NCBI RefSeq assembly: GCF_900155985.1
Contig: NZ_FTMA01000003.1
Coordinates: forward strand, 1 to 64,000
Source: Maribacter ulvicola
GTDB lineage: Bacteria > Bacteroidota > Bacteroidia > Flavobacteriales > Flavobacteriaceae
Reading direction: 5' to 3'
Length of the DNA stretch: 64,000 nt
A program made the position numbers and the translations under genes. Shown here piece by piece: positions 1 through 64,000 of the stretch; within the stretch, counting starts at the first letter, position 1; the number at the start of each line of letters is the position of its first letter. The notes below the pieces were generated by a model. The model did not search any database and had not been told where the DNA came from. It saw only the letters and a program-made list of their open reading frames with translations.

Positions 1-479
1 GATCGATAAACAAACTTTGAGGGTATGCCCAGAACAGCTTCCCCATGTATCTTGTTCTTGGTTGCGGTACGTTGTTTTAAATAGGTATCCAATAAGCGGA
101 ACAACTGTAAGCATTCACTCTGGACATCCGTCAAGGCATTGTAAATAGGAACCTCGTTGATAAGGGCATACTCACATATGGCCTTGGCGTCGCTCTTATC
201 CGTTTTTACCTTGGCAAGTTTCATTTGAATGAAACGTTTGACAGATAATGGGTTTACTACTGAAACTATTACTCCATTTTTGTAAAGAAACTGGGCAAGT
301 CTATAATGATAGTAACCGGTAGCTTCCATAACCACCAATGAACCTTTGGGCAATTCCTTAAGGTATTTCCTGAACCCCGTTTCATTGTTCCTATACTGGT
401 GGCAACCTGCTTTACTACCATGTACATCAAAGACTTCCTTACTGATGTCAACTCCAAAAGTTTCTTTATATTTATTCAT
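1..479 (-). CDS. IS110-family transposase, N-terminal part (runs off the window)
   Basis: Reading leftward from the ATG at 479-477, an open frame of 159 codons continues to the window edge without a stop. It begins MNKYKETFGVDISKEVFDVH and then carries MEATGYYH and KTDKSDAKA. These are the D, E and D positions of the DEDD (RuvC-like) catalytic domain of IS110-family transposases. The C-terminal serine-containing domain would lie outside the window. A decayed C-terminal fragment of the same family lies at 2145-2366 but belongs to another copy. Family assignment is firm; the IS110 versus IS1111 subgroup cannot be decided from this half. Confidence 0.9.
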   Translation of the reverse strand, partial: MNKYKETFGVDISKEVFDVHGSKAGCHQYRNNETGFRKYLKELPKGSLVVMEATGYYHYRLAQFLYKNGVIVSVVNPLSVKRFIQMKLAKVKTDKSDAKAICEYALINEVPIYNALTDVQSECLQLFRLLDTYLKQRTATKNKIHGEAVLGIPSKFVYR

Positions 480-660
480 AGAAAATGATTTATGAAAGAA
501 CCGGCTACTTCTGCTCACAACAACTTGAAAACGAGATCTAAAGTCTCACAGAACTGAACGTGATCTAAGTAGTAAAAGAGAGAGGATTATCAATGTTGTC
601 GAAGTCTAAAGCTTCACCGTGTATAGTAACCTTAATTCTCTCTTTTGTTCTTTCTAGTTA
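480..660. other. Non-coding stretch upstream of IS110 transposase
   Basis: No gene is visible between the transposase start and about 690. The stretch holds an inverted pair AAAAGAGAGA (574-583) and TCTCTCTTTT (637-646), which could close a long stem-loop. In IS110-group elements the non-coding region next to the transposase start can encode the bridge RNA that pairs with target and donor DNA, so this is where one would sit. That role is inference from family knowledge; the element end was not located. Confidence 0.35.
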
Positions 661-693
661 TATCAACAATTTACTGAGAATCAAACTTAAGCC

Positions 694-814
694 GTGTATA
701 ATTAATGGCTAGTTCGAGCTTGCTTACGAAAATCCTCGCGTATTTTCTATTTGTTTTTTATTTGCTAAATTAGGTGCTTAAACACGCCACTAGTCATACA
801 CAAAACCGTTGGGC
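694..814 (+). repeat. attC-like structured repeat ending in GTTGGGC
   Basis: Two arms, 694-709 and 786-801, are imperfect inverted repeats (13 of 16 positions pair) around a loop of about 76 bases. They are followed at 808-814 by GTTGGGC, which fits the GTTRRRY core of integron recombination sites. The next gene starts 18 bases later, and just after its stop codon the complementary core GCCCAAC appears (2023-2029). This is the layout of an integron-type gene cassette. No integrase gene of that type is in the window, so the call rests on structure alone. Confidence 0.45.
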
Positions 815-831
815 ATAATATAAAGAAACGA

Positions 832-2013
832 TTGAAAACAGAATATCAAATAGTAGTTGACACAAAAAATGGATTATGCGAATCTATAGAATCTTTTAAG
901 AGTTTATTAAACATAAATTCCAAAATTACTCTTTCGGAAAGCACAATCGAATTTGACGAATTACATTTTGAATATAACCTTGAAATAAAAACACTTTCCA
1001 GTCAAAATCAAAGTATCTTCCATTTGGAAATATCTATAGACAATGGAAATAGCTATGATATCTATACAAAACTATTAAGATTAATTCGAGAAATTTTAAA
1101 CAAAGTAAGTCTTTCAATAAATATCTTATGGGATGATTTAAGTATAAAATATAGCGAAGAAGCTTATCCTCTTATCCATAAAACTGAAAATCTCTTGAGA
1201 AAACTAATAACCAAATTTATGGTTACGAATGTTGGACTTGAATGGACAAATGACAACTTACCTAAAGAGTTAAAAGATGGTTTAAAAAATGGAAAGAAAA
1301 ACAGAGCTTCACATTCAAACATCCTTCATAATTCGGATTTTATTCAATTAGCAGATTTCTTATTTAAACCTTACGCCAGTAAATCGTTCGACTTTCTCTT
1401 AAACGAATTAAAAAGTCAAAAGGAGAAAAATATAAAAACTAAAGATTTAACTGATTATATACCAAAATCAAATTGGGAAAGATACTTTACAGAAATTGTA
1501 AAATGCGATGACCAATTCTTTAGTAAAAGATGGTCAAAACTTTACGAATTGAGATGCTTGGTTGCTCACAATAGTTTCTTTACAGAGAAAGATTTAAAAG
1601 AGGTTGTTGATTTGACTTCGACACTTGACGAAATAATTATAAAAGCAATTTCGGAATTAAACAAAGTCACAGTACCTGAAGAAAATAAGGAAGAATTAGT
1701 TGAGAATTTAGCAATTAACTCAAGTGAAGTTTATGCTGAATTTTTAGAAAAATGGAAAGACCTCGAATTAGCTGTTATTTCACACGTAGAAAGGAAAAAT
1801 AAATTTGACTCTGAATTAAAAGAAACAGTTAAAATGAAAATAACTCGACCAAAATTAATCTTAAGTCGAGACAAATTACCTTACAGAAGGAACATAAACG
1901 CTCTAATGAATATTAGAAATAGTATTGTACATCAAATAGAACCAAGAGTTAAAGAAAAAACCTTATACAAATACATCGACAAGATGGACGAAATAATTAA
2001 GGGATTAAAATAA
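832..2013 (+). CDS. Hypothetical protein with two HEPN-like RxxxxH motifs
   Basis: A 393-residue protein starting at TTG (no ATG is nearby in frame). Two separate segments carry the R-x4-H signature of HEPN-superfamily RNases: RCLVAH at residues 241-246 and RNSIVH at 362-367. Each is embedded in predicted helices rich in Lys, Glu and Leu. Upstream of the first, residues about 110-190 are also helical and resemble Swt1/ApeA-like HEPN regions. There is no signal peptide or membrane segment, so it is probably cytoplasmic. The gene is isolated between an attC-like repeat and mobile-element debris, and it has no antitoxin-like partner. A role in RNA cleavage, defence or toxicity is inference from the HEPN motifs; the exact family is not recognised. 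Confidence 0.6.
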   Translation: MKTEYQIVVDTKNGLCESIESFKSLLNINSKITLSESTIEFDELHFEYNLEIKTLSSQNQSIFHLEISIDNGNSYDIYTKLLRLIREILNKVSLSINILWDDLSIKYSEEAYPLIHKTENLLRKLITKFMVTNVGLEWTNDNLPKELKDGLKNGKKNRASHSNILHNSDFIQLADFLFKPYASKSFDFLLNELKSQKEKNIKTKDLTDYIPKSNWERYFTEIVKCDDQFFSKRWSKLYELRCLVAHNSFFTEKDLKEVVDLTSTLDEIIIKAISELNKVTVPEENKEELVENLAINSSEVYAEFLEKWKDLELAVISHVERKNKFDSELKETVKMKITRPKLILSRDKLPYRRNINALMNIRNSIVHQIEPRVKEKTLYKYIDKMDEIIKGLK

Positions 2014-2022
2014 AAATACTAT

Positions 2023-2029
2023 GCCCAAC
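2023..2029 (+). repeat. GCCCAAC core downstream of the HEPN gene
   Basis: This heptamer, inside TATGCCCAAC, is the exact complement of GTTGGGC at 808-814 and fits the RYYYAAC core of an attC site. It lies 9 bases after the stop codon of the HEPN-like gene. No matching second half follows; the sequence runs into IS110 debris, so the site appears truncated. Confidence 0.35.
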
Positions 2030-2144
2030 AAAGAACTTAGGCAAAAAACAAACAAATTCTTCCTTTATCTAAGACAATGGTATTCTAGGCTCATAGATTC
2101 TAAAGTCAGATTTTTGAGCTTTTTTCATTCCATGTATCCGCGAT

Positions 2145-2366
2145 TTATCTAGGCAATACGGAAACGTAGGTTTCCTCATAGGGTCTACCAGATTTTGTTA
2201 TAGAAAAGCTATGTTTGAACAACTTATTTGAGACAGCAATCAATGCCAGTTTCTTGCTCTTCCCTTTGTTCAAGATTTGCTCATACACTTCTCTGCATGC
2301 TTGGTTATTAAAAATGAATCTTGGCAACACCATAAAAAGAGCGGACTGGTACGTGCAAAAGAGCAT
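2145..2366 (-). pseudogene. IS110-family transposase, C-terminal remnant
   Basis: The leftward frame encodes 73 residues including NNQACREVYEQILNKGKSKK, then KLALIAVSNKL and a final SGRPYEETYVSVLP. This is the characteristic C-terminal end of flavobacterial IS110-family transposases. The catalytic domain and everything upstream are missing, so this is a dead fragment. The rightward open frame that overlaps it has no recognisable family and is taken to be its shadow. Confidence 0.75.
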
Positions 2367-2439
2367 TATTCTTAAACACCTTATAGCTCTCCTCTTTTTC
2401 TATGTATATTTTTATGTAATACAATTTATAAAAATACGT
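2359..2439. repeat. 81-bp dispersed repeat, copy 1
   Basis: This segment recurs with a handful of substitutions and no length change at 3741-3821. Both copies begin AAGAGCATTATTCTTAAACA and end AAATACGT. Each copy lies a short way upstream of a rightward gene (the hydroxylase at 2470, the lipoprotein at 3881). It overlaps the 5' edge of the IS110 remnant by a few bases, so it may be element-derived. Confidence 0.7.
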
Positions 2440-2469
2440 TGTATGTAAATAATAAAACGAATTTAAACA

Positions 2470-3363
2470 ATGAATCATATAAATGATTATGCTTTCTTTA
2501 TAGCCATTCCTGTTTTTATCGTTCTAAAGCTTTTAGAGATTTATATAGGATGGAAAGACGATAAGCAAAATTATCTCACAAAAGACACACTTGTCAATAT
2601 TAGTTCAGGACTTATTTATTTTTTCATTAGCTTAATTACTAAATCATTCAAATTATTAATCTTTTTTCTGGCATATGATAATCTGAGGATTTTCACCATT
2701 GATTATACTATCTGGTGGAGTTGGCTAATTCTTTTCTTTTTAGATGATCTTACCTTTTACTGGGGACATCGAATTGCACATTCTGTTTCTTTTTATTGGG
2801 CTAGTCATGTGGTTCATCATTCATCTCAATATTTTAATTTTTCTACTGCTTTAAGGAAGACCTGGACGTATGACGCAACCGGACATTTTTTATTTTGGAT
2901 ATGGTTGCCAATTTTAGGGTTTCATCCTTTACAAGTTTTTAGTATGATCACCTTAAATTTCATATATCAATACTGGATTCATACTGAAAAGGTTGGTAAG
3001 TTACCTAAACCTATTGAACTCATATTTAATACACCTTCTCATCATAGAGTACATCATGGCTCAGATTTAAAATATTTAGATAAAAACCACGGAGGAGTAT
3101 TAATAATCTGGGATAGACTATTTGGCACATTTCAAGAGGAGGAAGAATCTCCAAATTATGGGTTAACAACGAACATTAATAGTAACAACCTATTTAAGGT
3201 TGAATTCCATGAGTGGCAAGGCTTACTAAAGCGAATAAAAAATAGCAAAGATATGTTCACAGGAATAAAGTACTTAGTAATGCCACCGGGTTGGAGTCAT
3301 GACAAAAGTACTTTGTCTACCAAAGAATTAAGACAACTAGAGAAAAGTCATTCTAAAAATTGA
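2470..3363 (+). CDS. Sterol desaturase / fatty acid hydroxylase family membrane protein
   Basis: A 297-residue integral membrane protein with hydrophobic helices near residues 8-25, 42-70, 80-92 and 140-168. It has the three histidine boxes of the di-iron fatty acid hydroxylase superfamily: H100-x3-H104, H113-x2-H116-H117 and H191-H192-x2-H195-H196. Proteins of this family hydroxylate or desaturate lipids at the cytoplasmic membrane using O2; the substrate cannot be told from sequence. The gene stands alone, with an 81-bp repeat copy immediately upstream and about 500 bases without genes downstream. Confidence 0.85.
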   Translation: MNHINDYAFFIAIPVFIVLKLLEIYIGWKDDKQNYLTKDTLVNISSGLIYFFISLITKSFKLLIFFLAYDNLRIFTIDYTIWWSWLILFFLDDLTFYWGHRIAHSVSFYWASHVVHHSSQYFNFSTALRKTWTYDATGHFLFWIWLPILGFHPLQVFSMITLNFIYQYWIHTEKVGKLPKPIELIFNTPSHHRVHHGSDLKYLDKNHGGVLIIWDRLFGTFQEEEESPNYGLTTNINSNNLFKVEFHEWQGLLKRIKNSKDMFTGIKYLVMPPGWSHDKSTLSTKELRQLEKSHSKN

Positions 3364-3880
3364 AATCACCATAAATACAATTATGCTATACATCATCTAA
3401 CTACCATTTTTAGAGTCCTTAAATATTATCTTAATATCCACACGTCCTTACAATTTAAGATTCCCTTTAGTGCATGTTCAATAATTCTAATTATGATTAT
3501 TGAAGGTATTTTTTCACAAAGAAAATATAGGATAATCAACACACATTTGGTATACGGTCGTAAACCGTAAAAGCTACGGTGCACCTATTACACCTCCCTA
3601 CTTTGTTTTAAAATTTAGTACTTTCATCATTATAATATTCAAAAAGGTTGCACTAATTACTTCCTTTACCCAAAATTCAAACTTCTAATATTCCAAATAG
3701 TTCTGAGCAACTGTATAGAAAGAGAGCACGCATGCGTGTCAAGAGCATTATTCTTAAACACGATATAGCCCTCCTCTTTTTCTAGCTATATTTTTATGTA
3801 ATATAAACTATAGAAATACGTAAAAGTCCGCTTGAACGCAACGCTTTAAATATGGAAGCATCTACTTAAAAAGTTAAATT
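3364..3880. other. Intergenic stretch with repeat copy 2
   Basis: No gene is supported here. The only structure seen is the second copy of the 81-bp repeat near the right end. There is also a short inverted motif around 3555-3570 (ACGGTCGTAAACCGT). Confidence 0.5.
3741..3821. repeat. 81-bp dispersed repeat, copy 2
   Basis: This is the direct, same-orientation copy of the segment at 2359-2439. It ends 59 bases before the lipoprotein start and could supply part of that gene's promoter region. Confidence 0.7.
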
Positions 3881-4258
3881 ATGAAACTAAAATTGTTATT
3901 TTTAATAGGACTATTGCTTGTCATTCTGTCATGTAATACTAATGATGAAAATCCGAAAACTGAAATTAATGGCAAATACATTGGAATTTTTGAACGAAAT
4001 GGAAAAAATTCTAATGTGGAGTTGACATTTAATGATGGAAATTGGACTGGTGAAAGTGAAATTGTGAAATTTCCTGCTTTGTGCAATGGTAGATATTCAT
4101 ACACAGCAAATATAATCACTTTCGAAAATGCCTGTCCTTGGACTGCTGAATTTGATTGGTCTCTAATTTTAGGTGGTGAATGGAATTATAGTTTTAATGG
4201 AAATTTGTTGATTTTAGCAAAAAAAAATGGAGATAAATATACCCTGACAAAACAGTAA
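3881..4258 (+). CDS. Small hypothetical lipoprotein
   Basis: A 125-residue protein with a lipoprotein signal: a basic start MKLK, a hydrophobic stretch, and lipobox VILSC with Cys at residue 18. The mature part is rich in beta-strand-forming residues (GKYIGIFERNGKN, NGRYSYTANIITF, WNYSFNGNLLILA) and resembles small lipocalin-like lipoproteins of Bacteroidota. The family is not recognised. Likely exported and lipid-anchored. It lies in an accessory stretch close to a repeat copy. Confidence 0.6.
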   Translation: MKLKLLFLIGLLLVILSCNTNDENPKTEINGKYIGIFERNGKNSNVELTFNDGNWTGESEIVKFPALCNGRYSYTANIITFENACPWTAEFDWSLILGGEWNYSFNGNLLILAKKNGDKYTLTKQ

Positions 4259-4312
4259 ACACATACTTTAACACCCTTACCCAAGCCCTTGATCTGAAAT
4301 AACTATTATTGC

Positions 4313-4336
4313 TAAGCCTCTCTACGGGGCTTTTTA
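4313..4336 (+). terminator. Probable rho-independent terminator
   Basis: Stem AAGCC / GGCTT around a short loop, followed by a run of T, lies about 55 bases after the lipoprotein gene. The following 390 bases up to the next gene show no further feature. Confidence 0.5.
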
Positions 4337-4725
4337 TACCGCGTTAGAAGTTCAACCCATATTAAAAATGTAATAGTTAAGTACTTTTTAAGTTTTGAGA
4401 TCAGCATTTCACAACTGATGCCAAGTCAAGTAGGCCTGCACCGATTTATAGATTTTTTTCGTTCAAATTTTAGCTATTTCTTACCTACCGGACAAAGCTT
4501 AAAAAGCTACATATAAGTTACAATCACTGGGCAAATCAACAATAATCAACAATGGATTTTTCCCAACTTGTGCCACAGGTAGATCACCTATAATTTATTG
4601 CTAATCCTAGGTTACTTTTAAACATTTCTGTGGAATAATTGAAGGTTCATAAAAGTTCACTAATTTAGTTGCCAAACCACGTAACTAGTCTTAATAAAAG
4701 CGTGTAGCCAATTAAAACAAACATC

Positions 4726-5490
4726 ATGTCAATATCAAAAGAATCAGAATTAATTGGAATGAAGAAAGTTAGTGAAGTTGTTGGTACTACACTTAAATTA
4801 ATGAGGGCATATGCTAAGATTGGTATGTCTACTAAAGAATTGGATACTTACGGAGGAAAAATTTTATTAAGTTTTGGAGCTAAATCTGCTCCTTATGAAA
4901 CTTATGATTTCCCAGGTTATACTTGTATAAGTGTAAACGAGGAAGCTGCTCATGGAATTCCATCTGAAAATAAAATACTAAAAGAAGGTGATTTAATAAA
5001 TATTGATGTTTCGGCTGAATTGAATGGTTTTTGGTCAGATAATGGAGGGTCTTTTGTACTTGGAAAAGATATTCATAACCACCAACCTCTTGTAGACGCT
5101 TCTAAAAACATCTTGAACAAGGCAATTAATACTATCAAAGGAGGAGTAAAAATAGCTGATATAGGATACTTGATAGAAACTGAAGCTAAAAACTCTGGCT
5201 TTAAAGTAATAAAAAACTTAGCTGGCCATGGAGTTGGAAGAAGTTTACATGAAGAACCTGAAAATATTTTAAATTATCGAGTTAAAACAAATCAAGAAAG
5301 GTTTAGAAAGAACACCACAGTTGCAATAGAAACTTTTATCTCTACAAAATCAACTTTTGCAGTGGAACTAAGTGATGGGTGGACTTTAGTTGGAAACAAA
5401 GGTGGTTATGTAACTCAACATGAACAGACAATATTGATTACGGATAAAAACCCTGTAATTCTAACTGAATCTAATGGAATGTGGAACTAA
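4726..5490 (+). CDS. map: Type I methionine aminopeptidase
   Basis: A 254-residue cytoplasmic enzyme that removes the N-terminal methionine of nascent proteins. All five metal ligands of the pita-bread fold are visible: D94 (NIDVS), D105 (SDNGG), H168 (AGHGVG), E202 (AIETF) and E233 (QHEQT). The substrate-binding His is at H76 (AAHGIPS). Length is normal for a type I enzyme without N-terminal extension. The gene stands alone, away from ribosomal protein genes, so it may be a second copy rather than the main map gene. It follows a 467-base spacer. Confidence 0.93.
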   Translation: MSISKESELIGMKKVSEVVGTTLKLMRAYAKIGMSTKELDTYGGKILLSFGAKSAPYETYDFPGYTCISVNEEAAHGIPSENKILKEGDLINIDVSAELNGFWSDNGGSFVLGKDIHNHQPLVDASKNILNKAINTIKGGVKIADIGYLIETEAKNSGFKVIKNLAGHGVGRSLHEEPENILNYRVKTNQERFRKNTTVAIETFISTKSTFAVELSDGWTLVGNKGGYVTQHEQTILITDKNPVILTESNGMWN

Positions 5491-5878
5491 AGTTGGCTAC
5501 GGTAAACTGAAGTAAAAAAGCTTAGAACATCCAAAACACCGCTATTTCCCTGTCCATAGATTCTAAAATTAGTTTCGTTAAGTTCTTTTTCATTGAATGT
5601 ATCATTTAATTTTGTAGTCGATATGGAAAGGGTAAGCTTCACCTGTATAAACCGTTTTATTGATAAAGACTTTACCACTACAACTAGTACTTCTTTTTTT
5701 TAATATCAAAAAAGCAAATGACACGTCAGTTATTTCTTGATGAATTAAATATCTTTGTATGCATAGTATATCATACTAATTATTATCCCAAATTCATTAA
5801 AAGCTGCCCGTTTTTTAAAGGTAAAATCAGTAGCTTCTGCTGGTAACATTATCTAGTAGCGCTTTAATTACAAACAGT
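5491..5878. other. Intergenic stretch, no gene supported
   Basis: A short leftward frame at 5487-5678 has no recognisable family. Part of it (about 5554-5608) resembles 2091-2142 at the DNA level, sharing CATAGATTCTAAA and TTTTTCATT..ATGTATC, so both may be decayed copies of one sequence. Nothing else is seen. Confidence 0.4.
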
Positions 5879-6616
5879 ATGTTTAGACATCAAGGTAAAA
5901 GCAGAAAATTAAAGCACAATCTGCAAATTGCCACTATATTATCATTTGTTGCCGGTATTGTAAATGTTACGGGTTTTTTAGCATACAACCAACTCACCAC
6001 CAATGTTACTGGGCATTTTGCATTATTTATGAATGATGTTGCCAATTTAGATTTCTGGAAAGGCACTGTTTATTTTCTTTATATTTTCTCTTTCCTTTTT
6101 GGGTCATTTTTCTCTAGTTTTCTAATTGAAAAATTTAGAATGAACAAGCGACTTAATATTTTCGTAATTCCTACTGCAATAGAATGTCTTATTCTAATAG
6201 CTATACCACTTTATAGTAACGCATTTACAATTTCCCAACCCAATCTAATTGTATGCACCCTTTTATTTGCCATGGGACTACAAAATTCTCTTGTCACCAA
6301 AATTTCAAATGCAGTAGTGAGAACTACACACCTTACAGGACTATTCACAGATTTGGGAATTGAACTTTCACAATTATTTTTTCCCGAAAGGCATCCAAAT
6401 AGTACACAGTTAAAATCTACAATTAGATTGCGTCTTTATATTATTTGTTTCTTTTTTCTTGGAGGAATATTGGGTGGTTACCTCTACCTACGGCTAAATC
6501 TAAAATTGAACGCCCTATTTGCTGGCGCTCTTATTTTACTGGCGAGCTTATTTTATGATGATTTTAAATATCAATTGATACGTACCAAAAGAAAATACAA
6601 CAAGCGTAGTTCATAG
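5879..6616 (+). CDS. DUF1275 (YoaK-like) membrane protein
   Basis: A 245-residue protein with about six hydrophobic segments. It shows the DUF1275 pattern: an N-terminal helix with GIVNVTGFLAYNQLTTNVTG, a central FAMGLQNSLVTKISN, then VVRTTHLTGLFTDLG. The family is found widely in bacteria as inner-membrane proteins of unknown function. The start ATG follows a 260-base spacer. No operon partner is visible; the next gene is 203 bases away. Confidence 0.88.
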   Translation: MFRHQGKSRKLKHNLQIATILSFVAGIVNVTGFLAYNQLTTNVTGHFALFMNDVANLDFWKGTVYFLYIFSFLFGSFFSSFLIEKFRMNKRLNIFVIPTAIECLILIAIPLYSNAFTISQPNLIVCTLLFAMGLQNSLVTKISNAVVRTTHLTGLFTDLGIELSQLFFPERHPNSTQLKSTIRLRLYIICFFFLGGILGGYLYLRLNLKLNALFAGALILLASLFYDDFKYQLIRTKRKYNKRSS

Positions 6617-6819
6617 ATAACAATTAAAAAGTAGCGAACTCATTATAATTTTCAGTATTTTTAGTATTAATACCAGTCCTAATTAAAACTATGAAAATTA
6701 CCTAAGAGCCATTCTTACGATACTATTTTGGGCTATTCTGGTTACCATTGTCCAAAACTTTTTAATGAGGGTTATTAGATCCATTTACAACTAATGAAAT
6801 ATAAACTATACCTGAACCT

Positions 6820-7503
6820 ATGAAACATCTACTTGCCTCTTTGCTTTTTTCAACACTATTAATTTCTTGTAATACATCCGATAAATCTAAAGCTACTTCT
6901 GCAGAAAGTACAGATGCTAAAACGACTACAGAAACAGTTGCCAAAACAGAAAAGCAATTAAAACCTATTGAAACAGATGAAGACCTTATTGCTACGGCAT
7001 TAATGGCTGCACCTGCAGAAAGCAGAGCCACCAGTAAAGTAATTGGCTATAATATGGCTGGAGAATTTGTTACGCTTAAAGAAGGTGACAACGAGTATAT
7101 TGTGTTGGCAGACGACCCAAAGAAAGATGGTTTTAATGCGGCATGCTACCACAAAGACCTAGAACCGTTTATGGCAAGAGGTAGAGCTTTGCGTGCAGAA
7201 GGAAAATCTGCAGAAGAGATATTCGCAACTCGTGAAGCAGAAGTAAAATCTGGAGCAATCAAAATCACCCCCGGTTCAGCATTACACATCTACTATGGCC
7301 CAAATTCAATGTATGATGCAGAAACATCTAAAGTAGACGGTGCAAAATTACGCTACGTGATTTATACGCCTTTTGCCACGTCTGCATCTATTGGCTTACC
7401 TGAGACCCCGTCCGCACCTAACCACCCATGGATCATGAATCCTGGTACACACAGAGCACATATTATGATTTCTCCGTTAGCAAATGAAGAGGGAGAAAAT
7501 TAG
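6820..7503 (+). CDS. Hypothetical lipoprotein
   Basis: A 227-residue protein. Residues 1-17 form a lipoprotein signal ending in LLISC. A low-complexity Ser/Thr/Ala/Lys linker follows to about residue 50, then a globular domain. The globular part contains conserved-looking segments (TALMAAPAESRA, PFMARGRALRAEG, HIYYGPNSMYDAE, PWIMNPGTHRAHIMI), suggesting a real conserved family, but I do not recognise it. It is probably periplasmic or outer-membrane anchored. A 13-copy heptamer repeat begins immediately after its stop codon. Confidence 0.65.
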   Translation: MKHLLASLLFSTLLISCNTSDKSKATSAESTDAKTTTETVAKTEKQLKPIETDEDLIATALMAAPAESRATSKVIGYNMAGEFVTLKEGDNEYIVLADDPKKDGFNAACYHKDLEPFMARGRALRAEGKSAEEIFATREAEVKSGAIKITPGSALHIYYGPNSMYDAETSKVDGAKLRYVIYTPFATSASIGLPETPSAPNHPWIMNPGTHRAHIMISPLANEEGEN

Positions 7504-7504
7504 A

Positions 7505-7595
7505 GTTAGGAGTTAGGAGTTAGGAGTTAGGAGTTAGGAGTTAGGAGTTAGGAGTTAGGAGTTAGGAGTTAGGAGTTAGGAGTTAGGAGTTAGGA
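7505..7595. repeat. Tandem heptanucleotide repeat (GTTAGGA)13
   Basis: Thirteen perfect head-to-tail copies of GTTAGGA start two bases after the lipoprotein stop codon and end 133 bases before the next gene. Because the unit is perfect and short, copy number is probably variable between strains. It lies outside coding sequence. Confidence 0.98.
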
Positions 7596-7728
7596 GAAAT
7601 TAAATTTAAAATTAAATTCGACCAATAAAACTCAGAATTAAACATTTAATTTTATCGGCTTTTGTACTTTGTGCTTAAGACTAAATACGTCACACTAACT
7701 ACTCATAACTATCTACTATCTTCGCAGT

Positions 7729-8508
7729 ATGAATACAATTGATATTAGAACGGTAGATGTTGTTCAATATTTACAGCCCTTACGAGAAGGCGGCTCCATG
7801 CCTGCCATTGTAAAGGCCGATGACGATTTTTTGTATGTTCTTAAGTTTAGAGGATCGGGACAAGGTAAAAAATCGCTCATTTCTGAATTTATTGGTGGCG
7901 AGTTGGCGCGGGCCATTGGTTTAAAAGTACCTGAATTGGTCTTCATGAATCTAGAAGATTCTTTTAGACAAACGGAACCTGATGAGGAAATTCAAGATCT
8001 ATTGAAATTTAGCGTAGGGCTCAATCTTGGCCTACACTTTCTTTCTGGTGCCATTACATTTGACCCCTTAATTTCTACGGCAGATGCTATGATAGCTTCC
8101 AAGGTCGTAGTTTTAGATAGCTTGATCAGTAACATAGACCGTACCGCAAAAAATGCAAATCTATTGTTTTGGCATAATGAATTATGGGTAATAGATAATG
8201 GGGCAAGTTTCTACTTTCATCATAATTGGGAGACTTGGGAGAGTCACCTTACCAGAACATTTCCGTTTATAAAAGACCACGTGCTTTTACAACAAGCCAC
8301 TGCCCTACCTGAAGCTGCTGCTGAAATTCAAAAATTTATTACGCTAGAGAAAGTAACTGAAATAGTTTCAAACATACCAGAAGATTGGTTAACAAGTGAG
8401 TCTGATATTCTAAATGCGAATGAAAAAAGAGCAGCTTACATTCAATTTATAACCACTAAGCTATCTATGATTAATGTTTTAGTAAAAGAAGCGGAAGATG
8501 CAAGATAG
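7729..8508 (+). CDS. HipA-like kinase-fold protein
   Basis: A 259-residue protein resembling the kinase core of HipA-type proteins. It has an N-terminal nucleotide-binding segment with YVLKFRGSGQGKKSLISE (Lys near residue 40), a catalytic-loop-like LDSLISNIDRTAKNANLLF near residue 127, and VIDNGASFYFHH near residue 151, which matches the metal-binding D-x-G region. It overlaps the next gene by 11 bases, which is typical of the conserved HipA-like/DUF3037 pair. Whether it phosphorylates a target is unknown. It is smaller than classical HipA (about 440 residues) and has no HipB-like HTH partner. Confidence 0.8.
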   Translation: MNTIDIRTVDVVQYLQPLREGGSMPAIVKADDDFLYVLKFRGSGQGKKSLISEFIGGELARAIGLKVPELVFMNLEDSFRQTEPDEEIQDLLKFSVGLNLGLHFLSGAITFDPLISTADAMIASKVVVLDSLISNIDRTAKNANLLFWHNELWVIDNGASFYFHHNWETWESHLTRTFPFIKDHVLLQQATALPEAAAEIQKFITLEKVTEIVSNIPEDWLTSESDILNANEKRAAYIQFITTKLSMINVLVKEAEDAR

Positions 8509-8881
8509 ACACACCTTTAAATATGCCATAGTTAGAATTGTACCCAAAGTTGAACGAGAAGAGTTCTTTAATGTAGGTGTGATTTTATTCTGTAAACGAA
8601 CCAAATTTCTAGATATTAAATTTCATATTGATGAGGAAAAATTAAAAGCTTTTTCTCCGGAAATAGAATATGAGATATTAAACGAATATTTAAAAGCTTG
8701 GAAGTTGATATGCGCGGGTCAAGAAACTGGCGGAACTATTGGAAAATTAGATTTAAATGACCGTTTTGGTTGGCTAACTGCTTGCAGAAGTACAGTTATA
8801 CAAAGTTCCACCACCAGATCCGGACTAAGCACAGACCCTAAAAAAGAACTAGAAGATATTTTTAACAAGTATGTTTTATAA
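8498..8881 (+). CDS. DUF3037 family protein
   Basis: A 127-residue cytoplasmic protein. The N-terminus FKYAIVRIVPKVEREEFFNVGVILFC is the hallmark of DUF3037, and the mid-region FGWLTACRSTVIQSSTTRSG also fits. Its start lies inside the 3' end of the HipA-like gene, so the two are co-transcribed and probably work together. The function of DUF3037 is not established. Confidence 0.85.
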   Translation: MQDRHTFKYAIVRIVPKVEREEFFNVGVILFCKRTKFLDIKFHIDEEKLKAFSPEIEYEILNEYLKAWKLICAGQETGGTIGKLDLNDRFGWLTACRSTVIQSSTTRSGLSTDPKKELEDIFNKYVL

Positions 8882-9042
8882 TTTTTAAATGATATATAAA
8901 AAATTACGCATACCACATTTGATGTTTAGCTTAAAATTGGACGCTAAGGCAATTACCCTTCGTTAATATCCTGTTATAAAAGTAAGTTTAACATGTATAT
9001 ATAGACCTACTTACCACAAAAAATTTCAAAATCACTCTTAAA

Positions 9043-10062
9043 ATGGAATCATTTAAACTTCAATCTATTATTCAAGGCATACCTAAAGCCGAACTTCATT
9101 TACATTTAGAAGGTAGCTTTGAACCAGAATTAATGTTCCAAGTTGCAAAGAGAAATAACATCACCCTGCCCTATGATTCAATTGAGTCTGTTAAAGAAGC
9201 TTACAAATTCAATAATTTACAAGAGTTTTTAGATATCTATTATGCGGGTGCGCAAGTGCTATTACATGAACAAGATTTCTTCGATTTAACATGGGCATAT
9301 TTAACCAAGGTACACAGCGAAAATGTAAGGCATGTTGAGGTATTTTTTGATCCCCAAACCCATACCGAAAGAGGTGTTCCATTTGAAGTAATCATTAAAG
9401 GAATTCACCGAGCATTAGAAAAAGGTAAAAATGAATTACATATTTCTTACAAACTAATCATGAGCTACTTGCGCCATTTAAGTGAGGAAGATGCTTTTAA
9501 AACCTTAGAAGCATCATTACCATTTAAAGACATCATTGATGGTGTAGGTTTAGACTCATCAGAAAAGGGAAATCCACCAAGCAAGTTCAAAAATGTATTT
9601 AAAGCATCTGCAATGCAAGGGTATAGATTAGTTGCCCATGCAGGAGAAGAAGGTCCGGCAGCATACATCTGGGAGGCCTTAGACATTTTAAATGTAGCGC
9701 GTATAGATCATGGTAATCGCTGCCTTACAGACAAAGCACTGGTTAAAAGATTGGTTGATGAGAAAATTGCCTTGACCCTCTGCCCTACCAGTAATGTTGC
9801 CTTAAAGGTAATTCAGAAGATGGATGAGCACCCAGTTGCAAAAATGCTTGATAAGGGAATTGTAGCCACCATACACTCAGATGATCCTGCCTATTTTGGT
9901 GGTTATATGAATGAAAACTATTACCAAACTATCACAGCGCTTAATCTAAATTTAAATCATATTAGACAATTAGCCATCAATGCTTTTGAAGCTAGTTGGT
10001 TATCTGCTTCCGAAAAGGAAAAACATATCAATGAAGTAAACAATTACTTTGATTCTATCTGA
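9043..10062 (+). CDS. Adenine deaminase (Add-like, type 2)
   Basis: A 339-residue TIM-barrel amidohydrolase. Zinc and catalytic residues are present: H19-x-H21 (AELHLHLEGS), H199 and E202 (VAHAGEEG), H223 (IDHGNR) and D280-D281 (SDDPAYFGGY). The segment GLDSSEKGNPPSKF around residue 170 is that of the Pseudomonas/fungal-type adenine deaminases rather than true adenosine deaminase. The likely reaction is therefore adenine to hypoxanthine in purine salvage. The 3' end overlaps the convergent kinase gene by 19 bases. Adenosine deaminase is the alternative. Confidence 0.85.
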   Translation: MESFKLQSIIQGIPKAELHLHLEGSFEPELMFQVAKRNNITLPYDSIESVKEAYKFNNLQEFLDIYYAGAQVLLHEQDFFDLTWAYLTKVHSENVRHVEVFFDPQTHTERGVPFEVIIKGIHRALEKGKNELHISYKLIMSYLRHLSEEDAFKTLEASLPFKDIIDGVGLDSSEKGNPPSKFKNVFKASAMQGYRLVAHAGEEGPAAYIWEALDILNVARIDHGNRCLTDKALVKRLVDEKIALTLCPTSNVALKVIQKMDEHPVAKMLDKGIVATIHSDDPAYFGGYMNENYYQTITALNLNLNHIRQLAINAFEASWLSASEKEKHINEVNNYFDSI

Positions 10063-11381
10063 TCAGCAAGTGGAATGAAAATAATAAACTTGGCACCTTC
10101 TCCCAAATTGCTCTCCACTTTAATTTGACCGTTATGAGTGGTAACAATTCGTTTAACAATAGCTAGACCAATGCCGGTTCCTTGGTATTCTTCATCGTTA
10201 TGTAATCTTTGAAAAATTTCAAAGATCTTAGATTCATATTTTTGATCAAAACCGATACCATTATCGGAAACTTCGATTCGGGAATATTGCGTATTCTCAG
10301 ATAATTTCAACGCTGGATAATCTGCTCCTGACACAACTTTACCGCTAACCTTAATGGCGGGCCTATCTTTCTTTTTTGTAAATTTTATAGCATTTGTAAA
10401 CAAATTGAACAACAACTGTTTAAACTGAATTGGACGCACCGTAATCTCACAATCCTTTGGTACTCTAAGTACTGTTTTATGTTCTTTTAGCTCTTCACTT
10501 AAAACATCTTTAACATCTAGAACCAATTTTTTTAAAGATATGTTGGTTAAACTATTATCTATAATTTCCGTTGAACCATATGCCATTAAATCTTGAATTA
10601 GATTTCGCATTCGTGCGGCGGATAAGTCTATTCGTTCTAATTTATGTTTCCCAGCTTCAGACAGATTATTGAATTCCGTATCACTTACCTGAGAGATAAA
10701 CATTTGAATTTTACGCAAAGGTTCTTGAAGGTCATGACTACAAATATGATTAAACGACTCTAGGTCGTTAATCATCAACTCTAGCTTTATGGTTTTAATT
10801 TCAAGTTGATTGGTACGCTGAAAAACCTTCTTTTCAAGCTTTTTAGAGAACTTCTTCAACTTTCTGTGTGCACGCTCTAGCTCAAGCTTATTTTTTCTAA
10901 GTTCCAGTAAATTAATAACCTGCTCAGATAAAATATTAAGAGACTCCTTTTGACTATCTGTCAAAATTCTAGGCTTGTTATCAATAACGCATAAGGTTCC
11001 AAAAGCCAATCCGCTCGTACTTTTTAAGGGTATTCCGGCATAAAAAACAACATTGGGATCACCGGTCACCAGAGGGTTGTCTTGAAAACGCTCATCTCTT
11101 CTTGCATCTTCAGTAATAAAAATAGTATCATCACCAGTAATGGCATGTACACAAAAAGCATCTTCAATAGGCGTTTCAGAAGCTTCTAATCCGTAATGAG
11201 ATTTAAACCACTGTCTTTTTTCATCTAATAATGTTATTAAAGAAATAGGTGTCTGACAAATTTCAGCAGCAAGTTGTGTTAGATTATCATAATCCTTTTC
11301 AGGCAGTGTATCTAATACGGAATATGAATTAATAAGTGCTAATCTTTCCTTTTCCCTATCATTAATTTTAGCTGCTATCAT
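10044..11381 (-). CDS. GAF-domain sensor histidine kinase
   Basis: A 445-residue cytoplasmic kinase with no membrane segment. A GAF domain spans about residues 25-160, a coiled coil about 160-205, then the HisKA H-box with H216 (CSHDLQEPLRKI). The HATPase domain has an N-box FTNAIKFT, G1 DNGIGFD and G2 GTGIGLAIVKR. The GAF domain carries two Cys and a His (ICQTP, FCVHA) but its ligand cannot be named. No response regulator is adjacent, so it is an orphan kinase. It is convergent with adenine deaminase. Confidence 0.92.
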   Translation of the reverse strand: MIAAKINDREKERLALINSYSVLDTLPEKDYDNLTQLAAEICQTPISLITLLDEKRQWFKSHYGLEASETPIEDAFCVHAITGDDTIFITEDARRDERFQDNPLVTGDPNVVFYAGIPLKSTSGLAFGTLCVIDNKPRILTDSQKESLNILSEQVINLLELRKNKLELERAHRKLKKFSKKLEKKVFQRTNQLEIKTIKLELMINDLESFNHICSHDLQEPLRKIQMFISQVSDTEFNNLSEAGKHKLERIDLSAARMRNLIQDLMAYGSTEIIDNSLTNISLKKLVLDVKDVLSEELKEHKTVLRVPKDCEITVRPIQFKQLLFNLFTNAIKFTKKKDRPAIKVSGKVVSGADYPALKLSENTQYSRIEVSDNGIGFDQKYESKIFEIFQRLHNDEEYQGTGIGLAIVKRIVTTHNGQIKVESNLGEGAKFIIFIPLADQIESK

Positions 11382-11929
11382 AGTCTATTAAAGAGAAGTG
11401 GTTTAAAAAATTAGTCGTAAAAATAGAGTGACAAATATACGCTAGCGTCACATTTTAATGATTAAATATAAACCATTCTTTTATTAGTGGTATCATTAAA
11501 TAATATTATATTACTTTTTTAGTACGCATTTACCACACAGGAAACCGTAGCCATGGATCAAGTATAAGAACATAATTTGTTAGAAAATTATAGTATAGAA
11601 AGTATCATATTCTGTTTCTTTACCTAACCATGAATTATATATCTCATTATCATGGCTTTATTCTCATTTGCAACATTTACTTTTAATGGATACTATTCAT
11701 GCCTAGTTTTTAAATAGAATCTAAAAGCTGTAGCAGTATAAAATTAAATTAGCAATATTCTCCTCTCATCGATTACTTTTTAAATTGAGAATAAGAAGTA
11801 TGCTAGTTGAAATATCCCTCTATCATCATTTGCTATTATTTTTCTAAGACCTTAATAACTAAAATAGAAAAGGATATAAATAGAAAAGCCAGAGAATAGA
11901 TCTCTGGCTTTTAAGTACTACTACTTATA
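11382..11929. other. Intergenic stretch of about 550 bases
   Basis: No coding frame with family resemblance was found. The left part holds the promoter of the histidine kinase gene. The right end holds the terminator of the leftward beta-barrel gene. The middle is AT-rich with nothing recognisable. Confidence 0.5.
11884..11912 (-). terminator. Rho-independent terminator of the beta-barrel gene
   Basis: A strong palindrome with stem AAAAGCCAGAGA / TCTCTGGCTTTT lies 18 bases past the stop codon of the leftward gene at 11930. Confidence 0.8.
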
Positions 11930-12439
11930 TTATAGATTTAATTCTATTCCAAAGTTGATAGTGTTCCACGTACCATTCTTTACTTTTAGACCCGTAAAAG
12001 AAGTATTTATACCGATCAGGTCTGTTACTCGATAACCAATTCTTGGCTTATAATGAAATCCTCCCTTTATTCCCTTACCAATACCAACAGCATAACCTAT
12101 ATCTGCGCCAAGGTATAATTTCTTTATTACATTAAATCGTACAACGCCGGTAATTGGTATGTATTTTGCATCTTTATATTTATAGGTAGCGACAAAACCT
12201 TGTTCTCTTAATGTTACTTTTTCACCCTTAAAAAAAGATAACCCCGTAGCAAAACCTACATCAAACTTATTGGAAACTTCAAATAGATAGGTGGCATCCA
12301 AACCAAAACCTGTTTTAGAAACTTCTTTAGTATCTCCTATTGGCAAGGCTCCGAAAGCGCCTATCTTCAGGTTTCTGTTTTGAGCAAACGATGTTACCCC
12401 TATCAATAAAACTACTACAAAAATCATTGTTTTTTTCAT
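11930..12439 (-). CDS. Outer-membrane beta-barrel protein
   Basis: A 169-residue protein with a signal peptide ending VTSFAQ (cleavage after about residue 19). Short amphipathic beta-strand repeats follow (LKIGAFGALPIG, FDVGFATGLSFF, LYLGADIGYAVG), and the chain ends in NFGIELNL, as expected for a small eight-stranded outer-membrane barrel. Its promoter carries two TTGA-N6-TCAA boxes, so it is probably controlled by the same Crp/Fnr-type factor as the operons at 12965-14689 and 14848-18565. Confidence 0.8.
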   Translation of the reverse strand: MKKTMIFVVVLLIGVTSFAQNRNLKIGAFGALPIGDTKEVSKTGFGLDATYLFEVSNKFDVGFATGLSFFKGEKVTLREQGFVATYKYKDAKYIPITGVVRFNVIKKLYLGADIGYAVGIGKGIKGGFHYKPRIGYRVTDLIGINTSFTGLKVKNGTWNTINFGIELNL

Positions 12440-12467
12440 TATCGTTTATATTTAAATTTATATACGG

Positions 12468-12475
12468 CAAAGGTG
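12468..12475 (-). promoter_or_regulatory. -7-like element (CACCTTTG) of the beta-barrel gene
   Basis: On the minus strand this reads CACCTTTG, keeping the TTTG half of the Bacteroidota TAnnTTTG element. It lies 29.5 bases from the centre of the nearer Crp/Fnr-like box, the same distance as at the two promoters between 14690 and 14848. Confidence 0.5.
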
Positions 12476-12497
12476 TTAATAATGAAAAAACAATTCT

Positions 12498-12511
12498 TTG
12501 ACATAAATCAA
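12498..12511. promoter_or_regulatory. Crp/Fnr-type box TTGACATAAATCAA
   Basis: A near-perfect TTGA-N6-TCAA palindrome, promoter-proximal for the beta-barrel gene. Its centre would sit near -42 relative to the inferred start site, the position of a class II activator. Confidence 0.75.
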
Positions 12512-12545
12512 TTTTGCTAACCTGGACCTATTGAAAGTGATAATT

Positions 12546-12559
12546 TTGACCTAAATCAA
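12546..12559. promoter_or_regulatory. Second Crp/Fnr-type box TTGACCTAAATCAA
   Basis: A second TTGA-N6-TCAA palindrome, centred 48 bases upstream of the first. It may bind a second dimer. The rest of the 12560-12964 interval shows no gene. Confidence 0.65.
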
Positions 12560-12964
12560 AACTTTACTGTTGCTACTATTTTTATTCAATTTTTAAGTTT
12601 AAAATTAGGTTACATTTGGTATGCACATAACTAATGCGGCAGACCTTATGTCGTAATTAAATTATGTACGTAAAATGCAATACGTGCACCTTTCACATAT
12701 CTATGAATATGATATGCAATACAATGATGCTTCAAGAATTAAAATGATGTAGAAATTATAGAAGAAAAATAGCATCTACTATTACTATGAAGATGATTAG
12801 AAACGGTCTATTAATTAAACTACTAACTTTTAGTAATGACCTACTTATTTATAAAATAGAGGCTTATTTTCATAAAACACAAAATAGCTATCTTTATAAA
12901 TAGACATACCCTTTTTTGTGTAGATGTTACTATAAGGTAGCTTGTATAAAAAAACTTAATCTAA

Positions 12965-13189
12965 CTATGTTAGTAAGGTTAAAGCTGTTAAAACCGTCCA
13001 AACGGCAACCATTAACCAATACATTAAAGGAGCGTCTTTCTTTTTTATACTTTCTACAAAATGAATTTCTCCTGTAACAATCACATTCAGTAGCCCAAGA
13101 GCTACAATTAATGCCCAGAACCAATTCCAATCGTAAATAATAGCCAATACCATTAAAATAAGAGCTACTATAGTTTTCCAATACCTCAA
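12965..13189 (-). CDS. Small two-helix-plus membrane protein
   Basis: A 74-residue hydrophobic protein with segments at about 5-20, 24-40 and 55-73. The pattern DWNWFWALIVALGLLN..GEIHFVE..APLMYWLMVAVWTV aligns with the C-terminal part of the 113-residue protein at 14042-14383, so the two are paralogues. It starts 1 base from the preceding gene and is the last gene of a leftward operon of four membrane proteins. The family is not recognised. Confidence 0.65.
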   Translation of the reverse strand: MRYWKTIVALILMVLAIIYDWNWFWALIVALGLLNVIVTGEIHFVESIKKKDAPLMYWLMVAVWTVLTALTLLT

Positions 13190-13190
13190 C

Positions 13191-14036
13191 TTAAATCGTT
13201 TTTAATCTTGAACTAATTTCACGCAGGCGAATAATTTGTTGAAAAACAATGGGCAACATAAATACACCCCCAGAAAATTCCATTACATACGTTAACACAG
13301 AAAAAATACTACCTGCAGTAGCATTGGCAGCACTGGCTGAAGTATACAACGCAAAAATAGCCAATACAAATAATAAAATTTCAATGATAGAGAAGTTAAT
13401 AGTTTCTAGATCGCTCATTTTTACTAGCCAATTAGCTATATTTTTAAAGTGCCTTAAAATACCTGCTTGCTCCCGTTTTTCTAAAATATTAATTCGATGT
13501 TCCAACTCATCATTTAAACCAATGTTATAGTTATATATTTTTTTTGTGCTCAAGATATAAATCAAAATAATAATTAGAATAGAAATTAGGCATCCGCTAA
13601 AAATCCAAACATCGAAAAAGGCCAGCATTACAAGTGCTCCAATAACACTAATTGTTGATGTAAAAGCCTGTGTAATGTCGTGTTCAAAAAAATCAATCAA
13701 TTCTTTGACCAAGGCACTTCTGGCTGCAATAGAAGAAACCTGAACTTTTTTTACATTTTGAATATCAGCAATTTCAGATGCTACATTCGTATAAATGGCA
13801 GTATATGCCGGGGTATCATAATAGCGCCGTAAAGTACCTAATATAAAACCTACGCAATATAATATGCAAAACAACCACAAACCATCTTTGGCACCATTTA
13901 TAAGGTCATTTATAGCCATACCCAGTACTAAAGGTTGCAATACCTTGGCAACGTTTTCTAATACCAACAATAAAAAGGTTAAAGAAATTTTCCATTTATA
14001 TTGCTTAAAAATAGACTTAATTGAAAAATCGATCAT
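13191..14036 (-). CDS. ABC transporter six-TM domain protein without ATPase
   Basis: A 281-residue protein with the six hydrophobic segments of an ABC-exporter membrane domain (about 15-35, 48-65, 125-145, 148-168, 222-240 and 250-270) and a coupling-helix-like AARSALVKELIDFFEHD. The chain ends right after the sixth helix, so it has no nucleotide-binding domain of its own. No ATPase gene is in the operon. It may borrow an ATPase or have lost transport function. It sits between two paralogous small membrane proteins, 5 bases and 1 base away. Confidence 0.75.
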   Translation of the reverse strand: MIDFSIKSIFKQYKWKISLTFLLLVLENVAKVLQPLVLGMAINDLINGAKDGLWLFCILYCVGFILGTLRRYYDTPAYTAIYTNVASEIADIQNVKKVQVSSIAARSALVKELIDFFEHDITQAFTSTISVIGALVMLAFFDVWIFSGCLISILIIILIYILSTKKIYNYNIGLNDELEHRINILEKREQAGILRHFKNIANWLVKMSDLETINFSIIEILLFVLAIFALYTSASAANATAGSIFSVLTYVMEFSGGVFMLPIVFQQIIRLREISSRLKTI

Positions 14037-14041
14037 AATTA

Positions 14042-14383
14042 TTAGTATTGTGTAAAGTCAATGAACAATGTTGATAAAGAGAACAAAGACATGATAATCC
14101 AGCTAATCACAATTGCCCAAAATAAAATTGGATTATTATCGCGTTCTACCGGGTCTATAAAGTAGGTTACCCCTCTAAATATATCTGGTATTACCCAATA
14201 CAAGAATAAAATTCCCCAAGCCCATTGCCAATCCATGATAAAAATGATATACACACCGATCAATGCAAGAATAGGACGCCATTGAAAATTCCTTTTCGTT
14301 TTATCGGAAAAAGAAGTCGACTTCTTTTTTTTGTGTTTGCTTTCTCTCCTTATTAAATTTCTTAATTGTTCTGATTTTACCAT
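14042..14383 (-). CDS. Small membrane protein, paralogue of 12965-13189
   Basis: A 113-residue protein. A basic soluble N-terminus (KHKKKKS and nearby residues 5-30) is followed by three hydrophobic segments at about 37-50, 53-72 and 86-108. It shares MDWQWAWGILFLYWVIP..IFRGVTYFID..NPILFWAIVISW with the 74-residue protein at the other end of the operon. It lies 5 bases upstream of the ABC-like gene and 12 bases downstream of the DUF6787-like gene. Function unknown. Confidence 0.65.
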   Translation of the reverse strand: MVKSEQLRNLIRRESKHKKKKSTSFSDKTKRNFQWRPILALIGVYIIFIMDWQWAWGILFLYWVIPDIFRGVTYFIDPVERDNNPILFWAIVISWIIMSLFSLSTLFIDFTQY

Positions 14384-14395
14384 TCTATAATATAT

Positions 14396-14689
14396 TTAAA
14401 TAGTTAAACCAAACCTACTTAACATCTTCTTTTCCATAGCCCAGAAAAATTTAAACTGGCCAAACAACCAACCATATAACACTAAAAACAATTGATAAAA
14501 AACAAAGCTTAAAACACAAAAAATAGGGTAATAAATGTATGCATTTAGGTTTTCTAAAGTAATACCTAAAAGTTTTAAAATTGGTCTTCCGATCACAATT
14601 GACGAGGATCCTGTAATGGAAAAAACAAAAAAGATGATTAGTAGTTGCCAAGGTTTTTCAATATTCCATCGTATCATTAATTTCTTCAT
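14396..14689 (-). CDS. DUF6787-like membrane protein
   Basis: A 97-residue protein with two hydrophobic segments (about 17-40 and 50-75) and a C-terminal GWLFGQFKFFWAMEKKMLSRFG. This arrangement resembles DUF6787 proteins of Bacteroidota as I remember them. It is the first gene of the leftward four-gene operon. Its start codon lies 23 bases downstream of a TAGATTTG element and 53 bases from a perfect TTGATTTAAATCAA palindrome. Function unknown. Confidence 0.7.
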   Translation of the reverse strand: MKKLMIRWNIEKPWQLLIIFFVFSITGSSSIVIGRPILKLLGITLENLNAYIYYPIFCVLSFVFYQLFLVLYGWLFGQFKFFWAMEKKMLSRFGLTI

Positions 14690-14711
14690 ATACTTAGTTT
14701 TTAAGATACCG

Positions 14712-14719
14712 CAAATCTA
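14712..14719 (-). promoter_or_regulatory. -7 element TAGATTTG of the leftward membrane operon
   Basis: This matches the Bacteroidota -7 consensus TAnnTTTG on the minus strand. The centre of the palindrome at 14742-14755 is 29.5 bases upstream of it. Confidence 0.7.
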
Positions 14720-14741
14720 AAACCTGCTGAAAAACTTGGGT

Positions 14742-14755
14742 TTGATTTAAATCAA
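14742..14755. promoter_or_regulatory. Perfect FNR-type palindrome TTGATTTAAATCAA
   Basis: This is a perfect 14-base palindrome matching the FNR consensus TTGAT-N4-ATCAA. It would be centred close to -42 of the leftward operon. The regulator at 18617-19180 carries an ETLSR recognition helix that fits such a site. Confidence 0.85.
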
Positions 14756-14786
14756 AAAGAACGAAACTTCACATTAAAAATAGTTT

Positions 14787-14800
14787 TTGACATAGGTCAA
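14787..14800. promoter_or_regulatory. Crp/Fnr-type box TTGACATAGGTCAA
   Basis: A TTGA-N6-TCAA palindrome serving the rightward operon. Its centre is 29.5 bases upstream of the TAGATTTG at 14823-14830, mirroring the leftward promoter exactly. Confidence 0.8.
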
Positions 14801-14822
14801 AAAAAAGCACCTACCCTCATTA

Positions 14823-14830
14823 TAGATTTG
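14823..14830 (+). promoter_or_regulatory. -7 element TAGATTTG of the rightward operon
   Basis: This matches TAnnTTTG and is identical to the leftward promoter's element. It lies 17 bases before the first start codon of the rightward operon. Confidence 0.7.
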
Positions 14831-14847
14831 CCCTAAGAAACAAAACG

Positions 14848-15237
14848 ATGAAAAAACAAGTTTGTGCAATGCTATTAACAATCATGTTCTCCTGCTCTAA
14901 AAATACGACAGAGCTAGTGGGAACTTGGCAAGTTAAAAGTAAATACTACAAGGCTACTTATGCCATAATGGAGGAGAACGATTCTATTAAGGCCAAAGTG
15001 CTCTATTACAATGATGGCACTACTATAATAAGAAAGAAAGATAAGAAAGAATATTATGTCTTTGAAAACCTAAAACCATCTAAAAACCAATATATGGACG
15101 CTGTTTCCGGAGCAACAACAACCAATGAAAACAAACCCAATATAGCACTACAACCCATACATAAGGATACTTTAAAAGTAACTACATATATAAGAAACAA
15201 ACCATTAAATGAGATTTGGATTAGAATTAATAATTAA
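14848..15237 (+). CDS. Small hypothetical lipoprotein, first gene of the redox-type operon
   Basis: A 129-residue protein with a lipoprotein signal (MKKQVCAMLLTIMFSC, Cys at residue 16). A mature domain beginning ELVGTWQVKSKYYKATY suggests a lipocalin-like or DUF2147-like beta-barrel fold, but no family is certain. It is followed after 9 bases by the next gene. An FNR-type box and -7 element sit directly upstream. Confidence 0.65.
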   Translation: MKKQVCAMLLTIMFSCSKNTTELVGTWQVKSKYYKATYAIMEENDSIKAKVLYYNDGTTIIRKKDKKEYYVFENLKPSKNQYMDAVSGATTTNENKPNIALQPIHKDTLKVTTYIRNKPLNEIWIRINN

Positions 15238-15246
15238 CCATAATAC

Positions 15247-16410
15247 ATGAAAAAAGCGATTCAATTTTTAAGTTTTAGCACTGTTCTATCTTTAGTATTT
15301 ATAGCATGTTCCGCAGAAGATATTAGGAATATTGCCGATCCAAATGGAGAAAAGGGAACACCAACGCAAACTACAGAAGTTATTCCGATTGATATCAATT
15401 CAGACGGATTTGATTTTATGGCAAAAATGCAAGGTCATTGGGTGGGTAATAATCTGGTAATTAATGACGAGTACCCATTTTTTGCTTGGGATTACAGAGC
15501 TATTTCATCATCACATACTTTTGGTATTCACGAAGGAGGTTCTGCCGGTAATTTATTTACATCTTTTTTCGTAAGCAACTACAAGGGTAAACGAACTATT
15601 ATGGCCAGAAATGGTGGTTTACTAAATGGCATTTATAGAACCAGTTACTTTGTATTGGATAAAGTAGAAAATAAAGATAACGGTCGTTATTATAGATTAG
15701 TAGATGCCATTGGAGGGGATGGTATTATGTATATGGAATTACGTTTTCCAAATAATACAGATAGCTTATATTTTAATTCTTATACCAGTGGCTTAGGAAA
15801 TAGAATTCCTAATAGGCATATGACCTTTAAAGGTAAAAGGATGCATTCAGAATTAGCTGAGAATGCTGCATCCGCTACCGGATATCCACAAAATACAATA
15901 GATCCTGAACTTGATTTTACCAATGGTTTTAATAAAGATTTCCTATATGTAAAAGAAGGGTTGTCCCAAGCAAATTCCGCTACATTTTTAGCAGTTCAAG
16001 AAACGAACAATATTTTTGACCTAGCGCCACAATCAGGTGATCCATATATAATTACAGACCATCCAAGATTAGCGTACTTACAAGTTAATATAGATCGTGG
16101 TGCGTTAGACAACGACCAAACCCTACTGTTGTTTTTATCAAGAGATCCTTTTACGGATACGAATGGATATTTCACTTCAAACCTTAACGCTTTCAAAACA
16201 GCTTTACATTTTCCGGTGCTATCAATTAAAGAGAACCAATTTTTAATGACATACATGCACCCAGGAACGTATTATGTAACAGTAGTTGCAGATATAGATG
16301 GGGACTTCTCAATATCTGAAGGTGATATTACACATCCTCCACGTAAAGTAACCATAGAACCTTTAGCGGAACAGCAAATAACAATAGATAATATTACAAT
16401 CCAAAACTAA
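15247..16410 (+). CDS. Hypothetical lipoprotein
   Basis: A 387-residue protein with lipobox FIACS (Cys at residue 21). A linker is followed by a long globular region that opens with FDFMAKMQGHWVGNN. It contains RLVDAIGGDGIMYMELRF, and the end reads VADIDGDFSISEGDIT, a calcium-loop-like D-x-D-x-D stretch. The C-terminal part (from about residue 265) looks like an immunoglobulin-like or cohesin-type strand domain. Family not recognised. Likely anchored at the outer membrane, and co-transcribed with the downstream cytochrome gene 7 bases away. Confidence 0.65.
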   Translation: MKKAIQFLSFSTVLSLVFIACSAEDIRNIADPNGEKGTPTQTTEVIPIDINSDGFDFMAKMQGHWVGNNLVINDEYPFFAWDYRAISSSHTFGIHEGGSAGNLFTSFFVSNYKGKRTIMARNGGLLNGIYRTSYFVLDKVENKDNGRYYRLVDAIGGDGIMYMELRFPNNTDSLYFNSYTSGLGNRIPNRHMTFKGKRMHSELAENAASATGYPQNTIDPELDFTNGFNKDFLYVKEGLSQANSATFLAVQETNNIFDLAPQSGDPYIITDHPRLAYLQVNIDRGALDNDQTLLLFLSRDPFTDTNGYFTSNLNAFKTALHFPVLSIKENQFLMTYMHPGTYYVTVVADIDGDFSISEGDITHPPRKVTIEPLAEQQITIDNITIQN

Positions 16411-16417
16411 CCTGAAA

Positions 16418-16780
16418 ATGCAAAAACATATTTTTAAAATTGTATTACTAGCTCTTGTTTTAGCGGTAATAAGCTGTACAAAGGCCATCATAGATGAAGG
16501 AGATAAAAGCACATTACCTCCAATAACGAAAACCGTCACCTATGAAGCAGACATTAAGTTAATAATGACCAATAATTGTATTACGTGCCATGCAGGTCCA
16601 GCACCTAATGCCGGGTTAGATTTGTCTAATTATCAAAACACCAAGTATTCAGCAGAGCAAGGTAGTCTTGTTGCTAGAATGAATAGCGCTACAAACCCTA
16701 TGCCACCAAATGGGACATTATCACCACAAACACTTCAAATAATTGATAAGTGGATTACAGATAATCTTCCAGAAAATTAA
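16418..16780 (+). CDS. Single-haem c-type cytochrome lipoprotein
   Basis: A 120-residue protein with a lipoprotein signal (Cys at residue 20) and one haem-attachment site C54-x2-C57-H58 (NNCITCHAG). A Met-Pro-Pro (TNPMPPNG) near residue 94 is a plausible axial ligand. The fold resembles the small cytochrome domains found with planctomycete and Bacteroidota oxidases. It would carry electrons in the periplasm, attached to a membrane. Its presence supports a respiratory or redox role for the operon. Confidence 0.85.
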   Translation: MQKHIFKIVLLALVLAVISCTKAIIDEGDKSTLPPITKTVTYEADIKLIMTNNCITCHAGPAPNAGLDLSNYQNTKYSAEQGSLVARMNSATNPMPPNGTLSPQTLQIIDKWITDNLPEN

Positions 16781-16796
16781 TCTTAATTATTACACT

Positions 16797-17339
16797 ATGA
16801 AATATATAATTCTTCTTATGCTACTTGCATCAAACATAGTAATGGCCCAAAAATACTTTACAAAAACGGGCCTAACCGAATTTAAAGCTTCGGTAGAAAA
16901 TTTTGAGCCTATAGAAGCCAAAAACGAAAGTACCACAGTAATCTTAAATACCGAGACAGGAGCACTTGCTGCATTACTTTTTATAAAGGCGTTTAATTTT
17001 GAAATAGCCTTAATGCAAGAGCATTTTAATGAAAATTATATGGATTCCGATAAGTTTCCAAAAGCTACATTCAAAGGGCTACTAATAGATTTTAACATGA
17101 AAAATTTATCTTCTGAAGAAAAAAAAATAAAACTTAAAGGTACTTTAACCATACGTGGAAAAGATAAAATAATTGATACTACGGTGACGCTAAAAAAAGA
17201 ACAAAATAAAATAGTTTTGACTTCAGAATTTACCGTAAAACCTGAAGAGTTCAATATTGTTATCCCTGGTATTGTTAGAGAAAAAATAGCCAAATCCATC
17301 AACCTAAACTTACATTATGAGTTTGTCGAAAAAAAATAA
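16797..17339 (+). CDS. YceI family protein
   Basis: A 180-residue secreted protein when started at the ATG at 16797, where a signal peptide ends IVMAQ. An upstream in-frame start would overlap the cytochrome gene. The YceI/lipocalin-like fold is indicated by TTVILNTETGALAALLFIKAF, then NYMDSDKFPKATFKG and KGTLTIRGKDKIIDTTV. YceI proteins bind isoprenoid-type lipids in the periplasm; the ligand here is unknown. The 3' end overlaps the next gene by 23 bases. Confidence 0.88.
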   Translation: MKYIILLMLLASNIVMAQKYFTKTGLTEFKASVENFEPIEAKNESTTVILNTETGALAALLFIKAFNFEIALMQEHFNENYMDSDKFPKATFKGLLIDFNMKNLSSEEKKIKLKGTLTIRGKDKIIDTTVTLKKEQNKIVLTSEFTVKPEEFNIVIPGIVREKIAKSINLNLHYEFVEKK

Positions 17340-17706
17340 ACTAGTGCTATTCTTATTTACAATACTACTAATAGCAAGTTATACTGCATACAAATACATC
17401 TATAAACCTCACAAACCTATAGCAGAAAAAGCAGTAGCATTTTCAGGTTCTACAGATAGCTTTTTAGAAATAGTAAAAACAGATGTTGTTAAATGGCAAG
17501 ACGTGGTTGTAGAACTAACAGGAACCATCACTTTAATAGATACAAAAGGTATTATGCTTAATAATAATAATATCTATTGTCAATTAGAGGATCGCACTGC
17601 AATTACAAATTTACAAAAAGGACAAACCCTTACTATTAAGGCAAGAATGATAGGCTATGATGACCTTTTAGAAGAGATAAAATTAGATCAAACCATTATA
17701 AAATAA
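17317..17706 (+). CDS. OB-fold (tRNA_anti-like) membrane-anchored protein
   Basis: A 129-residue protein with one N-terminal membrane helix (about residues 9-27). A small OB-fold domain follows, with WQDVVVELTGTITLIDTKGI then NIYCQLEDRTAITNLQKGQT, as in the tRNA_anti-like family that accompanies YceI and DUF5777 genes in Flavobacteriaceae. No nucleic acid role is implied; it is probably periplasmic. Its start lies inside the yceI gene, so translation is likely coupled. Confidence 0.75.
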   Translation: MSLSKKNKLVLFLFTILLIASYTAYKYIYKPHKPIAEKAVAFSGSTDSFLEIVKTDVVKWQDVVVELTGTITLIDTKGIMLNNNNIYCQLEDRTAITNLQKGQTLTIKARMIGYDDLLEEIKLDQTIIK

Positions 17707-17713
17707 ATACTTA

Positions 17714-18565
17714 ATGAAGCCATATTTATTAGCAATAACCATAATATTTCTAGGGATAAACTCTGTACGTTCACAAGAAGATTTATTAAATGAATTAGAA
17801 CAAGTTACCCAAGAAGAATCTTACGAACAACCCGCTTTTAAGGCGATGAAGATCGGAAACCTACAATCTACTAAAGTTGCTGCTAAAGGTGATATGTATA
17901 TGTATGTTTCGCATCGTTTTGGAACGTTAAAAGATGGATTAACGACCTTTTTTGGTTTTGATAATGCCAATACTAAAATTCAACTGGTGTATGGTATTTA
18001 TGATGGCATTCAAATAGGTTTAGCAAGGGAGTCCATAAGAAAGACATATTCATCACATATCAAAGCAAAAATAATTGGACAATCAAAAGATTTTCCTGTG
18101 AACATTGTAGGGTATGCAACTGCAAATATCAGAACAGATATAAGGAAGCAGCAATATCCCTTATTAGAATTTGGAGATAGAATGAACTATGCAACACAAC
18201 TTTTAATTTCTAAGCGGTTTAGTAATAGTTTCTCTTTTGAACTAGCTCCAACCTACGTAAGGCAAAATTTGGTTTTAGAACCTTTTCAAAAACACGACCA
18301 AGTAGCTTTGGGTGCAGGTGGACGCATGAAGGTAAGCAAGCGTATGTCTGTAAACGTAGATTATGTATATAATCTTAGTAGACACAAAAACTCCATTTAC
18401 AACAATCCGTTAACTTTTGGTTTAGATATTGAAACTGGAGGTCACGTTTTTCAATTACTTTTCTCTAACGCGCAATCAACTAACGAACCAGGATTTATTA
18501 GTAATGCCGAAGGTAAATGGTTTGAAGATGTATTTTTTGGGTTTAATATAGTAAGAGTATTTTAA
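17714..18565 (+). CDS. DUF5777-type outer-membrane beta-barrel protein
   Basis: A 283-residue protein with a signal peptide (cleavage near VRSQ, residue 21). Its strand-rich body includes MYMYVSHRFGTLKDGLTTFFG and VYGIYDGIQIGLARESI. The ending in aromatic residues (FFGFNIVRVF) is typical of outer-membrane barrels. Order and content (cytochrome, YceI, OB-fold, DUF5777) match a recurrent flavobacterial operon. It is the last gene; a bidirectional terminator follows. Confidence 0.8.
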   Translation: MKPYLLAITIIFLGINSVRSQEDLLNELEQVTQEESYEQPAFKAMKIGNLQSTKVAAKGDMYMYVSHRFGTLKDGLTTFFGFDNANTKIQLVYGIYDGIQIGLARESIRKTYSSHIKAKIIGQSKDFPVNIVGYATANIRTDIRKQQYPLLEFGDRMNYATQLLISKRFSNSFSFELAPTYVRQNLVLEPFQKHDQVALGAGGRMKVSKRMSVNVDYVYNLSRHKNSIYNNPLTFGLDIETGGHVFQLLFSNAQSTNEPGFISNAEGKWFEDVFFGFNIVRVF

Positions 18566-18588
18566 CCTCTAATTATTTCATTTGAACT

Positions 18589-18614
18589 AGGCTTACATAA
18601 ACTTATGTAAGCCT
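18589..18614. terminator. Bidirectional terminator
   Basis: A long stem AGGCTTACATAA / TTATGTAAGCCT lies between the convergent DUF5777 and Crp/Fnr genes. Confidence 0.85.
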
Positions 18615-18616
18615 TT

Positions 18617-19180
18617 CTATTTTCCTCTAATTCTACTTAAGGTTTCTTGAGAAATTCCGAGCATAGAAGCTATATGACCCAAATTAGCACGTTGTGTAAT
18701 GGAAGGGAACGCCGTAGTTAATAGTGTATATTTTTCTTTCGCAGATAAAAAATAATAGCCTTTAAAAAAGTCATCAATTAAAGCCATTTGCTCTTCTAAA
18801 ATTAATCTTCCAAAGCGTTCCAAAATTGGATATTTTAGATAAAGTTCTTGCCATTGGTCGTAAGACATTGAAATTAAAATAGATTCTTCTGTGGTTTCAA
18901 TATATTCTGAAGAGGGTTTTCTTAAAATATAACTGTGCCAAGACGTAATCATTGTATTTTCAGGATAAATCCAATAGGTAATATCTTTGCCTTTTTGATA
19001 ATGATAAGTTCTTGCTGTTCCTTTTTGTAAAAAATATAAACGTTCGCAAGTTTCTCCTTCCTTTAAAATAACCTGACCTTTAGAAACACTTTCATTGATT
19101 AATGCTAAAGCCCTAATCTCACTTTCTGCCTCAATAGAAAGGTTAATGTATTTCTGTATGTATAGTATGAATTCATCCAT
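18617..19180 (-). CDS. Crp/Fnr family transcriptional regulator
   Basis: A 187-residue regulator with a cyclic-nucleotide-binding-type barrel (about residues 20-115), a dimer helix (about 120-140) and a C-terminal HTH. The recognition helix SQETLSRI has E179, S182 and R183, the same E-x2-S-R arrangement with which FNR reads TTGAT. Only one Cys (C45) is present, so it lacks the four-cysteine iron-sulfur sensor of classic FNR, and the signal is unknown. It sits next to the two operons whose promoters carry TTGA-N6-TCAA boxes. It is a good candidate for their regulator, though another Fnr elsewhere could do it. Confidence 0.88.
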   Translation of the reverse strand: MDEFILYIQKYINLSIEAESEIRALALINESVSKGQVILKEGETCERLYFLQKGTARTYHYQKGKDITYWIYPENTMITSWHSYILRKPSSEYIETTEESILISMSYDQWQELYLKYPILERFGRLILEEQMALIDDFFKGYYFLSAKEKYTLLTTAFPSITQRANLGHIASMLGISQETLSRIRGK

Positions 19181-19595
19181 GGTTCAAAAGTATAAAAAGT
19201 CCGTTTAAAGTCATGAATTAATAGTTAAGTTTAAAACAATATAAACACTGATTTTTATATTATTCACACATTAAAACTTATATAATTAATCAACTTAGAT
19301 CATAGCATTATAGCGGCGTTGACAAGATCTTTGAATGTTACAGCCTAATGCTTCAATAATTCACTCAAAGCGGTTAGAAAAATAGCGTTCATTCTTTTTA
19401 TAATAACTAGTATATTCGTTTAATAATAGAACCGCACAATGTTATCCCTTGTCCCCCCCTTTACTATTGTATTCTGAAAACCTTATGGTACAAATTTTAA
19501 AAAGCAAAAAACCAATATCTTACGACATTGGGTTTAATTTTCTACGGAGAAAACTCTTCGTTTGAAAATATTTTCAAAGTTGCTTTAGGGTTAAG
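19181..19595. other. Intergenic stretch upstream of the hipA remnant
   Basis: No gene is supported. The left 60 bases should hold the promoter of the Crp/Fnr gene. The right part may include further decayed hipA sequence, too degraded to follow. Confidence 0.4.
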
Positions 19596-19982
19596 TACCA
19601 CATAAAGATTTACAACAACTTTTTTAAACGTTTGGTTCTAAATGTCGTGTTTAGAGATGTAAACGACCATTTAAAGAACCATGGTTTTATTTACAATAGG
19701 GAAACAGATAATTGGAATTGAGCCCCACTAATGATTTGGCCTATGCACTTAATCCCCTACTCACTTTTAAAACTACTTCTAGAGCATTGTCCACTAATGG
19801 TAAGCGTACCGAAATTACTAAAAGATATACTTACCATTACACAAGGGTTTTCCAAAAAGAATCCTAAAGGCATTGTGGCGGATTTGCATACATTGATTCC
19901 AAGGCGGCTAGAACTAGCCAGTAAATTAAAAATACCAGAAAATATCATACATAAAATCCATAACGATCTGAAATCCCTGTAA
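19596..19982 (+). pseudogene. hipA-like kinase, frameshifted C-terminal remnant
   Basis: Three rightward frames must be joined to read it. The first gives VVFRDVNDHLKNHGFIYNRE (catalytic loop region). After a one-base loss near 19720 the second gives LSPTNDLAYALNPLL and STNGKRTEIT. After a one-base gain near 19823 the third gives KDILTITQG then KNPKGIVADLHTLIPRRLEL and a stop. These are the C-terminal motifs of HipA kinases in the right order. The gene is therefore truncated at its 5' side and has two frameshifts. No hipB remnant was seen. Confidence 0.75.
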
Positions 19983-19985
19983 GCT

Positions 19986-20150
19986 ATGGACAAACAAGTA
20001 CAAAACAATAACATCATCTACACGAGTACTAACGGCAAAACATCTGTTGCATTGTTTAAATGTGATGATAGTATGTGGGTTAATCAAAGATTAAGACCCT
20101 ATAGTTATGACCGATTGCTAAGTATGGAAGGACATCCAAATAATACTTAA
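19986..20150 (+). pseudogene. RhuM-like N-terminal fragment (54 residues)
   Basis: The frame from ATG 19986 encodes IIYTSTNGKTSVALFKCDD followed by MWVNQ, which resembles the N-terminus of RhuM / virulence-associated proteins (usually over 300 residues). It then diverges into PYSYDRLLSMEGHPNNT and stops, so it is probably a decayed fragment next to the broken hipA. Confidence 0.5.
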
Positions 20151-21074
20151 TTATAATATTTCATAGAGTTTATACTCTCCTGATTTTCCTTTTAATAAGG
20201 TTGTATAAACTTTATATTTCGGGAATTTTTCTTTTATCATTTGATAAGCATCTTCTGAAAACAAAAGCTTAGTTTTAAATAATTTATTAGCCGTTTCTAC
20301 TCTGCTGGCAAAATTAACATTATCTCCTATCACAGCCATCTTTTTCATTGAACCAAAATTTAGAGACCCTACAATTACATTTCCATAGTGAACACCAATT
20401 CTAATTTCATATTTTGTATTAAAATTAGCCATAAGGTAATTATTAAATTTCCTAAGCATGTGATGCATCTCCCTAATAGCCATAGTGGCATCTAAAACTG
20501 AATTACCATTTTCTTTATTTAAACCAAAAATTGCTAAAATTCCATCCCCTGTTACATCACTTATAAAACCATGATTATCTACAATGACCTTATTCATTAT
20601 TTTATAATATCTATTAAGCACATGCATAGTATCATAAGGAGGAAATTTTTCTGCCCATGAGGTATAGTTGACAATATCAGTAAACACCATGGTCAATTTC
20701 TGTTGATTGCCTAAGGCTCCTTTAGAATTCTCGGAAAACTGTTCAAAAATAATTTCTTGATCCAATTCGTCAGAAACTATTCTTCTAATAGAAATATCAC
20801 CTGAGACTTTTGTTTGACACGCTAACCTTACTTCCGAAGGAAAACTTAACTTATCAGCTATGAGTTGTTCTATTTTATTTCTTGTATTACAGTTTTCTAT
20901 CCCTTTAATAACTCGAATTCTACATGTAGAACATTTTCCTGTACCACCGCAAGTATGGGAATGATTAATATGGGCTCTTAAAACAGCCTCTAACACTGTG
21001 TCATCTTCCAAACACTTAATTTCTGTATTCTCTTTAGATAAATAAATTTTATACTGTCTTATTTTTTTAATCAT
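20151..21074 (-). CDS. Ferredoxin-fused class III adenylate/guanylate cyclase
   Basis: A 307-residue cytoplasmic protein. Residues 5-100 form a [2Fe-2S] plant-type ferredoxin domain with C42-x5-C48-x2-C51 and C86. Residues 125-305 form a class III nucleotide cyclase domain with metal-binding D133 (FTDIVNY) and D177 (GDGILAIFG). The transition-state segment is GDNVNFASRVE. The fusion suggests a cyclase controlled by redox state or by oxidation of the cluster; that control is inference. Adenylate versus guanylate specificity is undecided. It lies in a decayed region but is itself intact. Confidence 0.9.
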   Translation of the reverse strand: MIKKIRQYKIYLSKENTEIKCLEDDTVLEAVLRAHINHSHTCGGTGKCSTCRIRVIKGIENCNTRNKIEQLIADKLSFPSEVRLACQTKVSGDISIRRIVSDELDQEIIFEQFSENSKGALGNQQKLTMVFTDIVNYTSWAEKFPPYDTMHVLNRYYKIMNKVIVDNHGFISDVTGDGILAIFGLNKENGNSVLDATMAIREMHHMLRKFNNYLMANFNTKYEIRIGVHYGNVIVGSLNFGSMKKMAVIGDNVNFASRVETANKLFKTKLLFSEDAYQMIKEKFPKYKVYTTLLKGKSGEYKLYEIL

Positions 21075-21180
21075 CTAGCTTCTTTTTTAATTATTTTCAT
21101 CTTACCCTCTATAGAGAATAATTTTAAAGCATTGTTTCTGTGTTACATTCTTCTTACTTCATTAAGAATAGAAATAAAAA

Positions 21181-21208
21181 GTGGCTCATTGTAAAATTAA
21201 TGAGCCAC
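21181..21208 (-). terminator. Terminator of the truncated flavodoxin-like gene
   Basis: Perfect stem GTGGCTCATT / AATGAGCCAC with an A-rich left flank (T-run on the minus strand), 112 bases past the stop of the leftward fragment. Confidence 0.8.
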
Positions 21209-21320
21209 TCAGAAAAAACTACTATTTATCAAAAATACTTGCTAAAACATTTGATTTCTCACATATACTAATCTAAACATAACTTTGTAATGCTCCATTT
21301 CTTACCAATAAGTTATAATC

Positions 21321-21512
21321 TTAAATATTTTTAATTCCATGTTTAAATCGCATTACTATTTTAGCCACTCTTTCGCCTAAATACTCGCCTGTATTAATGT
21401 CGGACAAATCTGGTCCTTCTCCTGTTTTAGATTGCACTCCGGCTCCTAATTGATATCCAGTAGCATTTAATATATATTCTGATTCACCTGATGAATAATT
21501 ACTCGCTTTAAA
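21321..21512 (-). pseudogene. Flavodoxin/WrbA-like gene, C-terminal fragment
   Basis: The leftward frame ends ATGYQLGAGVQSKTGEGPDL then INTGEYLGERVAKIVMRF and a stop at 21321-21323. The G-x-RVA-x-I ending is that of flavodoxin-fold NAD(P)H:quinone or FMN reductases. Nothing upstream of about 21512 continues it; the frame runs into IS481-derived sequence on the opposite strand. The gene has lost its 5' part through insertion or rearrangement. Confidence 0.65.
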
Positions 21513-21526
21513 AACGACTTAGAAGA

Positions 21527-21733
21527 GTGAAACCCGTACATCCCAATATTAATCCAAAAGAGTGTAATGAAGTGTGGAGTTCGGACTACAAAGGGAAGTT
21601 CTTGATGTGCAACAAAATCTACTGTCACCCACTGACCATTGCCGATTCCAAAAGCCGATTTGTATTTACGGCCAAAGGGCATTATAAAGAAAACCTTGCA
21701 TCGGCAAAGGCAGTGACCTCCTCCCATATTTAG
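21527..21733 (+). pseudogene. IS481-type transposase fragment
   Basis: The rightward frame carries HPNINPKECNEVWSSDYKG followed by HPLTIADSKSRFVFTAKGHY, the first catalytic-Asp region of IS481-family integrase-core transposases. The fragment begins abruptly near 21515. It is cut at 21713 by the end of the IS3-family element, where the last residues (VTSSHI) come from the IS terminus. Confidence 0.75.
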
Positions 21734-21815
21734 GTACCGGTCATAATTAGAGAATCCGGGCTATTGACCTCCTCCCATATTTAGGTACCGGTCATAATTA
21801 GAGAATCCGGGCTAT
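21714..21815. repeat. 51-bp tandem duplication of an IS terminus
   Basis: Two perfect head-to-tail copies of a 51-bp unit (21714-21764 and 21765-21815). Each starts with TGACCTCCTCCC, the terminal sequence of the adjacent IS3-family element. The inner copy is the true element end; the outer copy is an extra terminus. Confidence 0.95.
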
Positions 21816-22620
21816 TTTCATTCTTTTCGATATACTCGTTGGGGGACATGTCCCCCAACGAGCTGTGCGGTCTAAATACATTATAGTCTTCCCTCCAAAT
21901 ATCGAACTTTTCCTGTGCATCTCCCAAGGAAAAGAACCAATTGGCATTCAAGCATTCGTCCCTGAACGAACCGTTGAAGCTTTCTATAAACGGGTTATCG
22001 GTAGGTTTACCGGGCCTTGAGAAGTCAAGTTCGACATTGTTTTCATAGGCCCATTTGTCCAATACCTTACTGATGAACTCACTTCCATTATCCACTTTGA
22101 CACGCTTTGGCAGCACTTCGTTCCCAAAGGTAATCGCCTCCATAACTTGCACGACATCGCTTCCCTTGAGCGATTTTCCCGCATGGATGGCCAAGCACTT
22201 TCGACTATAGTTATCCACTACAGTTAAAGCCCTGAAACGGTTGCCGTTATAGAACTGGTCGCAGACAAAATCCATGCTCCAACATTCATTTAAACTAGAA
22301 GCGTTGCCCTCGCTTGGTTGTCTATGTGCGGCCGAACGGTTTCGTTTTGGGCGCTTGCTCCTTAAGTTCAGGCCTTCCTCGCAATAGACCCTGTACATGC
22401 GCTTGTGGTTGTCCATGAAGCCTTCCCTCCTTAAAAGGATATGGATCCGCCAAAATCCATAGCGTACCCTGACAGCGGCAATCTCGTTCATACGCATGCG
22501 TAACAGTTTATCGCTGCGCCGTCCCTTGGCCTTGTAGTAGAATACGCTCTTATGCAGCAATACGAGCTTGCAGCAACGCTGAACGGAAATATTGTACTTC
22601 ATCCTGATATTACAGACCAT
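21781..22620 (-). CDS. IS3-family transposase OrfB (integrase core)
   Basis: 279 residues from the in-frame ATG; in the element it is probably made as an OrfAB fusion by -1 frameshifting. An HTH_21-like region (YGFWRIHILLRREG) precedes the rve domain. The catalytic triad is D117 (WSMDF), D177 (VDNGSEF) and E213 (FIESFNG), with 35 residues between the last two, giving DD35E. All catalytic residues are present, so the enzyme could be active. Confidence 0.93.
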   Translation of the reverse strand: MVCNIRMKYNISVQRCCKLVLLHKSVFYYKAKGRRSDKLLRMRMNEIAAVRVRYGFWRIHILLRREGFMDNHKRMYRVYCEEGLNLRSKRPKRNRSAAHRQPSEGNASSLNECWSMDFVCDQFYNGNRFRALTVVDNYSRKCLAIHAGKSLKGSDVVQVMEAITFGNEVLPKRVKVDNGSEFISKVLDKWAYENNVELDFSRPGKPTDNPFIESFNGSFRDECLNANWFFSLGDAQEKFDIWREDYNVFRPHSSLGDMSPNEYIEKNENSPDSLIMTGT

Positions 22621-22653
22621 CCCGCGCTTTCGGGACGGTCTCAGAACTTTTTT
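22615..22653 (-). promoter_or_regulatory. -1 ribosomal frameshift signal between orfA and orfB
   Basis: On the minus strand orfA ends AAA-AAA-AAG-TTC-TGA. The heptamer A-AAA-AAG (22653-22647) is the classic slippery site. Six bases later a hairpin (22640-22615, stem GACCGTCCCG / CGGGATGGTC) could act as stimulator. Slipping back one base enters the orfB frame and bypasses the stop. Confidence 0.85.
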
Positions 22654-22913
22654 TTAAGAACGTCCTGTAAGATCTGTTTGTCCAGGCTCAGGTCGGCCAC
22701 CAGTTTCTTCAACTGCGAGTTCTCCTCCTCGAGGTTCTTCAGCCTGCGCAGTTCCGATACGCCCAGCCCCCCATATTTCTTCTTCCAATTGTAAAAGGTG
22801 GCCTCGCTTACCCCCATCTTACGGCAGACCTCTTGGATACGGGTGCCCGTCTCTACCTGTTTGATCGCAAATACGATCTGCGACTCCGAATACTTTGATC
22901 GTCTCATAAGCAA
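22641..22913 (-). CDS. IS3-family transposase OrfA (HTH)
   Basis: 90 residues with the HTH_Tnp_1 pattern (SESQIVFAIKQVETG then VCRKMGVSEATFYNWKKKYGG). A leucine-zipper-like tail follows (LKNLEEENSQLKKLVADLSL). It ends in Lys-Lys-Lys-Phe at the frameshift site. It binds the IS ends and is fused to OrfB by frameshifting. Confidence 0.93.
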   Translation of the reverse strand: MLMRRSKYSESQIVFAIKQVETGTRIQEVCRKMGVSEATFYNWKKKYGGLGVSELRRLKNLEEENSQLKKLVADLSLDKQILQDVLKKKF

Positions 22914-22990
22914 ATAGTTGTTTAAAGTTAAACATTTATTCGCCCGGTTTTCTCTAGTATTAAACGGTCCGGTTTAAAGGGAGGAGGTCA

Positions 22991-23311
22991 GTTATAAGGA
23001 AACGTGAGCCCCAAAAAGAAATAGTTAATAAATATAACCTCAAACCGACCTCAGATGGTTCTACAATATTCGCATCCATAATTAACATTGAATTAGAGAA
23101 ATATTTAGAAATTCGTGAAGAGTACATTCAACCAGATAGTTTAGAAAATGTTGAAACTATTAAAAATAAAGTACAAATATATGTTTGGATGCTTTGGTTG
23201 ATTTTATGGAGAAAAGACCAGAAAATTATCCAAATTGGTATCGACACTAGATATGAAGAACAAGGGTTTAGAAATCAACTTAGTGAAATTGAACCTTTAA
23301 ATGAATGTTAG
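22991..23311 (+). pseudogene. Truncated unknown gene, 3' part
   Basis: An open frame of 106 codons without a start begins directly at the IS border and ends at TAG 23309-23311. Its content looks coding (VEKYL-like helices, VWMLWLILWRKDQKI, then IGIDTRYEEQGFRNQLSE). The family is not recognised. The 5' part is absent from the other side of the IS, so this is the remnant of a gene broken by insertion and deletion. Confidence 0.6.
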
Positions 23312-23370
23312 ACTAATTTGATTAAATATTAAAAAAAGAACTGTCACCAAAAATGACACCTAAAAAAACA

Positions 23371-23400
23371 AAGCCCCGTAAACATTAGCTTACGGGGCTT
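23371..23400 (-). terminator. Original tRNA-Ser terminator, now displaced
   Basis: Strong stem AAGCCCCGTAA / TTACGGGGCTT with a T-run on the minus strand. It abuts the duplicated tRNA 3' end at 23404-23419, so before integration it directly followed the tRNA gene now 7 kb away. Confidence 0.8.
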
Positions 23401-23403
23401 TTC

Positions 23404-23419
23404 TGCGGAGAAAGAGGGA
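23404..23419. repeat. attL: 16-bp duplicate of the tRNA-Ser 3' end
   Basis: TGCGGAGAAAGAGGGA here is identical to 30470-30485, which is the acceptor stem and T-stem edge of the tRNA on the minus strand. Identity ends exactly at position 17 on the right side. Confidence 0.9.
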
Positions 23420-23559
23420 ACGTAATCACTTAATTTTAACATTTCAAACACTACCCTAAAACGCTACCCAAACACCTTTAAATATTACTAATACCCTGTA
23501 TTTATTTACCTAAGTACTAGTTAAATCAAATTAAGCCAAATAAAGATAAACTAACTTTT

Positions 23560-23584
23560 CAACGGTACGCATTACGGTACAAGT
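23560..23584. repeat. 25-bp inner repeat, left copy
   Basis: Identical to 30392-30416 and in the same orientation. It contains ACGGTAC twice with 5 bases between (23562-23568, 23574-23580), as expected for paired recombinase arm-binding or regulator sites. It ends 23 bases before the TACTTTTG -7 element (23607-23614) of the integrase gene, so it may also control that promoter. Confidence 0.9.
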
Positions 23585-23635
23585 TTTTTTAAGTAGTTTT
23601 TTTACTTACTTTTGGTTTGCTTAATACTCTTTACA

Positions 23636-24952
23636 ATGGCTACATTAAAATTTTACGTTAGGGGCAAACGTAACCCGTCTAAAATTGGGGTACGTTTTAT
23701 GGTTGACGGATCAACAGATTACAGAATAACTACCCCTTTACAAGTCAACCCCCAACACTTCAACAACAATACGGGCAAAATCAAACACCTTGCACACGTC
23801 CAAAATAAGGATGCTTTACAAGGCAACTTAAAGGGTTTGGAAACCTACCTTTTAGACCAGTATAACAGTACGATGGCTAAAGGGGGCATTATAAACTCGC
23901 AATGGCTGCAAAGCTGCATTGATATACATTTTGATTTAATAGAGGTTACAGATAACAACTACCTAGAAAACTATTGCTCACATTATGTAGAAAAATTAAG
24001 GTTAAAAACCAATGACAAAACAGGCGGTTTGGGTGCATCAAAGGCGACCGTAACAAAGTATAATACCATTAAAAAGAAAGTGGCTGAATTTCAACGCCAT
24101 ACCCGTAAAAAGTATCGTTTAACAGATGTAAACCTAAAGTTTCGGGATGCGTTTCTAACCTATCTTTTAGAGGTTGATAAATTAGGGCGTAATACAGCGG
24201 GGCGGTATCTAAAGTTTCTCAAAACCGTTTGTTTGGATGCTCAACGGTCGGGTTTTAAAGTTAGCCCCGAACTATCACAAGTAAAGGGTTTTAGGGTAGA
24301 GGTCAAAAAAATATATCTCAACTTTAAGGAACTAGAACAAATAGAAACAACTAACTACCAAAGCGAACTTTTAGAAAATGCAAAGGACTGGCTAATCATT
24401 GGATGCTATATAGGGCAAAGGGCGGGCGATTTACTGCAATTAACGAACGAAAATTTGAAGACCAACGGTAGACTAGACTTTATAGAGTTGGTACAACAAA
24501 AGACCAAAAAACGGGTTTCTGTTTTAGTCCATCCCAAAGTAAGGGATATACTAGATAAGAGAAACGGACACTTTCCCACGCCATACAGTACCAATATAGG
24601 TAGTGCAATGACCATTTTTAACCGTCTTATTAAAAAAGTTTGTGCCAAAGCCGAACTAAACGAAATAATTGAGGGTGCAAAGGTCAACGAAAAGACCAAC
24701 CGGAAAGAACAGGGTAATTTCCCAAAGTCCAAACTAGTAACCTCCCATATTTGCCGACGTTCTTTTGCTAGTAACTTTTACGGTGATATGCCAACAGCAT
24801 TACTTATTAATGTTACTGGACATTCAACCGAAAAAGAGTTTTTAAACTATATAGGAAAGACTAATACAGACTATGCCGAACAAATGGCAATGTACTGGAA
24901 TATTCAAAGCCAAAAGCAGGAAAAAGAAACCGTTTTAAGGGCAGTTAAATAG
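23636..24952 (+). CDS. Tyrosine recombinase (site-specific integrase)
   Basis: A 438-residue protein from ATG 23636; the longer frame from 23612 starts inside the promoter. An N-terminal arm-binding domain (MATLKFYVRGKRNPSKIGVR) is followed by a SAM-like core-binding domain (about 90-210) and the catalytic domain. The catalytic domain has Arg in IGQRAGDL, His-x-x-Arg in SHICRRSF, GH in NVTGHST and Tyr in EFLNYIG. It would catalyse integration into and excision from tRNA-Ser. The ordering of features fits phage/ICE integrases of Bacteroidota. Confidence 0.93.
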   Translation: MATLKFYVRGKRNPSKIGVRFMVDGSTDYRITTPLQVNPQHFNNNTGKIKHLAHVQNKDALQGNLKGLETYLLDQYNSTMAKGGIINSQWLQSCIDIHFDLIEVTDNNYLENYCSHYVEKLRLKTNDKTGGLGASKATVTKYNTIKKKVAEFQRHTRKKYRLTDVNLKFRDAFLTYLLEVDKLGRNTAGRYLKFLKTVCLDAQRSGFKVSPELSQVKGFRVEVKKIYLNFKELEQIETTNYQSELLENAKDWLIIGCYIGQRAGDLLQLTNENLKTNGRLDFIELVQQKTKKRVSVLVHPKVRDILDKRNGHFPTPYSTNIGSAMTIFNRLIKKVCAKAELNEIIEGAKVNEKTNRKEQGNFPKSKLVTSHICRRSFASNFYGDMPTALLINVTGHSTEKEFLNYIGKTNTDYAEQMAMYWNIQSQKQEKETVLRAVK

Positions 24953-24961
24953 GGTTTAAAT

Positions 24962-26029
24962 ATGGATTTAACAGATACCCGGAACATTGATTTTTCGACA
25001 TTAGATATTGATAAGTATTTGAAATGGCTAAAAGAAGAATACTATTTATTTAGCCGTGTTTGGGAACTCCCATTCTTAGATCGTAGAATTAATAATTTAC
25101 TACTCGATAAGTTTAGTGCAAACAGCCATTATATAGCAACGAGAGGTCTAAAACTACCCAATAGAATTGAGGGGCTATATGATACTAAAATAAAGTATCT
25201 AAAGGAATTGGCGCAACCATTGAGGGAGTTACCTATAAGAGTTATTTTCTTCAAATCCGTTAAACATGGTAAGTACCCAAATAAAAAATACGGCTTTTTC
25301 ACTTCGGTGGAATTAGAAGAAATAAGAATTGATACAGAGCATTTTAATTCTTTGCTAAAAACACTTAGCAACACTTGGAAACCCTTGTTTATAGACGAAC
25401 TTGAAAAAGATTTTGCGAAATCCCCATTTCCTAGAATAAACTACTATCGCAATAAAGCTATTGCGATTAGAGAAAAACAAGATAGATTTGTATACTTACC
25501 ACAAATTTTACAAGGTAATTTTATATACAACCTCAACGACTTTAATGAGTGTTCAGACTTCTTTTTAGAACTTTCTGTTATATGGGAAATATCATATTTA
25601 GAAAAAGAGATTACAAGATTACAAAGCCCAAATAAAAAGACTAATCATACTTTATCCTTAAACCCAAATTTTGAAGATAGGAATTGGCAAATAAGTACAA
25701 TTTTTGAATCGAGTAAACCTTTGTTTAATTCAACAATTGAACAATGGGAAAATTTATTCTCTGACAATATTGTATTATTTGATAAACCAATTGAATTAAA
25801 AAAGGGAATAAGTAAGGCGGATTTAAGGTGTTTCATTGATGAATTAAAACACTTTGGGCTTATACGTACTGGGTCATTTCTAAAAACATTACAAAATGTA
25901 AACGCATTTTCTATAAACGGTAAAATCTTAACTGCTTACGATTACAAAACAGCAAATAATGGTAAAAATTACCCAAATACACGCAATCGAAATAAAATAC
26001 TAGATGTTTTCTCTGCTTTAAAAGTGTAA
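24962..26029 (+). CDS. Unknown element protein (355 residues)
   Basis: It starts 9 bases after the integrase stop and is likely co-transcribed with it. It is rich in charged and aromatic residues, with no signal peptide or membrane segment, and predicted helices throughout. The C-terminal third (LKKGISKADLRCFIDELKHFG, then FLKTLQN) resembles the tail found in several Bacteroidota mobile-element proteins beside integrases. No catalytic motif is visible and no family is named with confidence. Confidence 0.55.
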   Translation: MDLTDTRNIDFSTLDIDKYLKWLKEEYYLFSRVWELPFLDRRINNLLLDKFSANSHYIATRGLKLPNRIEGLYDTKIKYLKELAQPLRELPIRVIFFKSVKHGKYPNKKYGFFTSVELEEIRIDTEHFNSLLKTLSNTWKPLFIDELEKDFAKSPFPRINYYRNKAIAIREKQDRFVYLPQILQGNFIYNLNDFNECSDFFLELSVIWEISYLEKEITRLQSPNKKTNHTLSLNPNFEDRNWQISTIFESSKPLFNSTIEQWENLFSDNIVLFDKPIELKKGISKADLRCFIDELKHFGLIRTGSFLKTLQNVNAFSINGKILTAYDYKTANNGKNYPNTRNRNKILDVFSALKV

Positions 26030-26122
26030 GATTGATAAAATTTAAAATTTGCCTTTCTGCTTTGGGCAAATTAGACAAACGCACTTATTAACACATTTGC
26101 ACCATACAAATAATAAAAATGT

Positions 26123-26413
26123 ATGGTTATGCAAATCACAAAAACAGAAATACAGGGCATTGAAGCAAGTACCCTGTTAACTCACTTTCAAACTTTAGAA
26201 ACACATCTTTCCGACCTCCTACAAGCGGTTAAACCTCAACCTGACACCCAATTATTAACCCGTCAGGAAGTTGCTAAATGGTTAGATGTTTCATTGCCAA
26301 CGTTACACGCTTGGACAAAAAACGGTATTCTACAATCATACCGTATAGGTAACAAAATCCGATATAAAAAGAATGAGGTTTTGAATGCTCTACAAAGCAT
26401 TAACCCGCAATAA
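26123..26413 (+). CDS. Excisionase-like helix-turn-helix protein
   Basis: 96 residues (an ATG at 26129 is an alternative start). The C-terminal half is a MerR/Xis-type winged HTH (LLTRQEVAKWLDVSLPTLHA, then WTKNGILQSYRIGNKIRYKK). The N-terminal half is a helical region. Such proteins serve as excisionases or regulators in Bacteroidota elements. A good candidate for the recombination directionality factor. Confidence 0.85.
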   Translation: MVMQITKTEIQGIEASTLLTHFQTLETHLSDLLQAVKPQPDTQLLTRQEVAKWLDVSLPTLHAWTKNGILQSYRIGNKIRYKKNEVLNALQSINPQ

Positions 26414-26420
26414 CAAGGCT

Positions 26421-26711
26421 ATGAATCTAAACGCAAAAATTAGCCATGTGGTTGCTGTACTAGATGAACTTGCAACTATTGGGTATATGACAAATAAACC
26501 CGAAAAAATGCAATCTATAGAACTTATACAGAGCATTTTAAAAGGTTTCCATTTACCCAGTAAACCAACAAAGGCGGATTATACTATACAGGCATTAAAA
26601 CTACTTGCAGATGTTAAACCAAATAACTTAAATATACAATTAGTTGCGATTGTCTCTTTAGCGGAAAAAGCCCTTACGGAACTTCATAACCAGTACGCAA
26701 ATACTATTTAA
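26421..26711 (+). CDS. Small helical element protein
   Basis: 96 residues from ATG 26421; the earlier in-frame start would overlap the HTH gene. Acidic-basic helices (ISHVVAVLDELATIGYM, then IQSILKGFHLPSKPTKADY) dominate and there is no recognisable domain. It is placed 7 bases after the excisionase-like gene and 6 bases before the Rep-like gene, so the three form one transcription unit. Confidence 0.55.
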   Translation: MNLNAKISHVVAVLDELATIGYMTNKPEKMQSIELIQSILKGFHLPSKPTKADYTIQALKLLADVKPNNLNIQLVAIVSLAEKALTELHNQYANTI

Positions 26712-26717
26712 CTGCGA

Positions 26718-28169
26718 ATGATTGACGGGGTTAAAATAGACGTACCTAACCTTTCGGGCTATGAATGGCTATCTAATGATTTGCTAGATTTTTACACGTA
26801 TACAAATACGAAAACGGGCGAATTGAAAGACGGCACACAAGTAGCAAAATACAAGGGCTTAACGTTTATTATTACCAACTCAATAAAGTACCAAGGCGTT
26901 ACCTATTGTAGCGTAAGGGGTTCGCTGCATAAGTATTATAATAAAGGAGAAACCAACGCTAACGACTTCACCATTTATCAGTTAAAAGAGGTTATAAACG
27001 ACCTATACAAAAAATTTAGCATCAACCCCAAAATAGCACTTTTAAGAAACGTTGAGTTTGGGGTTAATTTGTATACCACTATTACAGCAAAAGCCATTTT
27101 AAATAACCTTGTGGCACTTAATAGCGACCCTTTTACAGATTTCAAAGCTAACGGGCAAAAGATTGGTAAGACAATAGCAAAACAACGGTACACCCTTAAA
27201 ATTTATAACAAAGGAAAACAAGAGGGATTAAAACCGCAAAACCTTTTGCGGGTAGAAATAGCGGTTAAAAAAATGGACTACCTAACCAAGTATAATATTA
27301 AGACGTTGGACGACCTCCTAAAGATAAATAAGGTGCAACCGTTGGGGATTTTATTGGCTACCTATTGGACTAACTCCATATACTATGATAAACAATTGAA
27401 TTGGAAAGGTCTAACCGACTATGAGCGAAAAAAGGTGTTATACTATGCCACGCCCCGAAACTGGGGGGAATTTACACCTAAGCAAAGGTTAAGAGCAAAG
27501 CAACATTTTGATAAAATACTTTCCCTGTTTAGCACAACATTAACCCACGGAGAAACTTCCCATTTGATAACTAAAAAATGGCATGAACTAACAGCGGTAA
27601 AGTGTCCACGTTTGAACCACGATATTTTAAAAAATAGAAGCAAAGATGTGTCCATGTTTGACCCGTTAGAATACACGGTTAAAACATACCCAAATCATTT
27701 TATCCAAAGTGAACTAAAAAAAGTCGCAAAAATGAACGAAAAAAAACCAATGATTTCAGAAACTAAAACAATGGCTAAAAAGGGTAATCTATGCCGAACG
27801 TGTGCAAAGGATATATCTAACAAAAAAACCACCGCCCTGTATTGCTCTAAAAGGTGTAATAATAGTTACCAAGCAACACAACGAAAAAAGATAAGGCACA
27901 ACTTAAAAATATCAGAAACTCCAATTGTAAAATTTCATATTAATAACCTCCTTAACACACGCCTTAATTTATTGATTGAGTATAGGCATAACGGAATTTG
28001 TGAAGCTGTACAGCTAACCCAAAACGAAATAAACGCCCCATACTATTGGGTTCAAAAAGTTATAAAAGCAACTATAAAGGACACGGGGGAAACACTAACA
28101 AGTCATAGAGCAAAAAGATTAATTAACAGTATATCCAAATTAAACCATATCCAAAATGAAAGACACTAA
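26718..28169 (+). CDS. Rep-like replication initiation protein with zinc ribbon
   Basis: 483 residues. The N-terminal 250 residues recall the Bacteroidota plasmid/phage Rep group near the Rep_trans superfamily: SVRGSLHKYYNKGETNANDF, LLRNVEFGVNL, QRYTLKIYNKGKQ and NLLRVEIAVKKMDYL. Residues about 355-385 carry a C4 zinc ribbon (CRTCAKD and YCSKRCNN). A basic C-terminal tail follows. It probably nicks or binds the element's origin for rolling-circle or episomal replication after excision. The catalytic Tyr was not identified, so enzymatic activity is inference. It overlaps the next gene by 14 bases. Confidence 0.55.
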   Translation: MIDGVKIDVPNLSGYEWLSNDLLDFYTYTNTKTGELKDGTQVAKYKGLTFIITNSIKYQGVTYCSVRGSLHKYYNKGETNANDFTIYQLKEVINDLYKKFSINPKIALLRNVEFGVNLYTTITAKAILNNLVALNSDPFTDFKANGQKIGKTIAKQRYTLKIYNKGKQEGLKPQNLLRVEIAVKKMDYLTKYNIKTLDDLLKINKVQPLGILLATYWTNSIYYDKQLNWKGLTDYERKKVLYYATPRNWGEFTPKQRLRAKQHFDKILSLFSTTLTHGETSHLITKKWHELTAVKCPRLNHDILKNRSKDVSMFDPLEYTVKTYPNHFIQSELKKVAKMNEKKPMISETKTMAKKGNLCRTCAKDISNKKTTALYCSKRCNNSYQATQRKKIRHNLKISETPIVKFHINNLLNTRLNLLIEYRHNGICEAVQLTQNEINAPYYWVQKVIKATIKDTGETLTSHRAKRLINSISKLNHIQNERH

Positions 28170-28458
28170 AAGACGATTTACAAAACAGCAAAACCACAAT
28201 TTAAAACAAAAGTTTAAAAGTGATTTTACAACTGGGCTTTATTCTATTGAACAACTAGCAAGAAATTACAATGTAGGTTTTCGGAAACTCTTAAAATGGA
28301 AACACGAGATTTTTGGAAAAGGCAGTATAAAACAAAAAAGAATGTTTCAAATGCACCTTTCGGGATTACCAACTAAAGCAATAGCAAAATTCTTTAATGT
28401 TCCTATCTCACAGGTACATAGAAGCATAAGAGAGCATAACAACACCCAAAAAACATAA
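28156..28458 (+). CDS. Small HTH-rich DNA-binding protein
   Basis: 100 residues, very basic. Two HTH-like segments are visible: YSIEQLARNYNVGFRKLLKWK, and LPTKAIAKFFNVPISQVHRS near the C-terminus. It is translationally coupled to the Rep-like gene by a 14-base overlap. It may be a copy-number or transcription regulator of the element, or a terminase small-subunit-like protein. Confidence 0.6.
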   Translation: MKDTKRRFTKQQNHNLKQKFKSDFTTGLYSIEQLARNYNVGFRKLLKWKHEIFGKGSIKQKRMFQMHLSGLPTKAIAKFFNVPISQVHRSIREHNNTQKT

Positions 28459-28460
28459 AT

Positions 28461-29090
28461 ATGAACAGTTATAATATATCCGATTTATTCAAAATTGCAT
28501 TTGGGTTAACAGTTGATCCATACAACATATCGACATTAAACAAGTCAATACAGGATAATCAAAAATATAAGGGAATTACACTTTTGCCTACCGAAAAAGT
28601 AGAGCGATTAAGCCATCTTGGTACGCCTATATTGCACCCTATCAAATTTGAAAAGGGCAATTATAAAACCTATAACGAAAAAGGCGAAATTATAATGACC
28701 GGGTTAAGTGATTTGTATTTACCACCTACCACCTTAGTTGATTTTAAGAGGGCTAAAATTTTAAGTAGGTCAACCGCAATACAGGGAGTTGGTACAGTAA
28801 AAGAGTTGTACGGTTTTGATGATTGGAAAATAAGAATTAGAGGGCTATGTTTAAATACACCTAGCAATACTGCAAGGCAACAAATAAATGAATTATTAAA
28901 ATGGGAAAAAGTAGCTAGCGGGGTTGATGTAGTAGCAAAATTCTTTAACGACAAAGGAATTTACAGCATAGCAATAGAAAGTATAGAAATAAAGCAAATT
29001 GCGGGTAAACCAAGTGTAATACCCTTTACTATACTTGCAGATAGTACAGATAATGATTTGCAACTAATAGAGACAAAACCCTCAAATTAG
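28461..29090 (+). CDS. DUF6046-like phage protein
   Basis: 209 residues, starting 2 bases after the previous gene. The segments LGTPILHPIKFEKGNYKTYN, PPTTLVDFKRAKILSRSTAI and VGTVKELYGFDDWKIRIRG match what I remember of DUF6046, a family common in tail/baseplate regions of Bacteroidota phages and prophages. Here it has no other structural gene nearby. It could be cargo, a leftover, or a protein that lets the element exploit a helper phage. Family assignment is from memory and should be confirmed. Confidence 0.6.
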   Translation: MNSYNISDLFKIAFGLTVDPYNISTLNKSIQDNQKYKGITLLPTEKVERLSHLGTPILHPIKFEKGNYKTYNEKGEIIMTGLSDLYLPPTTLVDFKRAKILSRSTAIQGVGTVKELYGFDDWKIRIRGLCLNTPSNTARQQINELLKWEKVASGVDVVAKFFNDKGIYSIAIESIEIKQIAGKPSVIPFTILADSTDNDLQLIETKPSN

Positions 29091-29257
29091 CTAAAGATTA
29101 GTCTCTAATGGCGACATTTTCAATATAGGGGTACAGTTGCTGTAATTGCTTAAAAAGTGCGTTTAAACGTCTTAAAATTGTTCGTTGTTAATTAGTTCAA
29201 TATAGTACCATTGAGGTTGTATTTAGTACCGTTAAAAACATAAAAAACACCTTTACC

Positions 29258-29428
29258 ATGCCAAAAAATTTAAAACTGGACACCCAAAAAGCCTATAGAT
29301 ACTATTGTTTAGGCTTAAACAGTAAGGAAATAGCAAAATTACTAGATTGTAGTTTTAGAACAGTACAAAACTACATGAGTGCTGAAAATTGGAAAGAAAA
29401 AAAAGCCAAACTTAAAAAGTCTAAGTGA
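29258..29428 (+). CDS. Tiny HTH protein (56 residues)
   Basis: Starts at ATG 29258. The segment YCLGLNSKEIAKLLDCSFRT then VQNYMSAENWKEKKAKLK is a complete HTH of the kind found at the N-terminus of phage terminase small subunits and related regulators. It ends after the HTH. It is separated from the DUF6046-like gene by 167 bases, and from the next small gene by 61. Confidence 0.6.
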   Translation: MPKNLKLDTQKAYRYYCLGLNSKEIAKLLDCSFRTVQNYMSAENWKEKKAKLKKSK

Positions 29429-29489
29429 TTAGAAAAAAAGTATTGATTATATTTATAGATATAAAATCATTTAATTTAAAAATAATAAA

Positions 29490-29627
29490 ATGACCAAAAG
29501 TTTTATAGACCAAGTAAATATTATAGAACAATTTAGCGATAACTATAGTATAGAAGAAATGAGCATTATTAGAGAGGAACTAAGAAAAGATATTCACCAA
29601 AGATTAAAAGAACTTAATAACGAATAA
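29490..29627 (+). CDS. Tiny acidic helical protein (45 residues)
   Basis: ATG 29490 to TAA 29625-29627. It is a single predicted amphipathic helix pair (IIEQFSDNYSIEEMSIIREE, then LRKDIHQRLKELNNE). No family is known. Support comes from its position in a run of small same-strand genes and from an A-rich leader; it could still be a chance frame. Confidence 0.4.
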   Translation: MTKSFIDQVNIIEQFSDNYSIEEMSIIREELRKDIHQRLKELNNE

Positions 29628-29639
29628 ATTATTGAAATT

Positions 29640-29816
29640 ATGAAACAGCCAAACAGACCAACACCTCCGACAAGACCAACACCTCCGACAAGACCGACAC
29701 CTCCGGCAAGACCGACACCACCTAGTCCAAGTAGGAACAATCCCCCTACACCAACTCCAAAGCATAACCCTACACCGCCCCCCACAAGAGGGAATCCAAG
29801 ACCTCCTAAAAAGTAA
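29640..29816 (+). CDS. Proline-rich repeat peptide (58 residues)
   Basis: ATG 29640 starts 12 bases after the previous stop. The product is almost entirely Pro, Thr, Arg and Asn, with four copies of RPTPP(T/A/S) near the N-terminus encoded by an 18-base repeat, then PRPPKK at the end. The frame is uninterrupted, whereas the opposite-strand frame is a glycine-rich shadow. It ends 10 bases inside the convergent membrane-protein gene. It may be an SH3-ligand-like or cell-surface linker; function unknown. Confidence 0.45.
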   Translation: MKQPNRPTPPTRPTPPTRPTPPARPTPPSPSRNNPPTPTPKHNPTPPPTRGNPRPPKK

Positions 29817-30243
29817 ATAGAAAAAAACTCATTAGAGTTATTAATCCTATAAACATTAGCACTACACTTACTATTGTAAAATTATTAGTATAATTACTAT
29901 ATTTTTCTGCATTGTCATCATGTACTTTTATTTCAATTTTCTCTTTTTTGTTGATTTTATTGCCCGCTTTAATCTCGGTATCGCACATTAAATAGTCCTG
30001 TTCGTTTGATTTTCGACCATAAATTTGGCTAACAAAATTAAAGCAGATAGCCAATACAAATAGGATTCCTGAAATTTTCACAAGACATGATGTCGCCATT
30101 TCATTATCCCTTAAATACTTTATTGTCTCTAAGCAAACATAAGTTCCCGCTCCGCTAATGGATATGGTAAGCAAATCAATTCTTTGAATACTATATATTA
30201 AGCCCTCATACGAAAGTCTTCTTCTTTCCTTTAAATCTTCCAT
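29806..30243 (-). CDS. Two-helix membrane protein, leftward
   Basis: 145 residues. A hydrophobic segment at about 48-68 (SCLVKISGILFVLAICFNFV) and another at about 122-145 bracket a charged region (residues 70-115), with a weaker segment at 22-40. It is the only leftward gene of the element and sits at its right edge, where integrative elements often carry accessory functions such as exclusion or defence. No family is recognised, so its role is unknown. Confidence 0.6.
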   Translation of the reverse strand: MEDLKERRRLSYEGLIYSIQRIDLLTISISGAGTYVCLETIKYLRDNEMATSCLVKISGILFVLAICFNFVSQIYGRKSNEQDYLMCDTEIKAGNKINKKEKIEIKVHDDNAEKYSNYTNNFTIVSVVLMFIGLITLMSFFLFTF

Positions 30244-30279
30244 TGTTTCAATTTATGCTATTAAATATAAAACAAAAAG

Positions 30280-30306
30280 AGGTTAAGATAACTTAACCCC
30301 TTTTTC
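30280..30306. terminator. Hairpin terminator at the right edge of the element
   Basis: Stem AGGTTAAG / CTTAACCC with T-runs on both strands, located upstream of the leftward membrane-protein gene. It would stop rightward transcription before the att region. Confidence 0.65.
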
Positions 30307-30391
30307 TGCTTAATACTTATCAAATGGCTTTATGATAAGTTTACCAAATATAGTTTTTATTTCAACTTCAAAAAATAGGTTATTCAGTTTC

Positions 30392-30416
30392 CAACGGTAC
30401 GCATTACGGTACAAGT
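30392..30416. repeat. 25-bp inner repeat, right copy
   Basis: Identical to 23560-23584, again with ACGGTAC twice (30394-30400, 30406-30412). It lies 54 bases inside the tRNA-end core, whereas the left copy lies 141 bases inside its core. This asymmetry is typical of arm-binding sites at attL and attR. Confidence 0.9.
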
Positions 30417-30427
30417 ACTAAAAAATT

Positions 30428-30464
30428 AAACCTCAACTATCTGAAAATCAGATTGTTGAGGTTT
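30428..30464 (-). terminator. Replacement terminator for tRNA-Ser
   Basis: A long imperfect stem AAACCTCAACTATCTG / CAGATTGTTGAGGTTT followed on the minus strand by a T-rich run. It lies 8 bases past the tRNA and belongs to the element, replacing the displaced terminator at 23371-23400. Confidence 0.75.
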
Positions 30465-30469
30465 TTAAT

Positions 30470-30485
30470 TGCGGAGAAAGAGGGA
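30470..30485. repeat. attR: tRNA-Ser 3' end
   Basis: The 16-base sequence shared with 23404-23419. It is the acceptor-stem side of the intact tRNA gene. Confidence 0.9.
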
Positions 30486-30556
30486 TTCGAACCCCCGGAG
30501 GTGTGACCCTCAACAGTTTTCAAGACTGCCGCATTCGACCACTCTGCCATTTCTCC
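30472..30556 (-). tRNA. tRNA-Ser(UGA)
   Basis: An 85-base class II tRNA. The acceptor stem GGAGAAA (30556-30550) pairs with TTTCTCC, discriminator G is at 30472, and the D-loop contains the GAGTGGTCGAATGC segment. The anticodon loop is CTTGAAA with anticodon TGA. There is a long variable arm and a T-loop GGTTCGAATCC. CCA is not encoded. The gene is intact and serves as the attachment site of the element to its left. Confidence 0.95.
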
Positions 30557-30713
30557 TGAGTGCTCATCAGGTATTACCTGAATGCGGGTGCAAATATATA
30601 AAGGTTTTCTAACCTAAGAAAGCCTTTTCTTAATTATTTTTAAACTTAGTTTTTCCTAAACTTTTATAAAGAAATGAAAAGGTTGAAATTCAGTTATTTA
30701 TTACCTTGCCACG

Positions 30714-31721
30714 ATGATAAATTCACTTGTAAGTATCCTTATTCCATTCAAAAATGTTGAACGTTATTTTGAAGAATGCCTTAAATCTATCCAAAATCAG
30801 ACCTATAAAAACTGGGAAGTAGTTGCCGTAAACGATAATTCAAGCGACAATAGTTTAGTGATCGCAAACAAATTTGCTGCAGTTGATCAAAGATTCAAGA
30901 TACTTTCTAATAATGAATCTGGTATTATTACAGCACTAAGAAAAGCTTACAAACATAGTAGTGGCAATTTTATTTCTAGAATGGATGCAGATGACCACAT
31001 GTCCCCAGACCGCATTGAAGTCATGGTCAATTCATTAATACAAGAAAGAAAAGGTAGTCTAGCCGTGGGTAAAGTCAAGTATTTCTCAAGAACCGGTGTA
31101 AACGATGGTTATAACCGTTATGAGAAGTGGTTAAACAAATTGACAGCAACTGCAGACAACTTTAACGAGATATACAAAGAGTGCGTAATACCTTCCCCTT
31201 GCTGGATGGTCCATAAAGAAGACTTTGAAGCTAGCGGTGCTTTTAACCCAGACCGATATCCTGAAGATTATGACCTTGCTTTTCGGTTTTATGAATTGGG
31301 ATTAAAGTGTATACCCTGCACCACTACTCTACACTATTGGCGTGATTATGATAACCGAACATCGCGCACTAGCGAGCATTATGCTCAAAACTATTTTTTA
31401 GATATTAAACTACACTACTTCTTAAAATTAGAATATAAAAAAACAGAAAAACTGGTAGTATGGGGAGCCGGTAAAAAAGGTAAAACGATAGCTAATTCCC
31501 TTGTAGAAAAAAACATTCCCTTTCAATGGGTCTGTGATAATGAAAAGAAAATTGGAAAAGATATTTATGGTGTTCGGCTAAACCACTACTCTGAACTAAA
31601 AGACATAAAAAATGCTAAAACTATTATTACCGTAGCAAATGAAGATGATCAAACTATGATCAAATCGTTCTTTGCAGCATTGGGACAAATACCAGCGGTG
31701 GATTATTTCTTTTTTTGCTAA
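30714..31721 (+). CDS. Glycosyltransferase family 2 with C-terminal Rossmann-like domain
   Basis: 335 residues. The N-terminal GT-A domain begins VSILIPFKNVERYFEECLKS, with the metal-binding motif RMDADDHM near residue 90. From about residue 240 a second domain opens with KLVVWGAGKKGKTIANSL, a glycine-rich nucleotide-binding turn, giving a two-domain architecture. It probably adds a sugar during surface polysaccharide or glycoprotein synthesis; donor and acceptor are unknown. It stands alone right of the tRNA. Confidence 0.88.
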   Translation: MINSLVSILIPFKNVERYFEECLKSIQNQTYKNWEVVAVNDNSSDNSLVIANKFAAVDQRFKILSNNESGIITALRKAYKHSSGNFISRMDADDHMSPDRIEVMVNSLIQERKGSLAVGKVKYFSRTGVNDGYNRYEKWLNKLTATADNFNEIYKECVIPSPCWMVHKEDFEASGAFNPDRYPEDYDLAFRFYELGLKCIPCTTTLHYWRDYDNRTSRTSEHYAQNYFLDIKLHYFLKLEYKKTEKLVVWGAGKKGKTIANSLVEKNIPFQWVCDNEKKIGKDIYGVRLNHYSELKDIKNAKTIITVANEDDQTMIKSFFAALGQIPAVDYFFFC

Positions 31722-31801
31722 CTGTATTCAAAAAATAATAGTTGTTTTCTCACGAACTTCTAATTTCAAAATAATTATCTTTGCCCTAATCAAAATTAGG
31801 A

Positions 31802-33718
31802 ATGCAATTTAAATATCCAGAACTTCTTTGGGGTCTTTTACTACTAGTTATTCCTATATTAATTCACCTATTTCAATTACGCCGATTTAAGAAAACCCCT
31901 TTTACCAATGTAAAGTTCTTAAAACAAGTAGTATCCGAATCTAGAAAAAGTAGTCTATTAAAGAAATGGTTATTGCTATTTACCAGAATGGGCTTACTAG
32001 CTGCATTGGTTCTTGCATTTGCCCAACCATTCATTGCAAACGAAACAGCTCTTCAAGAAAAGGAAACTGTTTTTTATCTGGATGACTCATTTAGCATGAA
32101 AGGGCAAACTGAAAACGGCAGCTTGTTCAAAAACGCCATTCAAGATTTTATCAAATATGTCCCTTCCGATCAACGGTTCACACTATTTACCAACAAACAG
32201 GTATTTAAAGATGTAATTATAAAAGACATTCAGAACAACTTATTAAATCTCTCCGTTGGTTCAGAACAGTTGGGAATTTCTGAAATTATACTGAAAGGAA
32301 AAACCTTCTTCACGGATAATGCAGCAGCCCAGAAAAATTTGGTACTTATATCTGATTTTCAACGACAAATGGGCGATTTATCTATTGTAGACTCAACCAA
32401 CAACATCAATGTTCAGTTTATAAAACCCAGTAATGCAATCATCACCAACACAGCTATAGACACGGTCTTTATAGCGGAGCGCAGTATTGACAATATAGAA
32501 TTAGTAGCACGGTTATCTACAAATTCTGAAGAAAAAACAATACCTGTTTCACTATATAACAATGATAAGCTAATAGCAAAAACAGCCGCTAATTTTGATG
32601 GAAACAAAAAGGCTGATGTACAGTTCACCATACCTGCAAATGACAGTATCTTGGGTAAGGTAACCATCATGGATACCGGATTGGATTATGACAATCAATT
32701 TTTCTTTAACATTGACAAGAAATTGAAAATTAAGGTATTGGCCATTGGTAATTCGTCTATAGATTACTTAAAACGTATATATACCGATGACGAATTCAGT
32801 TTTACCAGTAGTACTTTAGAGCAATTGAATTATAGTACCATTGAAAATCAAGATTTAGTAGTTTTGAATGAAATATCAAAATTACCAAACTCGCTTATTA
32901 CCGCTTTAAAATCTTTAAGCGCCAACGGAGGTAGTTTTGTATTGATCCCTGCCATAAACGGTGATATTACCTCATACAATCTATTAGCAACCACCTTTAA
33001 TGGTTGTCAGTTTACAAATACAATTTCGCAAGAAATGTCAATTGCAAATGTAAAAACGGCGCATACATTATTTAGAAATGTATTCGATAAACAAGTTTCA
33101 GATTTTCAATTTCCAAGTGTTCAAGAACATTTTAAGTTAAAAACAAATGCATCGGTAGCACTCGCTTTTCAAAATAACGAACCGTTTTTAGTGGGTTCGC
33201 AAAAAGCTTATTTCTTTGCAGCGGCAATTAGTAGCAATAATTCTAATTTCAAGAATTCACCCCTTATCGTTCCCGCATTTTATAACATGGGTATGAATAG
33301 TCTAAAACTACCTCCCTTGTATGCAACAATTGGTAACCATACAGAAATAGAACTACCTATCACCCTACAACAAGATGATATCATTAAAATAGCGAATGAT
33401 ACAAATGAGTTTATTCCCAAGCAACGTGTACTACCTAATAAGGTGCAAGTTAATTTCATAGAAAACCCAAAAGAAGCAGGCATCTTCAGAATCTTGAATA
33501 ATGACAAAACTATTAGGCACATCAGCTTTAATAACAATAGAAAAGAAAGCGAGTTAGTGTACGCTGAACTACCAAATGACAATAGCAATACATCGGTATC
33601 AAATTTCTTTTTAGAAAATCAAAAAAACAATGCTATAAACGAGTTTTGGAAATGGTTTGCTATTTTAGCACTGGCATTTGTTTTAATAGAAACCGCACTA
33701 CAAAGAATTATAAAATAA
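31802..33718 (+). CDS. BatA-type membrane protein with von Willebrand A-like domain
   Basis: 638 residues. The N-terminus is the BatA module (FKYPELLWGLLLLVIPILIH then LFQLRRFKKTPFTNVKFLKQ), with two membrane helices at about 8-24 and 58-78. A vWA-like domain with metal site FYLDDSFSMKGQ (D-x-S-x-S variant) follows near residue 93. A large periplasmic region comes next, and a final membrane helix at about 617-634. The family occurs throughout Bacteroidota and is linked in the literature to aerotolerance operons. It is followed after 26 bases by the dihydroorotase-like gene. Confidence 0.88.
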   Translation: MQFKYPELLWGLLLLVIPILIHLFQLRRFKKTPFTNVKFLKQVVSESRKSSLLKKWLLLFTRMGLLAALVLAFAQPFIANETALQEKETVFYLDDSFSMKGQTENGSLFKNAIQDFIKYVPSDQRFTLFTNKQVFKDVIIKDIQNNLLNLSVGSEQLGISEIILKGKTFFTDNAAAQKNLVLISDFQRQMGDLSIVDSTNNINVQFIKPSNAIITNTAIDTVFIAERSIDNIELVARLSTNSEEKTIPVSLYNNDKLIAKTAANFDGNKKADVQFTIPANDSILGKVTIMDTGLDYDNQFFFNIDKKLKIKVLAIGNSSIDYLKRIYTDDEFSFTSSTLEQLNYSTIENQDLVVLNEISKLPNSLITALKSLSANGGSFVLIPAINGDITSYNLLATTFNGCQFTNTISQEMSIANVKTAHTLFRNVFDKQVSDFQFPSVQEHFKLKTNASVALAFQNNEPFLVGSQKAYFFAAAISSNNSNFKNSPLIVPAFYNMGMNSLKLPPLYATIGNHTEIELPITLQQDDIIKIANDTNEFIPKQRVLPNKVQVNFIENPKEAGIFRILNNDKTIRHISFNNNRKESELVYAELPNDNSNTSVSNFFLENQKNNAINEFWKWFAILALAFVLIETALQRIIK

Positions 33719-33744
33719 ACTATTAACGAACCTCTCATAACCCC

Positions 33745-35004
33745 ATGAATATACTTTTAAAATCTGTTACTATAGTAAATGGGAGTACTAAAAACCTTCA
33801 TTTAAAAGAGAAGGACATTCTTATTAAGAACGGACTTATAGAAGCTATTGAGACCACAATTGAGCCTAACGGTAAAACAAGGGTTATTGAAATAAATAAT
33901 TTACATGTTTCATTAGGATGGTTTGATAGCGGAGTTAGTTTTGGAGAGCCTGGTTATGAAGAAAGAGAAACCATTGAAAACGGACTGCTAACCGCTGCCA
34001 AAAGCGGATTCACAGATGTCATCCTAAATACCAGTAGCCATCCTACACCAGATTCTGCTTCTGATATAGTCTATCTAAAAAATGCCGGTAAGGACCAATT
34101 AACGAATTTGCATCCTTTAGGAAATTTAACGGTACGAGGTGAAGGAGAGGTATTGGCAGAGCTTTATGACATGAAGAATGCCGGCGCCTTGGGATTTTAT
34201 GATTATAAACACCCAATGACAAATGCCAACCTCTTAAAAATAGCCCTACAATATGCTCAAAATTTTGACGGAATGGTATTTTCTTTTCCTTTAGATAAAA
34301 GCATATCTGGAAAAGGAATTGTTAACGAAGGAATTACCAGTACCAAATTAGGCTTAAAAGGAATACCTGCCTTAGCAGAAGAATTACAAGTAGCAAGAGA
34401 TTTATTTGTACTGGAATATACAGGCGGAAAGTTATTTATTCCCACTATTTCAACCGCAAATTCGGTAAAACTCATAGCCGACGCAAAGAAAAAAGGATTA
34501 CAGGTTTCTTGTAGTGTTGCTGCCCATAATCTGGTAATTACGGATACCGCATTAGAAGATTTCGACACAAAATACAAGGTAATGCCACCGCTACGTACAG
34601 CAGCAGATATAAAGGCATTACACAAAGGGGTAAAAAACGGAACTATAGATTTTGTGACCTCTGATCATACTCCATTAAACATAGAATTAAAGCATGTTGA
34701 GTTTGATAATGCTAATTTTGGCACAATAGGACTAGAAAGCATATTTGGTATGCTAAACCAACTTTTTAATGTTGAAGAAACCGTTGAATTACTAACCAAA
34801 GGACGTTCTATTTTTGGAATGGAAGAACCACAATTAGAAGTTGGACAAGAAGCAAACCTCTCCCTATTCACCACAAATGACACTTATAAATTCTCTCAAG
34901 GTCATATCTTTAGTTCAAGTAAAAATTCAATCGCAATTGGTAAGCAAATAACAGGAAAAGTAGTAGGCGCCATTGCAAACAATCAAATAGTTTTAAATAA
35001 GTAA
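33745..35004 (+). CDS. Dihydroorotase-like protein lacking metal ligands
   Basis: 419 residues with the amidohydrolase/DHOase architecture: small beta-sandwich, TIM barrel, and TSDHTPLN with D307 near the end. The N-terminal D-x-H-x-H motif of active enzymes is D61-S-G63-V-S65 here, so both histidines are gone. The later His-containing strand reads FIPTIST. It therefore probably does not hydrolyse dihydroorotate, and resembles the inactive PyrC' partners of aspartate transcarbamoylase. It is co-directional with a BatA-like gene upstream and a small membrane protein 1 base downstream. Confidence 0.82.
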   Translation: MNILLKSVTIVNGSTKNLHLKEKDILIKNGLIEAIETTIEPNGKTRVIEINNLHVSLGWFDSGVSFGEPGYEERETIENGLLTAAKSGFTDVILNTSSHPTPDSASDIVYLKNAGKDQLTNLHPLGNLTVRGEGEVLAELYDMKNAGALGFYDYKHPMTNANLLKIALQYAQNFDGMVFSFPLDKSISGKGIVNEGITSTKLGLKGIPALAEELQVARDLFVLEYTGGKLFIPTISTANSVKLIADAKKKGLQVSCSVAAHNLVITDTALEDFDTKYKVMPPLRTAADIKALHKGVKNGTIDFVTSDHTPLNIELKHVEFDNANFGTIGLESIFGMLNQLFNVEETVELLTKGRSIFGMEEPQLEVGQEANLSLFTTNDTYKFSQGHIFSSSKNSIAIGKQITGKVVGAIANNQIVLNK

Positions 35005-35005
35005 C

Positions 35006-35335
35006 ATGGAGAAATCTCCCCAATTACCCGGAAAAACAACCGCCATTGTGGCTTACCTTACAATTGTAGGAGCACTAATTGCAATTAGTATGAATTCCGA
35101 ACCAAAAGACAAATTTGCTCGTTTTCATATAAGACAGGCTTTCGGACTTCATATAACCTTTATTGGTTTTGCAATATTCAATGCACAATGGGGTAATGCG
35201 TACGGCTTTTATGGACTTTATATATTTTATATTGTACTTTGGTTTTATGCCTTTTTAGGCCTATTGGCCTACAAAGAACAAGCGGTTCCTGTTTTGGGAC
35301 CTTATTTTCAAAAATGGTTCACTTTTATAAATTAA
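35006..35335 (+). CDS. Small membrane protein (DUF4870/Tic20-like)
   Basis: 109 residues with three hydrophobic segments (about 12-28, 48-66 and 70-90). The motif DKFARFHIRQAFGLHITFIG is typical of DUF4870-type and Tic20-like small membrane proteins. The C-terminal PVLGPYFQKWF also fits. It starts 1 base after the dihydroorotase-like gene and 4 bases before the esterase gene, so all belong to one operon. Function unknown. Confidence 0.75.
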   Translation: MEKSPQLPGKTTAIVAYLTIVGALIAISMNSEPKDKFARFHIRQAFGLHITFIGFAIFNAQWGNAYGFYGLYIFYIVLWFYAFLGLLAYKEQAVPVLGPYFQKWFTFIN

Positions 35336-35339
35336 TATA

Positions 35340-35999
35340 ATGACAACAGCTCCCCTATCTTTAGAACATATTATAAGACCTTCTAGCCTTACCGATAAAA
35401 AACCACCGGTACTTTTTATGTTACATGGCTATGGTAGTAATGAAGAAGATCTATTTTCTTTTGCACCAGAATTGCCAGAAGAACTATGCATAATAGCTGT
35501 TCGTGCACCTTGCATTTTACAACCTTATGGTTATGCATGGTATGCCATTAATTTTGATGATGAAAAAGGCAAATGGAGCGATGATGATCAAGCCATAGCA
35601 TCGCGCGATAAAATCAAGAACTTTATTGAAGAAGCTTGTGCCACCTATGGGTTAGATGAAAAAAACGTAAATCTTTTAGGCTTTAGCCAAGGAACAATTC
35701 TTAGTTATGCCGTTGCCTTATCCTATCCAGAAAAAGTAAAAAACATCATTGCTTTAAGCGGCTACATTAATGAGACTATTTTGACAGACTCATATACCCA
35801 AAATAATTTTGACAACCTTAATTTCTATTGTTCTCATGGCGATATGGATCAAGTGATTCCGGTAGATTGGGCTAGAAAAGCTCCAGATTTATTAAAAAGC
35901 CTAGGTATAAAACATATATATGAAGAGTTTCCTGCAGGGCATGGTGTTGCCCCACAGAACTTCTATTCCCTTAAACAATGGATTTCAGATAAAATTTAA
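35340..35999 (+). CDS. Alpha/beta hydrolase, phospholipase/carboxylesterase family
   Basis: 219 residues. The oxyanion region is LHGYGSNEEDLFSF, the nucleophile elbow LLGFSQGTILSY (Ser near 120), an Asp lies in GDMDQVIP, and a His in PAGHGVAPQNF. All of the catalytic triad is present. The family hydrolyses small esters or acyl-lipids in the cytoplasm; the substrate is unknown. Last gene of the rightward operon; it overlaps the convergent gene by 4 bases. Confidence 0.9.
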   Translation: MTTAPLSLEHIIRPSSLTDKKPPVLFMLHGYGSNEEDLFSFAPELPEELCIIAVRAPCILQPYGYAWYAINFDDEKGKWSDDDQAIASRDKIKNFIEEACATYGLDEKNVNLLGFSQGTILSYAVALSYPEKVKNIIALSGYINETILTDSYTQNNFDNLNFYCSHGDMDQVIPVDWARKAPDLLKSLGIKHIYEEFPAGHGVAPQNFYSLKQWISDKI

Positions 36000-36511
36000 T
36001 TGCTACGTGTGTAAAGTAAGTGGTCTACCAAGGTAAAGTCTACCCCAAGGTCATCTTTCAATTCGTATTTAATTAGTAATTCCCCCCAATATTTACCATC
36101 AGAAAAATCAGTAAGAATCCATTTATGGTTCAGAACTTTAATTTTATTAATTTTAAAATCATTCTGCATTCCTTCATATGGTACTAATGGGTTATCGCCT
36201 TTTTGCGCATTAGTTTCCAATAACTTATCAGTAACATAAGTTGTAGGATCTTTTAAATCTAAGTGCTCAAAATAAGCAAGGGCATCATCATTATTTTCTA
36301 ATGAAAAATATTGCATATCCAATACCTTCAAAGATGATTGCTGAACCGAGTCTTTTAACGTTGCTACTTGATTTTCCAACTTTGTAATTTTTTCTATACT
36401 AGACTTTGATTTTTTCGCATAATCCTTAGACATATTATTACTGCTTACCATTAAGTATAAACAGATCAAGGATACAAATAGAAATAAATAAAGATATATT
36501 TTACTCTTCAT
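35996..36511 (-). CDS. Hypothetical membrane-anchored protein
   Basis: 171 residues with an N-terminal membrane helix (about 5-22). A coiled-coil stretch follows (KKSKSSIEKITKLENQVATL) and then a soluble domain with KVLNHKWILTDFSDGKYWGE. It is probably periplasmic and inner-membrane anchored. It starts 2 bases after the end of the MBL-fold hydrolase gene, so both are co-transcribed. Flavobacterial homologues sit in the same place; function unknown. Confidence 0.6.
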   Translation of the reverse strand: MKSKIYLYLFLFVSLICLYLMVSSNNMSKDYAKKSKSSIEKITKLENQVATLKDSVQQSSLKVLDMQYFSLENNDDALAYFEHLDLKDPTTYVTDKLLETNAQKGDNPLVPYEGMQNDFKINKIKVLNHKWILTDFSDGKYWGELLIKYELKDDLGVDFTLVDHLLYTRSN

Positions 36512-36513
36512 AA

Positions 36514-37290
36514 TTATATGGTGATTGTTAAATTATCGTATGCCAAATGTACATTATTCGGCAATATTTTTTCTACTTCGTCATGAAAACCAAGCAGGTG
36601 ACTTATATGTGTCAAGTATGCCTTCTCTGGACTAATCTCCCTTATAAAAGCAAGTGCTTCTTCTAAATTAAAATGAGAAATATGTGGCTCTATCCTTAAG
36701 GCATTTACAACAACGACTTTAGAACCTTTTATTTTCTTCATTTCTTTTGGCGTAATCGACTTCACATCGGTTAGATATGTGAAATCTCCAATTCTAAATC
36801 CAAATACCTGCAATTTGTTATGTAGTACATTAATGGGTATAACTTCTTTATCTCCAATTTGAAAAGGTTTGTTATCCGCTATCAAATTTACATCAACCGT
36901 TGGCGCTCCAGGATATTTATTCTTTTCTTGAAAAATATAATCAAATCTCTTTTTTAAAGATTTCACCACCCTGTTATGGGCATATATTGGAATATTTCCC
37001 TGTCTGAAGAAAAAAGGGCGAATATCATCTAAACCAGCAGTATGATCTGAATGTTCATGAGTGTATAATATACCATCAAGATGGTTTACCTGCTGTGTTA
37101 GCATCTGCTGACGAAAATCCGGACCACAATCAATGACATAATTGTAACCATCCCAAGAAAGTAAAACAGAAACCCGTAATCTTTTATCCTTTGGATTATT
37201 ACTTAAACAGACCGGATGAGTACTGCCGATAATTGGAATACCTTGAGAAGTTCCCGTTCCTAAAAAAGTAACACGTAAATTGTTTGTCAT
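36514..37290 (-). CDS. Metallo-beta-lactamase-fold hydrolase (PhnP-like)
   Basis: 258 residues. The metal-binding motif H78-x-H80-x-D82-H83 (YTHEHSDHTAGLDDI) is intact. GTGTSQGIPIIGSTHPVC at the N-terminus and LTHISHLLGFH near the C-terminus are as in PhnP/ElaC-like phosphodiesterases. Likely a cytoplasmic phosphodiesterase acting on a small cyclic phosphate or similar substrate. First gene of a leftward pair. Confidence 0.88.
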   Translation of the reverse strand: MTNNLRVTFLGTGTSQGIPIIGSTHPVCLSNNPKDKRLRVSVLLSWDGYNYVIDCGPDFRQQMLTQQVNHLDGILYTHEHSDHTAGLDDIRPFFFRQGNIPIYAHNRVVKSLKKRFDYIFQEKNKYPGAPTVDVNLIADNKPFQIGDKEVIPINVLHNKLQVFGFRIGDFTYLTDVKSITPKEMKKIKGSKVVVVNALRIEPHISHFNLEEALAFIREISPEKAYLTHISHLLGFHDEVEKILPNNVHLAYDNLTITI

Positions 37291-37460
37291 GTATTACAAA
37301 TTTAATTCCTTTTTAATAAAATTGGTAGCTGAAAATTATAAGATCACTGTATTTAAAAGGTAATAAAAACAATAACCGAAACTTATTCCATTTTTTTGCG
37401 GCTATTGCCCTTTGTCACAACCATTCTTTATAACTTTGTTAAAAGATAAACAGGTAAAAA

Positions 37461-38915
37461 ATGGCATCGGTATTAAAAAGAGATAGTGTCTTTGAAAATA
37501 TTCCCTCTATTAAAGCAAAAACCTTACGTATAAATCTGAATCCGGATATATATGGAACTTTCGCTGAAATTGGCGCCGGACAAGAAACCGCTCGTCATTT
37601 CTTTAGGTCTGGTGGTGCATCTGGTACTATCGCCAAGGCGATGAGTGCGTATGATAAAGATTTCAGTGATGCAATATATGGTATTGAGTCTGACGGGAGG
37701 TATGTAACCCAAGCGAGATTAAAAACAATGCTAGATTATGAAATGCAATTGATGGAGGAGCGTATTAGTCGCGATAACCATCCTGATAGATTGTTTTTCT
37801 CCTATGCCAACACTGTAGCTACCATAGATTTCTCTAAACGTTATAAAGGCCACGGATGGATCGGAATTAGATACCAATTAGATCCTACCCAGAAAGAATA
37901 TGATGAAATTATTCTTCACATTCGCTTTAAACAGAATGAAGCAAGGTTGCAACAAGAAACATTGGGTATTCTAGGTGTAAATTTAATTTACGGAGCCTTT
38001 TACAAGTACCACAAACCAAAGAAAATGTTGAAATATCTATATGATCATATAGATAAAGATACGTTAGAGATTGATATGATCAACTTCTCTGGCCCGAATT
38101 TCAAAGAAGTGGACAACCGTTTAATGAGTTTACAGCTTATTAAAAATGACATGACAGATGCTGTAATGTTCGGCCCTGACGGTAATAACTTATTACCTGC
38201 GGCAGTTCTTTACAAGAAAAATATTCTTGCTTTGCGTGGTAGTTTTAGACCCGTAACCAAGGTGAACTTAGATATGTTTGAAAAGTCTTATGACATTTTC
38301 ATTCGTGATAAAGGGGTAGATCAGAACAACACCATTGTTATATTCGAAATAACACTTTCTAACTTGAAAGCTTCTGGTGAAATTGATGAGCAAGATTTTA
38401 TGGATAGGGCTGAGTTGCTTTGTTCCCTTGGCCATTCTGTAATGATCTCTAAATTTCAAGAGTATTATAAATTGGTTGAATACTTTAATAACTATACCAA
38501 AAATAGAATTGGTTTAACCATGGGTGTAAATAACCTAGTGGACATATTTGATGAAAAATACTATCGTCATTTAAGTGGTGGTATTTTAGAAGCATTCGGT
38601 AAATTATTCTTTAAAGATTTACAGGTATATCTATATCCAATGAAAAATGCAGATACCGGTCAGATAATGACTAGTAACAATGTAAAAGTCCACCCACGTA
38701 TGAAGGAACTATATAAGTTCTTTAAGTACAATGGTAAAGTGATGGACATCATAGATTACGAACCAGAAGTAATGCATATTTTCTCTAGAGATGTTCTTAA
38801 AAAACTAATGAATAACGAAGAAGGTTGGGAAAAAATGCTCCCAGAAGGAATTGCTGAAATCATTAAACAAAAGCAATTATTTATGCGTAAAACCGAGGAG
38901 CAAGAAACTGAGTAA
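37461..38915 (+). CDS. Conserved hypothetical protein of Bacteroidota (484 residues)
   Basis: A large cytoplasmic protein without signal peptide or membrane segment. It opens with LKRDSVFENIPSIKAKTLRI and continues with GTFAEIGAGQETARHFFRSG, a glycine-rich loop. Later parts include TVATIDFSKRYKGHGWIGIR, GILGVNLIYGAF and LRGSFRPVTKVNLDMFEKSY. It appears highly conserved in Flavobacteriaceae, where databases give it misleading names. No fold could be assigned by eye. A strong terminator follows. Monocistronic. Confidence 0.75.
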   Translation: MASVLKRDSVFENIPSIKAKTLRINLNPDIYGTFAEIGAGQETARHFFRSGGASGTIAKAMSAYDKDFSDAIYGIESDGRYVTQARLKTMLDYEMQLMEERISRDNHPDRLFFSYANTVATIDFSKRYKGHGWIGIRYQLDPTQKEYDEIILHIRFKQNEARLQQETLGILGVNLIYGAFYKYHKPKKMLKYLYDHIDKDTLEIDMINFSGPNFKEVDNRLMSLQLIKNDMTDAVMFGPDGNNLLPAAVLYKKNILALRGSFRPVTKVNLDMFEKSYDIFIRDKGVDQNNTIVIFEITLSNLKASGEIDEQDFMDRAELLCSLGHSVMISKFQEYYKLVEYFNNYTKNRIGLTMGVNNLVDIFDEKYYRHLSGGILEAFGKLFFKDLQVYLYPMKNADTGQIMTSNNVKVHPRMKELYKFFKYNGKVMDIIDYEPEVMHIFSRDVLKKLMNNEEGWEKMLPEGIAEIIKQKQLFMRKTEEQETE

Positions 38916-38948
38916 AACCTTAATTTACAAAGCTTTACATACAAAAAA

Positions 38949-38975
38949 AACGCCCATTTAAAATGGGCGTTTTTT
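38949..38975. terminator. Bidirectional terminator
   Basis: Stem AACGCCCATTT / AAATGGGCGTT with A- and T-runs on either side, between the convergent genes at 37461-38915 and 38996-39448. Confidence 0.9.
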
Positions 38976-38995
38976 ATTTTGCAACACACTTAAAT

Positions 38996-39448
38996 TCAAT
39001 CTAATAACTGAGCAGCGTGGTCTTTTGTTTTTACTTTGTCAATTACCTTGGTAACAATACCATCACCATCAACGACAAAAGTTTTTCTATGGATACCATC
39101 ATATTCACGACCCATAAATTTCTTTAGTCCCCATACACCAAAAGCATTAATTACAGTATGATCTTCGTCTGCCACTAACGGAAAAGGAAACTCATATTTA
39201 TTTCTAAAGTTGGTCTGTCTTTTTTCAGAATCTGCACTTACCCCTAAAAGTTCATAACCTTCAGATTGTAATTCTTTGTAATTATCCCTTAAATTACATG
39301 CTTCTGCCGTGCAACCGGGAGTACTTGCTTTAGGATAGAAAAAAACAATTAATTTCTTACCGGCATAATCCTCTAATTTAACTGTATTTCCATCTTGGTC
39401 CTTTGCAGAAAACGATGGTACTTTATCACCAACTTTTAACGTATTCAT
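38996..39448 (-). CDS. bcp: Thiol peroxidase / peroxiredoxin of the Bcp family
   Basis: 150 residues with a thioredoxin fold. The peroxidatic cysteine C46 lies in TPGCTAEAC, with resolving C51 five residues later, as in Bcp/PrxQ. It reduces hydrogen and organic peroxides in the cytoplasm with thioredoxin. It is transcribed divergently from the endonuclease III-like gene 55 bases away, so both promoters share that gap. Confidence 0.93.
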   Translation of the reverse strand: MNTLKVGDKVPSFSAKDQDGNTVKLEDYAGKKLIVFFYPKASTPGCTAEACNLRDNYKELQSEGYELLGVSADSEKRQTNFRNKYEFPFPLVADEDHTVINAFGVWGLKKFMGREYDGIHRKTFVVDGDGIVTKVIDKVKTKDHAAQLLD

Positions 39449-39503
39449 AAATGAAGTTTTATAAATTTGTGTTTACTTATTTACAATCGAAATTAATCAA
39501 TTA

Positions 39504-40166
39504 ATGACGAAAGCCGAAAAAATAGCTTTTACAATTTCTACCCTTAAAGAGTTGTATCCAGAAATTCCTGTGCCATTAGACCATAAGGATCCATATACAC
39601 TATTAATTGCGGTTTTAATGTCGGCACAAAGTACAGACGTTAGAGTTAATAAAATTACGCCCCTCCTATTTGCAAAAGCAGACAATCCTTATGACATGAT
39701 CAAATTAAGCGTTGATGAGATTAGGGAAATTATAAAACCTGTTGGCCTGTCCCCAATGAAGGCAAAAGGAATTCATGGGTTATCGCATATTTTAATTGAT
39801 AAACATAATGGTGAGGTACCAAAGGAACTAGAATATTTAGAAGAATTACCAGCTGTTGGGCATAAAACGGCTAGTGTTGTTATATCGCAAGCTTTTGGTG
39901 TACCGGCTTTTCCTGTAGATACACATATTCATAGATTATTATATAGATGGGGCTTTACAAACGGAAAAAATGTGGTGCAAACAGAAAAAGATGCCAAACG
40001 TTTATTTCCTAGAGAGATTTGGAACGATCTTCATTTGCAAATTATCTGGTATGGTAGAGAATATTCACCTGCTCGAGGTTGGGATTTGGAAAAAGATATT
40101 ATCACAAAAACTATTGGTAGGAAAACAGTACTTAACGACTACTATAAAAAGAAAAAAACCCGGTAA
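39504..40166 (+). CDS. nth: Endonuclease III-type DNA glycosylase lacking the iron-sulfur site
   Basis: 220 residues with the helix-hairpin-helix glycosylase fold. Catalytic residues K121 (LPAVGHKTASVV) and D139 (PVDTHIHRL) are present, so it should excise oxidised pyrimidines. The C-terminal C-x6-C-x2-C-x5-C cluster of classical Nth is absent. The chain instead ends GREYSPARGWDLEKDI and a basic tail. A cluster-less form is known in some lineages. The stop codon lies within the terminator stem. Confidence 0.88.
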   Translation: MTKAEKIAFTISTLKELYPEIPVPLDHKDPYTLLIAVLMSAQSTDVRVNKITPLLFAKADNPYDMIKLSVDEIREIIKPVGLSPMKAKGIHGLSHILIDKHNGEVPKELEYLEELPAVGHKTASVVISQAFGVPAFPVDTHIHRLLYRWGFTNGKNVVQTEKDAKRLFPREIWNDLHLQIIWYGREYSPARGWDLEKDIITKTIGRKTVLNDYYKKKKTR

Positions 40167-40180
40167 AACCGGGTTTTTTT
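40152..40180. terminator. Bidirectional terminator
   Basis: Stem AACCCGGT / ACCGGGTT with a T-run, overlapping the last codons of the endonuclease gene. It also terminates the leftward small gene that ends at 40182. Confidence 0.88.
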
Positions 40181-40181
40181 A

Positions 40182-40325
40182 TTAGTTTAAAAATGTTTCG
40201 AAACTTAAATTGTCATGTTCAAATTCATAAAGGGCCTGTGAATAGCTCAATAAGAAGTTGATTGTCTTAGGACAAACTTTCTTAAATTCTGTCTGTTCTT
40301 GGTAATCTGAGTAAATTTTTTCCAT
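40182..40325 (-). CDS. 47-residue protein downstream of sigma factor, copy A
   Basis: ATG at 40325-40323, stop at 40184-40182. It starts MEKIYSDYQEQTEFKKVCPK and continues TINFLLSYSQALYEFEHDN. It aligns end to end, without gaps, with the 47-residue product at 41381-41524: shared ME, Y, Q-x-QT, K, P-x-TI-x-FLLSYS and the end FE/LN. Each follows an ECF sigma gene by 72-74 bases. The conservation of frame, length and position shows it is real. It could be an anti-sigma-like or stability partner; function unknown. Confidence 0.75.
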   Translation of the reverse strand: MEKIYSDYQEQTEFKKVCPKTINFLLSYSQALYEFEHDNLSFETFLN

Positions 40326-40397
40326 ACTTCCTACGTTGTTACAATAAAATAACGCAGCAAATTTAGAAATATTGTTTAATTCATTTTCTACTCCAAA

Positions 40398-40979
40398 TTA
40401 ATTGGTAAGAACTATATTATTTTTTTCAATAATTTTTCTAAGGTTAATTAAAGCATAACGCATTCTACCCAGTGCAGTATTTATACTAACCCCCGTATTT
40501 TCAGATATCTCTTTGAAGCTCATATCTTTATAAATACGCATTAAAAGTACCTCTTTTTGGTCATCTGGTAACTCTTCTACCAATTGTCTTAGATCAGTAT
40601 CTATTTGATTTTTTATCAATTGCTTTTCAGCATTCAACTTATCATCTCCAATGACCGAGAAGATATTAAAATCATCGCTACCTTCAAACATTGGCATTCT
40701 TTTGTTTCTTCTAAAGTGATCTATAATAAGATTATGTGAAATTCTCATTACCCAAGGTAAAAATTTACCTTCCTCACTATACTTGCCTCTTTTTAAAGTT
40801 TTAATAACCTTTATAAAAGTATCTTGAAAAATGTCTTCTGTGATATCCCTATCTAAAACCTTAGAATAGATAAAACTAGTAATACGTTGATTGTGTCTGT
40901 TAATTAAAATTTCAAGGGCTCCTTCATTACCGTTGATATAATCTTTAACTAATTCTGAGTCTTCAATTTGTAGTTTCAT
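40398..40979 (-). CDS. ECF-type RNA polymerase sigma factor, copy A
   Basis: 193 residues. Region 2 (FQDTFIKVIKTLKRGKYS, FLPWVMRISHNLIIDHFR) and region 4 (LPDDQKEVLLMRIYKDMSF then KEISENTGVSINTALGRMRY) are both complete. It is a close paralogue of the sigma factor at 41599-42180, the two aligning without gaps except at the very N-terminus. No membrane anti-sigma gene is adjacent; a 47-residue gene follows instead. The regulon is unknown. Confidence 0.93.
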   Translation of the reverse strand: MKLQIEDSELVKDYINGNEGALEILINRHNQRITSFIYSKVLDRDITEDIFQDTFIKVIKTLKRGKYSEEGKFLPWVMRISHNLIIDHFRRNKRMPMFEGSDDFNIFSVIGDDKLNAEKQLIKNQIDTDLRQLVEELPDDQKEVLLMRIYKDMSFKEISENTGVSINTALGRMRYALINLRKIIEKNNIVLTN

Positions 40980-41327
40980 ACGAGTTACTTTCTTTAATTG
41001 GTTAAGATTGGGGTAATCCTTTTAGTTAATTGGTTTATTTTTTAATTCTGATATAAAACTAGAGAAAAGGGGGACTGTGCAAAAAAGTATGTTGTCAAAC
41101 CTCGTTTTTATGATGTGAAACATCGAATAAGTATAATTCTACACAATAAAATGGATTTCAGATAGTTCGGCAGAAAAATAAGGGTTATAAAAAAATGTCC
41201 TAAAGACCTCTAATTATCAGCATCACAATACAATACCTCTACAAACATACTGCAAAAAAAACTGTTTACACTCAAAAATCAAGAACTCTATAAGTAGTCT
41301 ATAACAGTATTACATCAGGTATAAAAC
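40980..41327. other. Promoter region of sigma copy A
   Basis: About 350 bases without a gene, AT-rich. It contains the upstream region of the leftward sigma gene and ends at a terminator for the module to its right. No further structure was recognised. Confidence 0.5.
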
Positions 41328-41359
41328 CAAAAAAAACCCTTAAGCAAACGCCTAAGGGT
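41328..41359 (-). terminator. Terminator of sigma module B
   Basis: Stem ACCCTTA / TAAGGGT with eight A on the left (T-run on the minus strand), 22 bases past the stop of the 47-residue gene. Confidence 0.85.
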
Positions 41360-41380
41360 ATATATAATTGAAGGATTATT

Positions 41381-41524
41381 CTAATTTAAGTTACTCTCAA
41401 ACTGCAATCCGTCTACTTCTGTAATATTTAAAGACTTTGAATAAGAAAGCAAAAACCGAATTGTTTCTGGTTTCGCTTTCACCAATTTGGTCTGCCCTTG
41501 ATCCTTAGTGTATAAATTTTCCAT
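41381..41524 (-). CDS. 47-residue protein downstream of sigma factor, copy B
   Basis: ATG at 41524-41522, stop TAG at 41383-41381. It reads MENLYTKDQGQTKLVKAKPE then TIRFLLSYSKSLNITEVDG. It has the same length as copy A, with the central FLLSYS identical. It lies 74 bases downstream of its sigma gene and just before a terminator, so it is the last gene of the unit. It has no Cys, whereas copy A has one. Confidence 0.75.
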   Translation of the reverse strand: MENLYTKDQGQTKLVKAKPETIRFLLSYSKSLNITEVDGLQFESNLN

Positions 41525-41598
41525 GCTACGTATTGTTTAGGTTCATCTAAAGAACGACACATTGATGAAGATAGTAGATCCACTCGACCTGTGACCAA

Positions 41599-42180
41599 TT
41601 AATTCGTTAAAACTATATTATTGGCTTCCACCAACTTTCTTAGATTAATTAAAGCATAACGCATTCTACCTAAAGCGGTATTAATACTCACATCAGTATT
41701 ATCAGAAATTTCTTTAAAACTCATATCCTTATATATACGCATCTCCAGAACCTCTTGTTGATCCTCAGGTAACTCTTTAATCATTCTAAGCAAATCAGAA
41801 TCTATCTGTTCCTTAATCAACTGTTTTTCTGCATTCAATTTATCATCACCCAGCAATGAAAATATATTATAACTTTCTTTGCTATTATACATGGGCATTC
41901 TATTATGCTTTCTAAAATGGTCTATAACAAGATTATGAGCAATTCGCATAACCCAGGGTAAAAATTTACCTTCTTCATTATAGGCGCCTCTTTTAAGGGT
42001 ACGTATAACTTTCATGAATGTATCTTGGAAAATGTCTTCGGTTAACTCACGGTCTCCTACTTTAGAATAGATAAAACCTGTAAGGCGAGAATTATGACGA
42101 TTAATAAGCGCTTCTATGGCTCTTTCGTCTCCTTGAATATATTGTTTTACTAATTGTGAATCTTCAACTTGTACTACCAT
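41599..42180 (-). CDS. ECF-type RNA polymerase sigma factor, copy B
   Basis: 193 residues from ATG 42180, chosen because it gives the same N-terminus as copy A (MVVQVEDSQLVKQYIQG against MKLQIEDSELVKDYING). A longer frame to 42213 exists. Regions 2 and 4 are complete and the last residues are the same (NNIVLTN) in both copies. It forms, with the following small gene, a duplicated two-gene module. It is divergent from uvrA. Confidence 0.93.
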   Translation of the reverse strand: MVVQVEDSQLVKQYIQGDERAIEALINRHNSRLTGFIYSKVGDRELTEDIFQDTFMKVIRTLKRGAYNEEGKFLPWVMRIAHNLVIDHFRKHNRMPMYNSKESYNIFSLLGDDKLNAEKQLIKEQIDSDLLRMIKELPEDQQEVLEMRIYKDMSFKEISDNTDVSINTALGRMRYALINLRKLVEANNIVLTN

Positions 42181-42424
42181 AACGTTACTTATAGGGTTAA
42201 AAAGCAGCCCCAAATTCTTAATGAATAAGGGTCTAATGGTTAAATTCTAACTTTTAAAAGTAATGTTGCGTTATAGGCGAATTGAATTATAATGAGATTC
42301 CAAAGATATAAAAAAATATATACTCTTATAAAAATGTGAAAATTTCTTATGCCATTTTTAGATAAAGGGTATTTTTTAGTTCAGAAAAAAGGCAAAGCTT
42401 ATCTTTGTAAACTTAGATATTTGT

Positions 42425-45205
42425 ATGCCTACACTCGCCGAAGTAAATCCGAAAGAAAATATTATAATTAAGGGAGCAAAACTGCACAACCTTAAAGATA
42501 TAGATGTCGTAATCCCTAGAAATAAACTTGTTGTAATAACAGGCTTATCTGGTTCCGGTAAATCTAGCTTAGCTTTTGATACCCTATATGCAGAAGGTCA
42601 AAGACGTTATGTAGAAAGTCTTTCTTCTTATGCTAGGCAGTTCTTAGGTAAGCTAGACAAACCAAAAGTTGATTATATAAAAGGTATAGCCCCGGCCATT
42701 GCTATTGAGCAAAAGGTAAACTCTACCAACCCAAGATCAACAGTGGGTACTACAACTGAGATTTACGACTATATAAAACTACTATACGCACGTATTGGTA
42801 AAACCTTCTCTCCTATTTCAGGAAATGAAGTAAAAAAACATACCGTTACAGATGTTGTAAATTATGTGAAAACGTATAACGAGGGAACTAAACTTCTACT
42901 TTTAGCGCCTATCACTATTCGTGAAGATAGAAACGCATTAAAATCATTAGAGTTATTTTCTAAACAAGGTTATGCGCGTATAAAATATAATGACAAGGTA
43001 CTACGTATAGACCAAGCTCCTGAAGATATTGGTAAAAAGTTTGATTTGGTAATCGACAGAATCATCACCAAAGATGATGAAGACTTTTACAATCGTTTAG
43101 CGAATGCTGTTGATACTGCATTTTTTGAAGGTAAGGGCGAATGTTTGATCGAAGAGTTGCAAGATGGAAAACAAACCCCGTTCAGTAATAAGTTTGAATT
43201 GGACGGTATGACGTTTTTAGAACCTAACGTTCATCTTTTTAGCTTCAATAACCCTTATGGCGCGTGTCCTAAATGTGAAGGATACGGAGATGTAATTGGT
43301 ATTGATGAAGATCTTGTTATACCAAATACAGCATTATCCATTTATGAAAATGCCATTTTTCCATGGAGAGGTGAAAGCATGAGTTTTTACCGAGATCAAT
43401 TGGTAAACTCTGCCTATAAATATGATTTTCCTATCCACAAACCTTGGTATGAGCTATCTGAGACCCAACAACAATTAGTTTGGGACGGTAATGCGCATTT
43501 TATAGGACTGCATAAGTTCTTTGGAATGTTAGAAGAGAAAAGCTATAAAATACAGAACAGGGTAATGCTTTCTAGATATAGAGGTAAAACCAAATGTAAT
43601 GTATGTAACGGAAAACGCTTACGACAAGAAACAGATTATGTAAAAGTTGGCGGAGCATCTATTTCTTCGTTAGTAGGTTTATCTATTGAAAAGCTAGTTG
43701 TTTTCTTTAATGAGCTTAAGCTTAATGAAAATGATGCTACCATTGCGAAGCGACTGTTGGTAGAAATAAATACAAGATTAGGATTTTTAGATAAAGTAGG
43801 TTTAAACTACTTGACCATAAATAGAAAATCTAACACCCTATCTGGAGGGGAAAGTCAACGTATAAACTTAGCAACGTCTTTAGGTAGTAGCTTGGTGGGT
43901 TCTATGTATATATTAGATGAGCCTAGCATTGGTCTACACCCTAGAGATACCGAAAATCTTATTGATGTACTTATATCATTACGAAACTTAGGCAACACCG
44001 TAATTGTTGTTGAGCATGATGAAGATATTATGAAAGCGGCAGATATGGTTATAGACATAGGTCCTGAAGCTGGCACGCATGGTGGTGAAGTAGTTGCTCA
44101 AGGAACTTTAAGCGAAATACTTAAATCAAAATCACTTACCGCACAGTATTTAAATGGTAAAATGGAAATTAAGGTTCCAAAAGAACGAAGAACCTGTAAA
44201 AACCATATTACTATTAAAGGTGTGCGAGAGCATAACCTTAAAAATATCAATGTCACTTTTCCATTAGATATGTTGACTATAGTTACAGGAGTTTCGGGGA
44301 GTGGCAAAAGTACCTTGGTAAAGAAATTGCTGTATCCTATTATATTAAAGGAAACAGGAGGCTATGGTGAAAAAGCTGGTCAGCATACATCCGTAGAAGG
44401 AAAATTCAACCATATTAAGCATGTGGAGTTTGTAGATCAAAACCCAATTGGCAGATCATCACGCTCCAACCCTGTTACCTATATAAAGGCATATGATGAT
44501 ATCAGAAATTTATTTGCCAACCAAAAACTAAGTAAAATAAGAAACTACCAAGCAAAACATTTTTCGTTCAATGTTGATGGAGGTCGTTGTGAGAAATGTA
44601 AAGGGGAAGGGGAAATTACCGTAGAAATGCAGTTTATGGCAGATGTTCACTTAGAATGTGAAACCTGTGGTGGTAAAAGGTTTAAAAAAGAAGTACTAGA
44701 AGTTACATTTAACAAAGCTAACATAGATGATGTTCTAAATATGACCATTGATGATGCCATTCAGTTTTTTGAAACTGGGGAGCAAACTAGAATTGTCACC
44801 AAACTAAAACCATTGCAAGATGTAGGTTTGGGTTATGTAACTTTAGGGCAATCTTCCTCTACCCTATCCGGTGGTGAAGCACAACGTATTAAACTGGCAT
44901 CTTTCTTAATTAAAGGAAGTACTAAAGATAAAGCACTATTCATTTTTGACGAACCTACAACCGGATTACACTTTCATGATATTCAGAAATTATTGAAGTC
45001 TTTTAATGCACTTATTAAAAAAGGACATTCCATTGTAGTCATTGAACATAATATAGATTTAATAAAATGTGCTGATTACATCATTGATCTTGGACCAGGT
45101 GGTGGAGAAAATGGCGGACTACTATTAGCAGAAGGTACGCCAGAAGAGGTTGTAAAAAGCAAAAAATCGTATACTGCAAACTACTTAAAAGAGAAATTAG
45201 CTTAG
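42425..45205 (+). CDS. uvrA: Excinuclease ABC subunit A
   Basis: 926 residues, normal for UvrA. Two ABC ATPase modules have Walker A GLSGSGKSS and GVSGSGKST, with signature motifs LSGGESQR and LSGGEAQR. Zinc-binding pairs are CPKCEGYGD and CNVCNGKR in the first half, and CEKCKGEGE and CETCGGKR in the second. It recognises bulky DNA lesions with UvrB in nucleotide excision repair. Bacteroidota often carry two uvrA genes; this one looks complete. Confidence 0.97.
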   Translation: MPTLAEVNPKENIIIKGAKLHNLKDIDVVIPRNKLVVITGLSGSGKSSLAFDTLYAEGQRRYVESLSSYARQFLGKLDKPKVDYIKGIAPAIAIEQKVNSTNPRSTVGTTTEIYDYIKLLYARIGKTFSPISGNEVKKHTVTDVVNYVKTYNEGTKLLLLAPITIREDRNALKSLELFSKQGYARIKYNDKVLRIDQAPEDIGKKFDLVIDRIITKDDEDFYNRLANAVDTAFFEGKGECLIEELQDGKQTPFSNKFELDGMTFLEPNVHLFSFNNPYGACPKCEGYGDVIGIDEDLVIPNTALSIYENAIFPWRGESMSFYRDQLVNSAYKYDFPIHKPWYELSETQQQLVWDGNAHFIGLHKFFGMLEEKSYKIQNRVMLSRYRGKTKCNVCNGKRLRQETDYVKVGGASISSLVGLSIEKLVVFFNELKLNENDATIAKRLLVEINTRLGFLDKVGLNYLTINRKSNTLSGGESQRINLATSLGSSLVGSMYILDEPSIGLHPRDTENLIDVLISLRNLGNTVIVVEHDEDIMKAADMVIDIGPEAGTHGGEVVAQGTLSEILKSKSLTAQYLNGKMEIKVPKERRTCKNHITIKGVREHNLKNINVTFPLDMLTIVTGVSGSGKSTLVKKLLYPIILKETGGYGEKAGQHTSVEGKFNHIKHVEFVDQNPIGRSSRSNPVTYIKAYDDIRNLFANQKLSKIRNYQAKHFSFNVDGGRCEKCKGEGEITVEMQFMADVHLECETCGGKRFKKEVLEVTFNKANIDDVLNMTIDDAIQFFETGEQTRIVTKLKPLQDVGLGYVTLGQSSSTLSGGEAQRIKLASFLIKGSTKDKALFIFDEPTTGLHFHDIQKLLKSFNALIKKGHSIVVIEHNIDLIKCADYIIDLGPGGGENGGLLLAEGTPEEVVKSKKSYTANYLKEKLA

Positions 45206-45368
45206 TTTAAAATCCTAGAAAAGATTAAAAAATAATATCTAAATATCTGACTACCAATACACTTATCAGATTTTTCGTTTTTTGGCATGCTGTTTGTATA
45301 CTATTAAGGGAATGTAAATAATTACATTTAGAACAACTGCCTAAGGGGCAGATTTAAAACCTTATATT

Positions 45369-46559
45369 ATGAAAAAATTAGTACTACTTTTTACAGCGAT
45401 GATGATTAGCACCACAGGTGTTTTCGCTACAGGTATTAGTGAAGATAAGGTTGCAACCAGCAATACTTATAGATACGACAACTCATTTATTTTTATAGAA
45501 AATGGCATTACATTTTCGGTTTACCCAGATGGTGAATTCGATTTTTATATTGAAAACCAGGTTACAGGAAGTAAAAACGGAGTAACATTTAACTCTGGTT
45601 ATGATTACAGTCCGTTTGCACAGTATGATGATTACGGTGCAGTAATTCAAGTAGAAAATGTGCCCATCTATTATGACTATTACGGTCGTGTAAGCCAAAT
45701 TGGTGAAATAGACATCAACTATACAAACAATAGAGTTCGTAGGGTTGGTAATATGAATGTATATTATAACACCCGTGGTTTTTATGATTATCACACAGGT
45801 TACATTAATATATATAATAGAAGATATGTGTACCGTCCATTTCACAGATGGTTTGTAAGACCAGCAGTAGGATTTAGCTTTGTATACAACAGCCCATACA
45901 GAAGATATTATACACCAATTAGATACTCATACTATAGTCCTTACAGAAATAATTTCAGAAAGGCTTATGTACATGTTGGTAAAAAACATAGATACAATAA
46001 GGTTAGAAATAACAGAGCTAAAGTGTATAGAAATGATAAACGAGTAGTAGTAAGAAATAACAACTATAGAAGTAACAGAACTACAACCAAAAGAACTAAA
46101 GGCTTAAGAACTAATAGAACGTTGACATCTAACAATACAGCAAGAGCTAATAGAAATTCAACGGTAAATAGATCAACTACTGTAAGACGTAGCAATAGCG
46201 GTAGAACAATACAAAATAGAACAGTTACAAGAAGTACCAATAATGGTACGATTAAAAGAAGTAATAGCACTGCGGTACGTACGTCACCGAACAGAACGAT
46301 TACCAAAAGAGAAGTAAGCCGTACACCAAGAATTACCACAGTAAAAAGATCTACTACATATAAAAAACCTGTTCGCAGAAGTGCAAATACTAGAACGGCA
46401 ACAAATACCAGAACGCAACGTAGTACTGTAACTAGAAAAGCAACTAGTAGTACGCCTAGAACTACAGTTAGCAGAAGCTCAAGATCTGTAAGTAAAGCTC
46501 CCGCTAGAAGTTCAAGTTCAAGAACAAGTTCAGCGACTAGAAGTAGCAGAAGAAATTAA
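45369..46559 (+). CDS. Secreted protein with long Arg/Ser/Thr-rich basic tail
   Basis: 396 residues. Signal peptide to about residue 21 (GVFAT). A strand-rich domain (about 35-160) has regular Tyr/Asn/Gly patterns (ENVPIYYDYYGRVSQIGEID, NMNVYYNTRGFYDYHTGYIN). From about residue 180 the rest is almost wholly Arg, Ser, Thr, Asn and Tyr with no hydrophobic core, so it is extremely basic and probably disordered. It may bind polyanions such as surface polysaccharide or DNA. The opposite-strand frames here are shadows. Monocistronic with a terminator. Confidence 0.7.
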   Translation: MKKLVLLFTAMMISTTGVFATGISEDKVATSNTYRYDNSFIFIENGITFSVYPDGEFDFYIENQVTGSKNGVTFNSGYDYSPFAQYDDYGAVIQVENVPIYYDYYGRVSQIGEIDINYTNNRVRRVGNMNVYYNTRGFYDYHTGYINIYNRRYVYRPFHRWFVRPAVGFSFVYNSPYRRYYTPIRYSYYSPYRNNFRKAYVHVGKKHRYNKVRNNRAKVYRNDKRVVVRNNNYRSNRTTTKRTKGLRTNRTLTSNNTARANRNSTVNRSTTVRRSNSGRTIQNRTVTRSTNNGTIKRSNSTAVRTSPNRTITKREVSRTPRITTVKRSTTYKKPVRRSANTRTATNTRTQRSTVTRKATSSTPRTTVSRSSRSVSKAPARSSSSRTSSATRSSRRN

Positions 46560-46585
46560 AATTAGTTTTTAGGTTGGTTAGTTGT

Positions 46586-46621
46586 AAAGCGCCGTAGTGA
46601 TTTTATGCACTGCGGCGCTTT
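46586..46621. terminator. Bidirectional terminator
   Basis: Stem AAAGCGCCGTAGTG / CACTGCGGCGCTTT, lying between convergent genes at 45369-46559 and 46627-47508. Confidence 0.9.
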
Positions 46622-46626
46622 TGCTT

Positions 46627-47508
46627 TTAGAACTTATTATTTCTGGTAAATAGTTTTGTAAACTTTTTAGGCAAATCACTTTTAATATGCATTTCTTCTT
46701 CAGTTATAGGATGCTGAAAATGGAGGGACCTTGCATGCAGGTACAATCCCTTTCCTTTTAGCTGCAACCCGTCTAAAAAGTAAGTAGCATCACCCAATAT
46801 GGGATTTCCTTTGGCCAAAAGATGTTTTCGTAACTGATGTCTTCTACCTGTATGTGGACTTAACTTAACTAAATTTAAAAATGAGAAACGCTCAGAAACA
46901 ACGGTTTCCAGAACTTCAAAAGAAGACTTGGCAGGCTTATTATCTATTTCAATTTCAATAGTTCCGTTGTTTTCCATTTTGCCAATAGTCACCGCATAAT
47001 ATTCTTTTGTAATCTTTTTATACTCAAATAACTGATTCAGCTTAGTAATAACGCTCTTTGTTTTACCTACTAAAAGCAAACCTGTAGTAGCATAATCCAA
47101 ACGGTGAACCGGTTGTGGAGTAACCGCGTCATTAGCTGAACTTTTATTTAAATTCTGAGGAAGTGCATTGGCTACGGTTTTAAATCCGTTGCCGCTAACC
47201 AATATTCCTGCAGGTTTATTGATGACCGCCAAAAACGTATCTTCATAAACTACATCGAGACTTAAAATGAGTCTTGTCTTTATTTTATTTTCAGATGGGT
47301 ACAGGTAAACTATTTTCTCCCCACCATTAATTATTGTGGCAGTAGTAGCTACAACACCGTCAACCAATACTAACGCTCTTTTAATTGCCTTCTTCAAAGC
47401 GGACTTGGTTGATATTCGCTGAAATATTCCTACTCCATACTCCTGTAACCTCAAAGGAGATATATGATCAGGTACACTATGTAATTCCTTTAGATGCATA
47501 ATTATCAT
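46627..47508 (-). CDS. RluA-family RNA pseudouridine synthase
   Basis: 293 residues (an in-frame ATG at 47499 is a possible start). An S4-like N-terminal region is followed by the catalytic segment PVHRLDYATTGLLLVGKTKS, with the essential Asp of the RluA group near residue 138. LSPHTGRRHQLRKHLLAKG and HARSLHFQHP follow. It isomerises uridine in rRNA or tRNA; the target position cannot be told from sequence. It lies divergent from the AI-2E family gene. Confidence 0.92.
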   Translation of the reverse strand: MIIMHLKELHSVPDHISPLRLQEYGVGIFQRISTKSALKKAIKRALVLVDGVVATTATIINGGEKIVYLYPSENKIKTRLILSLDVVYEDTFLAVINKPAGILVSGNGFKTVANALPQNLNKSSANDAVTPQPVHRLDYATTGLLLVGKTKSVITKLNQLFEYKKITKEYYAVTIGKMENNGTIEIEIDNKPAKSSFEVLETVVSERFSFLNLVKLSPHTGRRHQLRKHLLAKGNPILGDATYFLDGLQLKGKGLYLHARSLHFQHPITEEEMHIKSDLPKKFTKLFTRNNKF

Positions 47509-47641
47509 TCAAAGTTAAGAAGGTTTTACTTAAAGCTAAACAATTCATTTTTGGACTATTAAAAAATTGAAGTGAGTTAATGAACCTAAGCATATAGGTT
47601 TAATTTTAATCAGGCTATCAATCTCCCTACAAACAATACTC

Positions 47642-48679
47642 ATGAAAAAAATCAATCATAAAATTCTTAGACAGCTTATTATCTTAGCATTGATTATTTT
47701 TTTAGGTGGGTTGATTATTAAATATATGCTTCCCTATATATCTGGAGTTCTTGGGGCACTAACCTTATATGTCGTTTTAAGAAAATGGATGCTAAAATTG
47801 ATAAATAAAGGTGTTAAAAGAATGTGGGCCGCCATGCTACTCATTGTTGCGGCATTTATTGGTATTTTTATACCATTGACCGGAGCAGGTTTTATGCTAA
47901 GCTCAGAACTGGGTAATTTAGCAGATAAATCTGAACAAGTCACAAAGGCATTTAAAGACCAGTTATTTCAAGTAGAAAAATATGTACAGTATGACATCTC
48001 TTCTGCTATTGACCCAGAACAAGCATCTGGATGGTTAACAGACAATATGCAAGGTTTTGCCAGCGGCACTTTCAATATATTTATTTCTTTAGGTATTCTA
48101 CTGTTTCTATTATATTATATGTTAAAAAGTCCGAAACAACTTAAAGACTCCCTTCTAGAGTATATTCCTTTAAGCAACAAGAACTTGGTTACATTGGGTA
48201 AAGAAATTGACAACGTAGTTCGTTCAAACGCCATTGCAATACCACTAGTTGCAATAGCACAAGGCTTTATAGCCTTAATTGGATTTTATATTTTTGGAGT
48301 AGAGAATCCATTATTTTGGTTTGTCATTGTTACCATAGGCTCTATGATTCCTTTTATTGGTACATTCATAGGCATTTTCCCTGTATTTGTATTAAGTCTT
48401 GCAAGCGGAGATGAATTACAAGCTTGGGGAATTTTACTTTACGGAATATTGGTCGTTGGCATGACCGACAATGTTATACGCTTATTTGTTCTTAAAAAAT
48501 TAGATAGTACTCACCCATTAATAACCTTAATAGGTGTTTTGATCGGTATTCCGCTATTTGGTTTCGTAGGGTTAATATTTGGACCGTTAATTATAAACCT
48601 GTTCTTAATTATCGTGAAAATATATAAGCAGCAATATGGTATTCAAAAGGCGAACAAACAAAGAGCACAGCACATGTAA
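47642..48679 (+). CDS. AI-2E family transporter (permease)
   Basis: 345 residues with about eight hydrophobic segments. The family pattern shows as LPYISGVLGALTLYVVLRKW near the N-terminus and FWFVIVTIGSMIPFIGTFIG, then LFGFVGLIFGPLIINLFL, in the C-terminal half. The family covers exporters of quorum-sensing autoinducer and Na+/H+ antiporters, so the substrate is open. It is convergent with the flippase, whose stop codon is adjacent (gap 0). Confidence 0.9.
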   Translation: MKKINHKILRQLIILALIIFLGGLIIKYMLPYISGVLGALTLYVVLRKWMLKLINKGVKRMWAAMLLIVAAFIGIFIPLTGAGFMLSSELGNLADKSEQVTKAFKDQLFQVEKYVQYDISSAIDPEQASGWLTDNMQGFASGTFNIFISLGILLFLLYYMLKSPKQLKDSLLEYIPLSNKNLVTLGKEIDNVVRSNAIAIPLVAIAQGFIALIGFYIFGVENPLFWFVIVTIGSMIPFIGTFIGIFPVFVLSLASGDELQAWGILLYGILVVGMTDNVIRLFVLKKLDSTHPLITLIGVLIGIPLFGFVGLIFGPLIINLFLIIVKIYKQQYGIQKANKQRAQHM

Positions 48680-50134
48680 TTAACGACTTAAGTATTTACT
48701 CAAAAAACCATATACATCTTCAGATATTTTAAACCAGTATAGAACACCTACATAGAACACAAGCATTAACATACTTTTAAGCACTATATTAAGAAATGGG
48801 TGAAAAGAAAAATTAAAAGCCGAAAAAATAGCAGCTACAACAATCAATAACCCCAGTACTTTCAACGTTTCATTTGTAAATGGTAGTATTTTAAATTTCG
48901 CCTTTACATATCCTAATTTCAACGAGTTATAAACAAAAAAGGCACTAAAACTAGCAATGGCAGCACCATTTATACCATAATTAGGAATGAGCCAAAGATT
49001 AAATAAAATTGCCAATACAGCCAATAATACGCCAAAAAATAAAATAGAACGGTAATAATCCGAGTTGAACAAAATAGAATTGTTATTACCTAACAATGCA
49101 TCATACACCTTCACCAAACCTACCCAAAAAACAATCATGAATCCGCCAGAATACTTTTCTGGTAGCAATTCATAAAGTTCATTTAAATTCAATAGGATAA
49201 GAAGGAAAAGAATACCAGAAACTATGAACAAAGTCAATGAGCTTTTCTGATATAACTGCGTAAGGGCAGTCTTGTCATTAGTGTTTAAATAAGTTGCCGT
49301 TAGCGGATATGTTATTTGATGCATTGCCCTAGAAGGCACTGCTATAGTTGAAGCAATAAACCCTGCTACGGCATAGAAAGCTACATTTTCAAGTTCCAAA
49401 AAGTTGTTTAGCATTACTTTATCGACCTCCATAAGTACAATGGCCGTAGAACCTCCCAATATAATTAAACCACTATACTTTATAATCGTCTTCCAATTTT
49501 TAGGAAGTGTAAAATTCAGTTGAGGTTTACGCACCCTGTATGCATACAACTTCATGATTAGTGTACGAACAAGATAAAAACCTACTAAAGCATTGATAAA
49601 AAATTCAATATCAATGACTTTAAAAAATAGAAGGAGCAGTAATATGGTCTGACCTATTCTACAAAAAATCTCTTTCATAAAATTACCGAACATAGATTTC
49701 ATTCTAATTCTTGCCCAAGCATAGAAAACTTCAAAATATGCCATTGCCATACCTACAAAAAAGATATGCCACACATAATCTTTAACCACATCATTTTGCC
49801 TAGAAAGTAAGTTTCCAATTGCATCATTAGCCAAATAACTTAGTACAGCTACGGGAATTATTAATAATAAAGGCAGTAACAACATTAAAGTAAGAAATGA
49901 ATTCTGACTTTGATCATTTTTAAAACTAGAATAAAATTTCACTAAACTATTAGGGACACCAAATGCCAGAACAGGCATAAGTACTGCAGATACGGATAAG
50001 ATAACTTGTATTAATCCATAATTACTTGGCTGCATAAAATTGGTATACAAAAACAAGGTATTGGCCGCCCCTATTGCAAATCCAAAATAGGTTACAATAG
50101 TATTGTTCAATGATTGTTTAAGTACGATGCCCAT
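48680..50134 (-). CDS. Polysaccharide flippase (MOP/Wzx-like) membrane protein
   Basis: 484 residues with 12-14 hydrophobic segments. The N-terminus LKQSLNNTIVTYFGFAIGAA is typical of Wzx-like oligosaccharide flippases, as are later VLAFGVPNSLVKFY and the charged DKVMLNNFL loop. It probably flips lipid-linked oligosaccharide across the inner membrane. Its start overlaps the stop of the glycosyltransferase by 1 base, making a three-gene leftward operon with the YfhO-like gene. Confidence 0.88.
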   Translation of the reverse strand: MGIVLKQSLNNTIVTYFGFAIGAANTLFLYTNFMQPSNYGLIQVILSVSAVLMPVLAFGVPNSLVKFYSSFKNDQSQNSFLTLMLLLPLLLIIPVAVLSYLANDAIGNLLSRQNDVVKDYVWHIFFVGMAMAYFEVFYAWARIRMKSMFGNFMKEIFCRIGQTILLLLLFFKVIDIEFFINALVGFYLVRTLIMKLYAYRVRKPQLNFTLPKNWKTIIKYSGLIILGGSTAIVLMEVDKVMLNNFLELENVAFYAVAGFIASTIAVPSRAMHQITYPLTATYLNTNDKTALTQLYQKSSLTLFIVSGILFLLILLNLNELYELLPEKYSGGFMIVFWVGLVKVYDALLGNNNSILFNSDYYRSILFFGVLLAVLAILFNLWLIPNYGINGAAIASFSAFFVYNSLKLGYVKAKFKILPFTNETLKVLGLLIVVAAIFSAFNFSFHPFLNIVLKSMLMLVFYVGVLYWFKISEDVYGFLSKYLSR

Positions 50135-51405
50135 TAAATATATTCAACCAATTTACGGGTGAGCTCCCTTCTACTGTATTGCCCAATGTTACCAGAACTT
50201 ATTTGTAATTCTCCTTTCTGAAAATCTTGAAACCACCTTAAAAGTACGTTTTTCAACTCAATATCATCGGAATACTCAAATACCTGACCGGTTTTAGTCT
50301 CTTTTACGATATTAGCAACCTCCCAATTTTTAGGTCCTACTCCTAATATAGGTCGCGCTGCGGCCATATACTCAAACAACTTACCAGGTATAATGCCAAT
50401 AGTATCTACCGAGTCTATTTCTACCAATAACAAAACCTGTGATGCCTTTTGGTATGCCAACGCCTCTTTATGGGTCACATAACCTACAATTTCAATATAA
50501 TCTTGCAAATTTGATGCCGCTATAGCGGTAAGTATTTCCTCGCTAACTACTCCTATAAAACGTAATTGTAGTGCATTTTTAAAGCCCTCATTCTCTGCCA
50601 CTAGTTTTGATAATACCCTCCATAGATTCAATGGATTTCTACCGCTTAATAATGAACCAATATGTGCAATGGTAAATTTAGAATTTAATTTATGGTTTAA
50701 AGCTATATCACCATCAAATCCGTTTGTAATGACTTCTATAGGTTGTTTAGTAATATGTTGAAATTCTTTTTTAGTAGTATTGCTAGTAACAATAATTTTG
50801 TCGGCACTATTTAAAACATCAGACTCTAGTTGCTTATGCTTCTTTTCTGCAGATGCATTTAGTTTCAATTTCTTATGATAGCCAATGGTAGTCCAAGGAT
50901 CGCGGAAATCTGCAATCCAGTTTAAAGGTTTAGACTTCTTTAAGTAATGACCAATTAGGTGAACACTATGTGGAGGTCCGGTAGTAATTATCGTATCTAT
51001 TCCTTCATTTTCAAGAACATCTTTTAAGAAATTCACAGATGGTTTCACCCAAAATTTTCGTGCATCCGGTATAAAGAGATTACCACGAATCCATAACAAA
51101 GTTTTCTCAACAAAAGACTGATTTTTAGTTTGAATAATACCAGAACTAATGCGCGTTGTTTTCTTACTAGAAAATACAGAAGCTATACGGTAGGGTTCCT
51201 TTATAGGATGCTTATAAATTTTTAAACCATTAGGGATATCATGAGAAAAAGATTCATCTAAAAGCGGATAATGCGGATTTTCAGGAATATATAATACCGG
51301 TTCAACATCAAAATCTCTAAGGTACTTTACAAACTTTAACCAACGCTGAACTCCCGGTCCGCCAGCGGGTGGCCAATAATAGGTAATGACCAACACCTTT
51401 CTCAT
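50134..51405 (-). CDS. Glycosyltransferase (GT4-like)
   Basis: 423 residues. N-terminal Rossmann domain begins KVLVITYYWPPAGGPGVQRW, the signature of GT4-type glycosyltransferases acting in exopolysaccharide synthesis. The C-terminal donor-binding half contains AHIGSLLSGRNPLNLWR and GIIPGKLFEYMAAARPILGV with the family's Glu. The donor sugar is unknown. Starts and stops overlap its neighbours by 1 base each. Confidence 0.9.
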   Translation of the reverse strand: MRKVLVITYYWPPAGGPGVQRWLKFVKYLRDFDVEPVLYIPENPHYPLLDESFSHDIPNGLKIYKHPIKEPYRIASVFSSKKTTRISSGIIQTKNQSFVEKTLLWIRGNLFIPDARKFWVKPSVNFLKDVLENEGIDTIITTGPPHSVHLIGHYLKKSKPLNWIADFRDPWTTIGYHKKLKLNASAEKKHKQLESDVLNSADKIIVTSNTTKKEFQHITKQPIEVITNGFDGDIALNHKLNSKFTIAHIGSLLSGRNPLNLWRVLSKLVAENEGFKNALQLRFIGVVSEEILTAIAASNLQDYIEIVGYVTHKEALAYQKASQVLLLVEIDSVDTIGIIPGKLFEYMAAARPILGVGPKNWEVANIVKETKTGQVFEYSDDIELKNVLLRWFQDFQKGELQISSGNIGQYSRRELTRKLVEYI

Positions 51406-53840
51406 TATGCTTCCTCTTCTTTTCTAGCACTCCAAAAAGAAAAACCAAATCCACCAATAATAACAAGACCTAATAAAATAGTACTCGCTAGCGTAATTTT
51501 ACTTCCCGTTGCTACAACTTCTGGTTCAAACTTAAATTCGATCTTATGCTCTCCTGACGGAACTTTTAGAGCTCTTAATACATAATCCACTTTAAAATAA
51601 TCACTTTCCTGACCGTCTATATAAGCATTCCATCCATTTTTATAATACATCTCTGAAAAAACAGCAACGCCTTCGTTGTTATTCTTAGATAAATATGTCA
51701 AATGATTAGGTTCATAGTCAATTAATGATATCGACGCTGTAGAATCTACTTGATAAGTTAACGGAGAAATATCTGTAAACTTAGTAGAATTGAGAACCGC
51801 CACATTCTTAGTGTCTAAACTATCTAAAGCCATTATTTCTGCATCTGCATTGGCTACAGGTTGCAATTGGGAAACAAACCAAGCATTACCATTTGCATTA
51901 GGGTTTTCAATAGGAAAAACATTTCCTTCTTGATCTTGCCTGACAACATATTTAATGTTCATCATATTTAATACGGACAAGTTACCTTTATATACATGAA
52001 AATTAAACAAGTCCTGTATACCGGCAGGTTTTGCTGCATGGTACCCAGTTATACTTTGATGAAAGTAAGCTGTTTTGGCAGAATCAAATCCGTCTGTTTG
52101 ATCAAAAACACGGAATACTCCGTCATCTTTCGATATAATTTTATCAGCAGTAGTTTCTTGAAAAGGCGTTAACATTTTACGTTTAGACACAAAGTTGTCG
52201 TTGTTTACATAACGTAAATCTACCCCAACTAAATCTACCACAACCAAAATACCAATTGCAATAATCAAGAAATTCATTTTCAATTTCTCTTTTAAATACA
52301 ACCAAATTAATAAAGCCGTACCTAATGCAAATGCTAAAGAACGTAATAAATCGCTTGTATAAACACTCTTACGATCTAGACGAAGCATTTCCGGCAATTC
52401 TTCCAAGCCAGTCATTCTAAGGCTATCATCATTGACACCAACAAAATGAAAAGCACCTTTAAAAAGGAACAACACCACTCCTAAGCCTAATATAATTGCA
52501 GATGCAGTGGTTAGGGATTTTATTTTATCCGCCTGCGGAACTTTGTCTTTAAATAATTTTTTAAGTGCTAGAATAGCTAAAATGGGAACACATAATTCTA
52601 ATACAATTTGTATAGAAGAGACTGCTCTAAACTTATCATAAAGCGGAAAGTAATCTATCATGAAATCGGTTAAAACGCTAAAGTTTTTACCCCATGATAA
52701 CACCAAAGACATCATGGACCCAAACAGTAACCACCATTTATGTTTGCCCTTTACCAAGAACAATCCTAAAATAAATAAGAAGAATATAACCGCACCCAAA
52801 TACGCCGGACCAGAAGTACCTGGCTGTTCTCCCCAATATAAGGGTAATCCGCTAACAAAATCTAATGCGCTAGAACGCTGTAGCCCTTTATCAATTAAAT
52901 AATTAAAAGATTTAGAGTTCTCTCCCAAGTTTTCTTGACTTGCACCACCAAAAAGGCGAGGTACGAACAGGTTCAACGATTCAGTAATACCATAGCTCCA
53001 ATTGGTAATATATGCCTTACTCAATCCGCCAGTATCTTCCTTTGGTGACCCATCAGGGTTTATAGTCAATTCACTTTTACCACGAGTACTCCAATCAGCA
53101 TATTCTTTGGTAGCCATTAATCCTGTTGCATTGGCTGCAATACCCAGGGTTACCGCCAATACTAACATCCCTACAGAAATGACATAATGCTTAACCTGCT
53201 TATCTCTAAATGCATATACCAAATACACCACCCCCAAAATGAGCACTAATAACATAAAGTAATAGGTCATTTGGTAATGGTTTGCAGTTATTTCAAGAGC
53301 CATTGCCAAAGCGGTCAAAACAAACCCCCATAGGTACTTCTTTCTAAAGACCAGTACAATACCCGCCAAAAGTACCGGTAAATACGCCATTGCATGCGCT
53401 TTAGAGTTATGTCCCGCTCCTAAAATAATAATGAGATATGTAGAAAAACCAAATGCAAGTGCTCCAACAATTGCAAGTTTATAATCTACTTTAAGACAAC
53501 AAAGAAGTATATAAAACCCAATAAAATACAGAAAAAGATAATCTGCAGGTCTAGGTAAAAACCGAATTAATCGATCTAATTTTTTTATATAGTTATGTGG
53601 ATAATTTGCCCCAAGTTGGTATGTTGGCATACCACCAAACGCACTGTTCGTCCAATACGGTTCTTGGTCATTAGATTTTCTAAAATCGTTCTGTTCTTTT
53701 GCCATACCCGTATACTGGGCAATATCATGTTGGTACATTACTTTACCTTGAAGCACAGGGCTGAAATATGCCAATGCAGCAATGATAAAAAATACGACAA
53801 CAAAAAAATGGATGAAAAAGAATTTTAGACCTTGCTTCAT
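51405..53840 (-). CDS. YfhO family large membrane protein
   Basis: 811 residues with about a dozen hydrophobic segments in the first 560 residues, starting with FFFIHFFVVVFFIIAALAYF. A long extracytoplasmic region (about 570-780) follows and a last membrane helix. The loop SAFGGMPTYQLGANYPHNYI and the C-terminal MYYKNGWNAYIDGQESDYFK are hallmarks of the YfhO family, which are GT-C-like membrane proteins. It probably transfers a sugar at the outer face of the inner membrane. First gene of the leftward polysaccharide operon. Confidence 0.9.
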   Translation of the reverse strand: MKQGLKFFFIHFFVVVFFIIAALAYFSPVLQGKVMYQHDIAQYTGMAKEQNDFRKSNDQEPYWTNSAFGGMPTYQLGANYPHNYIKKLDRLIRFLPRPADYLFLYFIGFYILLCCLKVDYKLAIVGALAFGFSTYLIIILGAGHNSKAHAMAYLPVLLAGIVLVFRKKYLWGFVLTALAMALEITANHYQMTYYFMLLVLILGVVYLVYAFRDKQVKHYVISVGMLVLAVTLGIAANATGLMATKEYADWSTRGKSELTINPDGSPKEDTGGLSKAYITNWSYGITESLNLFVPRLFGGASQENLGENSKSFNYLIDKGLQRSSALDFVSGLPLYWGEQPGTSGPAYLGAVIFFLFILGLFLVKGKHKWWLLFGSMMSLVLSWGKNFSVLTDFMIDYFPLYDKFRAVSSIQIVLELCVPILAILALKKLFKDKVPQADKIKSLTTASAIILGLGVVLFLFKGAFHFVGVNDDSLRMTGLEELPEMLRLDRKSVYTSDLLRSLAFALGTALLIWLYLKEKLKMNFLIIAIGILVVVDLVGVDLRYVNNDNFVSKRKMLTPFQETTADKIISKDDGVFRVFDQTDGFDSAKTAYFHQSITGYHAAKPAGIQDLFNFHVYKGNLSVLNMMNIKYVVRQDQEGNVFPIENPNANGNAWFVSQLQPVANADAEIMALDSLDTKNVAVLNSTKFTDISPLTYQVDSTASISLIDYEPNHLTYLSKNNNEGVAVFSEMYYKNGWNAYIDGQESDYFKVDYVLRALKVPSGEHKIEFKFEPEVVATGSKITLASTILLGLVIIGGFGFSFWSARKEEEA

Positions 53841-53872
53841 TTGCTAAATAAGTAGTGTTTTGTCAAAGATAA

Positions 53873-54127
53873 CTAGTCTAGCTCTTCAAAATCAATGTAT
53901 TCACCTACTTTTTCAGAATCGTTCTTTTTTCTAGAAGGTTTTTTATTGATAATAACACTTTCTTCCTCCTCTTGCTTAAAAGGACGTTGATTATCAAAAG
54001 CTTCTCTGAAATGAGATTCAGTTTTCTTGGCAGCGTAGTTCAAAATTTTTGGCGCAAATAACTTCGCCAAAAACTTTAGCAAGTAATACACCAAAAGAAT
54101 AATTAATATCGTTTTTAAAAAAGCCAT
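53873..54127 (-). CDS. DUF4834 family small membrane protein
   Basis: 84 residues with one N-terminal membrane helix (about 4-26). An acidic/basic tail carries the pattern ESHFREAFDNQRPFKQEEEE then KVGEYIDFEELD. The GEYIDFEE ending is the conserved motif of DUF4834 in Flavobacteriaceae. Function unknown. It is 32 bases upstream of the YfhO-like gene and divergent from the outer-membrane protein gene. Confidence 0.8.
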   Translation of the reverse strand: MAFLKTILIILLVYYLLKFLAKLFAPKILNYAAKKTESHFREAFDNQRPFKQEEEESVIINKKPSRKKNDSEKVGEYIDFEELD

Positions 54128-54214
54128 TTATTCTTACTTAAGATATATCAAAAATACAATTATCACGTTGTATATAAAGAATCATACTATTAAAATAAAT
54201 ATAAAATCGTGTTC

Positions 54215-55285
54215 ATGAATAGTCTTTTTGCCTACTCTAAATCATACCAATATGCAGTAACCCTATTATTTCTTCTACCACTGGTGAGCATCTCCCAGTA
54301 CACGGATGTTATAAATTCTAATAGACCTGGAGTTTCTGTAAGTGCCTATGCCGTTGGAAAAAATGTGGTACAAGCAGAGGTGGGACTGTTCTATGAACAA
54401 CAAGACCATACCCTTTTAAATACAGAAAGTAACATTTGGGGAACCGATATTTCATTACGTTACGGATTATTATTCGAAAAACTAGAATTGAATTATGAAG
54501 GTACCTTTCAAGATCAAAATACTACTTATTTAAATTTTGATGTAGTAGCGAAACGAAGAGATTTTTCTAGAAATAGATTAGGGTTAAAATTTTTAGTCTA
54601 TGATCCGTTTAAAAATCCAGAAGCCAACAAGCCCAACCTGTATAGTTGGAGAGCAAATAACAAATTTCAATTCAAGAACCTATTACCGGCCATTTCTATT
54701 TATGGCGGGGCTAACTTTGTATTAGGCGACAATCCTTTTTACATTGGCGAACCCACAGTTTCTTACCGTGGTATGATCGCAACACAAAGTCGTTTAACAC
54801 CAAGGTTTGTTTTAATTACCAATACCGCTTTTGACCGTATTAGCACAGATGACCCAGAATTAAGCTACACCATTTCATTATCTCATGCCTTCAGGAATCC
54901 TAAATGGAGTGTATTTGCAGAACACCAAGGTATAGATAGTGATCGTTATTCTGATTTACTGATCCGTGGCGGTATTGCCCATTTACTAAAAGAAAACCTC
55001 CAATTAGATTTTAATATGGGAGCCAGTCTAAAAAATACCCCAACTCGTATTTTCTTCGGAATAGGTGGGTCATATAGATTGGATTTTCACAAAGATAGTC
55101 TTAAACCTATAGAAGATCAAGAGGCTAACCAGAACGGCGGCGCTATTAATAAGAAGGCTATGAAAAAGAAGAAAAAAGGTAGCGGAGCAGAAGATATTGA
55201 CCTTGGCCCTTCTAAAAGACAACTTAAAAAATTAAGGAAGGCAGAGAAGAAGAAAAAGAAAGAAAGTAGTGAAATAGACTTTTAA
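54215..55285 (+). CDS. Outer-membrane barrel (MetA/phenol-pathway type) with Lys-rich tail
   Basis: 356 residues from ATG 54215; an earlier GTG at 54209 is less likely. A signal peptide (hydrophobic LLFLLPLVSISQ) is followed by strands typical of the transporter/MetA-pathway barrel family: INSNRPGVSVSAYAVGKNVV, VVAKRRDFSRNRLGLKFLV. After the barrel, residues about 300-356 form a Lys-rich tail (KKAMKKKKKGSGAED and KRQLKKLRKAEKKKKK). The barrel sits in the outer membrane; the tail is unusual. Confidence 0.72.
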   Translation: MNSLFAYSKSYQYAVTLLFLLPLVSISQYTDVINSNRPGVSVSAYAVGKNVVQAEVGLFYEQQDHTLLNTESNIWGTDISLRYGLLFEKLELNYEGTFQDQNTTYLNFDVVAKRRDFSRNRLGLKFLVYDPFKNPEANKPNLYSWRANNKFQFKNLLPAISIYGGANFVLGDNPFYIGEPTVSYRGMIATQSRLTPRFVLITNTAFDRISTDDPELSYTISLSHAFRNPKWSVFAEHQGIDSDRYSDLLIRGGIAHLLKENLQLDFNMGASLKNTPTRIFFGIGGSYRLDFHKDSLKPIEDQEANQNGGAINKKAMKKKKKGSGAEDIDLGPSKRQLKKLRKAEKKKKKESSEIDF

Positions 55286-55373
55286 TTCACCATTTCCTTA
55301 CTCTATTTTTCATTCTCAACGGCTTTAAATTGTAGATTAATATCACTAATATTGACACTTCTAAAGAAGTTCA

Positions 55374-56492
55374 ATGATTACACTACATGAAGCTAAAACA
55401 AAGCAAGATTTAAAACGCTTTGTAACATTTCCGTTTTCACTATATAAAGAGAATAAGTATTGGGTTCCCCCAATAATCAATGATGAGCTAGATAGCTTTG
55501 ATAAAGATAAAAATCCCGTTTTTAAAGATGCCGAAGCATGGTTCTTTCTTGCCAAGGACGGAGATAAAATTGTAGGTCGTGTTGCCGCGGTCATCAATCA
55601 CCTAGAAATTAATCAACAGCACGTAAAGAAAATGCGTTTTGGTTGGTTCGATTTTGTGGACAACCTAGAGGTATCCAAGGCACTTTTAGAGAAAGTTGCA
55701 GAAATAGGCAAAGAACACAACTTAGAATACATGGAAGGTCCTGTAGGCTTTTCAAATTTGGACAAAGTAGGTGTTCTAGTAGAAGGTTTTGACCATATAG
55801 GAACCATGATCACTTGGTATAACCACCCCTACTACAAAGATCATTATGAAACTTTGGGCTTTGTAAAGGAAAAGGAATATATGGAAAATAAGTTCCCTGC
55901 AAAAAATGCCGATCCCGCATTGTTCACCAGACTGAATGATCTAGTAAAAAAACGCTACGGCTTAAAGGAGGTTAATTTCACCAAAACAAAAGAAGTGATG
56001 CCAATGGCTGACGAGATGTTCGATCTCTTTAATGCTACATATGCCAACCTTTCTTCATTTGTACCGATCACAGAAATACAGAAAGCATATTTCAAAAAAA
56101 AATACATCAGTTTTATAAATCCTGAATACATTAAGTTTGTCAAAGATAAAGATGATAAACTAATTGCCTTTGCCATTGTGATGCCATCATTTTCAGAAGC
56201 ATTACAAAAAGCGAATGGAAAGTTATTCCCGTTTGGTTTGTTCCATTTACTAAAGGCTAAGAAAAACAGTAAAGATGTTATTTTCTATTTGATTGGCATA
56301 GACCCTGAATATCAAAACAAAGGTGTTACCGCTGTTATTTTCAATGAGTACCACAAAACTTTTAGTGAGAAAGGTATAGATATGTGCTACAGAACTCCTG
56401 AATTGGAAGAAAATATAGCTATAAAACAAATGTGGAAACATTTTGACCCTAAAGTCTATAAACGCAGAAGAACGTATAGAAAATCACTTTAA
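55374..56492 (+). CDS. GNAT-like acyltransferase family protein
   Basis: 372 residues, cytoplasmic. The N-terminal part FPFSLYKENKYWVPPIINDE, then AWFFLAKDGDKIVGRVAAVI, is an acetyltransferase (GNAT) fold. A second GNAT-like half has FYLIGIDPEYQNKGVTAVIF, the acyl-CoA-binding loop. Databases sometimes call it GTP cyclohydrolase, which the sequence does not support. It is convergent with the cysteate/serine acyltransferase-like gene 56560-57819 and often found near it, so a role in lipid N-acylation is possible (inference). Confidence 0.75.
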   Translation: MITLHEAKTKQDLKRFVTFPFSLYKENKYWVPPIINDELDSFDKDKNPVFKDAEAWFFLAKDGDKIVGRVAAVINHLEINQQHVKKMRFGWFDFVDNLEVSKALLEKVAEIGKEHNLEYMEGPVGFSNLDKVGVLVEGFDHIGTMITWYNHPYYKDHYETLGFVKEKEYMENKFPAKNADPALFTRLNDLVKKRYGLKEVNFTKTKEVMPMADEMFDLFNATYANLSSFVPITEIQKAYFKKKYISFINPEYIKFVKDKDDKLIAFAIVMPSFSEALQKANGKLFPFGLFHLLKAKKNSKDVIFYLIGIDPEYQNKGVTAVIFNEYHKTFSEKGIDMCYRTPELEENIAIKQMWKHFDPKVYKRRRTYRKSL

Positions 56493-56506
56493 AATACGAA
56501 AAAAGT

Positions 56507-56541
56507 AAAAGCCCGTAATTATATGATTACGGGCTTTTTTA
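56507..56541. terminator. Bidirectional terminator
   Basis: Stem AAAGCCCGTAAT / ATTACGGGCTTT followed by a T-run, between convergent genes ending at 56492 and 56560. Confidence 0.9.
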
Positions 56542-56559
56542 ATATACTTTAATGAGCTA

Positions 56560-57819
56560 TTATTCTCCCATTGCTGCAGCTACTGCAGCAGATAATCTTT
56601 TGTAAGTACCATTTTGCAAACGCTCACGAATTGCAGAGAACGCTGTTAAGGTTTCTTCTACATCTTGTAATGTATGTGTAGCGGTTGGTATTAAACGTAA
56701 AAGAATTAGTCCTTTAGGTATTACCGGGTATACAACGATAGAACAGAAGATTCCATGATTTTCACGTAAATCTTTCACTAAAGCCATTGCCTCAGGAATA
56801 CTACCATTAAGGTATACCGGTGTTACACAACTAGTTGTTGTACCAATATCAAAACCTTTTTCTTTTAATCCGTTTTGTAACGCATTTGTATTCTCCCATA
56901 GCTTAGCCTTAAGCTCTGGTTGCGTACGTAACATATCTAAACGTTTCAACGCTCCTTTTACATAAACCATTGGTAATGATTTAGCGAACATTTGAGAACG
57001 AAGGTTATATTTTAAATAATCTATAATTTCTTGATCAGCAGCAACAAAAGCACCAATACTAGCCATTGACTTAGCAAAAGTTGCCAAGTAAACGTCAATA
57101 CCGTCTTGCACCCCTTGTTCTTGACCTGCACCAGCACCAGTTGCTCCTAAAGTACCAAAACCGTGTGCATCATCAACCAATAATCTAAAGTTGAATTTAT
57201 CTTTTAAAGCAACAATTTCTTTTAAAATACCTTGTTCACCGCGCATCCCGAATACACCTTCAGAGATAACCAATATACCTCCACCAGTTTGCTCGGCCAA
57301 TTTGGTAGCACGCTCTAAATTCTTCTCTAAACTTTCTGGATTATTGTGAACAAACGTAAAACGTTTACCCATGTGTAAACGTACACCATCAATAATACAA
57401 GCATGACAATCTACATCATAAACGATAATATCATCTTTAGTAACAAGGGCATCAATAACAGACATGAAACCTTGATAGCCAAAATTTAATAGGTACGCAG
57501 CTTCCTTTTCCACAAAAGCAGCACATTCTTGCTCTAATTGCTCATGAAACTCCGTATGACCACTCATCATTCTTGCCCCCATTGGGTATGCAGAACCATA
57601 TTCAGCAGCAGCTTCCCCATCCACCTTCTTTATCTCTGGAAGATTTGCCAAGCCTAAATAGTCATTGATACTCCAGGTGATAACATCTTTCCCCTGAAAT
57701 TTCATTCTATTAGAAATAGGACCTTCCAATTTAGGGAACACAAAGTACCCCTCTGCTTGTGAAGCCCATTTACCTAAAGGGCCTTTATTCGCTAAAATTC
57801 TATCAAATAAGTCTTTCAT
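56560..57819 (-). CDS. PLP-dependent alpha-oxoamine synthase (cysteate acyltransferase/serine palmitoyltransferase-like)
   Basis: 419 residues with the fold of KBL/BioF/SPT enzymes. The PLP-binding Lys is K250 (LATFAKSMASIGAF), with DDAHGFGTLG at 216-225. NDYLGLANLP and RMMSGHTEFHEQLEQ lie earlier. Such enzymes condense an amino acid with a fatty acyl donor, losing CO2. In Flavobacteriaceae the likely substrate is cysteate, giving the capnine precursor of sulfonolipids; serine palmitoyltransferase (sphingolipids) is the alternative. The cysteine synthase-like gene upstream (57936-58976) strengthens the cysteate reading. Confidence 0.85.
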   Translation of the reverse strand: MKDLFDRILANKGPLGKWASQAEGYFVFPKLEGPISNRMKFQGKDVITWSINDYLGLANLPEIKKVDGEAAAEYGSAYPMGARMMSGHTEFHEQLEQECAAFVEKEAAYLLNFGYQGFMSVIDALVTKDDIIVYDVDCHACIIDGVRLHMGKRFTFVHNNPESLEKNLERATKLAEQTGGGILVISEGVFGMRGEQGILKEIVALKDKFNFRLLVDDAHGFGTLGATGAGAGQEQGVQDGIDVYLATFAKSMASIGAFVAADQEIIDYLKYNLRSQMFAKSLPMVYVKGALKRLDMLRTQPELKAKLWENTNALQNGLKEKGFDIGTTTSCVTPVYLNGSIPEAMALVKDLRENHGIFCSIVVYPVIPKGLILLRLIPTATHTLQDVEETLTAFSAIRERLQNGTYKRLSAAVAAAMGE

Positions 57820-57885
57820 TGTTTAATTTGGATCTGTCTGCAAAAGTAAAAAATTTTGATAAAAATTCATAAATTATTTACAACG

Positions 57886-57912
57886 CAAAAAAGTGGGTTA
57901 GAAACCCACTTT
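57886..57912 (-). terminator. Terminator of the cysteine synthase-like gene
   Basis: Stem AAGTGGGTT / AACCCACTT with A-run on the left (T-run on the minus strand), after the leftward gene that ends at 57936. It separates that gene from the acyltransferase gene. Confidence 0.85.
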
Positions 57913-57935
57913 AATTTATATGATATTTATTTCAA

Positions 57936-58976
57936 TTACTTTATGTATTGTATCTCTTGAGTTTCTTCAACCACTTCGGTATTTAAGAAACCTTGATCTT
58001 CCATCCACTGGTCGCTATATATTTTACTCATATAACGAGAGCCATGATCAGGAAAAATACAAACTACGTTACTGTCTTTGTCAAATGCATTTAACTCATC
58101 TAACTGCTTAATAGCCTGCATTACCGCTCCACTGGTGTACCCAACAAAGATACCTTCTGTTCTAGAAATTTCTCTAGCCGTATGTGCACTTTCAGCATCG
58201 GTTACTTTTATAAACTCATCTATAGCGCTAAAATCCGTAGCACCAGGAATTAGGTTTTTACCTAGACCTTCTATTCTATATGGATAAATTTCGTTGGTAT
58301 CTAATTTACCGGTTTCGTGATACTTCTTTAATACAGAACCAAAGGCATCAACACCAATAACTTTAATATTAGGGTTTTGCTCCTTCAAGAAACGAGCTGT
58401 ACCAGAAATAGTACCACCAGTTCCACTACAAGCAATAAGGTGTGTTATTTGACCCCCAGTTTGTTCCCAAATTTCAGGACCGGTAGATTTGTAATGCGCT
58501 TCCATATTCAGTTGATTGAAATACTGATTTATATATATGGAGCCTTTTGTTTCTTTATGCAATCTCTTAGCCACTTCATAGTAAGATCTGGGATCATCTG
58601 CACTTACGTGAGCCGGACAAACATATACTTTTGCGCCCATAGAGCGCAGCATATCTATTTTATCTGGAGATGATTTAGAACTAACCGCCAGTATACAATC
58701 GTAGCCTTTTATAATACTTGCCATTGCAATACTAAAACCGGTATTTCCTGAGGTTGTCTCTATTACTGTGCTACCTTCGGTAAGTATACCTGCTTTCTCT
58801 GCCTGCTCAATAATATGAATCGCAATTCTATCTTTAGAAGAGTGACCTGGATTGAATGCTTCTACCTTGGCGTAAAAATTACCTGTTAGGTTTTCTGCTA
58901 TTCTATTCAATTTAACTAATGGCGTATTACCTACTAGTTCTAATATATTGTTGTAAGCCCTGATCTCATTTTTCAT
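57936..58976 (-). CDS. Cysteine synthase-family PLP enzyme (candidate cysteate synthase)
   Basis: 346 residues. PLP-Lys is K48 ([11 protein letters not shown]), a phosphate-binding TSGNTGFS lies near 85, and SGTGGTISG near 185. The usual KMSxEK after the active site reads SSKSSPDK, so it differs from O-acetylserine sulfhydrylase. Given the neighbouring acyltransferase, it could make cysteate from phosphoserine and sulfite; that is inference. Other options are cystathionine beta-synthase or an ordinary cysteine synthase. A terminator separates it from the acyltransferase gene. Confidence 0.82.
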
Positions 58977-59055
58977 AAGGGGGATATCAATGTTTGGTTA
59001 TTGTATAAACGAAATTTGTTAAAATTTCTGATGCGAATTTACAGTTTTTTTTTCA

Positions 59056-61113
59056 CTATGCGATTTTTCCTTCTAAATCTAAAAGAAATGCATATTCCTT
59101 AGCCACCTCTCGCAAAGACTCAAACCTGCCCGAAGCACCGCCATGACCTGCTTCCATATTAGTATTTAGCAATAATTGATGATTATCTTTTTTTAATTCT
59201 CTTAGTTTGGCAACCCACTTTGCAGGCTCGAAATACTGAACTTGAGAGTCATGAAGCCCTGTTGTAACCAACATATGAGGATAATCTTGAGCGGTTACAT
59301 TATCATAAGGAGAATATGATTTCATATAATCATAGTATTCCATTTCATTAGGGTTACCCCATTCATCATATTCTCCCGTAGTTAGCGGTATAGAATCATC
59401 TAACATAGTAGTTACTACATCTACAAAAGGCACAGCGGCAATGATACCGTTATAAATATTGGGTTGCATATTACTGATAGCCCCCATTAACAGACCACCG
59501 GCAGAACCGCCCATAGCATACAAGTGCTTTTCACTGGTCATTTTTTGTTCAATTAAATACTTAGAACAATCTATAAAATCTGTAAACGTATTTTTCTTTT
59601 GCAGTAGCTTTCCCGTTTCGTACCATCTACGCCCTAAGTACTCACCCCCCCTAACGTGAGCAATAACAAATACAAATCCGCGGTCCAACAAGCTTAACCT
59701 AACCGTAGAAAAATAGGGGTCAATGGTTGAACCGTACGATCCATAGGCATATTGTAAAATTGGTGTGTTTTCACCTAAGACGGTATCTTTCCTGTATACG
59801 ACGGACATCGGTATTTTCTCGCCATCTCTTGCAGTTGCCCACAAACGTTCTTCTTTATAATTGTCCTTATCAAACAATCCGCCAAGAACCTCTTGTTCTT
59901 TTTTAATTTCCTTGGTCTTAGTACGCATATTAAAATCTATAACCGAACTAGGTGTTGACATAGAGTTATAAGAATATCTTAAAACCTCCGTATCAAAATC
60001 AGGATTACTACCCACATAAGCAGTATAAGTTTCATTTTTAAAAGGCAAGAAATACGCTCCGGTTCCATCCCAACGAATAATTCTAATCTTATTCAGTCCG
60101 TTCTCACGCTCAGAAAGTACATAATATTCTTTGAAAATATCAATATCCTCTAAAAGCACATCTTTCCTATGAGAAATGAATTCTTGCCAATGCTCAGAAG
60201 TAGTTTTATCTTCTGATGTTCGCATCAATTTAAAATTCTCTGCCTTATCCTTATTGGTTAATATGTAAAAGCTATCCTCATAATGAAAAATAGTATATTC
60301 TAAGCCACGTTCTCTTGGTGAAAACACCTGGAATTCTCCATCAGGATTATCCGTAGAAAGAATTTGAAACTCAGAAGTCAAAGTGCTAAACGAACCAATA
60401 ACTAAGTATTTTTTAGATTTTGTCCTATAAATAAATGTGCTGAACGTATCATCTTGCTCATGAAAAATCAACACATCCTCAGATGTTGGCGTACCTAATT
60501 TATGCTTGTAAATTTTATCTGACCGAAGGGTAACCGGATCTTTACGCGTATAAAACAAAGTTTCATTATCATTTGCCCAAACTCCGCCACCTGTCGTATT
60601 TTCTATCTTATCATCTAAGACAGCCCCCGTTTCAAGGTCTTTAATCTGTAGGGTATACTGTCTTCTAGAAACCGTATCCACACCAAAAGCGGCCATTTTA
60701 TTGTTTGGACTTATGGCAATACCACCAAGACTAAAGTAATCATGCCCTTTAGCCATGTCATTACAATTAAACATGATTTCTTCCTCAGCATTTAGATCAT
60801 TCTTAAATCTAGAATATAAAGGATATTCACCCCCAATAATATACCTAGTACTATACCAATAATCATTCAATTTATAAGGTACAGATGAATCATCTTCTTT
60901 AATTCTCCCTTTCATTTCTTGAAAAAGAGACTCTTGAAAATCCTTGGTGTGCTGTGTTAACGCATCGTAATACTCATTCTCTGCTTCTAGATAAGAAATA
61001 ACATCTTTGTTTTCTTTATCATTTAGCCAATAGTAATTATCTACCCGTACATCATCATGAATAACTAATTCTTCGGGAACTTTTTGCGCCTTTGGCGGAT
61101 GCTTAACACTCAT
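59056..61113 (-). CDS. ptrB: Oligopeptidase B (S9 family prolyl-oligopeptidase)
   Basis: 685 residues. An N-terminal beta-propeller begins HPPKAQKVPEELVIHDDVRV then DNYYWLNDKENKDVISYL, the usual start of oligopeptidase B. The C-terminal alpha/beta hydrolase domain has GGSAGGLLMGA (nucleophile Ser) and the His in MEAGHGGASGRF. It cleaves small peptides after basic residues, in the cytoplasm. Length is normal. Monocistronic; divergent from the YbaB gene. Confidence 0.95.
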   Translation of the reverse strand: MSVKHPPKAQKVPEELVIHDDVRVDNYYWLNDKENKDVISYLEAENEYYDALTQHTKDFQESLFQEMKGRIKEDDSSVPYKLNDYWYSTRYIIGGEYPLYSRFKNDLNAEEEIMFNCNDMAKGHDYFSLGGIAISPNNKMAAFGVDTVSRRQYTLQIKDLETGAVLDDKIENTTGGGVWANDNETLFYTRKDPVTLRSDKIYKHKLGTPTSEDVLIFHEQDDTFSTFIYRTKSKKYLVIGSFSTLTSEFQILSTDNPDGEFQVFSPRERGLEYTIFHYEDSFYILTNKDKAENFKLMRTSEDKTTSEHWQEFISHRKDVLLEDIDIFKEYYVLSERENGLNKIRIIRWDGTGAYFLPFKNETYTAYVGSNPDFDTEVLRYSYNSMSTPSSVIDFNMRTKTKEIKKEQEVLGGLFDKDNYKEERLWATARDGEKIPMSVVYRKDTVLGENTPILQYAYGSYGSTIDPYFSTVRLSLLDRGFVFVIAHVRGGEYLGRRWYETGKLLQKKNTFTDFIDCSKYLIEQKMTSEKHLYAMGGSAGGLLMGAISNMQPNIYNGIIAAVPFVDVVTTMLDDSIPLTTGEYDEWGNPNEMEYYDYMKSYSPYDNVTAQDYPHMLVTTGLHDSQVQYFEPAKWVAKLRELKKDNHQLLLNTNMEAGHGGASGRFESLREVAKEYAFLLDLEGKIA

Positions 61114-61239
61114 ACAAACTTCATTATAAAATAAGACGGCAAAAATAAGACTAATTCACAGACCCCCGTTTTATTACCGCTAAAAACTGAAATGCCTCTA
61201 TTTTTAGTATTTTTACACGCTAAATCTAAAATTGAAATT

Positions 61240-61566
61240 ATGTTTGGAGATATGATGGGTATGATGGGAAAGCTTAAAGAGACCCAAAAAAAAGTGGAAG
61301 AAACCAAAAAAAGATTGGATACGGTTTCACTAGAAGAAAAGTCTAATGATGGTTTAATTTCTATTACCATAACCGCAAATAGAGAAATCAAAAAAATAGC
61401 AATAGATGACAGTCTTTTACAAGACAAAGAGCAATTAGAAGACTATTTGATCCTTACGTTGAACAAGGCAATACAGAATGCTACAAGGGTAAATGAAACC
61501 GAATTGGCCGCTGCCGCAAAAGACGGAATGCCCAATATTCCAGGTATGGACTCGTTATTTAAATAG
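61240..61566 (+). CDS. YbaB/EbfC nucleoid-associated protein
   Basis: 108 residues from ATG 61240; the longer frame starting at 61192 reads into the promoter and lacks family similarity. The start [20 protein letters not shown] and the strand [17 protein letters not shown] are those of YbaB/EbfC. A dimeric tweezer-like protein that binds DNA in the cytoplasm. It precedes a thioredoxin-like gene by 40 bases. Confidence 0.9.
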
Positions 61567-61606
61567 CAATACAGATTATTTGCTCTGAACCTTATAAATT
61601 TTAATT

Positions 61607-62059
61607 ATGAAGTATTTAATCTTAGTATTCATGATTCCGCTTTTTATTTCTACGCAAGCAGACTTCAATAGCGTAGATGATTCTAAATGGCTCACCAATT
61701 ATGACTCTGCCATTTCAAAAGCTAAAGAGCAAGATAAAAACGTTTTAGTATATTTTACGGGCAGCGACTGGTGCCCGCCTTGTAAAATGCTAAAAACTGA
61801 TTTATTCGATACCAACGAGTTTCAAAAGTTATCGAACAATTATATTCTTCTTTATATAGATGTTCCTAGAAACAAAGATTTAATATCAGAAAAGCAAATG
61901 GCTCACAACAAAGAATTGTTAAGCAAATTGAACAAAAGAAAAGTTTTTCCGATGTTCAAAATTCTGGACACCAAGGGGAATGAATTAGATCAATTAGCCG
62001 GCTATAGCATGAATGGTATTGTAGATTCTCATCTTAGTCTTTTAGAGAAGAACAAATAA
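61607..62059 (+). CDS. Exported thioredoxin-like protein
   Basis: 150 residues. A signal-peptide-like N-terminus (MKYLILVFMIPLFISTQA) is followed by a thioredoxin-fold domain with C56-x2-C59 in GSDWCPPCK and the cis-Pro region KRKVFPMFKI. It is of the thioredoxin_7/DsbD-gamma type and would act in the periplasm as a disulfide reductase or carrier. A terminator follows. Confidence 0.88.
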   Translation: MKYLILVFMIPLFISTQADFNSVDDSKWLTNYDSAISKAKEQDKNVLVYFTGSDWCPPCKMLKTDLFDTNEFQKLSNNYILLYIDVPRNKDLISEKQMAHNKELLSKLNKRKVFPMFKILDTKGNELDQLAGYSMNGIVDSHLSLLEKNK

Positions 62060-62079
62060 CAAACATTACTACCAATGAA

Positions 62080-62109
62080 AAAGGGCTTACTTAACGTAAG
62101 CCCTTTTTT
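62080..62109. terminator. Bidirectional terminator
   Basis: Stem AAAGGGCTTACTT / AACGTAAGCCCTTT with A- and T-runs, between the thioredoxin-like gene and the convergent OmpA-family gene. Confidence 0.88.
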
Positions 62110-62126
62110 AATCAACAACCTCACAT

Positions 62127-63227
62127 TTAATTATTGATTAATCTAAATTGAGTTCTTCTGTTTGCGGCGTGCTCTCTTGCCGTACAAGAAACACCATCAC
62201 TACATCTGTTCAATAATTTAGTTTCACCGTAACCGTTTGCTACCAAAAGACTAGAATTAACACCCTTTGTAATCAAGTAATCAGCAACAGCCTTAGCTCT
62301 TCTTTCAGAAAGATCTTGGTTAGACACCGCGCCACCTTGGGAGTCTGTATGTGAAGCTAATTCAACTTTAACACCAGGGTTTTGAGCTAACACAGGTAAT
62401 AATCTGTTATCAATAATACTCTTTGCCTGTGAAGTTAAAGTAGCGCTACCAGAATTCCAGTTTATTGGTAAAGCCTGGTACTCAACTAATGCACACTCTA
62501 TTTCTTTCCAAGTAGTTAACCCCCCTTTTTCTTTTAACACTTCTTTGGTAAGTGTAGTTGTCTTTGCAGGAACTATTTCTTCAACGGTATACGCATCTTT
62601 ATCCAAAACAGTTTTTGTAATTTCTCTGTACTCAGCAGGAATAATTTTCTCAACAACAGTTACAGGAGAAATCAATACTGATTTAGTGTACGATCCGTTT
62701 TTAGCAGCTAGTGGGCTACTTGTAAAAGAAGCATCATTTGCAAGGACCTGGGTAGAAACCGTCTCAAATTGCGCAGGATACCCTTTGTAACACCAGTACC
62801 TACAATCATCTGGATTGCCCGAATCACAATCAGGAGCTGCAACACCCAATTCCCATTGTGCGTAAGCAGGCTTTATTTCTAATGTTTGAATACTTGGAGA
62901 AAAAGAAGCTGGAATTACCTATAAAGCATTCCTTCCTCCCTTAGAAACGTAGGTTATAGTTTCTGTACCCCACTTCGCAGGAACCACTGTAAGTACTTTT
63001 TCTTCCTCTCTCACCAACACACGTTCCGTAATTGTTTTAAAAGTAGCAGGAATTGTCTTTAAAACCTTATAAGACGGGTTTGTTGTTATGGTAGTTGACT
63101 CGTTAACGTAAATATCTGGAGTTGTACAACGAACATAACATTTACCAGGTTCTGGATTTGAAGGCAAATCTTGTGCCATTGCAAAAGAAGCTGAAAACGC
63201 AACTGCTAGGAATAATACTTTTTTCAT
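62127..63227 (-). pseudogene. OmpA-family protein gene interrupted by an in-frame TAG
   Basis: The leftward frame from 63227 encodes a signal peptide (AVAFSASFAMAQ). Two extracytoplasmic repeats follow (KTIPATFKTITERVLVREEE, then VLTVVPAKWGTETITYVS). A single TAG at 62921-62919 interrupts it; the same frame then continues PAYAQWELGVAAPDCDSGN, another repeat, and an OmpA domain (SHTDSQGGAVSNQDLSERRA) to 62127. Without the stop it would be one 366-codon protein. It is either a recent nonsense mutation, a read error, or a suppressed stop. The OmpA part alone could restart from TTG 62849, but would lack a signal peptide. Confidence 0.85.
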
Positions 63228-63414
63228 TGAGATAGTGTTTAAAATTAATAATTGGTTATCTATAATTATTTACTTGAGGTTTTCCTGTTAGGTTGATGCA
63301 GGTTAGCGTGGGACATAATTTGGCAACCAACGCAATAACCCCTCAATATTTAAGACCTGGTATTATTTAAAAAGTCACTAAAAAACAGAGAAAATATTTT
63401 TTATCTTTAAGGAT

Positions 63415-63729
63415 ATGATTAAAATCGATAAAGATAAAGACGGATCATTTCATTTTATTTTAGAATCTGTAGATGGTAAAACATTATTAAAGAGCATCTC
63501 CTTCACCAGCAAGAACGAGGTAAATAATGTAATAAAGGATATTAGATGCTTTAAAAATGCCAATGGCAAATTTTTTGAACGAAAGACAAATACCGATGGT
63601 AAGTTTTTAGTTGAATTAAAAAATTCTAGCGGAAAAGTAATTGGCTCCAGCGGACTTTATTCTTCTGAAGCCGGTATGGAAAATGGTATTTTGAATATAT
63701 CTAACAGTTTAGACCTAGGTGTTAAATAG
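63415..63729 (+). CDS. YegP/DUF1508 family protein
   Basis: 104 residues with two copies of the DUF1508 repeat: SFHFILESVDGKTLLKSISF and KFLVELKNSSGKVIGSSGLY. Such small cytoplasmic proteins occur widely and have no settled function. Its last 8 bases overlap the convergent threonine aldolase-like gene. Confidence 0.9.
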   Translation: MIKIDKDKDGSFHFILESVDGKTLLKSISFTSKNEVNNVIKDIRCFKNANGKFFERKTNTDGKFLVELKNSSGKVIGSSGLYSSEAGMENGILNISNSLDLGVK

Positions 63730-64000
63730 CCACTAATTGCTTCAACAGTTTTTCATGCATCTCATCAGTATAATCCAAATGGGTGACCATTCTGAGTTTT
63801 CCCTGCCCCATGCCTATAATAAGAATGTCCTTTTCTTTTAAAGTATGTACAAACTGATCACTGGTCATAAATGATTCATCTATTTCAAAAATGACAATAT
63901 TGGTTTCAATAGGTTCCACCTTTTTAATGAAAGATTTTACAGACAATGCTTTACCGATCTCTTTTGCCTTTTTATGATCTTCTGCTAATCTATCTACATG
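63722..64000 (-). CDS. Threonine aldolase-like enzyme, C-terminal part (runs off the window)
   Basis: The leftward frame from the window edge carries HVDRLAEDHKKAKEIGKALS, then VEPIETNIVIFEIDE, and near the end MVTHLDYTDEMHEKLLKQL. This is the C-terminal domain of low-specificity L-threonine aldolase (Thr to Gly and acetaldehyde, PLP-dependent). The catalytic part lies outside. The internal TTG at 63946 is not a start. Confidence 0.85.
   Translation of the reverse strand, partial: HVDRLAEDHKKAKEIGKALSVKSFIKKVEPIETNIVIFEIDESFMTSDQFVHTLKEKDILIIGMGQGKLRMVTHLDYTDEMHEKLLKQLVAI

Follow-up and report, generated by a model that had tools for sequence, protein, structure and literature searches.

A fixed box-to-promoter spacing suggests a Crp/Fnr-type activator circuit for an envelope gene module in Maribacter ulvicola

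Three promoters lying close together in the genome of the flavobacterium Maribacter ulvicola carry FNR-type boxes, and the locus raises the questions of whether their common arrangement is real, which protein reads it, and what the genes behind it are for. In the window, the whole 64,000-nucleotide stretch analysed here (contig NZ_FTMA01000003.1, positions 1 to 64,000), four TTGA-N6-TCAA palindromes were found at the three promoters by direct reading and a pattern scan. The predicted activator box of the leftward operon (14742..14755, minus strand) stands before the −7 element TAGATTTG (14712..14719, minus), and that of the rightward operon (14787..14800, plus) before the same element (14823..14830, plus); all four features were recognized by direct reading and pattern scans. 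At the beta-barrel gene, a predicted box (12498..12511, minus) stands before CACCTTTG (12468..12475, minus), which was identified as a −7 element by direct reading and deviates from TAnnTTTG at its first base; where it stands, the relatives have GACCTTTG (L115) or TAAATTTG (L111 and L112). The equal spacing claimed in a preliminary description of this DNA was reproduced at all three promoters, with 22 bases between the end of the box and the −7 element, or 29.5 from the box centre to its first base. A second, tandem box predicted for the beta-barrel gene (12546..12559, minus), absent from that description, lies 48 bp farther upstream at about −89.5, and boxes 48 bp apart recur at all four loci with this gene (the window, L111, L112, and L115).

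To our knowledge, the positions of activators on Bacteroidota promoters have so far been poorly defined. Class II activation by FNR and CRP in Escherichia coli combines a TTGA-N6-TCAA box, a helix of the E-x-x-S-R type, and a box centre at −41.5. According to PMC9723704, the flavobacterial −7 element spans −12 to −5, and with a gap of 22 this places the box centre, relative to predicted start sites, at −41.5, the class II position over the −35 region, in agreement with the earlier proposal of a site near −42. The −33 TTG is nearly absent, being found at 0 to 2 of 64 sites for each spacer of 1 to 19 bases, which agrees with the activator-dependent transcription predicted for these promoters.

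Taken by itself, the window has a palindrome count close to chance (6 against a shuffle mean of 2.55, with 6 of 100 shuffles reaching 6), as would be expected if the equal spacing were a coincidence in AT-rich intergenic DNA. In the whole genome, the box followed by TAnnTTTG at gaps of 7 to 37 gave 14 matches, of which three have gap 22, and the reversed pattern gave 9; taken alone, the strict pattern in this genome would be modest evidence. The scan for the box at its fixed spacing that had been suggested beforehand was also run with TTTGAYNTANRTCAAA-N22-AnnTTTG, a motif refined by means of the relatives: allowing one mismatch at most, it found six sites in the genome, all in two gene clusters, namely the three window promoters and three more at C5:1199661-1202823, and allowing two at most, nine sites against four in the reversed control. 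It is the comparative tests across relatives that settle the reality of the spacing. The 32 related loci collected by a search with the neighbouring protein P387 contain 77 palindromes, and 58 −7-like elements stand at gap 22 where chance predicts 0.29 for any one gap; the extended motif with its promoter matched 36 times, in 21 of the order's 196 genomes, against none for the reversed control; these two results refute coincidence, which retains a negligible probability.

The palindromes had been picked by their TTGA-N6-TCAA core, a selection of which the spacing peak is independent. A second peak, of 18 elements at gap 57, comes from the partner boxes in divergent pairs with a separation of 35 bp. 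Of 28 Bacteroidota operons, 27 have the box at gap 22, and of five loci from other phyla none does; the ten of 33 loci that fail a strict automatic test comprise these five, four that were rescued by another analysis, and L119, which has no box. When 29 loci were instead chosen by regulator score, gap 22 had 11 elements, spread over 10 of the loci, where 0.14 would be expected for any one gap, and no other gap had more than one; 19 of the 29 have no box at gap 22, and after removal of the four genomes with P387, 6 of 25 still have one. Under a looser rule in 60 relatives, 11 of 22 matches fell at gap 22 and the rest were spread over gaps 12 to 29, three of them at 23. Among 18 further stretches (L036 to L053), L036 was the one studied. 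The three window promoters look like a single regulon, as had been suggested, and the three promoters elsewhere in the genome would belong to it.

The boxes lie between divergent operons, as those of a repressor or a dual regulator might. However, the exact placement at −41.5 and the missing −33 TTG are what an activator requires, a fixed single spacing is no requirement for a repressor, and the single boxes that at some loci are flanked by a −7-like element on either side also fit an activator. Repression or dual control at these sites therefore seems improbable.

The regulator is most likely the Crp/Fnr-type protein of 187 residues encoded nearby (18617..19180, minus), which the preliminary description had singled out by its ETLSR helix and which is still the best candidate. 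It has a cNMP-binding domain and ends just past the recognition helix, QETLSR, which is invariant in all 19 aligned regulators and has the E-x-x-S-R feature. Matches to its profile above 200 bits track P387 and strong boxes: they occur in exactly five of the 196 genomes, all five with P387 and two to five strong boxes, and the sixth genome with P387 (G049) has neither such a match nor a strong box. Among the matches listed, at least 24 of the 36 strong boxes have a regulator-profile match no farther than 5 kb away and 12 do not, although one of the latter, in G102, does have a regulator gene there and makes a 25th. The wide regulator family has a match in 107 of the 196 genomes, 87 of which have no strong box; genome-level co-occurrence with this family fails to discriminate and was dropped as an argument. 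Up to at least 17 regulator matches were scored per genome, and the paralogues may serve other sites or engage in cross-talk at these boxes. The site, its spacing, its conservation, and its co-occurrence with the regulator are shown by the sequence. Related bacteria have the same box arrangement, in many cases with this small regulator gene next to it, so that the control circuit is very probably real.

The genome also encodes an FNR-like protein (C9:105614), with an N-terminal CENC and a TESLIR helix, whose target the box could be, making the set an oxygen regulon. Against the NCBIfam Fnr model it scores 110 bits (E 1.1e-31; the cut-off is 228). It has Cys residues near the N-terminus and is encoded next to a cation-transport ATPase gene, and its helix likewise presents Glu and Arg where the main contacts are made. 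Yet the boxes track the ETLSR regulator gene, which is a different one; none of the 36 strong boxes has an FNR-like gene within 5 kb, and 85 of 105 genomes matching the FNR-like protein are without a strong box. The targets, moreover, include oxygenase genes, so that control by the FNR-like protein seems very unlikely. The ETLSR protein itself resembles FNR and CRP of the class II type in its box, its helix, and its predicted centre at −41.5, but differs from them in its end just past the helix, in the Bacteroidota −7 type of its promoters, and in its cysteines: the 19 aligned regulators have no invariant Cys or His and one frequent Cys column (in 16 of 19), which indicates that there is no FNR-type [4Fe-4S] cysteine cluster. 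Enzymes of the Rieske oxygenase and fatty-acid hydroxylase families require O2. Given the missing invariant residues and the oxygenases among the targets, the oxygen-, NO- or energy-responsive reading offered at the outset is not supported, and oxygen is probably not the signal of the circuit.

The genes behind the boxes include a set for the envelope. The leftward operon (minus strand) comprises genes for a DUF6787 protein (14396..14689), a small membrane protein without a Pfam match (14042..14383), an ABC transporter membrane region (13191..14036; PF13748, with the ATPase domain not matched), and a second small membrane protein resembling the first (12965..13189). The rightward operon (plus strand) encodes a lipocalin-like lipoprotein, lipo129 (14848..15237), the 387-residue lipoprotein P387 with a nitrobindin/lipocalin-like barrel (15247..16410), a mono-haem cytochrome c (16418..16780; Pfam matches below cut-off), a YceI-family protein (16797..17339, its start placed at the second Met), a small exported protein (17317..17706; no Pfam match, the OB label being a guess), and a DUF5777 barrel protein (17714..18565). 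The third promoter precedes the gene of an outer-membrane beta-barrel protein (11930..12439, minus; PF13505 below cut-off). The C5 cluster encodes a P387 paralogue fused to cytochrome c, a 153-residue protein, an SMR transporter, and a Rieske oxygenase with its reductase. The latter pair occurs in box-bearing operons of this genome, L103, and L114, and a fatty-acid hydroxylase family protein is encoded in those of relatives. Mesonia algae DSM 15361 (L100) is among the strains with the module.

If the ETLSR protein is the right regulator, the signal might still be a diatomic gas such as NO, in the manner of HcpR and DNR in nitrosative stress. PMC1274295 gives TTGACnnnnGTCAA as a predicted HcpR site in two cyanobacteria and describes DNR as having an FNR-type box without the FNR cysteine motif, and both share with the present system the lack of that motif and TTGAC/TTGAT boxes; haem binding by HcpR and PgRsp of Porphyromonas is described in PMC12040651. 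P387, which has a cytochrome c partner, also invites such a reading: its residues 63–199 form ten strands, a calycin-type barrel feature of nitrobindins, and residues 51–200 share the fold of nitrobindins (3ia8, 2fr2, and 2a13; Z 9.4–10.1 over 124–134 residues), with a single invariant His, His191, located within the barrel in all 31 members. However, spirocyclases equal the nitrobindins in fold score, and His191 may point outward because it alternates with variable polar residues, so that it was rejected as proof of an NO function. Unlike nitrobindins, P387 is an exported lipoprotein with an extra C-terminal domain and has no sequence match to them: the family matched no PDB sequence at E up to 1, the barrel domain gave nine chance-level matches there (best E 0.74), none a nitrobindin, and against Pfam it matched no nitrobindin model; DUF4948 came up there for 5 of the 31 members, at best with E 0.002, and three further matches each concerned one member. 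A search of PMC7915275 for named His residues found none. Since the 19 regulators have no conserved haem-ligand candidate, and no hcp, nor, nir, or nos genes were noticed among the targets read, a gaseous signal appears doubtful, albeit the strongest of the rival readings.

The cNMP-binding domain would also suit a reading in which a cyclase encoded nearby supplies a cyclic nucleotide as the ligand. A ferredoxin-cyclase gene (20151..21074) lies in the window 1 kb away, and this reading was kept because L110 has a different cyclase-domain gene (7766..8845) inside the leftward operon, between its two small membrane genes. One query over the window, L036, and the 32 related loci turned up no cyclase-like ORF elsewhere. 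The cAMP pocket of CRP is marked by GE and RSA type motifs; by eye, the regulator pocket with W70, Y72, W81, and E92 looks unlike the CRP type, and the cyclic nucleotide is a rather remote candidate. Over its full length the profile matches PDB 3dn7 (E 4.6e-30), deposited as a cyclic nucleotide binding regulatory protein, which has the same short end after the helix but reads EYLSEIR where ETLSRIR stands here; we know of no target of that protein.

The favoured reading is an activator that responds to a small molecule and controls a periplasmic module for lipophile binding and oxidation; we infer its binding, activation, signal, and function from the sequence. The ETLSR protein, a member of the Crp/Fnr superfamily, would act as a one-component activator, its dimer binding TTTTGAYNTARRTCAAAA centred at −41.5 and recruiting the Bacteroidota sigma-A RNA polymerase, in the manner of class II CRP/FNR activators, to promoters with a −7 element and no −33 TTG. 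It would drive the leftward membrane operon, the rightward lipoprotein/cytochrome/YceI/DUF5777 operon, the beta-barrel gene from its two tandem boxes, and the C5 cluster. What the protein senses is probably not O2 but an organic small molecule that occupies the cNMP-type pocket, and, judging from folds and family names, the regulon most likely serves the binding, oxidation, and export of a lipophilic compound. We consider this proposal as a whole quite probable. No report of the regulon was found in the literature searched (top-ranked papers, with subscription journals thinly covered); searches for DUF5777 and for Flavobacterium Crp/Fnr mutants gave no result, and that for a Bacteroidetes Crp/Fnr motif, judged by its listing, nothing relevant.

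With a box, its exact position, and its regulator readable from sequence, a rule may be at hand for annotating many Crp/Fnr genes whose function is not known. There is about an even chance that the short ETLSR proteins, with at least 17 relatives in some flavobacterial genomes, are local ligand-sensing class II activators sharing the box and the −41.5 position, the present one running an envelope module, not described before, in which lipocalin-type lipoproteins, cytochrome c, and oxygenases handle a lipophilic compound. P387, lipo129, DUF5777, DUF6787, YceI, cytochrome c, and Rieske oxygenase are predicted to be linked as one co-regulated module, and, with these envelope genes tied together in this way, their function becomes testable.

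The spacing that the preliminary description gave as equal at the three promoters is confirmed by direct reading and a pattern search: the gap between the predicted activator palindrome (hereafter the box) and the -7 element is 22 bases at all three (four palindromes, three -7 elements), and the third -7 element reads CACCTTTG, departing from TAnnTTTG. The beta-barrel gene (11930-12439, minus strand) has an additional box 48 bp upstream of its first. The sigma-A box TAnnTTTG of F. psychrophilum is placed at -12 to -5 in PMC9723704, and because the box center lies 29.5 bases upstream of the first base of TAnnTTTG, it corresponds to -41.5. A -33 TTTG element, described for Bacteroides promoters in PMC2483708, was not found, TTG occurring at 0-2 of 64 sites for each spacer of 1-19. 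As judged from sequence, a center at -41.5 without that element is the look of an activator-dependent class II promoter, and the class II assignment made earlier stands.

With the 387-aa lipoprotein P387 (15247-16410) and three relatives as queries, a search of one genome per species returned 32 loci, the nearest named one being that of Mesonia algae (80% identity over P387). These loci contain 77 palindromes TTGAYNNNNRTCAA in 577,224 bases, around which NAnnTTTG was sought on both strands at gaps of 0-60. The element occurred 58 times at gap 22, 18 times at gap 57, and at most twice at every other gap, against an expectation of 0.29 per gap; the peak at 57 arises because it equals 22 + 35, the latter being the distance between both boxes of divergent pairs. 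A strict automatic test of the operon start was passed by 23 of 33 loci (the 32 plus the window). In addition, the box is present with one mismatch in L114 and L118, at 9474 in L123, and before the first membrane gene in L116, which gives 27 of 28 Bacteroidota operons, L119 alone being without it. None of the five P387 relatives from outside Bacteroidota (L124-L127 and L131; two from Planctomycetota and one each from Verrucomicrobia, Opitutales, and Lentisphaerales) has the box. Between the two operons, the distance from one box to the other is 45 bp in the window and likewise in L100, 35 bp in each of 10 loci, 32 bp for L103, and 68 bp for L122; in L111 and L114 a single box is flanked on both sides by -7-like elements. 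At the beta-barrel promoter the box pair is separated by 48 bp in all four loci that have this gene. The predicted regulon is thus conserved across the P387-carrying Bacteroidota loci.

The host genome (4.5 Mb, 24 contigs) contains 60 matches to TTGAYNNNNRTCAA, versus 25 for the reversed pattern. A refined motif derived from the related loci, scanned at gap 22 with at most one mismatch, gave six sites, all confined to the window cluster and a second cluster, L036 (C5:1199661-1202823). The L036 sites stand before a second copy of P387 fused to cytochrome c (L036:7723-9171; in the window, cytochrome c is a separate gene), a gene for a 153-aa protein, and a gene set in which a Rieske oxygenase and a reductase come after an SMR transporter. 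Palindromes of the form xTGAY-N4-RTCAx, with other outer bases, also occur at gap 22 (L073, L074, L069, and L078; in the host genome at C4:113156-113229, C2:108326, and C5:9158) and may be the box of a different Crp/Fnr protein; that at C2:108326 lies directly behind a response-regulator/Crp fusion gene.

The candidate regulator is the ETLSR protein encoded at 18617-19180 (minus strand, 187 aa). The host genome encodes five cNMP-domain proteins, and the regulator as query returned no match but itself at E values up to 10. Of the 28 Bacteroidota loci, 19 (counting the window) contain a similar gene; four of the nine others are contigs shorter than 8 kb. In these 19 sequences the recognition helix is invariant and the proteins end a few residues beyond it. 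P387 is uncommon among the 196 genomes examined from the order (six genomes), and regulator matches above 200 bits were found in five, all of which carry P387 and two to five strong boxes (extended motif plus promoter match), adding up to 17 of the 36 strong boxes in total; in G049 a P387 relative is present, but neither such a match nor a strong box. In G097 and G203 the regulator and P387 are on different contigs, and a box lies 10 and 6 bp, respectively, from the regulator. At least 24 of the 36 strong boxes have a regulator-profile match, among the matches listed, no farther than 5 kb away, as does one further box by separate reading. The Cys-bearing FNR-like protein of the host genome, which has matches in 105 of the 196 genomes, was within 5 kb of none of the 36 in a comparison by eye. 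In a reverse test, 29 loci picked by regulator score only contained 27 palindromes, with 11 elements at gap 22 spread over 10 loci and no more than one at each remaining gap; without P387 genomes, which supply four of the positive loci, 6 of 25 remain.

The regulator helix has Gln and Glu at the positions of CRP Arg180 and Glu181, which PMC1274295 links to the third-base G and to the inner base, respectively, and this arrangement is consistent with a TTGA box. Unlike FNR, the regulator has no FNR-type cysteine cluster in its sensor part, nor any invariant His or Cys across 19 aligned sequences, and the oxygen or NO responsiveness proposed earlier is accordingly not supported. These absences, together with the invariance of W70, Y72, W81, E92, and R125, weakly suggest an organic ligand. 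The ligand could instead be a cyclic nucleotide, as one nucleotide cyclase gene is found close to the regulator in the window and another occurs within the leftward operon in L110, but we consider this improbable. The former gene (20151-21074), 1 kb from the regulator, encodes a 2Fe-2S ferredoxin domain fused to the cyclase domain; the latter (L110:7766-8845) is a different cyclase-domain gene in a leftward operon predicted to be box-controlled.

As to the target genes, lipocalin-like barrels are contained in the predicted structures of P387 (mean pLDDT 87.7) and lipo129, the lipoprotein encoded first in the rightward operon (82.3). Residues 51-200 of P387 match nitrobindin folds (Z about 10), and two spirocyclases match its barrel with Z of 10.5 and 11.1; lipo129 matches lipocalins and fatty-acid-binding proteins, with Z of 9.0 at best, near background. 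Our best guess from these barrels, taken with YceI, cytochrome c, a DUF5777 barrel, the Rieske oxygenase with its reductase, and the FA-hydroxylase protein of relatives, is a module that binds and oxidizes a lipophilic compound. The gene at 13191-14036 encodes an ABC transporter membrane region (PF13748, 281 aa); neither this gene nor the other operon genes that were scanned gave a match to an ATP-binding domain. Close to the cluster (21781-22913 and 23612-24952) are genes for IS3-like transposases and a tyrosine recombinase.

In genomes free of P387, strong boxes precede, among others, genes for a flavodoxin-fold oxidoreductase (with a small-protein gene in between), an MFS transporter, a BAAT/hydrolase-type protein, a DUF2798 protein with a regulator behind it, a DHBP synthase, and a DUF418 protein; the one in G148 looks like chance, and a looser motif also matched a zinc-type dehydrogenase in G005. 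In L141-L144, from one family of the order, the same box lies before an approximately 100-aa protein and a flavodoxin-fold oxidoreductase, 14 bp past a regulator gene. Such a spread of putative targets across genomes would suit a family of local, ligand-responsive activators.
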